DNA from: a virus | Length of the DNA: 33,048 bases | IMG/VR virus record: IMGVR_UViG_3300001533_000997 | Location: 1 to 33,048 of that record | Strand: one strand, 5' to 3' | Shown here: positions 1 to 33,048 of the stretch, in pieces | How positions within the stretch are numbered: position 1 is the stretch's first letter | Layout: each line of letters starts with the position of its first letter | The notes under the pieces: model-generated | Databases searched by the model: none | What the model saw: only the letters and a program-made list of their open reading frames with translations | Told to the model about the DNA's origin: nothing | Position numbers and translations under genes: made by a program

Positions 1-2
1 CA

Positions 3-596
3 ACGCTTCTAAACTGCTCAGGATGCGCCACAGCGCGTCGTGCGGCAGAATGGTATAAAGACTGGCGCAATCCGGTAGAGATAGAGCAGCCGCCAGCCGA
101 GCAGCCAGAACAGCCAGAACAGCCAGAACAGCCACAGGAGTCAGACGACCCTCTGCTGCCATTGCCTCCTCCACCTGAACAACCCGTCACGTCCTTGATG
201 CAGTGGGTGCCAGATGATGGGCAGGGGCACGCTGTGCTGCGTGTGCGGGCGGATTTGCTGCCCGTTGGGTACTCGGTAATTACTGCTCGACATCACCAGC
301 ATGTCGATCCAGACGACACGAGCGCGGCTGGCTGGGGGGCTGCGAACAACCATCGGCCTCCGCACCGTATTGTGGGTGGCTGGGCTGAGTGGACATTGCC
401 GTGGAGCGGTGAGGAGTATGCCCTCCGGGCCGCATCATTCAACACTGGATCAGGGACGATTGTAATGGTATTCAACAAGCGGTCACCCAGCGGCGATGTA
501 TCACACTTTATCCGTCCCGAGATTGCATGGGGCGGTGTTGGTGAGCGGATACCCATTGTCAATCATGATAACAAGAACTGGCCAGAAGCACGCTGA
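3..596 (+). CDS. Partial lipoprotein-like phage protein with EQP repeats
   Basis: The reading frame is open from the left edge (first full codon at base 3), so the true start lies outside the window; the TTG at 162 is only an internal codon. The first visible residues read LLNCSGCATARRAAEWYKDW, which resembles a lipobox (SGC followed by a short linker) after a signal peptide that has been cut off. A Pro/Glu/Gln linker with tandem Glu-Gln-Pro units follows, then proline-rich sequence and a ~130-residue globular region rich in Trp and His that I do not recognise. The lipobox-like start, the proline-rich linker and the position before an amidase gene suggest a surface or envelope-associated lipoprotein, possibly lysis-related. 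An outer-membrane spanin is one option, but the C-terminal domain is larger than usual for that family. Function unassigned. Confidence 0.7.
   Translation, partial: TLLNCSGCATARRAAEWYKDWRNPVEIEQPPAEQPEQPEQPEQPQESDDPLLPLPPPPEQPVTSLMQWVPDDGQGHAVLRVRADLLPVGYSVITARHHQHVDPDDTSAAGWGAANNHRPPHRIVGGWAEWTLPWSGEEYALRAASFNTGSGTIVMVFNKRSPSGDVSHFIRPEIAWGGVGERIPIVNHDNKNWPEAR
88..134 (+). repeat. In-frame 9-bp tandem repeat (EQP)
   Basis: The nonamer CAGCCAGAA is repeated in tandem about three times with flanking partial units. It encodes Glu-Gln-Pro repeats in the linker of the lipoprotein-like gene. Because the unit is a multiple of three, copy-number change keeps the frame. Confidence 0.75.
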
Positions 597-614
597 TTAG
601 CGAAGGAGAAAGAC

Positions 615-1178
615 ATGATCATTATTGCACAGTATCATGGAAAATCTATGTTATCCAAAATGATCCGATGGCAGCAACGGTCTGAAATCAGCCACACGGC
701 AGTCATGCTGGCCAGCGGCTTGACAGAGGCAGTCATATCCTCAGGCATGTCCGACTGGCTGGCTCAGTGTACTCTCTACGAAGCGTGGGGGTCTGTGATG
801 CCTCCTCGTGGCAGCATCTACAAGAGGCGAGGAATTGCCGAGGGGCATACACCCAATACGAAGATTGACCTGTACACGGTCACCTGTGATGGATTCAAGG
901 CACACGACTTCCTCGAAGAGCAGGTAGGGAAGAAATATGACTTCCGTGCACTCATCTCTTTTCTTACACGTCGTGATCGACAAAGGGAAGATGCATGGAT
1001 ATGTTCCGAGCTGGGTTTTATGGCAGCACTGCAAGGAGGAACCAGACTTCTTGAACGCATCGAGGCATACGCGGTATCGCCCGGACTTTTGAATCTCTCG
1101 CCAGTAATGAAACCCTTGGGGGCAACGTGGACAGCGGTGTCACCCATCTTTATGAGGAGTGCGGTATGCCCAAACTGA
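615..1178 (+). CDS. YiiX/C92-like permuted papain-fold amidase
   Basis: This 187-residue protein has the hallmarks of the permuted NlpC/P60 (YaeF/YiiX, C92) hydrolases. An early histidine lies in SEISHTAVM (His27) and a late cysteine in WICSELG (Cys130), the inverted order that defines the permuted group; GKKYDFRALI lies between them, as is typical. Such enzymes cleave amide or thioester bonds in peptides or lipids. In phages they are found near lysis or tail genes, and cell-wall hydrolysis is possible but not shown. There is no signal peptide or membrane segment. A purine-rich ribosome site (AAGGAG) precedes the ATG at 615. Its 3' end overlaps the next gene by 13 bases. Confidence 0.75.
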   Translation: MIIIAQYHGKSMLSKMIRWQQRSEISHTAVMLASGLTEAVISSGMSDWLAQCTLYEAWGSVMPPRGSIYKRRGIAEGHTPNTKIDLYTVTCDGFKAHDFLEEQVGKKYDFRALISFLTRRDRQREDAWICSELGFMAALQGGTRLLERIEAYAVSPGLLNLSPVMKPLGATWTAVSPIFMRSAVCPN

Positions 1179-1519
1179 CTGATCTTGAGAGGCTGGAAAT
1201 GGACGCCTTGACAATGGACGCGGCCAAGCTGACCAATGGGGATTCCGAGAATATATCCCTACAAGGGAAGGTGCTTGGTCGCGTGACAAAGCTGCTGGTC
1301 ACAGTGATCTCGCAGGGGCTGGTCACAGTGGACGAGCTGGATCAGCATACTACCCAGTGCCCGTTGCGTGACAGGCATTACCCGACAACAAAGATCAGGC
1401 TGCCTGGGGGATTCGAGGTCTCAGGGTTTGCGGTACGTGATCTCACGCGCCTCGCCATCCTGATCTGCACTATTCTGATTCTGGCAAGCCAGTTCGGGCT
1501 TCTCCCATACGGGGGATAA
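1166..1519 (+). CDS. Small tail-anchored membrane protein, possible lysis accessory
   Basis: I chose the ATG at 1166 because GAGGAG lies 6 bases upstream; the in-frame GTG at 1127 has no such site and sits deep inside the previous gene. The 117-residue product has a charged N-terminal half with Cys-Pro-Leu in the middle and one C-terminal hydrophobic segment (about residues 95-115), followed by a few residues. That makes it a single-pass, C-tail-anchored protein. Its place directly after an amidase gene fits a holin-like or lysis-regulating role, but nothing in the sequence proves it. No family recognised. Confidence 0.7.
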   Translation: MPKLTDLERLEMDALTMDAAKLTNGDSENISLQGKVLGRVTKLLVTVISQGLVTVDELDQHTTQCPLRDRHYPTTKIRLPGGFEVSGFAVRDLTRLAILICTILILASQFGLLPYGG

Positions 1520-1528
1520 GGAGGCTGT

Positions 1529-2125
1529 ATGAGAGCAGTGATATTCAGTAATGGTCCATCTCTGAATGATTTGACATCAAGGCAGATAGCGACACTGTGT
1601 AAGGTACGTACACCGATGGCTGTAAAGCAGGCAATTTGTGCTGCCCCTGAGTCACAGTATCATTTTATCAATAATGTCAATTTGGCTGACTATCAAGGAA
1701 TAGGGATTCCCCGAAGTTATGCAGTTAGCCGCTCCTGCTTTCGTGATATTATGCCACCAGACTATGAATGGCATGAGCTCCAAGGAAAGGATGGCCTTGT
1801 CAACACTCTTGATTGGGAATCGTCACTGATGCATAACCGCATCCGCCCTTGGGGTCCTGGTATCATGTTTGAGATAGTAATCCCAATGGCAATCAACGAT
1901 GGGTTCAAAGATATCGTAGTGGTCGGGTGGGATATGTCTGACCGTAGTCATGCAATCACCCCTGAGGGAGGGGCAGCGGTTACTCCTGACTGGGAAATCA
2001 CAAAGACTATTGAGGCCAGTGCAGATTATGACAGGTGGCTAAGAGGATTGGGGATCAGAGTCACAATCCTGTCAGAACAGTCCAGCATCCAGATGGAACG
2101 CGTGACGTATCTAGGGGCACTATGA
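1529..2125 (+). CDS. GT42/DUF115-like glycosyltransferase (candidate sialyltransferase)
   Basis: The 198-residue protein opens with VIFSNGPSLNDL, closely resembling the xxGNGPSL opening of GT42 sialyltransferases (Cst-II type) and of DUF115/MAF-type proteins. Later it has a glycine-rich stretch followed by DGFKDIVVVGWDMSD, which matches the position and pattern of the LGYKEIYLxGIDF segment in those enzymes. A C-terminal helix plus beta strand (YDRWLRGLGIRVTIL) also matches. The gene starts 9 bases after the previous stop with AAGGAGG upstream, and overlaps a CMP-sialic-acid synthetase gene by ATGA. That neighbour supplies the CMP-sugar donor used by GT42 enzymes. The family call is from motif memory; acceptor and exact donor are unknown. 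Confidence 0.6.
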   Translation: MRAVIFSNGPSLNDLTSRQIATLCKVRTPMAVKQAICAAPESQYHFINNVNLADYQGIGIPRSYAVSRSCFRDIMPPDYEWHELQGKDGLVNTLDWESSLMHNRIRPWGPGIMFEIVIPMAINDGFKDIVVVGWDMSDRSHAITPEGGAAVTPDWEITKTIEASADYDRWLRGLGIRVTILSEQSSIQMERVTYLGAL

Positions 2126-2796
2126 AACCATCAATCAAAGCTTTGATAGCTGTCAGAAGCGGCAGTGAGAGGGTGAAGGATAAGAATATCCGTCCTTTCG
2201 CTGACTCCTCACTATTGGAGATTAAGGTACGACAGTGCTTGAAGATCTTTGATGGCGTGGTGGTGAGTTCTGATGACTCAAGGATGCTTGATCTTGCATC
2301 AAGTCTAGGTGCAACAGCAATTAAGAGGGATGCAGCATACTGTCATTCAAACACACCTATGTCCGAAGTCTATAGACACATGGCACGTAACTTCCCTGGT
2401 GACATAGTTGCATATTGTAATGCAACCAATCCTATGATTAAAGATCAGACATTATCTGAATGTAAGAGACTGTTCCAGGATTTCTGCTCGGAGGGTCCGG
2501 TGAGTGTCAATACAGTGGCAGACGTGAAGGAGTTCCTGTGGCAGGATGGCACACCATTGAACTATACCCCTGCCGCACAGCCCCGCTCACAGGATCTTCC
2601 AAATATTGTAAGGATCACGTTTGCCTGCTCAATCATCAGTAAGCTGAACATGATGCTGACTGGTAACGTTGTTGGCACAGTCCCCATGTTTGTCAAGACT
2701 GATGACATTGAGTCAATGGACATTGATACTCAGACAGATTTTCAGACATCAGAGATTATGTATCTTAGGCTCCGAAAGGCAGTGAGGTTATTGTGA
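2122..2796 (+). CDS. neuA-like: CMP-N-acetylneuraminate (nonulosonate) cytidylyltransferase
   Basis: This 224-residue protein activates a sialic-acid-type sugar with CTP to give CMP-sugar. It carries the N-terminal nucleotide-binding signature VRSGSERVKDKNIRPF (residues 11-26), the YCNATNPMIKD segment (about 98-108), RSQDLPNIVR (about 155-164) and the C-terminal MDIDTQTDF, all in the order expected for NeuA/KdsB-type cytidylyltransferases. The ATG at 2122 is used because it overlaps the upstream stop (ATGA); the frame is open further upstream but that part has no domain. Length matches the single-domain enzymes of about 220-230 residues. Substrate could be neuraminic, legionaminic or pseudaminic acid. 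No biosynthesis genes for the sugar lie in the window, so it must come from the host or from elsewhere in the genome. Confidence 0.88.
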   Translation: MKPSIKALIAVRSGSERVKDKNIRPFADSSLLEIKVRQCLKIFDGVVVSSDDSRMLDLASSLGATAIKRDAAYCHSNTPMSEVYRHMARNFPGDIVAYCNATNPMIKDQTLSECKRLFQDFCSEGPVSVNTVADVKEFLWQDGTPLNYTPAAQPRSQDLPNIVRITFACSIISKLNMMLTGNVVGTVPMFVKTDDIESMDIDTQTDFQTSEIMYLRLRKAVRLL

Positions 2797-4478
2797 ATGG
2801 TGTCAAGGTAGGTATAGCCCTCTTGAGATGTGGTGAGCCACAGTGTGCGAGACTTCTGGCCAGTCCGGAACTCTCACGCTTCCATTGTGTCCACATTGCA
2901 GAGAATGTTGCGCCATACCATGTGGCAATCAATCAGACGGTTCAGAAGTGTTTTGATTCTGGATCAGACTGGGTAGTGATGTTGGACGGCGACATGGACC
3001 TTGATACTTGTGCCTTTTGGTCAGCCTTTAATGAAGGACTAACCCACACCCATAAGGCCATGTATTTTCGTCTGTATGATCCTTATGTCAGTAAGGTGAT
3101 TGGTAGTCTGAAGGTGGTCACCAAGTCTTGGATGGTGGCAGCTGGATGGTATCAGGACTCAATTTGTACCGACAGGGATGCTGAGCAAAGAGCAAAAGAT
3201 GCTGGCTGCCCTCGTTGGGCCTCCGACGCTGTGGTTGGTACCCATTTTGACGACCCTACTCAGTTTCAAGTATTCAAAAGATTCTTTGTCAGGGGCATCA
3301 AGGTTAAGGCTGGCTACTCTGACCCAGTAGGGGACTATGAGAGGATTCTCAAGGGGGTGGCCTTGGAGTCATACAAGAGAGGACTGAACTGTTCAATCAA
3401 TAATGATCCACATGACCTGCCAATCCTATTATATGAGTACAACGAGATGCTTGGCGACAATGGACTAGTTTGTGGTGTCTGTGCTTGGGGTGAGTACCCA
3501 TACCACACCAGGGACACGCTAAAGGCCACTGATGTACGAAGAGAACTACCTGTTGATTCAGGGATGAAGGCTAACTATATCAACAAACTGGCAGTCAGTG
3601 TGGGCAGGAATATGAAAGTTAAGCACAAGATGTTCTACATCTCGCCAGAGCCTATTGCAGGAGTGATACCAGAGTGCCAGTGGCAGAAGCTTGAGACTCC
3701 GTGCCCCAAAGGCAATCTCCACAAGCTCTCTATGTATAATCCAAAATACACACAACATGGTAGAACGTTCATAACCTTTGACTTGGACAACATCATCATA
3801 GGTGATGTATCTGCAATGCCTGTAGCCATATCTAAGAGCCGAGGATTCATTTGTCGATCGGATCTACCCACTCTCGGTAAGAATATTGCCGGCGGTGACA
3901 TGATTGGTTACACAAAGCAGTTTGCATCATGGATGTGGGCATGGGTCAATGAGAACAGGGATACTGCTGAGTTCCGTAACGTCATCGAAGATGGCATGGA
4001 GAGATTCCTGTATCGCTACATGATCCATAATCACTCAGAGTTCGGGCAATTTTGGCATGAGTTCCTTGGTAAGGATTATGTCCTTGGATGGAAGTCCCAT
4101 CTGCGAGATGGAAGGTCAGCTGGTGGTGATACTCATATCATCTCCGTTTGGGGTGACTGGGCTGTGCATGAACTTGTCTCAATATGTTATGCTGACAATC
4201 TCCCTAACTGGCTCCAGTATTGGGTGGATAGTTATGGAAGAACATCAAATGGGAAGGCTAAGACCGTGAACAAAGATGTGGAAATGTGGAAACTATGTCG
4301 TGCGTCCGAGAACCCACATCAGTTGTTCCTTGATTTGGAATCGGCTGGTATGCCTGTATGGAAAGATCCAGATGGCCAAGTCCTGTATCGGCGAATGAGG
4401 GGTGATGTAATTCGTGTGAAGCCAGATTCAAGTATGCCTCACCCGAACTGTTTGCCTCCAGTGAAAGGTGTATTGTGA
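2793..4478 (+). CDS. Two-domain glycosyltransferase (GT2-like plus GT8-like)
   Basis: The 561-residue protein starts at a GTG that overlaps the previous stop (GTGA). The N-terminal part (about residues 1-220) is a GT-A fold family-2-like domain with DWVVMLDGDMDLD (residues ~60-71), whose acidic cluster is the metal and nucleotide-sugar binding DxD site. The second part (about 225-440) has its own strand-ending acid motif FITFDLDNIIIGD (~326-338), preceded by YINKLAVSVGRN, which resembles GT8-type enzymes. The C-terminal ~120 residues are unassigned. Two DxD-type centres suggest it adds two different sugars or extends a chain. It lies in the glycan cassette and overlaps the terminase gene by GTGA, so it is expressed with the head genes. 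Acceptor unknown. Confidence 0.72.
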   Translation: MNGVKVGIALLRCGEPQCARLLASPELSRFHCVHIAENVAPYHVAINQTVQKCFDSGSDWVVMLDGDMDLDTCAFWSAFNEGLTHTHKAMYFRLYDPYVSKVIGSLKVVTKSWMVAAGWYQDSICTDRDAEQRAKDAGCPRWASDAVVGTHFDDPTQFQVFKRFFVRGIKVKAGYSDPVGDYERILKGVALESYKRGLNCSINNDPHDLPILLYEYNEMLGDNGLVCGVCAWGEYPYHTRDTLKATDVRRELPVDSGMKANYINKLAVSVGRNMKVKHKMFYISPEPIAGVIPECQWQKLETPCPKGNLHKLSMYNPKYTQHGRTFITFDLDNIIIGDVSAMPVAISKSRGFICRSDLPTLGKNIAGGDMIGYTKQFASWMWAWVNENRDTAEFRNVIEDGMERFLYRYMIHNHSEFGQFWHEFLGKDYVLGWKSHLRDGRSAGGDTHIISVWGDWAVHELVSICYADNLPNWLQYWVDSYGRTSNGKAKTVNKDVEMWKLCRASENPHQLFLDLESAGMPVWKDPDGQVLYRRMRGDVIRVKPDSSMPHPNCLPPVKGVL

Positions 4479-6139
4479 ACCAGAATCTAGGACAACTATT
4501 CCGCAACAGACTAAAGACTGGCCTCCAACGGCAGTCTATTCAAAGCTGCAGTCAGTGGGCGGAACTGTATCGGGTGATGGGTCCTCCATTTCCAGGACCA
4601 TACAGCTTCCTTCATCACCCCTGGACTAGAGAGGCTCATGATTGTCCGGCGGAGTTGCTCGTTTGCAAAAAGGCTGCACAGACTGGGTTCACAGAGGCAG
4701 CTCTGAATCGTGCTTTCTATACTATTGACATCCTCGGCTCCAATGTTCTCTATTATCTGCCAACATCTACACCAGATGCTACCAACTTCTCCGCAGCCCG
4801 TTTTGACCCTGCTTTGGATATGTCCCCACATCTCCAGAATCTGTTCTCTGATGTTCGGAATGTTGGACACAAGCGTGCAGGAAATGCCAGCTTGTTCATC
4901 CGTGGCGCACGGTCTAGGTCACAGGCCAAATCTGTTCCTGCCTCTGAAATGATTTTTGACGAGCTTGACGAGATGAATCCAGAGATTGTTGTCTTGGCCC
5001 GTGAGCGCACATCCGGCCAAAACATAGCACGCGAGATGATGCTTTCCACGCCAACGATCGAGGACCACGGAATTGATGTCTATTGGCAGCAATCTTCAAT
5101 GGATAAGTATTTCTTCAAATGCCCTCACTGCGGTAAGTTTGACTATCTCCGATTCCCTGAATCACTTGTCATTACTGCCGAGAAGGAGAACGACCCAAGG
5201 CTGGAAGAGAGTCACCTGATCTGCACACATTGTAAAGGAGTTCTTGATAATGAAGAGAAGCCCATCTGGTTGGCTGAGAGCAACTGTCAGTGGGTGCCGG
5301 AAGTCAGTGATGCACCTGTCCGTGGATTAGGTGTGAATCAGCTATACTCAATGGCTTACCGTGCTCGGCCAGCCGTGATTGCCGGTAAGGTGATTCGTGC
5401 ATCAAATGACCCAGTAGAAGAGCAGGAACTGTACAATTCTAAGCTCGGTGAATGTCATACTGTTGATGGTGCAAAGGTACTGGAGTCAGATGTGAAGGAT
5501 GCCATTGGTGGCTCCAGCAAGATTGACAGGGTTACGCGCCCAGGGTGGTACACAATGGGGGTTGACGTTGGCCCGAAGTGGCTCTATGTAGAGATCACCG
5601 AGTACCTGAGAACTAGCAATAAAAAGATTGTCTATGATTATTCCAACTCCACAATCGCTCAGGTTATACAGGAGTGCAAGGTTGAGCAGTTTGAGGAGCT
5701 CGATGACCTGATGCGGAAGTTTCGTATTACCCACTGTGTTATTGATGCACAACCAGAGGCACGTAAGGCTATGGAGTTTGCCCAGAGATTCTTCGGAATT
5801 GTCAGTCTTTGTTTTTATGCTGATGCAACAGCCACGAAGTTTATACGTGAGGACCGGGAGAAGATGACAATATCAGTTGGCCGGACACCCTGGCTTGATT
5901 CATCCCTCATGAGATTCAAGCGTGGGACAATTAGACTCCCTGCTGATATATCCCTTGACTACAAGAATCATATGCAGGCATTAACAAGAATCTATGAGAA
6001 GGATTCACAAGGGAACCCGACGGGCCGTTATGTTTGTGGCAGTAAGCAAGACCACTTTGCACATGCCAGAAATTATTCGGAGATTGCACTAGAGTTAGCC
6101 CTCAAAGGTGGCAGTAGCCAGGATATGGACAAAATATGA
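4475..6139 (+). CDS. terL: Terminase large subunit (GpA-type)
   Basis: This 554-residue DNA-packaging motor has an N-terminal ATPase with a Walker-A-like CKKAAQTGFTE (~63-73), Walker B EMIFDELDEM (~158-167) and a coupling motif STPT (~189-192). A four-cysteine zinc site follows, CPHC (~214) and CTHC (~249), a feature of the lambda GpA branch. The C-terminal RNase-H-like nuclease shows GVDVGP (~361), VIDAQPE (~425) and DHFAHARNY (~525). It cuts concatemeric DNA and pumps it into the prohead through the portal, whose gene comes next with an ATGA overlap. It begins at GTG 4475, overlapping the upstream glycosyltransferase stop. No small terminase is visible in the window. Confidence 0.95.
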   Translation: MNQNLGQLFRNRLKTGLQRQSIQSCSQWAELYRVMGPPFPGPYSFLHHPWTREAHDCPAELLVCKKAAQTGFTEAALNRAFYTIDILGSNVLYYLPTSTPDATNFSAARFDPALDMSPHLQNLFSDVRNVGHKRAGNASLFIRGARSRSQAKSVPASEMIFDELDEMNPEIVVLARERTSGQNIAREMMLSTPTIEDHGIDVYWQQSSMDKYFFKCPHCGKFDYLRFPESLVITAEKENDPRLEESHLICTHCKGVLDNEEKPIWLAESNCQWVPEVSDAPVRGLGVNQLYSMAYRARPAVIAGKVIRASNDPVEEQELYNSKLGECHTVDGAKVLESDVKDAIGGSSKIDRVTRPGWYTMGVDVGPKWLYVEITEYLRTSNKKIVYDYSNSTIAQVIQECKVEQFEELDDLMRKFRITHCVIDAQPEARKAMEFAQRFFGIVSLCFYADATATKFIREDREKMTISVGRTPWLDSSLMRFKRGTIRLPADISLDYKNHMQALTRIYEKDSQGNPTGRYVCGSKQDHFAHARNYSEIALELALKGGSSQDMDKI

Positions 6140-7854
6140 AACTGATTAAAAGACACGAACTGACGCATCCCTTCTACGATAAAAGTATCGATGACTGGAC
6201 AAAGTTCCGTCATGTCCTTGAAGGAGGAAGGACTTTCGTCAATAAGTACCTGGAGATGTTCTCTGATCGTGAAGATCAGACAGACTTTGCACGAAGGAAG
6301 AAGATGGCCTACTGTCCTGGACATGCCGAGGCCGCCCTGGTAGATATCAGGAATACCATCTACCAGCGTATGCGTGACATTGTACGGGTAACCAATGTGG
6401 AGAGTTTCAATCTCTGCAAGACAGGTGACTATAAGGGAGTCGACAATCGCAGTCTGTCGATGAACAGCTTCATGGGTCGGATTGTTCTGACTGAGCTTTT
6501 ATTTCTTGGCAGGGTCGGTATCTTTGTCGACCGCAGTCCTCTCTATGAGACAGCCAAAACCAAGGCTGAAAGGATGCAGTATCATCCTTATATGTACATC
6601 GTAGCCACAGAGGACATTCTTTCATGGACCTATGATGATAATGAGCAACTGACCAGATTGCTACTCAGTTATGAGAAGGATACTTTTGACGAAAAGTATG
6701 GTCTGGTGACGGGCACTGAAACTGCCTACAAACTGTTCCAATTAACTGATTCTGGGGTGGTGGTTACACTCTTCGACACACACATGACTCAAGAGAATCA
6801 AGTCACTCTTGATTTGGGGAGGATACCTTTTACGATCCTGGATACATCTCGGCCCCTGCTTAAGAATATTGCCGACTATCAAGTGGCACTCTTGAACATG
6901 GAATCGAGTGATGTTACGTACTCGATCCGTGGAAACTTTGCTTTCTATACAGAGCAGTATGATCCACGCAATGATACATATGCCAGGGGTGCTTTCACGG
7001 CAGATGGTGACGACTCTGGTGCTGTCGATGAGACCACTAAGAGAGACCTGAATGTCAAGACAGGACACACTGTTGGTAGACGGTATCCTACAGGGACAGA
7101 GAGACCAGACTTCATCAATCCTTCACCTGAACCTCTGAGGGCATCAATGGAGAAGGAGTCTACAATCAGGAGTGATATCCGCAAACTGATTAACCTTAAT
7201 CTCTCGACCCTTGAGCCTACTAGAGCCAGTGCTGACTCCAAGAAGCTGGACTTTCGCGGCCTGGAGAGTGGACTGTCATACATCGGAATGGAGATTGAGT
7301 TTGCTGAGCGTGACACTATTTCCCACTGGGCACAGTATGACAATGTGTCTGATGTCAGTATCATGGTTCAGTATCCTACCAACTATGACCCAAAGAGTGA
7401 CGATGAGCGCATTGCCGAGGCTGAGAAGTACATTGAGCAGGCAGAGAAGGTCACTCTTGAGTCCTACCGTAAGGAGATGGTCAAACATGCCATGCGTGTC
7501 CTCCTGTCTGACAAGATTAAGGATGACAGGATGCAGGCAATCTATGACGAGATAGACAGTAAGCCAATCATTTTGTCTGGAGTGAAGATGATCATCGAGG
7601 CACATCGTGAGGGTCTGGTCAGTGACGAGCTGGCAGCTAAGCTGATTGGCTACCCTGAAGGTGATGTCAAGCAGGCCGCTGAGGATCATGCGAAACGTGC
7701 AGCCCGTATTGTTCAGGCCCAAACTAATGCTGCCAATCATCCCAGAGGAGCGGGCGACTTGGATGAGGACAAGAACAGTGACAGGGTACAAAAGGAGAAA
7801 GTCACGGATCTTGACCAGGATACGAGATCAGGTAAGAGAGGTGAGGCACAATGA
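6136..7854 (+). CDS. Portal protein (DUF4055-like)
   Basis: The 572-residue protein lies directly after the terminase, overlapping it by ATGA, which is the normal place for the portal. Internal features fit: an N-terminal wing region with EGGRTFVNKYLEMF, a central beta-rich stem and clip region (FILDTSRPLLKNIADYQVALLNMESSD), and a long helical C-terminal region with many charged residues (AEKYIEQAEKVTLESYRKEM). The portal forms the dodecameric ring at one capsid vertex, through which DNA enters and leaves and to which the connector binds. The last ~60 residues are highly charged and probably disordered. Assigning the DUF4055 branch is from memory of the family pattern. Confidence 0.85.
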   Translation: MKLIKRHELTHPFYDKSIDDWTKFRHVLEGGRTFVNKYLEMFSDREDQTDFARRKKMAYCPGHAEAALVDIRNTIYQRMRDIVRVTNVESFNLCKTGDYKGVDNRSLSMNSFMGRIVLTELLFLGRVGIFVDRSPLYETAKTKAERMQYHPYMYIVATEDILSWTYDDNEQLTRLLLSYEKDTFDEKYGLVTGTETAYKLFQLTDSGVVVTLFDTHMTQENQVTLDLGRIPFTILDTSRPLLKNIADYQVALLNMESSDVTYSIRGNFAFYTEQYDPRNDTYARGAFTADGDDSGAVDETTKRDLNVKTGHTVGRRYPTGTERPDFINPSPEPLRASMEKESTIRSDIRKLINLNLSTLEPTRASADSKKLDFRGLESGLSYIGMEIEFAERDTISHWAQYDNVSDVSIMVQYPTNYDPKSDDERIAEAEKYIEQAEKVTLESYRKEMVKHAMRVLLSDKIKDDRMQAIYDEIDSKPIILSGVKMIIEAHREGLVSDELAAKLIGYPEGDVKQAAEDHAKRAARIVQAQTNAANHPRGAGDLDEDKNSDRVQKEKVTDLDQDTRSGKRGEAQ

Positions 7855-8294
7855 ACCCTTATGTGACAGTTGAAGATGCAGACGCTTTCTTTGAAACAAG
7901 AATCCACAATGAATACTGGCTGGATGCAGAGACAGAGGAGAAGCTTGCCTCACTTGTGACAGCTACCAGAGCTATTGATTGTCTATCATTCATTTCAAGT
8001 AAGACAGAGGTAAGTCAAGAGAGGGAATGGCCGAGAGGAGGTGTTGCAGAGATACCGGAGGGTATCAAGATAGCATGCTGTGAGGAGGCTCTTTCATTAC
8101 TGGAGGGGCGTGATCCAATATTAGAGCAGGAGAATCTGCGTGCATTATCACAAACGTACGCAAATGTGAAGATGGCGTTTGAGCCGAGAGTGCTGGCTGA
8201 GTACATTATCAATGGCATCACAAGCCCAATAGCTTGGCGATACATTCAACCGTACTTGTCTGGCAAGCGACAGATTACACTCAGTAAGGTATAA
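7851..8294 (+). CDS. Head-tail connector, DnaT-like family
   Basis: The 147-residue product begins MNPYVTVEDADAFFETR and contains YWLDAETEEKLASLVTATRAID and EREWPRGG followed by an IPEGIKIACCEEA helix. That order (TVEDADxYF, W...K..L..AT..ID, WPR, IP..I..A..E) is the pattern of the DnaT-like or gp6-type adaptor proteins that sit under the portal and close the capsid after packaging. The start overlaps the portal stop by ATGA, so translation is coupled. A stop 10 bases before the scaffold gene completes the module. Confidence 0.75.
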   Translation: MNPYVTVEDADAFFETRIHNEYWLDAETEEKLASLVTATRAIDCLSFISSKTEVSQEREWPRGGVAEIPEGIKIACCEEALSLLEGRDPILEQENLRALSQTYANVKMAFEPRVLAEYIINGITSPIAWRYIQPYLSGKRQITLSKV

Positions 8295-8303
8295 GGAGCA
8301 GCA

Positions 8304-9107
8304 ATGAATAAGTATGAAAAGTATGACGAACTTGTGTGGTTGATCCCCTATGAGGGCGAAGGCGAAGGTGGTGGCGAAGGCGAAGGTGGTGGCGAAGGTG
8401 GCGGCGAAGGCGGAGATGATACTGGCGGTGGGACCCTGACCAAGGCCGAGGTGGACAAGATTCTGTCCGAGGAACGGAAGAAGTTCCAGGCCACTCAGCA
8501 GAGTCTGATGAATGAGATGAAGGCTCTCCGGACAAAAAGCAAGATGACTGCTGACGAACGTCGGGAGCTGGATGAGAAGCTGGAGAAGCTTCAGGCCGAG
8601 CATATGACGAAAGAGGAACTGCAGAAAAGAGAAAGGGAAAAACAGGAGAAACAGTATAAGCAAGCCTTGGACGAGACAAAGAGTGATTCTGAGAAGTGGA
8701 AGGGCCTTTATGCTGATACGCGAATCCAGACTGATATCATCGCGGCGTCAACGACACACAAAGCCTACAACCACAATCAGATTGCAGCAATATTGAGGCC
8801 CTCCACAGTGTTGGAGGAAGCTCTCGATGACGACGGGAACCCGATGGGCCAACTGGTACCGCAGGTCTCCTTCAATGATACAGACAAGGATGGTAAACAC
8901 ATTACGCTCAAACTCAGTATAGCTGACGCGGTAAAACGCATGGCCGATATGGATGAATTCTCGAACTTATTCCAGAGCGATGGTGTTGGCGGAATTGGTC
9001 ATCGTGGTGGTGGTGCACGCGGCGGTAGCGTCGATATTGCATCTGTCGCCAAGGATGCCAAAGCATACAGGGCAGCAAAAGCCAAAGGTCAGATCGACCT
9101 TGGGTAA
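8304..9107 (+). CDS. Capsid scaffolding protein
   Basis: This 267-residue protein precedes the coat gene and has typical scaffold composition. There is an N-terminal Gly/Glu repeat (residues ~18-37), a long charged coiled coil (about 45-145, rich in Glu, Lys and Gln, such as RRELDEKLEKLQAEH), a middle domain with DTRIQTDIIAASTTHKA, and a basic-tinged C-terminal tail with GHRGGGARGG. Scaffolds assemble coat subunits into a prohead and then leave. With no protease gene nearby, exit without cleavage, as in P22, is the simplest reading. Confidence 0.83.
   Translation: MNKYEKYDELVWLIPYEGEGEGGGEGEGGGEGGGEGGDDTGGGTLTKAEVDKILSEERKKFQATQQSLMNEMKALRTKSKMTADERRELDEKLEKLQAEHMTKEELQKREREKQEKQYKQALDETKSDSEKWKGLYADTRIQTDIIAASTTHKAYNHNQIAAILRPSTVLEEALDDDGNPMGQLVPQVSFNDTDKDGKHITLKLSIADAVKRMADMDEFSNLFQSDGVGGIGHRGGGARGGSVDIASVAKDAKAYRAAKAKGQIDLG
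8355..8414 (+). repeat. Gly-Glu coding repeat in scaffold gene
   Basis: Two perfect copies of the 18-mer GGCGAAGGCGAAGGTGGT are followed by shorter variants of the same unit. All are in frame and encode runs of Gly and Glu near the scaffold N-terminus. The tract is a likely site of in-frame length variation. Confidence 0.85.
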
Positions 9108-9153
9108 CAACAACGCTGGTTAGCCTGAAAAGCAGCCAGTAAGGAGAGAACAG

Positions 9154-10560
9154 ATGAAAGATGAAGTGTTTGGATTGTGGATCATCGCATATGACAATGA
9201 CAACACATCGATGATCCCGGAAGTGTGGGCACAGGAGTCGCTGATCTTCCTTGAGAATACGATGGTGGCGGGCATGCTCGTACACCGTGACTTCGAGGAC
9301 GAGATTGCAAGCTTCGGTGATGTGGTAAATACACGTCGTCCGGCAGGCTTCGAGGCCAAACGTAAGGTCGACGGTGATGACGTCGAGCTTCAGGATGCGT
9401 CGGCTCCAAATGTGCCTGTGCACCTGAATCAGCACTGGCACGTCTCGTTCCTCATCTATGATGGGGAAGAGTCGAAGTCGATGAAGGACCTAATTGAGTT
9501 CCACGCTGGCCCGGCTCTGTCCGCGGTCGCGCAGGCAATCGATCAGGTGGTCCTGGGTGAAGCGTATAACTTCATGGGGAACTATGCCGGTAAGCTTGGA
9601 AGCCTGTCTGCCATTGCCACCGGTGGTCCGATTGTTGACCTGCGTACGGCCCTGACGAACAGCAAGTGCCCGCCTTCGGGACGTCGACTGATCGTTACAC
9701 CGAATGTGGAAGGTGCCTTCCTGAAGGTTGGTGACTTCGTGAACGCGAACTCCGTCGGTGATGATGGTTCGGCTCTGCGTGAGGGGCATCTCGGCCGTAA
9801 GTACGGCTTTGATACTTTCACCAGCCAGAACGCAGCAACCATTCCGGCCGGTAATACGGTCAATACGAGTGGTGCCATCAATAACGTCGGTGGGTACGGC
9901 GTCGGAGACAATGAGCTGACGGTGAATGGATACACCGGATCACCAACACGCCTCCTCGGTTCCTTCATCACGATTGCGGGTGACATGACCCCGCTGCATG
10001 TGGTGGCCGTGGTGACGAACTCCGGCGGTGATGTGGTACAGATCAGCATCAGCCCTGGGCTTCGTTATGCAGTGGATCATGCGGCTGCGATCACGATCTA
10101 CACGCCTGGCCGAGTTGACAATAGCCCGAGTGGGTATGCTCAGTATTACACCAAGAACCTGACTGTCAAGGACTTCAGTGTGGCACCCAAGGGTGGCCAG
10201 CTGATCGCCTTCGGGACGGCCGCGGAGTTCTATGGAGCAGTCGGTATCCCGACCACAACTGGTGTGCTCCTGAACCGCTCGCTTGATACTGCCGTGGCTC
10301 ACGAGGCCAACGTCAATCTCGGACCTGCGGGTGAGTACTGCTGGGGCTTCCATCGAAACGCTGTGGCCCTGGTCACGCGTCCGTTGGCTCTGCCTCGCGC
10401 GGGTGTCGGCGTGTGGTCCGCGGTGGCAAGCTATAATGGCCTGTCTATCCGTGCAACGATGGGTTACAACATGACCAAGCAGGCGACCCAGGTTACACTG
10501 GATCTGCTGGCCGGTGTCAAGACCCTGGATACCAACCTGGGTGGCGTACTGTTCGCATAA
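9154..10560 (+). CDS. Major capsid protein, P22 coat-like
   Basis: The 468-residue protein follows the scaffold gene and has a strong AAGGAG site 8 bases before the ATG. The N-terminal segment AQESLIFLENTMVAGMLVHR then DFEDEIASFGDVVNTRRPAG is the classic opening of P22-like coat proteins (helix, LV..DF....GD.V..RRP). A beta-rich middle part (about 225-335) is likely the inserted domain, and the C-terminal part closes with repeated short strands. Third codon positions are strongly G/C biased compared with neighbouring genes, as expected for the most abundant virion protein. A perfect hairpin follows the stop. Confidence 0.9.
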   Translation: MKDEVFGLWIIAYDNDNTSMIPEVWAQESLIFLENTMVAGMLVHRDFEDEIASFGDVVNTRRPAGFEAKRKVDGDDVELQDASAPNVPVHLNQHWHVSFLIYDGEESKSMKDLIEFHAGPALSAVAQAIDQVVLGEAYNFMGNYAGKLGSLSAIATGGPIVDLRTALTNSKCPPSGRRLIVTPNVEGAFLKVGDFVNANSVGDDGSALREGHLGRKYGFDTFTSQNAATIPAGNTVNTSGAINNVGGYGVGDNELTVNGYTGSPTRLLGSFITIAGDMTPLHVVAVVTNSGGDVVQISISPGLRYAVDHAAAITIYTPGRVDNSPSGYAQYYTKNLTVKDFSVAPKGGQLIAFGTAAEFYGAVGIPTTTGVLLNRSLDTAVAHEANVNLGPAGEYCWGFHRNAVALVTRPLALPRAGVGVWSAVASYNGLSIRATMGYNMTKQATQVTLDLLAGVKTLDTNLGGVLFA

Positions 10561-10572
10561 GAGGAAACGGAA

Positions 10573-10600
10573 GGATACTGGTCAGTGACGGCCAGTATCC
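10573..10600 (+). terminator. Hairpin after coat gene, no T-run
   Basis: GGATACTGG (10573-10581) pairs perfectly with CCAGTATCC (10592-10600) and can be extended inward by two pairs. It starts 12 bases after the coat stop. No U-tract follows, so it may be a weak or factor-assisted terminator, a 3'-end protector or a processing site rather than a classic intrinsic terminator. Confidence 0.65.
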
Positions 10601-10621
10601 AACCTCCTGGTAAGGACTGTT

Positions 10622-11050
10622 ATGTCAGGCATAGCCAATAATCTACTTGTGACGCGCATCCTGTACACACTTGAGAGGCAGTACAAGAGGCGGATAGAGG
10701 TGGTCCATCTGTTAGATGTTGTCAACAACGTTGAGCAGGGGCTCTCTATACCCAACACATTAAGGTTCATGATACAGGCAATCGTACTCCCCGAGGTCGA
10801 GGTGCGGAAGCATCTCTACAACGCGGCATACTTGTCTATGTCCCGAAACTTTGTGCAGGGCGCACACTATGATGAACTGGCGACGCCAATGATTATACGG
10901 GGCTCCAGGGTTCCGCGGAACGTGAAACTTACGACGAATGACTACGCGCTGGTCGATGGTGTAAGGTATGACTTCAAGCATGTGGGACGGACCATTGACG
11001 ATCGGTCTTACCATGTACTGACTGGACAGTCACCGATGGTGAGGGGTTGA
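10622..11050 (+). CDS. Putative neck / head-completion protein
   Basis: The 142-residue protein lies between coat and tail-tube genes, where siphoviruses keep neck and tail-terminator genes. It is mixed helix and strand with two HL/LL-rich helices at the start and a conserved-looking basic stretch (RGSRVPRNVKLT). No domain recognised. Read from ATG 10622 with TAAGGA upstream. The next gene starts two bases after its stop. Confidence 0.6.
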   Translation: MSGIANNLLVTRILYTLERQYKRRIEVVHLLDVVNNVEQGLSIPNTLRFMIQAIVLPEVEVRKHLYNAAYLSMSRNFVQGAHYDELATPMIIRGSRVPRNVKLTTNDYALVDGVRYDFKHVGRTIDDRSYHVLTGQSPMVRG

Positions 11051-11051
11051 T

Positions 11052-11489
11052 ATGGACAATAATCTGCCAAAGTGGATTCTTGCATCAGTCGGCAAGCATT
11101 TTGATCAGCATGTGAAAATAGTTGGTCTGCATATGTTTGTCGAGGGACAGACAAGAGACACGAAGATGGAGGAGTTCATTGAGCTTCGGCTTGATGGACC
11201 TGACGAGATTAAGAGCAGTGGGTCAGCCTCTTACGAGTTTGCGATTAACATAATGGTCCAGGTCGCAATGGTACAAAATTTCCATCGATCGATGGAGATA
11301 GCTGGTTTCATTGGTAACAAGTTTGACAACTCGTTGCCGATATATTCTGGAGCCAGTCTCTTGACCTGTGCAACATTGATTGCAGATCACAAGGGTCGGA
11401 ATGTGAGAGTGTATCAGCTTGGCCAGTTGAACACGCACATACTTATACAGCGAGCAGCAGTGGCAGGACGTTATAGGTTTGTCCTTTAG
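11052..11489 (+). CDS. Putative neck or tail-terminator protein
   Basis: This 145-residue protein starts at ATG 11052, immediately after the previous stop; the end of that gene (GAGGGG) may serve as ribosome site. It is a compact alpha/beta protein with strands such as VKIVGLHMF and YEFAINIMVQVAM and C-terminal NTHILIQRAAV. The position just before the tail-tube gene and the length match tail-terminator (gpU-like) or neck proteins that cap the tail tube. I do not recognise a specific family, so the role rests on gene order. Confidence 0.55.
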   Translation: MDNNLPKWILASVGKHFDQHVKIVGLHMFVEGQTRDTKMEEFIELRLDGPDEIKSSGSASYEFAINIMVQVAMVQNFHRSMEIAGFIGNKFDNSLPIYSGASLLTCATLIADHKGRNVRVYQLGQLNTHILIQRAAVAGRYRFVL

Positions 11490-11556
11490 CAACAGTGATG
11501 GTTAGGTTAGATCAGACCAGGTAAGGTAAGGGTCAGGTAAGTTAGGAGAAGGCAAC
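11490..11556 (+). promoter_or_regulatory. Purine-rich GGTAAG-repeat leader of tail-tube gene
   Basis: The 67 bases between the neck gene and the tail-tube gene are G/A/T-rich with few C and carry short direct repeats of GGTTAG and GGTAAG, ending in a TTAGGAGAAGG ribosome site. Low structure on the sense strand may favour ribosome loading for a highly expressed gene. No -10/-35 pair stands out. Confidence 0.45.
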
Positions 11557-12087
11557 ATGAATGAGTTATGGATTGTGCCATTCGCACTCTTTGATCTCAA
11601 GAACGCTGAGATCAAGATTGAGGATGGGTCGAATCCGGTAAACAGTATCACCGTGAAAATCGGTGAAGGTACTGTGAGCTGGACGGAGCGGAAAGAGCGG
11701 CGGTACATTCTGGACCGTGGGCAGCTGGATGATGTACGTAATGAGGATGAGGCACCCCTTGAGGTCAACCTTGCCTTCATGTGGGAGTACATTGTCGGCA
11801 CCACTGGTTCAGGTGGCGTGCCGACTGTCGTTGATGTAATCAAACGCAAAAACGCAGCGGCGGCATGGTTGAGTACGGACAGTGATCAGTGTCGGCCTTT
11901 CGCGGTCAACATCGTGATTGATTACCGGCCTGTTCCTTCGATGTGCGGTGATATGGAACTCATCACTCTGCCGGACTTCCGGTATGAGCAGGTGGATTTC
12001 GATATCCGTTCGCCGGAGAACATCACGATTACGGGGCACTGCAACGTGGTTGAGCCTGTGATTGTTCGTGAAGCGCAGACGAGCTAA
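11557..12087 (+). CDS. Major tail (tube) protein
   Basis: The 176-residue product is rich in beta strands (DLKNAEIKIEDGSNP, NSITVKIGEGTVSWTE, and the C-terminal NITITGHCNVVEP) and has a long flexible middle region, the usual make-up of siphoviral tail-tube subunits that stack as hexamers round the tape measure. It lies two genes before the tape measure, directly upstream of the frameshifted chaperones. Its codons are more G/C-ending than neighbours, like the coat gene, in line with high copy number. A 12-bp perfect hairpin follows the stop. Confidence 0.75.
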   Translation: MNELWIVPFALFDLKNAEIKIEDGSNPVNSITVKIGEGTVSWTERKERRYILDRGQLDDVRNEDEAPLEVNLAFMWEYIVGTTGSGGVPTVVDVIKRKNAAAAWLSTDSDQCRPFAVNIVIDYRPVPSMCGDMELITLPDFRYEQVDFDIRSPENITITGHCNVVEPVIVREAQTS

Positions 12088-12096
12088 GAGAGCGAT

Positions 12097-12125
12097 GGCG
12101 GTGACCAGGCTGTCTGGTCACCGCC
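12097..12125 (+). terminator. 12-bp perfect hairpin after tail-tube gene
   Basis: GGCGGTGACCAG (12097-12108) pairs with CTGGTCACCGCC (12114-12125) around a 5-base loop. It begins 9 bases after the tail-tube stop and is not followed by a T-run. It parallels the coat-gene hairpin. Confidence 0.75.
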
Positions 12126-12168
12126 CCTATGAGAGTCAAGTATTATTATTATCAGAAGGTAGGTAGAG

Positions 12169-12636
12169 ATGAAAATTGATGGCAAGAAGCTCGAAGGTAT
12201 CAACACTGTTAGAGTAATTCTCCCTCGGCAAGATGGTGATATCATCCTCATTGCGAGGGGTGTACCCAGCTACAAGGGGTTTGAGGAAGTGTGTCCAAGG
12301 CCAGTCCCTCAGATGAAAACATTCCCTGATGGGCATAAGGAGGCCATGATTAAGGATCCTTCCTATGAGGCCGCGATCTCAACGTGGGCCGAACGGAAAT
12401 CGACATGGCTGGTTCTGGAATCCCTGTCAGCTACCCCAGGACTGGAGTGGGAAACCGTGGACCGGAACGACCCTGAGACCTGGGGCAACTTCAATCAGGA
12501 GTTGATTGACAGTGGCTTCAGTGAGTTCGAGGTCGTACGAATCATCGATGGAGTGATGACCGCAAACGGACTCAATCAGACTGTGCTGGATCAGGCAGAG
12601 AAGCGTTTTTTAGCTGGTCAGGTAGCGGCGCAGTAA
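12169..12636 (+). CDS. Tail assembly chaperone, G frame
   Basis: The 155-residue protein lies between tail tube and tape measure and is followed by a short overlapping frame, the usual G/T layout. It ends a few codons after a slippery site (T TTT TTA, 12606-12612). The unshifted product is the short chaperone; a fraction of ribosomes shift to -1 and add the T domain. The protein is mainly soluble helix plus strand with an acidic C-terminal helix, typical of chaperones that keep the tape measure soluble and recruit tube subunits. AGAAGGTAGGTAGAG lies before the ATG. Confidence 0.83.
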   Translation: MKIDGKKLEGINTVRVILPRQDGDIILIARGVPSYKGFEEVCPRPVPQMKTFPDGHKEAMIKDPSYEAAISTWAERKSTWLVLESLSATPGLEWETVDRNDPETWGNFNQELIDSGFSEFEVVRIIDGVMTANGLNQTVLDQAEKRFLAGQVAAQ

Positions 12637-12649
12637 GACGAGTGCTGCC
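12606..12649 (+). promoter_or_regulatory. Programmed -1 frameshift site
   Basis: The heptamer T TTT TTA lies at 12606-12612 in the correct register of the G frame. After an 8-base spacer, GGTAGC (12621-12626) can pair with GCTGCC (12644-12649) as a stimulatory hairpin. Slippage by one base enters the frame that is open up to 12827. Confidence 0.85.
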
Positions 12650-12827
12650 AAAGTATCGAAAGATGGAGTACACCATCTATCGGGCTTGCGAAAGGTTCGG
12701 GCTGCTACCGCCAGACGTTGAAAGAAAATGGGAAGATAATACACCGGCTACACAGGCAATGGTACTATCTTACCATATGTTAAGGGACTACGAGGATCAA
12801 GAACATGCCAGTAAGACTACATTATGA
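12612..12827 (+). CDS. Tail assembly chaperone, T extension (via -1 frameshift)
   Basis: The -1 frame is open from well before the slippery site to the TGA at 12827. Shifting gives a product of about 148 G residues plus 71 T residues (~219). The T part begins SWSGSGAVRRVLPKYRKMEY and contains a helical region with ACERFGLLPPDVERKWED and a MVLSYHMLRDYEDQE tail, typical of the helical T domain that binds the tape measure. The GTG at 12642 has no good ribosome site, so independent initiation is unlikely. Its end overlaps the next gene by 23 bases. Confidence 0.82.
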   Translation, partial: SWSGSGAVRRVLPKYRKMEYTIYRACERFGLLPPDVERKWEDNTPATQAMVLSYHMLRDYEDQEHASKTTL

Positions 12828-13311
12828 GTACAAGAAGCTGAAAGTAGATAAGGCTGTCTATGATGCCTTCTACAAAGAAGCTCGGCTCTGGTGGAGCAGG
12901 AATGTTATGGCCTGGGCAGAGGCCGTCCTCGAAGGAATACACGTTGATACAGGCATGTCGGCGTCATCAATCGCTCCGTTAATGGATGCGGTTGGTGGCG
13001 TCGGCACGGGCCGCATTATTATTGGACGCCGTGCACCCCGTAAGGGTGTTACAACTATCGATGGTAAATATCATAAAGACCTATATAAGAGCCCAGAGCT
13101 GGGTGCAGAGTTTGGGCAGCATGCATTTGTTTACGAGTTAGGTTCTGTAAGAAAGCCTTTGATGACCTTCAGCTATTCCATACAAGTGTTTCAGTGGGCA
13201 TACTGGGAGGACCAGTGGCAGACGAATGTGGATGCTGTTGCGGCCTTCACTGATTCTGCATCAAAGTTGGCTGACATGTCGGCAGTTTTCCGGACAGCAG
13301 TAATAAGGTAA
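12805..13311 (+). CDS. Tail completion / minor tail protein (HK97 gp10-like)
   Basis: The 168-residue protein starts at ATG 12805 inside the end of the T frame, with GAGGA about 9 bases upstream. It has a helix with WWSRNVMAWAEAVLEGI followed by HVDTGMSASSIAPL; the dTG.x.SSI pattern after a helix is common in HK97 gp10 and gpZ-type tail-completion proteins. A beta-rich middle with GRIIIGRRAPRKG follows. Its place between chaperones and tape measure is unusual, since this protein type usually comes before the tail tube. Role inferred. Confidence 0.5.
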   Translation: MPVRLHYEYKKLKVDKAVYDAFYKEARLWWSRNVMAWAEAVLEGIHVDTGMSASSIAPLMDAVGGVGTGRIIIGRRAPRKGVTTIDGKYHKDLYKSPELGAEFGQHAFVYELGSVRKPLMTFSYSIQVFQWAYWEDQWQTNVDAVAAFTDSASKLADMSAVFRTAVIR

Positions 13312-13315
13312 CCAA

Positions 13316-16300
13316 ATGAACATTGAACTAATCAAAGCATCAGCGGACATGTCTGCTGTCATCACTGAGGTAGATAGGGTTAATGCCACCCTGGAGAGGC
13401 AGACAAAGTCCTTGAAGGATGCACAAGCTGCACTGCAGAGGGTTGTCAATCCTTACAACAATCTCGAAGTCATAATGGGGCGTTTGGTCTCCAGGACTGT
13501 ATCAACAGCTGGTGCCTTTGACAGGATGCGTGAGTCACTTGGTGGGCAAAGTCAAGCAGCAGCCAGGACTACAACATCACTGACTGGTCTGGCTACCATG
13601 TACTCAAAGGGAGCCGCTGCCGCTGAGCAGTATGCTGCCGCAAACCGTAATGCAGCCACTGCTAAGGATCGGTCAACGGTTGCAACGAACACTAATGTAG
13701 TTGCTGCCAAACAGCTTGTTGCTGCCCAGACTGAGGCTGCGGCTGCTACTAATAATCTCTCCAGAAGAGTTAAGGAGGCTGATACTAACTCTAAGGGATT
13801 ATTGCTCTCTTGGGAGAGTCTGGTTCGACTGCTTACGGTACAGATTCTGCATCAGACTGTCTCCCTCCTCAGTCAGCATCTACGAAGAGCTATCACTGAT
13901 GCTACCGAGCTACAGCTGAAGCTAGCAGAAATTCGGGTAATCAGCACAGACCTCACTAAGAGTACAAGTGACTGGGGTGCAGAGTTGCGAGTTGTTTCGG
14001 AACTGTATGGTGCACCGATGCATCAGATCGCAGAAGCTGCATACCAGACGATCTCCAATCAGATTGCTCAGGGGACTGAGGCAGTGGAGTTTGTCAAGCA
14101 AGCCTCTATGTTGGCTATGGCTGCTGTTGGTACTCAAACTGATGCAGTGAATGCACTGGCCGCGGTCATCAATGCCTACCGAATGAATATTGACAAGGCT
14201 GACAAGATATCAGCCAAGCTTTTAGAGACAATTAAGCTAGGTCGTGTACGTTTGGTTGATCTTGGCAATGACCTCGGCCAGGTAACGCCTATTGCTGCCC
14301 AGTTGGGAGTTTCTATTGATGACCTGCTTGCACAGATAGCCTCACTCACACGGCTTGGCATGAGCTCCTCCGAGGCTGTGACACAGCTCAGAAACATCTT
14401 CATTAAGCTGATTATCCCTACCAAAGAGATGAGGAAACTATTTCAAGAGATGGGTGTAAGCTCCGGTCGAGAGCTGATTCACACAATGGGTGACATGGGA
14501 AAAGCCTATGAAGCGATGATGCATCACACCCAAGGCAATGTTGAGGTCACCACAGACCTGATTCAGCGTATCCGTGGTTTGGGTGCTGTGATGGAGTTCA
14601 CAGATCGACGTGGACTGAAACGACTGCAAGACTACATCCAGGCTATTGAGGGATCAACGGAAGCCTATAAGCAAAGGGCGGAGGAGATCCTCCAATCACA
14701 TGCTATTCAGTGGAGGCAGATCACCACTGCAATGCGTAATACCTTCCTGCTGGATGTAGGTCCGAAGATGTTGAAATCAGTGCTGACATTGGATCAGGCA
14801 GTCGGTGGACTGAACAACAGGCTCCAAGACCTGATCCGTTTCATGCAGATCTCAGCAATACCCGTTATTGGCCTCTTAGTCATTAAGTTCGGGCTCCTGG
14901 TTAAGGCTCATGTCGCGATGTCTGGTATCATTGGGGCTATCACTATTGCCTCCGTGGTAATCAACAAGGTAATGGCGGCTCAACAGCAAGAGATTGAAGA
15001 GAATACCAAGAAATGGACCAGGTATGGCATAGAGGCAGGAAAGGCTCTAGCTACCACCACCAGAGAGCTGGAGCAGCTGCTGGCCTCGACCCAGGCACAG
15101 ATTGACAGTACGTTCACTGCTCTCAAAGGCGAGATTGAGGACTCGATGGAGGAGTCTGGTAAGGATGTCAGCAAGTTCGCCGGTCTGCTTGAGGAGGAGT
15201 TCCGCAACAGTACAGAACATGCCAAGAATAAGATTAAGGATCTGCAGGCTGAGATTGAATCCCTGGGTCGGATACAGGAGAACATCAACTCGGCTATCAC
15301 TGGCATGAGGCTCCGAACTGAGGATCAGATGTTCCGCTTCCTGCTGGATGATGCAGGTATCGAGCAGCAGGCTGACCTCTGGTTGAACCAGATCAAGAAG
15401 ATCGAGGAGGAACTCCAGCAGGCTTTCAACCTTGGTGACCATGTAGATCTGCAAAGACTAACTGGTGAGCTCGATAAGGCTCTGCTGGCCTACCGTAAGC
15501 TCCAGAAAGACATCATTGCAGAGAATAAGAAAACCCATGAAATGCGGGTTGATCTGATCAACAAGGAAGAGGAGCTTAGAGGCCGTGCAAGGATCACAAA
15601 GGACCGCGGTGAACGATCCGGAATCATGGCTCAGGCTGACGAGCTTCGACGGCAGCTGGAATCACTCAGGCTGATTGAAGTCCCCAACCTGAACATCCCG
15701 GACCGATACCTCCGGTCAATGCAGGATGTGGAGAGCAAGCTTCGTGATCTACGGAATCAGGCAAGGAAGGAAGAGGAAAAGGCTATTGTCCGTCTGGCTA
15801 AGGAGGAAAGACGCCAGAATGAGATGACTGCTATCCAGAAGCAGCTGCAGGATCTTAACCTCTTGGAGATTATTACTAAGGAGCTTACTGGCGACCTGCG
15901 GAAGCGTGAGCTGCATATCCAAGAGGTGAAGAGGATTGCCGGTACTGTCGAGGATAGAGCAGACCGCCTGCGGGAACTGTCCAAGGAAGGTGGCTTTGAT
16001 ACTGAGGTTATGGAGAAGCTGGCCAGGCAGCAGAGTGAGACACTGATTGCCCATCTTGCAAGCATAGAGGAGCATCATCGAGCCACTACTGCCCAAGAAA
16101 GAGCAACAGAGTTCGTCGAGAACATGTCAGACAATATCGCTGGGCTTGCAGAGGAGATAGAGAAGCACAAGCAGGTGATGGATAAGATAGGCCTTTTCAC
16201 AATAGACCTTGAACGGTCACTTGAGACCGACAGGAAGGTAATACAGGCATTGGGCATGGGTGGTATGCTTATGTCCGGTGATACCAGTGAGGTCAGCAGA

Positions 16301-16852
16301 GTGGCCCGTAGTGAACCTGTCTTGGAAAGAATGAAAGAGGAGCTTGAGAGACGTGCCGCCGTGGTTCAATTCCTTCAGAATGAGTTGGAGAGTAGACAGA
16401 GATTGATGAATCAGGCAGAGGAGTGGGCTAAAGGTGAAACGGTTGCCAGGGATAAGGTAACTAAGAGTTTTAATGCGATCAACAGTGAGGGAGCAGTCCT
16501 TATCATCCGGTTCCAAAGGCTCCAGAAGATGTTTCAAAACCTGGAAAGCCAAGGGCGTGCAGCCTTGAGTGGACCTAATGTCACTGGGAATCGGAAGTTT
16601 GGAGGAGCATCCTATGGCTCTGAGGGCCGGTACCTCACCCCTGGAGAGTTCGTCATGTCAGGTGGTGCCACCCGAAGGATGTTCAATCAGCTCTTGACCA
16701 CCAACTCGGCGACGTCCGCGGCGAGTGGCAGCAGTGTCAATGTTGGGGATATCAACATCACGATGCAGACCCACGGCAACGTCAACTATGACGGTCGCCG
16801 ATTGGTGAATCAGATACGCCGTGAGATTCGGCAAGGGAGTCTGGCAGTATGA
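13316..16852 (+). CDS. Tape measure protein (TP901-1-like)
   Basis: The 1178-residue protein begins with an N-terminal coiled coil (IELIKASADMSAVITEVDRV) and Ala-rich helix. It contains the TP901 core at about 205-445: SELYGAPMHQIAEAAYQTIS, VNALAAVINAYR, VDLGNDLGQVTPIAAQLG and SSSEAVTQLRNIFIKL. One hydrophobic membrane-prone region lies at ~513-550 (IPVIGLLVIKFGLLV and GIIGAITIASVVI). A long charged coiled coil follows to ~1100, and the end is Gly/Ser-rich. It sets tail length and may help DNA cross the inner membrane. It starts 4 bases after the previous stop; its TGA overlaps the next ATG. Confidence 0.93.
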   Translation: MNIELIKASADMSAVITEVDRVNATLERQTKSLKDAQAALQRVVNPYNNLEVIMGRLVSRTVSTAGAFDRMRESLGGQSQAAARTTTSLTGLATMYSKGAAAAEQYAAANRNAATAKDRSTVATNTNVVAAKQLVAAQTEAAAATNNLSRRVKEADTNSKGLLLSWESLVRLLTVQILHQTVSLLSQHLRRAITDATELQLKLAEIRVISTDLTKSTSDWGAELRVVSELYGAPMHQIAEAAYQTISNQIAQGTEAVEFVKQASMLAMAAVGTQTDAVNALAAVINAYRMNIDKADKISAKLLETIKLGRVRLVDLGNDLGQVTPIAAQLGVSIDDLLAQIASLTRLGMSSSEAVTQLRNIFIKLIIPTKEMRKLFQEMGVSSGRELIHTMGDMGKAYEAMMHHTQGNVEVTTDLIQRIRGLGAVMEFTDRRGLKRLQDYIQAIEGSTEAYKQRAEEILQSHAIQWRQITTAMRNTFLLDVGPKMLKSVLTLDQAVGGLNNRLQDLIRFMQISAIPVIGLLVIKFGLLVKAHVAMSGIIGAITIASVVINKVMAAQQQEIEENTKKWTRYGIEAGKALATTTRELEQLLASTQAQIDSTFTALKGEIEDSMEESGKDVSKFAGLLEEEFRNSTEHAKNKIKDLQAEIESLGRIQENINSAITGMRLRTEDQMFRFLLDDAGIEQQADLWLNQIKKIEEELQQAFNLGDHVDLQRLTGELDKALLAYRKLQKDIIAENKKTHEMRVDLINKEEELRGRARITKDRGERSGIMAQADELRRQLESLRLIEVPNLNIPDRYLRSMQDVESKLRDLRNQARKEEEKAIVRLAKEERRQNEMTAIQKQLQDLNLLEIITKELTGDLRKRELHIQEVKRIAGTVEDRADRLRELSKEGGFDTEVMEKLARQQSETLIAHLASIEEHHRATTAQERATEFVENMSDNIAGLAEEIEKHKQVMDKIGLFTIDLERSLETDRKVIQALGMGGMLMSGDTSEVSRVARSEPVLERMKEELERRAAVVQFLQNELESRQRLMNQAEEWAKGETVARDKVTKSFNAINSEGAVLIIRFQRLQKMFQNLESQGRAALSGPNVTGNRKFGGASYGSEGRYLTPGEFVMSGGATRRMFNQLLTTNSATSAASGSSVNVGDINITMQTHGNVNYDGRRLVNQIRREIRQGSLAV

Positions 16853-17898
16853 TAACACTATCATATGGTTCTTATGAGGCTACACTACGGGCTGTTGTGC
16901 CTGTTGAAGATGAAAGGCAGTTCGACCAGAGCATGATTGTTCGACGTACCCGTGGAGGCAAGTTGTCTCTTTTCAGGGATTCTGCCTGGCATGACTTTGA
17001 CACCATCCAGATACGCAGCAGGATGAATCAGGACTTGACAGACTTCCGGTCACTGATGGATGCATCGTGGGGTAACATCGTTACGATGGATGTAGAGTAT
17101 CAGGAGGATGGCTGCACGGCGTTCAGCAAGAGGTACACTGGGCTGATCATCACGCCACAGCAGGAGATCATCACACTCCGAGATCTGAGAACGTTTACTC
17201 CATACTCTGCCAACTTCACATCAACCAGTCAGTTAATAACTACTCCTATTGATAGCTCTTTTGGGTTTGGCACAGGAGACTTTACCTTGTCCTTGTGGGT
17301 TAAGAGGCAGAAAACATCGATGGAGTGGATAATGATTAAGCCTGGGTACGTTCATGCCAATCATGGCAGGATGCGCATGGCTGTTGGTGACTCTGTGACC
17401 TATGTTGATTTGGCCATCTGGAATGGATCAAGTACTGTACAGAACTATACCAATGGGACCGCGATTCCTATCAATAGTTGGCACAATGTTGTCATGTCTC
17501 GAGAGAGTGGCACTCTCAAACTGTTCACCAATGGCACCCAACTAGGGACGGTATCAGCACCGAATCCGAGCATCCCTGCCGAGACCCCATTCACATTCGG
17601 TACAGCCTCGTTCGAGGGGAATATAACTAATGTTCTCCTCTACAATACTGCACTATCTGGCAGCCATGTGACTGATCTCTCCAATGGTCTGATACCTGGA
17701 TCACCTATAGCACACTGGCCAATGGATGATGGGCCTGGATCAATAACGCGAGAGACTATCAGTGGACTACACGCTAACAATGCTGGTGTGTCATGGACCA
17801 AGGATGCTCCCTCAGCCCTCTATGATGAAGAGGACCTTGAGTGTGGGGCCTTCGACGTTGCCTTTGAGTTCCTGATTGAGACCGTGGAGGATCTATGA
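16849..17898 (+). CDS. Distal tail protein with inserted LamG-like domain
   Basis: The 349-residue protein begins MITLSYGSYEATLRAVVP and ends CGAFDVAFEFLIETVEDL. The two ends together resemble the entire 119-residue protein encoded next, so I read it as that small tail domain split by an insertion at about residue 118-320. The inserted part has features of a concanavalin A/LamG jelly roll: GFGTGDFTLSLWVKRQ, INSWHNVVMSRESGTLKLFTNG, FGTASFEGNITNVLLYNTAL and a C-terminal HWPMDDGPG. Such domains bind glycans. The product is likely a tail-tip component with a built-in sugar-binding module. Its ATGA overlaps the tape measure stop. Confidence 0.72.
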   Translation: MITLSYGSYEATLRAVVPVEDERQFDQSMIVRRTRGGKLSLFRDSAWHDFDTIQIRSRMNQDLTDFRSLMDASWGNIVTMDVEYQEDGCTAFSKRYTGLIITPQQEIITLRDLRTFTPYSANFTSTSQLITTPIDSSFGFGTGDFTLSLWVKRQKTSMEWIMIKPGYVHANHGRMRMAVGDSVTYVDLAIWNGSSTVQNYTNGTAIPINSWHNVVMSRESGTLKLFTNGTQLGTVSAPNPSIPAETPFTFGTASFEGNITNVLLYNTALSGSHVTDLSNGLIPGSPIAHWPMDDGPGSITRETISGLHANNAGVSWTKDAPSALYDEEDLECGAFDVAFEFLIETVEDL

Positions 17899-18254
17899 TA
17901 ACTTTGTCTCATCCTTATACCACGCCTACCACTACTGTTCAGGCCAGAAATGCTGAGCTTGGCAACAGTGATACTGTGGATCGGAAGCTTATCTTCCGGA
18001 AGAGTATGTCCGGTGATCTACATACTCATGTTGGCACACTATCTCCGAAGAGGCTAGTGGCGACGTTCATCATCACCGGTACAGCCCTGGAAGCTGCCCT
18101 GTTGTCCTTCATCAAAACTGTGAGGCATGATGAATTCAAGTATGTAGACCATGACGGCATCAGTTTCAAATGCAGGTTCCCCATGTCAAACTACACACTG
18201 ACAGGTCATGGGCTGCATACGAGAGTGCTTAGAATAGAGATGGAGGTATCATGA
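17895..18254 (+). CDS. Small distal tail protein, paralogue of the preceding gene
   Basis: The 119-residue product starts MITLSHPYTTPTTTV, uses the same ATGATAAC start context as the gene before, and has matching strand order: a hydrophobic TFIITGTALEAALLSFIKTV segment, a short DHDGISFKCRF hairpin and a final LHTRVLRIEMEV strand. It lacks the inserted LamG-like domain. It overlaps its neighbours by ATGA on both sides. The location after the tape measure and the small beta-rich form fit a ring protein at the distal end of the tail tube, such as lambda gpM-type proteins. No firm family match. Confidence 0.6.
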   Translation: MITLSHPYTTPTTTVQARNAELGNSDTVDRKLIFRKSMSGDLHTHVGTLSPKRLVATFIITGTALEAALLSFIKTVRHDEFKYVDHDGISFKCRFPMSNYTLTGHGLHTRVLRIEMEVS

Positions 18255-18712
18255 ATATTGCAGTAAAGGGAACCTTCTACATGGAGGTGAAGGTTGGGGG
18301 TAAGGTTACCAAGTATCAGTTTGACAATGGCGTGGTCAACGCTGGGAAGAACCATCTCTTGGATACCTTCTTCGGTGGTGAGGCGAAGGGTACCTGGTAC
18401 TTCGGTTTGATAGCCGAGAATCCCGTCCTAGATGCAGCTGATACTCTGGATTCCCATGCTGGCTGGACTGAGTTGACGGACTACATTGGGGACCGGAAAG
18501 AGGTCACTTTTACTGATCCAGCCTCTGCTAGGATCATATCCAGTGATGCCATTCAGTTTGTGATGAATGACACGGTAACCATTGCCGGAGCCTTCATTGC
18601 CAATGCAGAGACAGGTGATACCGGTATCCTTTGGTCCACAGGACTTGTCCTTGCTTTCGAGGCTCCGGACGCCGCTGAGGTCAACGTGAGATATGAATTG
18701 AAGGTCCTGTAG
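18251..18712 (+). CDS. Minor tail structural protein
   Basis: The 153-residue protein is beta-rich, with an opening FYMEVKVGGKVTKYQFDNG, a Gly/Trp-rich GTWYFGLIAEN segment, SHAGWTELTDYIGDRKEVTF, and a closing TGDTGILWSTGLVLAF. This pattern (small-protein strand pairs, ...WTELTDY...R.E.TF..., GDTGILWST) recurs in small structural proteins of many tailed phages, where it is usually annotated as a virion or tail protein of unknown role. It is read from ATG 18251 overlapping the prior stop. The next gene, the large tail-tip protein, follows after one base. Confidence 0.55.
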   Translation: MNIAVKGTFYMEVKVGGKVTKYQFDNGVVNAGKNHLLDTFFGGEAKGTWYFGLIAENPVLDAADTLDSHAGWTELTDYIGDRKEVTFTDPASARIISSDAIQFVMNDTVTIAGAFIANAETGDTGILWSTGLVLAFEAPDAAEVNVRYELKVL

Positions 18713-18713
18713 T

Positions 18714-21700
18714 ATGAAAACAATCCATGCCAATGTACAGACACAAATTGATACAGCCATCGGTACCTCCCCATATACAACCATTGAAATAGGTTGGATA
18801 GGTGGAACTGTAACATATACAGACAATGACAAGATACTGGATGCCTCGACTGTGCAGACCGAGGTCCGCCTCGGCATGATTGGTGAGATGCAGAATGTGT
18901 CAGTGGTCCTGGATGACATTGACGGTAGCCTGAAGGTTAAGTACAATACTGACCAGATCGAGGGACTGCCATGTACCATCTATCAGTCCTTTGGTGGCAT
19001 CTCTGAGAAGGTTCCAATCATCACTGGTCGAATCATCGGGGATATTGTGTGGAGTGAGGGGTCTCGTCAACTGTCATTCAATGTGGAGTCTATCTATGAG
19101 AGTGCAAACATCGGCTATGCCCCAGAGGAGGGTGATGTAGAAAATCTGCATCCTGATGCTGTTGGTGTACCTTGGCCAATTTGTTTTGGGAATGTACTCC
19201 ACTCTCGTGCTGTACAGATTCGGAAGTCTTACAAGGCTACACTATCGAAGCCCTACCGGAGTGTCCAGAACATTATCCACTATGCTAGTGACGACAGCCG
19301 TAGGCCACCAGAGGGCATAAATACTAATGTTCGCATAGGTGGCATCAGATTCAATGGTACATTCTATGGTGAGCAGTTCACTATTGCTGCAAAGAATCTT
19401 CCATACTATACAAATGTGACTATAGCTGATAGGGAAGAGTTTGCAACGGTAGACGGACAGGATGCCTCGATACTCTGGATCAGTGACCCGACCATCAGGC
19501 TAGTAGGACTCTACTGTCTTGTCCAGTTCACAGGGATACCTGGATCTGGGTACATGGTTAACCAGTGTGTATATCAGATGGGTAATAAGTGCTACTTCCT
19601 CAAGACTTGGAGGAAAAAGGGTGAGACTCTAGAGCACCGGATTGACCCACAGGATTACACTCTTTTGGAGGCCGCGCCTCTACCTCGTTCCTCATGGCCG
19701 GAAACCTATCATGCTGATACAGTTGTCAGGAGAAGTGGCAACCGAACATGGTTCATACCCAATGTAGATGTGGTAGTTGCCAGTGCTGCTATGCCACCTG
19801 ATCGATTCTCCATCAAAGAGGGAGCAGAGATCCTTGCGGAGAATACCTTCAGTGACCTCTATGTCGCTAATCTGGTTCAGTCCCTTGAGATCCGCGGTGT
19901 GTATGCTTATCGTTCCATCGAGGGCAAGCGTACTTTCGTGCCGGTACCCATGTCTTACTATACAAAGTATCTGAGCATGTCCTTAGCAGGGCACACCATT
20001 ACTGCATTAGAGGTTGATGACCCTTTGGAGTTTAGATTAGGTGAGAACTGGGAATCCGGTATCTATGTCACATTGAGAAGCAGTATTGGTAATAATATCA
20101 TCCAAGGTCTGTCATGGATGATCAATAACTACACTTCCCTCACACCTGATTCTGCATCTTTCACGGATACTTTCCAGCGAAGTTCTGCCTACCCTGTAGC
20201 ATACACTGTCTATGACCAGCCATCAGCTATCCAGTTGGCTCAGAGGGTAGCCTTCCTTGGTCGCTGTGCAATGGTCATCAGGGACGGAAAGGTCTTTATC
20301 AAGTACCTGTCTAGGGACTGGGATGCAGACATCACTGTTGATGAAACCAATACCGAGTATAAGAGCCTTGAGCTGACCAGTACCCTGACTGAAGATATCA
20401 AGACTCGGCTTCTTGCCAAATGGACTCCAGATGACTCAGATAGGGACGCTTTCACAGAGACCTATGAAAGAAACATTGATAAGTACGGACTGATGGAAGA
20501 GGAGCTAGATGTTTTCATCTACATTGTCCGGAAACTGGTCAGGCAGACAGTGGCCTACTGGGGGTACATGTACTCCAATGCCTGGCGTGAGATCATCCTC
20601 TCCAACTTTCTGGAGACATTACCTATCGACCCTTATGATGTTGCTTCCGTGGATGTAGACGTACTGAGTACAAATGCCATTAAAGGTTTCGTTAGAGCAC
20701 TTTCACATAACACTGAACAACACTCCATCCAGATGAAGGTTCGGCTAGCCTCACTGATGGGTGTATCAACTGGTGGACAACCTATTGAGGACGAGGATGC
20801 CTGGACAGGCGATCCAGATGTATGGAATGGTGATGGTGTTGTGGACGACTCAGATACACCCCCTGAGGATCCAACAGATGGTGTTGAGGAGACTGATGAT
20901 GAAGTGCTCTCTGATCCTTCAGATGATGATCCTTCAACTGATCCAGTAGATCAAGACACAGACACTTACAGCTACCAGATACTTACCAATCAGTCTTTTG
21001 TACGTGGTGTAAGTCAAGCATTGACTGTAGAGGTCCGAGATGATAGTGGGTACATTGCCTGGGATGGATCAGGGACACCACGTATACGCCTCACAGACAG
21101 GACTGATACAGATGATATATTGTATGACTCTACTACTGCACTGGCAAGACTAGATGTACGAAATGGGGTCTGGTCATCAACTGATGTTAATATTGATGAC
21201 GGTGCAGGAGACCAGCTGGCTACCATTGAGGTATCAGGTGGATTATCCATCGGAGGCCAGTACAAGTCTGTTCGGACAGCCAGACTTGCAGTCACGATTA
21301 CCGGGACCGATACAGGGATTACTTGGGTCACCTACCCCCTCTCTGTAACTCGCGGAACGGGGTTCAGCATCTCCCTCACGGATGGACCAGCTGAAACGAG
21401 CAGGCCAATAAGACTGAACTCCACAGACCCGATGGACAAGATTGTAGACACAGATGGTAATGCTGTTACCTCCATCCTCTTTGACTCGGAGGGTGACCAT
21501 GCATCAACATTGGTTATTGTAGGCGGGACGCAAGAAGCTGTAGGCAACTTGGACGTCCTCTCTGTAGGCAATATTCCTGTGTCCAGTCCTGATTTCCCGA
21601 TCACCGGTATTGGTGATCAGGCTATCCAGCAGACCATTGAGACTGATGATGCATACCATTTGAGTGAGCTTGAAATTGACATACAAGAGGATGGGGACTT

Positions 21701-22430
21701 TGATGGGGAATCATTTGACCTGACACTCACGATGACTAAGGGAGGCTCTACTGATACATCCTTCAATGGATGGGTGTTTGTCTTGCTTGTGCCCAAAACA
21801 ATAGGATACAAATCCTTTGGAGACCAGATGCCGGCCCACCCAGCAGGTACACACGCATCTACCTATGCAGAGATCCTGAGTGTATCTACCGACGAGCTTG
21901 ATCACGTGTCAGGATGGACAGCTACCTCATTCTCGGCCTATCTGGTCGAGGGAGAGTGGACCGGGACTCTAGTGATGAATATCAAGATCTTTGGTGAGTA
22001 CTGCCTAGTAGCTGCCTATCAGGATGGTGGATCATTGATTAAGAGCCAGACTTGTCAGACCTCTGGAACAATACCTGACAACCTCTTCGTAACCTTCACT
22101 GGACGCCTCGGTGTTGACAGCACATCATTTCCAGGACTCTGGACGTACTGGGGGAATGATACTGTTGAGTGCATCTGGGATGAAGGATTGAGTGCCTGGA
22201 GATACAGGTTAGTAGAAGCGGGCCTCAATACTGTAACCAAGCAAATACTTATCACAGACGAGGGTGGTGGCATCTTCCAGGTAGAGGTCTATCTGAAGAG
22301 GAACGGGACATCATATGTTGTCACCTCCAGATGGACGAACAGTAGTCCATTTGGATCATTCTCCTTCAGTGACAGGACTGCACCTGCAGGCACGGTAGAT
22401 GAGCTTACTGGAGTGTCAGTTAGTGAATAA
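18714..22430 (+). CDS. Tail tip / central hub protein with C-terminal extension
   Basis: This 1238-residue protein is the largest in the tail module. The N-terminal ~680 residues include VRLGMIGEMQNVSVVLDDIDG, ITGRIIGDIVWSEGSRQLSF, GVPWPICFGNVLHSRAVQI and a beta-rich domain typical of gpJ/gp27-like hub proteins. A very acidic linker (about 688-750, rich in Asp, Glu, Pro and Thr) separates it from a C-terminal ~490 residues of repeating strands, including two Ig-like or carbohydrate-binding-like modules. The C-terminal half is the probable host-recognition part. No chaperone or collagen-like fibre gene follows it, so host contact may rest on this protein and the LamG-bearing tail protein. Confidence 0.75.
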   Translation: MKTIHANVQTQIDTAIGTSPYTTIEIGWIGGTVTYTDNDKILDASTVQTEVRLGMIGEMQNVSVVLDDIDGSLKVKYNTDQIEGLPCTIYQSFGGISEKVPIITGRIIGDIVWSEGSRQLSFNVESIYESANIGYAPEEGDVENLHPDAVGVPWPICFGNVLHSRAVQIRKSYKATLSKPYRSVQNIIHYASDDSRRPPEGINTNVRIGGIRFNGTFYGEQFTIAAKNLPYYTNVTIADREEFATVDGQDASILWISDPTIRLVGLYCLVQFTGIPGSGYMVNQCVYQMGNKCYFLKTWRKKGETLEHRIDPQDYTLLEAAPLPRSSWPETYHADTVVRRSGNRTWFIPNVDVVVASAAMPPDRFSIKEGAEILAENTFSDLYVANLVQSLEIRGVYAYRSIEGKRTFVPVPMSYYTKYLSMSLAGHTITALEVDDPLEFRLGENWESGIYVTLRSSIGNNIIQGLSWMINNYTSLTPDSASFTDTFQRSSAYPVAYTVYDQPSAIQLAQRVAFLGRCAMVIRDGKVFIKYLSRDWDADITVDETNTEYKSLELTSTLTEDIKTRLLAKWTPDDSDRDAFTETYERNIDKYGLMEEELDVFIYIVRKLVRQTVAYWGYMYSNAWREIILSNFLETLPIDPYDVASVDVDVLSTNAIKGFVRALSHNTEQHSIQMKVRLASLMGVSTGGQPIEDEDAWTGDPDVWNGDGVVDDSDTPPEDPTDGVEETDDEVLSDPSDDDPSTDPVDQDTDTYSYQILTNQSFVRGVSQALTVEVRDDSGYIAWDGSGTPRIRLTDRTDTDDILYDSTTALARLDVRNGVWSSTDVNIDDGAGDQLATIEVSGGLSIGGQYKSVRTARLAVTITGTDTGITWVTYPLSVTRGTGFSISLTDGPAETSRPIRLNSTDPMDKIVDTDGNAVTSILFDSEGDHASTLVIVGGTQEAVGNLDVLSVGNIPVSSPDFPITGIGDQAIQQTIETDDAYHLSELEIDIQEDGDFDGESFDLTLTMTKGGSTDTSFNGWVFVLLVPKTIGYKSFGDQMPAHPAGTHASTYAEILSVSTDELDHVSGWTATSFSAYLVEGEWTGTLVMNIKIFGEYCLVAAYQDGGSLIKSQTCQTSGTIPDNLFVTFTGRLGVDSTSFPGLWTYWGNDTVECIWDEGLSAWRYRLVEAGLNTVTKQILITDEGGGIFQVEVYLKRNGTSYVVTSRWTNSSPFGSFSFSDRTAPAGTVDELTGVSVSE

Positions 22431-23376
22431 GGTAATAGGTGACAAGTTACTGCTATCCCGACCTGGGTCTGTAGAGGGTTACGTGCCGACCGGAGATCCT
22501 TTGGTCCTCCAGGTAGCAATACCGGACTGTCGATTCCGTATCTTTCACACTATCCAGCGACCCTGTTGTGGCCCTTTGGGTGTGATGTCCTGTAGTGCAA
22601 AGAAGAAGAGGATAAGGAGACTGGACTGCCAAAAATGCATGATTAGGGAGCCTGGCACCACAAGAGTTGTCAAGGCCAGAAAAGAAGGGAAGAAGGTTAT
22701 GAACAATATCAGACTGTTTGGACAAGGTGCAGCGAAGCGGTGGATCGCCATACGGAGGCCAACGGAAGCAGAATTGGCAGAAGTGAGCAGGTTGGGTCTG
22801 GTCCAGGTTGCTGAGAACCAGTGGATGGAGGGATCACAAGACATCTCTGCTTTTGACCCCTACCGAGAGTGGTTCAATGAAGGAATCTACATCATCTCAA
22901 ACCGTGCCCACTACCTCGGAGCAAAGGATGATGATGTGACTGCTGATGATCTGGTCCAGGATTGGCCTATCTTTACCATCAACTATGCTATTGAGCAGGT
23001 GCCAGCAGAGGCACTGGAAAGAGGGAAAGTGTTTTCTTTCTGGCAGGATAATGTACCTCGGCCTGAGATACCAGAATCAGTGATTAAGGTCTTTGGCACT
23101 CTCGCACAGGAGAAAGGCGAGAAGAATGTCCTCCGAATCAATCCATTAGTCCTCAAACCCACCACATATACCCGCACACCAAAAACCTTACACCTAGCAC
23201 TGACTGTTGGTCAACTGCTTGGCATAAGGTTTTTTCGCATCTTCAATGCCTACATGGGCCACCCAGTCAATCAACAGGTATTAAAAGACCCCCATTTTCG
23301 TGAGTCGGTGATAGACTTCGGCTGTGATCTTGGCATCGATGAGGGCATCATGGGCACCGAAGGTATCGATATTTAG
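22423..23376 (+). CDS. Cysteine-rich tail-module protein of unknown function
   Basis: I chose GTG 22423, which overlaps the hub stop and has GGAG about 9 bases upstream; the in-frame ATG at 22399 lies further inside the hub gene without a clear site. The ~317-residue product has an N-terminal cysteine cluster (RPCCGPLGVMSC, then DCQKC within about 25 residues) that could bind a metal. Mostly helical and strand sequence follows (RWIAIRRPTEAELAEV, DWPIFTINYAIEQVPAEAL). The last 32 residues lie antisense to the conserved end of the convergent exonuclease gene and are probably dispensable. It is the last gene of the tail operon. No family recognised. Confidence 0.65.
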   Translation: MNKVIGDKLLLSRPGSVEGYVPTGDPLVLQVAIPDCRFRIFHTIQRPCCGPLGVMSCSAKKKRIRRLDCQKCMIREPGTTRVVKARKEGKKVMNNIRLFGQGAAKRWIAIRRPTEAELAEVSRLGLVQVAENQWMEGSQDISAFDPYREWFNEGIYIISNRAHYLGAKDDDVTADDLVQDWPIFTINYAIEQVPAEALERGKVFSFWQDNVPRPEIPESVIKVFGTLAQEKGEKNVLRINPLVLKPTTYTRTPKTLHLALTVGQLLGIRFFRIFNAYMGHPVNQQVLKDPHFRESVIDFGCDLGIDEGIMGTEGIDI

Positions 23377-23946
23377 TCTCCGAGCTGTTGCCGTTAGCGT
23401 GAGGTTCACGATATGTACATCCTCATTGTGCATGTCATCACGGTCATTGACAAACAAGCTGGCTGTCATTGTATCCCTCGCTAGAGGACTGAAGAAGAGA
23501 TCATACTCCTCGCGTCCGAGCCACTTAAGGAGGAAGTTTCTGTCATGGGCGTTGAAGTTGTGGCCAAGTGGTATGATTCTCTTCGGCCTACCATACTTTG
23601 ACACAGGTAGCCTCAACTTCTTGTACCATTGATAGAACACCTCTTTGGCCGACTCCACATGAAAACCATGTGCCACTGTTGCCAGATACTTCTTCCTGCT
23701 GATGTGCTTGTAGTCTACACAATCCGGGCTCTCCGGAAGGATATTGATATACAGTGGAGGCACATCTCTCCTCGGCTTGTAAGATTGATCTAAAGGCAGG
23801 ATAGCAAGCTGAAGGATTTCGTGTATCAGAGGGTCAAGCCCTGAGGTCTCCAGGTCTATCGAACAGACCTGGTTCCCATTCCAATGACGGGCCTGATAGT
23901 GGACAACCTTCTCTTTTTCAACCTGATCAACAGTATCTACGCTCAT
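23281..23946 (-). CDS. DEDDh 3'-5' exonuclease (DnaQ-like)
   Basis: The 221-residue protein carries all four DEDDh marks: DLE (Asp31, Glu33) in CSIDLETSGLDP, Asp135 in LGHNFNAHDRNFL, and His199 with Asp204 in GAHDALIDAKITAEVY. It is likely to remove 3' nucleotides from DNA or RNA, for proofreading, repair or nucleotide recycling. It lacks a polymerase domain. Its start overlaps the 81-aa gene by ATGA, and an 18-bp repeat covers its ribosome site (AAGGAGAAGAAGTC). It is the last gene of the leftward operon and meets the tail operon head-on. Confidence 0.92.
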   Translation of the reverse strand: MSVDTVDQVEKEKVVHYQARHWNGNQVCSIDLETSGLDPLIHEILQLAILPLDQSYKPRRDVPPLYINILPESPDCVDYKHISRKKYLATVAHGFHVESAKEVFYQWYKKLRLPVSKYGRPKRIIPLGHNFNAHDRNFLLKWLGREEYDLFFSPLARDTMTASLFVNDRDDMHNEDVHIVNLTLTATARRLNIDTFGAHDALIDAKITAEVYHRLTKMGVF

Positions 23947-23960
23947 GACTTCTTCTCCTT
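23943..23960 (-). repeat. 18-bp ribosome-site repeat, copy 1
   Basis: TCATGACTTCTTCTCCTT occurs here and at 24185-24202. On the minus strand it reads AAGGAGAAGAAGTCATGA, covering the ribosome site and start codon of the exonuclease gene. Confidence 0.95.
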
Positions 23961-24188
23961 TGCAAATGGACTATCAATGGATGCTGATTGTGGCTGCAGT
24001 GGGTGGTTGAAGGTGTGAGTTGTCCACCATAATCTTCCTGTGAAAAGTATCTTAATCCTTTCCCTTACCGTTAACTCCCAACAGGTAACTACCAGGCCGT
24101 TTTCTGTTTTGTGTGCTGGAAGAGGCAGGTACTCTGGCTGATTCTCTGCAAAAACAGTGTTGACATAATCAAATGTTATTGGCTTCAT
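23943..24188 (-). CDS. Conserved 81-aa phage protein
   Basis: The product reads KPITFDYVNTVFAENQPEYL, then PLPAHKTENGLVVTCWELTV, RERIKILFTGRLWW and a PLQPQSAS end. The order PEYLPLPAH, CW.LT.RER.K.LF.GR.W, TFN.PLQPQ is one I associate with a small protein widespread in tailed phages, of unknown role. It overlaps the exonuclease start by ATGA and follows the methylase gene after 12 bases. It has the same ribosome site as the exonuclease gene. Confidence 0.75.
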   Translation of the reverse strand: MKPITFDYVNTVFAENQPEYLPLPAHKTENGLVVTCWELTVRERIKILFTGRLWWTTHTFNHPLQPQSASIDSPFAKEKKS

Positions 24189-24202
24189 GACTTCTTCTCC
24201 TT
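24185..24202 (-). repeat. 18-bp ribosome-site repeat, copy 2
   Basis: Identical to 23943-23960 and in the same orientation. It covers the ribosome site and start of the 81-aa gene and overlaps the end of the upstream methylase gene. Confidence 0.95.
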
Positions 24203-25052
24203 AATCTTTAATCCACAACACTTCCGTAGCCCTACTCCGTCCCTGGCCTAACTTGGTCCCTTCAGACCCTCGTGAGGTCACCAACACTGGATACTCGTAT
24301 CTGTCTGACCAAGGGTACTTGTCATACAGTTCATGTGGGTAGCCACTCACGGCAACAAATCCCTGACACTGAAACACAGTATCCAGGAATCTTTTGTGGT
24401 CAGCCATAGACATGCTGTAACGGTAGGCCCCCAGGTCTGTCAGCAGGTAAGGCGGGTCACAGTAGAAAACTGCCTCCGGTGAATCATAGTACGTCATACA
24501 CTCGTACCAGCCCTGATTCTCCACCTGCACCCTTTTGAAGCGTCGATGCACTTCCCATATCTGTGGGATACGGTTAGTGAGCTTCCCAGCTACTGGTGAT
24601 ATGTCTTTGGCCCGTCCCCAGTTACGACCTACCCCACTGAATGAGTATGACATCATGTACAACCATCGGCCTGCTCGCTCTACAGGATCATTCACATCCT
24701 GCCAGGTCTGCTGACAAAAGATAAAATCCTCTTTGCTGTGGACGGTCATCTCCACCCAGGCAACGAGCTTCCGTGTCAACTCTTCCTCTCTCATACATCG
24801 ATAGAAAGCCACCACACCAGCATATCGGTCATTGAACACCTCCATCTTCGATGGCTTCCTGTTCAGGAGAACAGAAGCAGAGCCTCCGAACGGCTCGATA
24901 TACTTGTCAGTATATGGGAGCATTGGAAGTATCAGGTGCATAGAACGAAGCTTGGAACCGGCATATCCGAAGGGAGCACGGACAAAGCCAGTGGTCCCCT
25001 TCTCAGTCTCCTGATCCAGTTCATCAAATAGATTAGTAAGATTCTTGCTCAT
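24201..25052 (-). CDS. D12-class adenine-N6 DNA methyltransferase (Dam-like), first copy
   Basis: The 283-residue protein uses the D12 order: an AdoMet/N-terminal motif FGYAGSKLRSM, YIEPFGGSASVLLNR and a catalytic motif YCDPPYLL (about residue 196-203), with VAVSGYPHELYD near the end. It methylates adenine in a short site, often GATC. I use ATG 25052 because GGGAG lies about 5 bases upstream; the longer ORF from 25091 overlaps a 52-aa gene. It lies two genes from a second Dam-like gene, so one may serve a different site. No restriction endonuclease is next to it. Confidence 0.9.
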   Translation of the reverse strand: MSKNLTNLFDELDQETEKGTTGFVRAPFGYAGSKLRSMHLILPMLPYTDKYIEPFGGSASVLLNRKPSKMEVFNDRYAGVVAFYRCMREEELTRKLVAWVEMTVHSKEDFIFCQQTWQDVNDPVERAGRWLYMMSYSFSGVGRNWGRAKDISPVAGKLTNRIPQIWEVHRRFKRVQVENQGWYECMTYYDSPEAVFYCDPPYLLTDLGAYRYSMSMADHKRFLDTVFQCQGFVAVSGYPHELYDKYPWSDRYEYPVLVTSRGSEGTKLGQGRSRATEVLWIKD

Positions 25053-25191
25053 CATCACTCCCTTGTTGGTTGAAATCAAACACATGTCCACAATTCACAC
25101 AGACGAGGTAGTCACCATATCCCTCATCAGTCTGCCCTACTCTCTGCTCTATCTGCCCGTCACATTCGGGGCATCTTTCGTCATCAATCAT
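25033..25191 (-). CDS. 52-aa zinc-ribbon protein
   Basis: A short gene fits exactly between the two methylase genes. The ATG at 25191 overlaps the upstream methylase stop (ATGA), with GAGG before it, and the TAA ends inside the next methylase's start region. The product has CPEC near residues 7-10 and CVNCGHVF near 31-38, a four-cysteine zinc ribbon, with an acidic C-terminus. Such ribbons bind nucleic acid or a partner protein. It may act with the methylases, but that is inferred from position only. I deduced it by translating the minus strand by hand. Confidence 0.8.
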   Translation of the reverse strand: MIDDERCPECDGQIEQRVGQTDEGYGDYLVCVNCGHVFDFNQQGSDDEQESY

Positions 25192-25934
25192 GGCTGCCTC
25201 ACATACAGTCTTTCGACTGTTTTACTGTCCTTGTGATACTTAGAGAGTGTAGTTGCAACCTTGCAGTCTTTTACCTTTGTCCAGGGGTATCCATCATAGA
25301 GATCACTTGGGTACCCACTTACAGCGAAAAAGTTTGGTTGAGCGAAGAGCCTGTCAAGGAGCCTCTTATGTTCCTTCTGCCCAAAGCCTCCGGCCATTGT
25401 TTGGTAAGGGTCTCTGGTGCAGAGATATGGTGGGTCACAATAGATAACTGTATCAGGATAATCTAACCAAAGGGTTAGGGCATCCTGGCTGGTGACGGTC
25501 ACTCCCTGTAATCTCTCATGCCAGGCCCAAAGAAGAGGGATTCTATCAGACAGATCACTGACAGTTTTCCCGCGCCCCCAGTACTCACAAAGGGAGGAGA
25601 AAGAGTATCGGCTCCGGTATATGTAAGCAAAAGCCGCCTCTGGTCCAACGCCATCCATCGACGCCTCGAAAGATATGAATTGCTCCTTAGCATTGACAGA
25701 CCAGATCATCAGCTCTTCCAGCCTCTGTGGGCCTTTCTGGATAACTTGAAGCAGATTGATCATCCGTGGATTCAAGTCATTGTAGATCTCCCTTGCCACC
25801 CGTTTCTTGTTTCCAAGAACAGCACAAGAGCCACCAAATGGCTCGATGTAAGTTGAACCTTCAGGCAGACTCTCAAGAATCCACGGAATGATCCTTCGTT
25901 TGCCTCCTCTGTAATTAACCAATGGGTTCAACAT
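25188..25934 (-). CDS. D12-class adenine-N6 DNA methyltransferase (Dam-like), second copy
   Basis: The 248-residue protein opens with NPLVNYRGGKRRIIPWI, an AdoMet-binding motif, followed by TYIEPFGGSCAVLGNKK and the catalytic YCDPPYLC, and ends with FFAVSGYPSDLYDGYPW. It is the same family as the other methylase (24201-25052) but clearly diverged, and lacks its N-terminal extension. The start overlaps the end of the repeat-containing gene by 7 bases (shared ATGTTGA) and its stop overlaps the zinc-ribbon start (ATGA). Translation of this gene may thus depend on translation of the broken gene upstream. Confidence 0.9.
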   Translation of the reverse strand: MLNPLVNYRGGKRRIIPWILESLPEGSTYIEPFGGSCAVLGNKKRVAREIYNDLNPRMINLLQVIQKGPQRLEELMIWSVNAKEQFISFEASMDGVGPEAAFAYIYRSRYSFSSLCEYWGRGKTVSDLSDRIPLLWAWHERLQGVTVTSQDALTLWLDYPDTVIYCDPPYLCTRDPYQTMAGGFGQKEHKRLLDRLFAQPNFFAVSGYPSDLYDGYPWTKVKDCKVATTLSKYHKDSKTVERLYVRQP

Positions 25935-26294
25935 TTTTTAATCCTAATACCTGTCACCTTATCTCGGTGGCAAATGATGTTCAAAACCCATTCGGACCGT
26001 GCCTGCAACTCTGCTCCCTGTCTCCCATCCGGATGCTTCTGGAGCATCCTCACCCTCTCCCGAAGCCACTTAACATGATTGGCAATCGAGGGTGGGGGCC
26101 AGCTCGTCTCTCCGGTCATGGAAATAGAGGACAGAGGCAAGCAGGACGGTGACATTTGCCTCTCCTTGGCTTCCTTGGCTTCCTTGGCTTCCTTGGCTTC
26201 CTTGGCTTCCTTGGCTTCCTTGGCTTCCTTGGCTTCCTTGGCTTCCTTCTTCCTTGGCTTCCTTGGCTTCCTTGGCTTCAGACTTAGTATCCAT
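25928..26294 (-). pseudogene. EAK-repeat gene split by a 2-nt lesion in a 9-bp repeat
   Basis: An ATG at 26294, with AAGGAG five bases upstream, starts a frame reading MDTKSEAKEAKEAKEE. It then enters Gly-Ser-Gln repeats and ends near 26070. The other frame reads EAK through the main repeat block, then ERQ, and continues to 25928 as a plausible protein with SWPPPSIANHVKWLRERVRM and HPDGRQGAELQARSEWV. The repeat tract has one 7-nt unit among 9-nt units; restoring two bases joins the start to the downstream part in a single EAK frame. So it is either a frameshifted gene, a length-switched gene, or needs a +1 shift. The C-terminal part is of unknown function. It overlaps the next methylase gene by 7 bases. 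Confidence 0.75.
26164..26278. repeat. 9-bp tandem repeat, 13 units
   Basis: Plus-strand unit CCTTGGCTT: nine perfect copies from 26164 to 26244, one 7-nt unit CCTTCTT at 26245-26251, then three perfect copies to 26278. On the minus strand the unit encodes Glu-Ala-Lys, or Gly-Ser-Gln in another frame. Confidence 0.95.
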
Positions 26295-26305
26295 CACTTC
26301 TCCTT

Positions 26306-26557
26306 TTAGTTCATCATTCTAACTATTCCGACATATCCACTCTGTATTGCAATCAAAGCCATCTTGAAGTCTGCCTCAGTATAGTCTGACAATCCAGGAT
26401 CGGAGATCTTCTCCCAATCGACTGTCCTCAGCTTTGCCCTTGGCCCATACAACATACTAGCCTCGATGTTGTGCATCACTGTCTCCACCATCTTACGGTG
26501 CATATAGGCAAAGTTAAGCACATTGCGTGCATGATTAAGGATCTCCAGATTCGTCAT
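26306..26557 (-). CDS. Hypothetical 83-aa protein
   Basis: A helical, slightly acidic protein (NLEILNHARNVLNFAYMHRK at the start, then a helix-rich end). No family recognised. The ATGA overlap with the upstream 139-aa gene argues that it is real and translationally coupled. A stop near 26306 leaves 11 bases before the repeat gene's ATG. Confidence 0.7.
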   Translation of the reverse strand: MTNLEILNHARNVLNFAYMHRKMVETVMHNIEASMLYGPRAKLRTVDWEKISDPGLSDYTEADFKMALIAIQSGYVGIVRMMN

Positions 26558-26970
26558 TTCAGTATGTCCCTTATCATGCTTATGATTGTCTGTTGTCCTT
26601 GGATATAGGCATCATATATCTCACCCCTAATGACACGAATAGCTTGCCTACATCTTTCATTGTCAATGTTAGATTGTGCTAACTCAAGGGCTGTTTCTAC
26701 CTCCGGCAGCTTTGGACTGTATCCTTTGAACAGTCTCCCAAAAGCATCATAGGCAGACTTACCGTATTCAATATAGAGTATGATCTGCTCACCGTTTACT
26801 ATGATTGGTAGTCGCTTGTATATGGTTGTTGTAAAAATATCCGACACTGGTAGCGGGATTGTTATATCCAACGATCTTCCAATGGGACCCGGGATCTTGA
26901 CCACATCCACAGCCTCGTGCATCTCAATCCACTCACCATCGGCTACCCCACCGACAAATAGATGCTTCAT
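26554..26970 (-). CDS. Hypothetical 138-aa phage protein
   Basis: The real ATG is at 26970, overlapping the upstream Zn-knuckle gene's stop (TGATG), with GAGGAG 10-15 bases upstream. The N-terminus MKHLFVGGVADGEWIEM has the GG.ADGEW pattern common in small phage proteins with a beta domain. It is followed by IVNGEQIILYIEYG and a C-terminal helix with IRVIRGEIYDAYI. Function unknown. Both gene borders overlap neighbours. Confidence 0.75.
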   Translation of the reverse strand: MKHLFVGGVADGEWIEMHEAVDVVKIPGPIGRSLDITIPLPVSDIFTTTIYKRLPIIVNGEQIILYIEYGKSAYDAFGRLFKGYSPKLPEVETALELAQSNIDNERCRQAIRVIRGEIYDAYIQGQQTIISMIRDILK

Positions 26971-27137
26971 CACTTACACTCCTCATGCAGATACATGACC
27001 ATCAATATACCATCAATGACCTCCGGTACCTCGACCACTGGAGTCAGTGGCAGGATCTCCCGCCTACAAACAGGGCAGCGTGGGTGAGGCCCACCAGACC
27101 AGAGTGGATGGTTCGGATGTAACAATAGCTTACCCAT
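26970..27137 (-). CDS. Small zinc-knuckle-like protein
   Basis: I start this 55-aa gene at ATG 27137, within the end of thyX (8-base overlap), with GAGG about 6 bases upstream; the longer frame to 27176 lies wholly inside thyX. The product has RCPVCRREI and a C-terminal YLHEECK, a Cys-x2-Cys plus His-x2-Cys set that can hold one zinc. A middle strand with VVEVPEVIDGILMVM lies between them. Function unknown; possibly a nucleic-acid or protein adaptor. Confidence 0.75.
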   Translation of the reverse strand: MGKLLLHPNHPLWSGGPHPRCPVCRREILPLTPVVEVPEVIDGILMVMYLHEECK

Positions 27138-27771
27138 TGGCCACCTCGATATCAAAGACAACAGGCACCAACTCACGGAAGGTTTTCAACAGAGGGATTG
27201 TCACCTCTCTCATCTGTGGATGGGCTGCAGAGGATGTACGTAGTTTGAAGAAATGTCGCCATTCACGAAAGTTGGTGGTCATAACAATCTCTGTTTTCAG
27301 GCTGTTAGGAAGCACTGATCTGGCCTGCTGTGGTGACCAGTCGAGCTGCCTGAGATCCTTGTATGCCGATTCCGCCATCCACAAGGACTCTGCCCACAGT
27401 CGATACATGCCATTGAAGGAGTGCAAATCGGTATAGACCCCAGGAGCGATGTTCACCCAGGATGGAATGATGAAGGTGACGTGACCACCCTCATAGTCAC
27501 AGTATCTTGTAGACTCTTGGCAGTAGCTCGCCAGTCTGTGTCGAACTATCTCATGGCTGATGCCGCGATCAATGATGAACCTGACAGTAGCCACAGGATG
27601 TTCTAGTACGGCCTCGTGCCCTCGCTCAATAATCTTCTTGACGAAGGCTTCACTGGATGTTGGAGTAATCTTGCTCTCACTCTTATAGCAGGTACGGCCT
27701 GCCATCTCAATCAGCTCCAGTGGGTTCACTGAAATGTCAACTATACTTGCAAATGGATGTATCAGCTTCAT
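27130..27771 (-). CDS. thyX: Flavin-dependent thymidylate synthase
   Basis: The 213-residue protein carries the ThyX signature RHR-x7-S: RHR at 77-79 and Ser at 87 in IVRHRLASYCQESTRYC. The N-terminal IEMAGRTCYKS and C-terminal SLKTEIVMTTNFREWRHFF also fit (the latter holds the substrate-binding NxxxxxHF region). It makes dTMP from dUMP using FAD and a folate. Start at ATG 27771; the longer frame to 27927 has no matching sequence and lies within the MazG gene. A MazG-like gene and methylases nearby point to nucleotide and DNA control in infection. Confidence 0.95.
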   Translation of the reverse strand: MKLIHPFASIVDISVNPLELIEMAGRTCYKSESKITPTSSEAFVKKIIERGHEAVLEHPVATVRFIIDRGISHEIVRHRLASYCQESTRYCDYEGGHVTFIIPSWVNIAPGVYTDLHSFNGMYRLWAESLWMAESAYKDLRQLDWSPQQARSVLPNSLKTEIVMTTNFREWRHFFKLRTSSAAHPQMREVTIPLLKTFRELVPVVFDIEVANG

Positions 27772-27778
27772 ATCTTGT

Positions 27779-28285
27779 CTAACCTTTCTGCTGCGTGATA
27801 CTTGTGTACCCTGCTGGATACCATTTCCGAAGCTTCTCAATATTGGCAGCCAGTGTCTGGGTTCGTGTAAGGCCGAGGCAATGCCGAATGCCTTCCATGT
27901 AGAACTCCAGATCACCCAGCTCCTCAATCACGTTCTCCAAATCCAGTGGTTGATCGTAGATTGTATGCTTCTTGATTGCATCAACGATCTCACCGGCCTC
28001 ACCCGCCACACCGAGAGCCATATGTGTCAGATGGGCTTTCTGTAATGTAGTCTCGGTATCGATAGCTGCACCATCCTTAGCTAACTCGCTCACCAGATCC
28101 CTGTGTTGATCTTCAATCATGGGTGTCTCCTTACTCAGAGTTAGGCCAATGCGTCCGCTTTCATCGATGGCCTGTATCACAACATCAACACTCTTACCAC
28201 TTAGCAGAGTGTTAAGGATATCATCGTAGCTGAATGGGCCAATCTTTAATAAAGCCAAAGCAATCTCATGATGATACATCTTCAT
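27779..28285 (-). CDS. MazG-like nucleotide pyrophosphohydrolase with N-terminal extension
   Basis: The C-terminal ~95 residues (HLTHMALGVAGEAGEIVDAI then NVIEELGDLEFYMEGI) have the MazG-fold metal motif: Glu-x2-Glu followed by EELGD (ExxD). These enzymes hydrolyse NTP or dNTP to the monophosphate, and some remove ppGpp. The first ~70 residues (GPFSYDDILNTLLSGKSVDV) are extra and resemble no domain I know. The start at 28285 has GAGGAG 7 bases upstream and overlaps the 66-aa gene by ATGA. It runs leftward towards thyX with 7 bases between. Confidence 0.82.
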   Translation of the reverse strand: MKMYHHEIALALLKIGPFSYDDILNTLLSGKSVDVVIQAIDESGRIGLTLSKETPMIEDQHRDLVSELAKDGAAIDTETTLQKAHLTHMALGVAGEAGEIVDAIKKHTIYDQPLDLENVIEELGDLEFYMEGIRHCLGLTRTQTLAANIEKLRKWYPAGYTSITQQKG

Positions 28286-28482
28286 CTCTGTTCTCCTCTG
28301 TAGCTACCATAGCACCAATTACCAACCTGTTCCTCAATCACCATATTTGCCCCTGGATGAATATTGATACCAACAAACTTCCCTTGAGGCAGCTTTACAG
28401 TTTGCGAGAGATCATGGTCAAGAGCGTAGGACAGTAGTCTACGATCCTCCATGTCCAACCTATCTAGTACATCACGAATCAT
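28282..28482 (-). CDS. Hypothetical 66-aa protein
   Basis: A small, helical N-terminus (MIRDVLDRLDMEDRRLLSYA) is followed by a strand-rich end (FVGINIHPGANMVIEEQ). It overlaps the primase gene's stop by ATGA and the MazG-like gene's start by ATGA, so it belongs to a coupled chain. No domain recognised. Confidence 0.72.
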   Translation of the reverse strand: MIRDVLDRLDMEDRRLLSYALDHDLSQTVKLPQGKFVGINIHPGANMVIEEQVGNWCYGSYRGEQR

Positions 28483-31199
28483 TGATCACCTCCCACCTTA
28501 CCATCGGTAGGCTGGGCATCATTGGCCTCTCGTGGCACTAGATTAGCTCCACGAAGAATGTACCTTGGTTTCTTCTCCTCGGTATCTTGGTTGATCCAGG
28601 CCATGTTGCCTATATAGAATTGAGAGTCTCTTGGATTCCGGCCTTTAGGGAATTGGGGTGGTAGATTCTTGCCCACAAACTGTTTCGTATGTTTGACAAA
28701 ATCATCAGGGTCTAACCATTTCTGAAGTTGGTCATAGAACTCAGAGAACTTGATCCAGTATCCATCTACATTCTTTATTTTCTCAGCAATGAACTGATGG
28801 AGTGGTGCTCGATTCATTTGCTGCATCACGCTCTTATCCTCTGTGGTAATGACTGGAAGCCCGAGGCGGTCATTTGATTCAGGTATCTCAAGAGAAAGCA
28901 TCTGGGCCAAGAAGTCAGATGCCTCCTCCTCGAGCTTTCTAATCAGTAGACCTTTCGGTACAAGGTCCAGGGGATTGATATCAGGCACATAGCAAGTTAC
29001 AATACGTGTATCCCCAGGAAACACTGGACAATAGGAATGGTCATTGGCAATCTGTATCCAGTGGGTACTGTTCGGGATATGGTATGGCGTCTGATTTTTC
29101 TCATGGATTGACATCTCACGGGCCGTCACCCAGTCCTTGATCCTATTGTATGCAGTCTTAGACCGGCCTATGTCTACTTCCTCTATGACACACAGTATCA
29201 TGCCCGCCAGTTCACCATTAAAACCTGACTGACTGGTTAATGCTTGATCGGCCTTACAGTACCCCTTTGTAAGGAGTAAAGAGATGGCTTCATGCATTAT
29301 TGACTTTCCACTGTTTTGTGGTCCATACAGAAACAGGAATGGTAATGGCTCCAGTGGCTTCTGAAGGAGCGAAGCAATCCAGCATCTAAGATAGTCAGCA
29401 CCTCGCCTGATTCCATTAGCTTTGGCCCAGGCATTTTCCCTTAACGCCTCGTCGAGAGACTCACCAATATGGCTGAGGATACTGTCCCAATATGGTGTAA
29501 CCAGATTATCCAGATTCTGTGTTGGTTTGTATCGGAACGTGGCTGCGTTTCGATTCCACTCCCTGTTCCCTGGATACTCTTCCTCAAAAGGCTTGTTGAC
29601 TATGGTCCAGCATTTGAAAACAGAGGAACCAAGGACAACTTGCGAATCGCGGGAATTGAGACCCAGGCCTGTCAAAGCAATTCTAATGTGCGTAAGGGGC
29701 TCATGCTTCCACGTATCGTCTGACCTGATTACCCATCCATAGTCCTCACCTGACTCAGTGACCATGTGCCTTACCAGATCATCGTATGTACTAAGCTCAG
29801 GCTCAGTTGGATCGGGCATCTTTGTGTTAAACATTCGCGTCCAAATCTTGTTCTTCTGCAGCCAGGCTCTCATGTTATCACTACGGTCCATCGAGTCATA
29901 GTCAATCTCAACAATCAGCCGACCGTCCTTGTGTTGTTTGATCCTGCATCTCCGGCCGACCTGAGGCATCGGTAGATTAAGATCAACACCTAGCAAGCGG
30001 GCTGCCTCTGATGCAGCTGCACCATCACGGAAAACGAATCCACCAGACGGATCTTCAATACCTTCAAAGGACCGGCAGGCTGATTCAAAAGTCGGAACCC
30101 TGTTGTAATAGCAACCTGTCCAGCCATTTGGGTCCTGGCTCCATGAAGTATGCTCGTCCACACCTATTGTATATCTGCGTACAGACCATGCCCCATCCTT
30201 CATTGGAAAAGCGAAGCAATTATGCGGTGAAGAGTGCGATGATGTTGTATCGAAAAAGCCTCGAAGCCCCAAGTCTGTGAAGGCAGACTTCAGATGCAAT
30301 GTATGGGTAACCAGCATCCAGTTGTCATTGTCCCACCACCAGGTACAGTCATTTTCCTCAAGATACTTAATCAATGCTTTGTGCTGATCATCAAGCTTGA
30401 CGCGCGGCCTTTGCCCACAAAGCTCTGCAAATGATCCTTGTGTATTGTTCTCGTCAATGGCCGTTGGTCGTATCTTACGGGTCTTGCTGGTTACCACATT
30501 CAGGTGGTCACGCCAGTTGATTGGGATATCCTCCAATGGACTGCCTTCCTTAATGATAGTCAATCCATCACTGTTACCTGTTTTTCTGTGCCAGACCCAC
30601 ATGTTAGACCCGCACACATCTACACGTGAGGAGAAGTCATAGCCAGTTACAGCTGACAGTTTGCCGAGGACTGCGCGAGCAAGTGCCGCGTGCTCAGTAT
30701 GATTCTTAATCACCGGTGATTCATTGATGAATACATACAGGTGCAGTCCGCGTCCTGATGTAGATTTGCGGATGGTTACCCATTTCACCTCTGATGCTAC
30801 ATCAACGAGCTCCTGCATCTCGTCAGCACTTAATGCCCGCTTACTCCCATGTGTAGCTATATCATCAAAGTCGAAGGCTACCCATCTTGATTGAAGATCA
30901 ACCCAGTCCCAGCCTGTCATACCTATAGCTTCAGCATGACGTTCCAAGTCAAAAGACATGCCTGTGTCTCGATACTCAGGATCAGTGGCTGCATTATATG
31001 GGATACGGAAGGACTTCCAAGTAGTAACACCGTCTGTGTATCCTGTCCATTTTCTGCCACGATACTCGTTCGTCACAGGTTCGCCGCCATCAGCGGCAAC
31101 GTTGACCTGGCATTCCATATTGGGTGTATATAATGATCCCAAACCTGATACGGCTTTTGCTTCAAGGAAACGCTGTATTGCTTGTGTCTTTGTGACCAT
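28479..31199 (-). CDS. Bifunctional primase-helicase (AEP primase plus SF3/D5-like helicase)
   Basis: I use ATG 31199, with GGAAGGACTGAT just upstream; the longer frame starts at a GTG without a site. The 906-residue protein has an AEP primase N-terminus: VAFDFDD (~107-113) and STSGRGLHLYV (~146-156). A winged linker follows and then a D5-type helicase: Walker A FLYGPQNSGKS (~622-632), Walker B LCVIEEVD (~668), and a motif with IQIANDHSYCPVFPGDTRI (~705-725). The C-terminal ~150 residues are unassigned. It makes primers and unwinds DNA at the phage origin. It is the first gene of the leftward operon, next to the large intergenic region. Confidence 0.93.
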   Translation of the reverse strand: MVTKTQAIQRFLEAKAVSGLGSLYTPNMECQVNVAADGGEPVTNEYRGRKWTGYTDGVTTWKSFRIPYNAATDPEYRDTGMSFDLERHAEAIGMTGWDWVDLQSRWVAFDFDDIATHGSKRALSADEMQELVDVASEVKWVTIRKSTSGRGLHLYVFINESPVIKNHTEHAALARAVLGKLSAVTGYDFSSRVDVCGSNMWVWHRKTGNSDGLTIIKEGSPLEDIPINWRDHLNVVTSKTRKIRPTAIDENNTQGSFAELCGQRPRVKLDDQHKALIKYLEENDCTWWWDNDNWMLVTHTLHLKSAFTDLGLRGFFDTTSSHSSPHNCFAFPMKDGAWSVRRYTIGVDEHTSWSQDPNGWTGCYYNRVPTFESACRSFEGIEDPSGGFVFRDGAAASEAARLLGVDLNLPMPQVGRRCRIKQHKDGRLIVEIDYDSMDRSDNMRAWLQKNKIWTRMFNTKMPDPTEPELSTYDDLVRHMVTESGEDYGWVIRSDDTWKHEPLTHIRIALTGLGLNSRDSQVVLGSSVFKCWTIVNKPFEEEYPGNREWNRNAATFRYKPTQNLDNLVTPYWDSILSHIGESLDEALRENAWAKANGIRRGADYLRCWIASLLQKPLEPLPFLFLYGPQNSGKSIMHEAISLLLTKGYCKADQALTSQSGFNGELAGMILCVIEEVDIGRSKTAYNRIKDWVTAREMSIHEKNQTPYHIPNSTHWIQIANDHSYCPVFPGDTRIVTCYVPDINPLDLVPKGLLIRKLEEEASDFLAQMLSLEIPESNDRLGLPVITTEDKSVMQQMNRAPLHQFIAEKIKNVDGYWIKFSEFYDQLQKWLDPDDFVKHTKQFVGKNLPPQFPKGRNPRDSQFYIGNMAWINQDTEEKKPRYILRGANLVPREANDAQPTDGKVGGDQ

Positions 31200-31212
31200 A
31201 TCAGTCCTTCCA

Positions 31213-31225
31213 TGATTCCGAATCA
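31213..31225. promoter_or_regulatory. TGATT-N3-AATCA dyad, operator candidate 1
   Basis: TGATTCCGAATCA is a perfect dyad (arms TGATTC/GAATCA) lying 14 bases before the primase start. Confidence 0.6.
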
Positions 31226-31229
31226 CTGA

Positions 31230-31241
31230 TGATTCGATACC
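31230..31241 (+). repeat. TGATTCGATACC half-site
   Basis: TGATTCGATACC, inverted 12-of-12 as GGTATCGAATCA at 31602-31613 on the other side of the region. It overlaps the candidate primase promoter. Confidence 0.65.
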
Positions 31242-31260
31242 TAATCTTTAATAATGTCAA
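31234..31260 (-). promoter_or_regulatory. Weak candidate promoter of the primase operon
   Basis: On the minus strand TTGACA lies at 31260-31255 and TATCGA at 31239-31234, with a 15-base spacer. The -35 is perfect but the -10 is poor and overlaps the TGATTCGATACC site. Transcription could instead start from the promoter at 31513-31545. Confidence 0.35.
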
Positions 31261-31322
31261 ATAATCATTCATAGCGTGCCCAATCAAATCATACTGAATA
31301 TAGGTATAAGCCTTCCTTACCA

Positions 31323-31355
31323 ATATATAGACAAAAACGGGCATTAAAGTATAAT
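31323..31355 (+). promoter_or_regulatory. Promoter cassette L, reading rightward
   Basis: TAGACA (31328-31333, five of six of the -35 consensus), a 16-base spacer and TATAAT (31350-31355, perfect -10) form a strong sigma70-type promoter pointing to the ParB-like gene. A near copy is inverted at 31513-31545. Confidence 0.65.
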
Positions 31356-31400
31356 TAAAAAAAGTATAATTTTATTCTCGGCCCAAAAGTATAATTAAAA
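31346..31400 (+). repeat. Three direct copies of AAAGTATAAT
   Basis: AAAGTATAAT at 31346-31355, 31361-31370 and 31386-31395 in one orientation; a fourth lies inverted at 31513-31522. The first and third extend to AAAGTATAATTAAAA. Each contains a TATAAT box, but only the first and fourth have a matching -35. Confidence 0.9.
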
Positions 31401-31512
31401 CTGCTTACTGACTTTATGCTGTTTATATGGTGAAAAGAATAAAAAAGAAAAGAGAAGAAGAATAATAGTACGCTATATAGAATAGTGCATTATTTCGGTT
31501 TTTAGTTTTTTT

Positions 31513-31545
31513 ATTATACTTTTGACTGGCTTTTTGTCTATGTAT
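31513..31545 (-). promoter_or_regulatory. Promoter cassette R, reading leftward
   Basis: On the minus strand TAGACA (31540-31535), a 16-base spacer and TATAAT (31518-31513) make the mirror of cassette L. It points to the primase operon. The 15-base block ending in TAGACAAAAA differs from the L copy at one base. Confidence 0.65.
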
Positions 31546-31585
31546 AGATGTACGGGCGCACTATAAAAGCGCGAGTCGCATGGCA

Positions 31586-31613
31586 TGATTTGATACCGAA
31601 CGGTATCGAATCA
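31586..31613. promoter_or_regulatory. 28-bp dyad, ParB/operator candidate
   Basis: Arms TGATT and GATACCG face CGGTATC and AATCA around a central AA, with one mismatched position per arm (T opposite G). The right arm is the inverse of the half-site at 31230-31241. Size and symmetry fit a parS-like or repressor site. Confidence 0.65.
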
Positions 31614-31624
31614 AGGTGAAATTG

Positions 31625-31637
31625 TGATTCGGGATCA
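31625..31637. promoter_or_regulatory. TGATT-N3-GATCA dyad, operator candidate 2
   Basis: TGATTCGGGATCA differs at one base from the reverse complement of the dyad at 31213-31225. Confidence 0.5.
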
Positions 31638-31680
31638 TTAACCTTGATTACAACGATCGAGAATCATGCCTGGTCGCTAA

Positions 31681-31705
31681 CAGGGAGGTGATTATGCATC
31701 ACTAA
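31681..31705 (+). other. Three-codon minigene (Met-His-His) with strong ribosome site
   Basis: GGGAGGTGAT, a near-perfect anti-SD match, is followed by ATG CAT CAC TAA at 31694-31705. GTGAT (31689-31693) can pair with ATCAC (31698-31702) and fold the start. An 11-codon frame (31724-31759) follows it. Confidence 0.5.
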
Positions 31706-31723
31706 CAGCAGAGACGAGAGACG

Positions 31724-31759
31724 ATGAAGAGGTTGATTAGGTATCAGAAGCAAGTATAA
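31724..31759 (+). other. 11-codon leader ORF (MKRLIRYQKQV)
   Basis: A short basic peptide frame ends 11 bases before the ParB-like ATG. Its stop overlaps the AAGGA ribosome site of that gene. No clear ribosome site of its own; possibly chance. Confidence 0.35.
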
Positions 31760-31770
31760 GGAATATACTG

Positions 31771-32835
31771 ATGAGTAGCAAACTGAAGAAGGTTCTGTTG
31801 TCGGAGATTCACGAGTCCCCCATTGCGCTCCGCACGGTGGAGACCAATACGGCCAAGTTCCAGGAGATGGTGGCATCGGTCAAGGGCGTTGGGATTCTGA
31901 ATCCCGTTCTGCTCCGTGAGCGTACCCTGGAAGATGGTTCGAAGGGATACGAGATCATTGAAGGTCTGCACCGGACGACTGCCGCCCGTGCTGCTGGCCT
32001 CGATGAGATTCCGGCCCAGATCGTTGACATGGATGATGCCCGCGTCATGGAAGCCCAGACGATTGGCAATCTCCTGCATATAGACACCAAGGCCTCGGAG
32101 TTCACGGGTCACCTGAAGCGCATGATGAACCTGAATCCGATGCTGACCGAAGCGGAGCTGGCTGACAAGCTCTCCGTGTCGATCACATGGATTCAGCAGC
32201 GTCTGTCGCTGTCGAAGATTACGAATCCGGAAGTCATGGCCCTGATTGACAGTGGCAAGATCCGGCTGGCAAATGCCTATGCCCTGGCAAAACTTCCCGA
32301 GGAAGAGCAATCAGCCTTCGTCGAGGCAGCGATGCTGGAGCCAGCCGCGGAGTTCGCAAACAAGGTCAATGAGCGTGTCAAGGAGATTCGGGCTGCGAAA
32401 CGTGCCGGTGCCGCTGCAGAGGGCAAGGAGTTCGAGCCGCAGATGCATCTCCGCAAGATGCGCGAGTTGAAGGAAGCCATCGATGGGCAGTGCCCGGAAA
32501 TGGAAGTCCTGTGCAGGAGCCTGGAAGGTCCGGAAGCTGGATTCGTAATGGGTCTCATGTGGGCACTTCACGCCGATCCGGAATCGGTTGAGAAGCAGCG
32601 TGCAGACTTCGAAGCCCGCAAGGCTGAGCAGGATGAGCGTGCCAAGAAGCGTGCCGCCGAGGTTCTGGCCCGTAAGAAGGAACGTGCAGATCTGGCTGCC
32701 AAGGTCGCGGCCAATGCGCAGGCCGAGATGGAGGGTGCCGAGCTCCCCTATCCCGAACTGAACAATCCGCCCGAGGCCAATGACAGTGACATGCCGCAGG
32801 ACTCGGTGTCCAAGGACGAGACTGACGAAGGGTAA
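31771..32835 (+). CDS. ParB-like DNA-binding protein
   Basis: The 354-residue protein has a ParB/Srx-type N-terminal domain: VLLSEIHESPIALRTVET, SVKGVGILNPVLLRER and YEIIEGLHRTTAARAAGL (the E-G-xHR box for nucleotide or DNA contact). An HTH region follows (EAELADKLSVSITWIQQRLS), then a helical middle and a long Lys/Ala/Glu-rich coiled tail with an acidic end. It likely binds specific sites, for partition, replication or silencing. No parA-like gene is in the window. Codons are G/C-ended like the coat gene, suggesting high abundance. AAGGA lies 8 bases before the ATG. Dyads of the TGATT-N3-AATCA type flank the gene on both sides. Confidence 0.88.
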   Translation: MSSKLKKVLLSEIHESPIALRTVETNTAKFQEMVASVKGVGILNPVLLRERTLEDGSKGYEIIEGLHRTTAARAAGLDEIPAQIVDMDDARVMEAQTIGNLLHIDTKASEFTGHLKRMMNLNPMLTEAELADKLSVSITWIQQRLSLSKITNPEVMALIDSGKIRLANAYALAKLPEEEQSAFVEAAMLEPAAEFANKVNERVKEIRAAKRAGAAAEGKEFEPQMHLRKMRELKEAIDGQCPEMEVLCRSLEGPEAGFVMGLMWALHADPESVEKQRADFEARKAEQDERAKKRAAEVLARKKERADLAAKVAANAQAEMEGAELPYPELNNPPEANDSDMPQDSVSKDETDEG

Positions 32836-32840
32836 CCTTC

Positions 32841-32948
32841 ATCGGATTCGGTGATTAGCAATCATCCGATAGTGTCCTTTGATTGCGGGTGGGTAAGGGA
32901 GTCAGCATCGCTGGTGGCCGCCCTCGGGTTTGGCTGATACACTATCGG
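32841..32948 (+). ncRNA. Candidate structured RNA with alternative stems
   Basis: ATCGGAT (32841-32847) can pair with ATCCGAT (32864-32870), or CCGATAGTGT (32866-32875) can pair with ACACTATCGG (32939-32948). The two choices share bases and exclude each other. A small CAGC-ATC-GCTG hairpin lies inside the second loop. No T-run follows. Confidence 0.45.
32852..32864. promoter_or_regulatory. TGATT-N3-AATCA dyad downstream of ParB-like gene
   Basis: TGATTAGCAATCA has the same arms and spacing as the dyad at 31213-31225. It lies 17 bases after the ParB-like stop. Confidence 0.5.
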
Positions 32949-32950
32949 GA

Positions 32951-33033
32951 CTATGAGACAAAGTCAAGAGACAAGAGACAAGAGACAAAAGTCAAGAGAA
33001 GAGTTGAAAAGAGAAGAGTTGAAAAGAGGATGG
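32951..33033 (+). repeat. Purine-rich leader with short tandem repeats
   Basis: An almost pure A/G tract with about three AAGAGAC units and two and a half copies of a 15-mer (AAGAGAAGAGTTGAA, 32994-33030). It runs into ATG codons at 33030 and 33042, one of which may start the next gene beyond the window. Confidence 0.75.
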
Positions 33034-33048
33034 GAAATCAAATGAATG

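Follow-up and report, generated by a model that had tools for sequence, protein, structure and literature searches.

In a tailed phage, three genes of the late operon directly precede the terminase gene; the first two probably encode a module that activates an ulosonic acid as a CMP-sugar and transfers it to an acceptor (probability about 0.6). The strongest result of the analysis is genomic linkage: relatives of the first gene product, P0001, are encoded close to a cytidylyltransferase gene in other viral records, and the cytidylyltransferase itself has been exchanged and yet retained.

Organization of the locus

The window, i.e. the entire stretch of DNA analysed, is a possibly incomplete IMG/VR record of 33,048 bases. 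Its genes for the terminase large subunit (TerL), portal, P22-like coat protein, tape measure protein, two Dam-like methyltransferases, MazG, primase and ParB identify it as a tailed phage. The left part of the window contains the following features:

3–596 (+): 197-aa open frame rich in P, E and Q, running off the window start; no Pfam family
615–1178 (+): 187-aa YiiX/C92-like (permuted papain-like) protein, probably lysis related; phrog_1128, 3.9e-14
1166–1519 (+): 117-aa holin-like protein with one hydrophobic C-terminal segment; maximal 19-residue hydropathy 2.25, residue 96
1529–2125 (+): P0001, 198-aa putative CMP-ulosonate transferase with a predicted GT42/Maf/MptE-like fold; based on relatives, AlphaFold2 model and linkage
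2122–2796 (+): P0002, 224-aa NeuA-like CMP-ulosonate synthetase (cytidylyltransferase); PF02348, 3.5e-13
2793–4478 (+): P0003, 561-aa cytosolic protein, perhaps a two-domain glycosyltransferase; relative in L003
4475–6139 (+): terminase large subunit (TerL); Pfam GpA_ATPase 6.4e-30, phrog_675 2.1e-73
6136–7854 (+): portal protein; phrog_145, 1.1e-33

The initial annotation had described three mutually overlapping frames that also overlap the terminase gene. This layout is established by the coordinates (1529–2125, 2122–2796 and 2793–4478, plus strand), with 4 bases shared at every junction from P0001 through P0002, P0003 and TerL to the portal gene (2122/2125, 2793/2796, 4475/4478 and 6136/6139). 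Start codons are ATG for P0002 (2122) and the portal gene (6136), and GTG for P0003 (2793) and TerL (4475). For P0002, ATG 2122 is most likely the start rather than GTG 2035, because the NeuA motif begins directly after this ATG; GTG 2035 would place 29 extra residues of P0002 inside P0001. A foreign base composition of the cassette was considered and rejected, since its GC content (0.45–0.48) is near that of the window (0.49) and of the TerL and portal genes (0.48), giving no sign of recent import. Promoter and terminator scans produced no excess over shuffled sequence.

Among the upstream genes, the holin-like protein matches no Pfam or PHROG family, and the counterpart of the YiiX/C92-like protein in L003, the closest relative phage, has a Peptidase_C92 match at 0.004. 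Farther to the right, two neighbouring genes for D12-class (Dam-like) adenine methyltransferases (24201–25091 and 25188–25934, minus strand) are apparently paralogous. Short purine-rich direct repeats, gagacaaaagtcaagaga and gaagagttgaaaag, are found at the right end of the window (32960–33030), beyond ParB.

P0002 is a NeuA-type cytidylyltransferase

The assignment of P0002 to the NeuA-type cytidylyltransferases, already proposed in the initial annotation, is borne out by profile comparisons. P0002 matches Pfam CTP_transf_3 (PF02348) at 3.5e-13 (50.3 bits, cut-off 22.6). A profile made from P0002 and its relatives in L044 and L054 matches NeuA proteins in the PDB over profile positions 4–213 with E-values of 4.8e-24 to 1.5e-12, the best being PpNeuA (4.8e-24), followed among others by the mouse (3e-19) and Neisseria (1.7e-16) enzymes, whereas KdsB is matched at 1.4e-4 only, over positions 5–125. 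P0002 also retains residues that align with those of NeuA, namely, Arg12, Lys21 and the metal-binding pair D200-I201-D202 (metal Asp 209/211 in Neisseria). At the same time, the nearest annotated NeuA of the phage collection shares only ~26% identity with P0002, and the match of P0002 to NCBIfam PseF (5.5e-20), at 72 bits, lies under the equivalog cut-off of 205.7.

A further difference concerns substrate choice. Asn100 of P0002, within the CNATNP stretch, occupies the position of Gln104 of Neisseria NeuA, so that the glutamine characteristic of a CMP-Neu5Ac synthetase proper is replaced. In the Neisseria enzyme, the Q104N substitution increases the apparent Km for Neu5Ac by a factor of at least 100 (PMC2901514). 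Neu5Ac is thus doubtful as a substrate, and P0002 probably acts on another ulosonic acid. For the sialic-acid-like sugar previously proposed for this phage, a sialic acid proper is a plausible candidate, even though the glutamine which Neisseria NeuA needs for Neu5Ac is replaced. The asparagine was also considered as a mark of the P0002 clade and rejected as such, since this position is occupied by Gln in the L044 relative and by Ala in that of L054; Asn is likewise found in the distant synthetases of L018 and L019.

Predicted fold of P0001

P0001 had been described as a GT42/DUF115-like transferase. Its sequence alone has no significant family match (MptE-like, 0.029 and 14.6 bits; PHROG sialyltransferase, 0.14), and viral scans with single P0001 or P0002 sequences gave no matches, so that alignments were required. 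Access to the P0001 family came from scanning viral sequences with P0001 together with its L003 relative (38–41% identical). Thirty out of 31 aligned members match Pfam MptE-like (PF01973) at E < 0.01, the best at 9.3e-10; the scores of the nearest relatives of P0001 lie under the Pfam gathering score of 34.6 bits. The L003 relative, P0007, matches the PHROG alpha-2,3-sialyltransferase family at 2.4e-4. By contrast, Pfam CST-I (PF06002) is matched neither by P0001 nor by the 31 members, with weak matches only in other neighbouring proteins, and the family profile found no match among PDB sequences. Within the family, H141 is near-invariant.

An AlphaFold2 model of P0001 based on the 31-member alignment reached a pLDDT of 80.4 and a pTM of 0.83, whereas a two-sequence alignment gave a useless model (pLDDT 40.6). 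In VIA-align comparisons of the former model, the top match is the Maf glycosyltransferase (Z 12.0, 173 residues), followed by the CstII sialyltransferase (Z 10.6, rmsd 4.0, 172 aligned residues), MptE (8sd5; Z 9.8, 142 residues) and thiamine pyrophosphokinase (Z 9.7, 124 residues). Mammalian sialyltransferases score Z 7.7–8.8 and the first unrelated fold Z 4.8. Foldseek returned nothing under E 0.001 from the PDB, where its highest-ranked entry, with TM < 0.3, was dismissed as an unrelated dehydrogenase; in BFVD, the model matches phage proteins annotated as MptE-like. The structural comparison proposed for the 198-aa protein thus agrees with a GT42-type fold, reached through relatives and a predicted model. 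These data support a GT42/Maf/MptE-like fold for P0001 and suggest that it is likely to be a CMP-ulosonate transferase.

The Maf family attaches nonulosonic acids to flagellin. Compared with Maf from Magnetospirillum (5mu5), the P0001 model displays the same fold and both proteins are cytosolic, but the identity is 14%, P0001 corresponds to the core domain only, at a third of the Maf length and without the flanking Maf domains, and its gene adjoins that of terminase rather than flagellar genes. CstII of CAZy family GT42 (1ro7) acts beside a CMP-sialate synthetase, as P0001 adjoins P0002; here the likeness is one of fold, seen in a predicted model at 14–16% identity.

Linkage of P0001 relatives to cytidylyltransferases

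When whole records were searched with the Pfam model, a PF02348 gene scoring over the cut-off was present in all 26 other viral records tested that encode a P0001 relative. Exactly one such gene occurs in 24 of the 26, and all are on the same strand as the P0001 relative, separated from it by 75–4518 bases on contigs of 20–181 kb. Under random placement, the combined probability of this linkage is ~2e-18, a value that overstates independence, since some of the records are related. None of 14 TerL-matched records carries a PF02348 gene, although many of these are short, making the control a modest one. With a home-made cytidylyltransferase profile, a same-strand gene was found within 8 kb in all but two of the contigs that the viral scan for P0001 relatives returned. 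In both exceptions, the contig listed as L003, L016 and L017 and that of L028, the contig end lies near the P0001 relative; the 14.9-kb contig of L003, on which no cytidylyltransferase was found, starts just upstream.

Considering 24 clusters, the window included, the cytidylyltransferase is found in 23 and lies directly upstream in 9. A condensing enzyme is commonly present as well, either NeuB (13/24) or an HMGL-like aldolase (7/24), never both, and L044 has an HpcH/HpaI aldolase in their place. The tree of P0001 relatives groups L036, L042, L044, L045 and L054, whereas their cytidylyltransferases are spread over three different branches, that of L036 being long. This distribution indicates that the partner was swapped yet retained, which, together with the linkage in 26/26 records, upholds the suggested functional tie between the 198-aa protein and a CMP-sugar synthetase. 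In the 44 loci with P0002-type synthetases, the gene directly after often encodes another MptE-like or a GT29 protein.

Two kinds of gene fusion were observed near or within P0001 relatives. In L023 (5032–6783) and also in L021, L025, L029, L030, L035, L036, L042 and L045, a single protein encoded near a P0001 relative combines an HMGL-like aldolase with a cytidylyltransferase; this phage protein could both synthesise and activate an ulosonate in one chain. In L018 (6678–8648), L019 (6588–8687) and L034 (6558–8648), a GT4 glycosyltransferase carries a P0001-like domain at its C-terminus, and the next gene is that of NeuB.

P0003 and related loci

P0003 has one relative, encoded in L003 and 46–47% identical. 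The whole protein matches no Pfam or PHROG family and its halves match no Pfam family, its profile has no PDB match, and hhalign comparison with two phage glycan-cluster alignments revealed no similarity. The earlier description of this 561-aa protein as a double glycosyltransferase is not sustained by these searches: what was found are two DxD-like stretches (MLDGDMDL and FDLDNIIIG), of which MLDGDM and FDLDN are conserved in the L003 relative, and a non-significant Glycos_transf_2 match (0.07–0.08) in that relative. P0003 is thus a possible glycosyltransferase. Homologues of both P0001 and P0003 are present in L003 and, since they are conserved there though other genes lie between them, the two proteins may work together.

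L006, which is more distantly related, carries three further glycosyltransferase-like genes, so named from sequence, at 711–3131, upstream of lysis-type genes and TerL. The region upstream of TerL therefore appears to hold variable glycan cargo.

Source of the sugar

The absence of sugar biosynthesis genes, pointed out in the initial annotation, is confirmed for three condensing-enzyme families, as NeuB, HMGL-like aldolase and HpcH/HpaI aldolase are all missing from the 33-kb record, which may itself be a fragment. Neither NeuB nor the HMGL-like aldolase is found in L003, L044 or L054 either. On the simplest reading, the sugar would most likely be supplied by the host, with the proviso that a fragmentary record makes the lack of synthesis genes no proof. 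Several ulosonic acids are possible, because Asn replaces Gln in P0002 and because NeuB, an HMGL-like aldolase or an HpcH/HpaI aldolase occurs as the partner in relatives.

Proposed mechanism and alternative explanations

According to the reading we favour, P0002 would join CTP to an ulosonic (2-keto-3-deoxy) acid, yielding a CMP-ulosonate, from which P0001, as a minimal GT42/Maf-type transferase, would move the sugar to an acceptor; the glycan that serves as acceptor is probably built or lengthened by P0003. Because the 4-base overlaps tie translation of the cassette to that of terminase and portal, the enzymes would be made during head and tail building. Hydropathy analysis reveals no evident membrane segment in P0001, P0002 or P0003, and transfer would thus be cytosolic, as in the case of Maf and flagellin. 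Given the late-operon position, from which the initial annotation likewise argued for virion decoration, we put a virion protein as the target at only slightly below even odds. That position and the lack of membrane segments fit Maf-like cytosolic glycosylation of virion proteins and are also compatible with lipid-linked host glycans.

The host envelope is a less probable target, the remaining probability being left to others. If the same enzymes were directed at a host surface glycan or lipid-linked precursor late in infection, with P0003 extending the host chain, they might stop progeny from re-adsorbing to debris or block superinfection. Larger phages lend this some weight, since their P0001 relatives lie in long glycan clusters with epimerase, aminotransferase, GT2 and GT4 genes, resembling LPS or capsule islands, and, among solved enzymes that use a carbohydrate acceptor, CstII (Z 10.6) is the closest. 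Here, however, the cassette is joined by overlaps to the terminase and portal genes, and the window proteins scanned include no flippase, polymerase or membrane transferase; we consider a host-glycan target less likely than a virion protein.

A different activity for P0001 has to be weighed too, as its fold group includes proteins other than glycosyltransferases, namely, MptE, the archaeal 6-hydroxymethylpterin diphosphokinase, and thiamine pyrophosphokinases. MptE-like is the sole Pfam family matched in number by P0001 relatives, and the Z-scores of MptE (9.8) and thiamine pyrophosphokinases (9.7) are close to that of CstII. Were P0001 a pyrophosphokinase, the neighbouring cytidylyltransferase would serve something else, which is hard to reconcile with its linkage in 26/26 records and with NeuB or an aldolase in 20 of the 24 clusters. 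In addition, Maf and CstII align over ~30 more residues of P0001 than MptE does, and no pterin genes are seen nearby, making this explanation improbable. Action on DNA is more improbable still: P0002 would be an auxiliary metabolic gene for an activated sugar, with P0001 and P0003 acting on phage DNA, for instance on modified bases. Phage glycosyltransferases do modify DNA, and the window encodes two Dam-like methyltransferases, but known DNA glucosyltransferases use UDP-sugars, no hydroxymethyl-base pathway is seen, and the cassette belongs to the late rather than the replication operon.

Relation to known phage systems and implications

The individual kinds of enzyme in the proposed CMP-ulosonate module are known. 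What the literature searched does not describe is their coupling in a phage, a transferase of such minimal size and the exchange of the sugar-making enzyme; nor did we find there any publication on phage CMP-sialate synthetases. When 50,697 deposited phage records were searched by tblastn with four members of the P0001 family, none of the four gave a match. For the NeuB of L018, matches in the phage collection are confined to two uncultured virus records and a Moritella contig. The former, ~49% identical, are in LR756508.1 (484 kb, uncultured large phage) and MH319754.1 (single-cell marine virus); the latter, FPLJ01000048.1, was discarded as a phage neighbour, being a bacterial capsule contig of Moritella viscosa filed as a phage record. 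Phage genes acting on a nonulosonic acid are exemplified by EpaA/EpaB, which epimerise pseudaminic acid; they change a sugar of the host capsule (PMC12053666), whereas the cassette described here would activate and transfer a sugar and is placed in a late operon. A global-ocean survey of viral metabolic genes (PMC11360552) discarded contigs that carry islands of glycosyltransferase and nucleotidyltransferase genes, since these might not be viral, and such modules may thus have been filtered from view.

Tentatively, and with odds clearly against rather than near even, the P0001 family might represent widespread, hitherto undescribed phage CMP-ulosonate transferases, consisting of a minimal Maf/GT42 core that is nearly always coupled to a cytidylyltransferase, with the sugar-making enzyme exchanged (NeuB, fused HMGL-like aldolase, HpcH/HpaI aldolase or none), and glycosylating virion proteins with ulosonic acids; in the window, the system would have shrunk to two enzymes operating on host sugar. 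If the proposed function is correct, phages own the means to activate and attach sialic-acid-like sugars, which could alter the way in which hosts, defences or grazers see virions, or the appearance of infected cells to other phages. The pairing of P0001 relatives with cytidylyltransferases recurs in many uncultured viruses, and its two-gene form is small enough for in vitro study.
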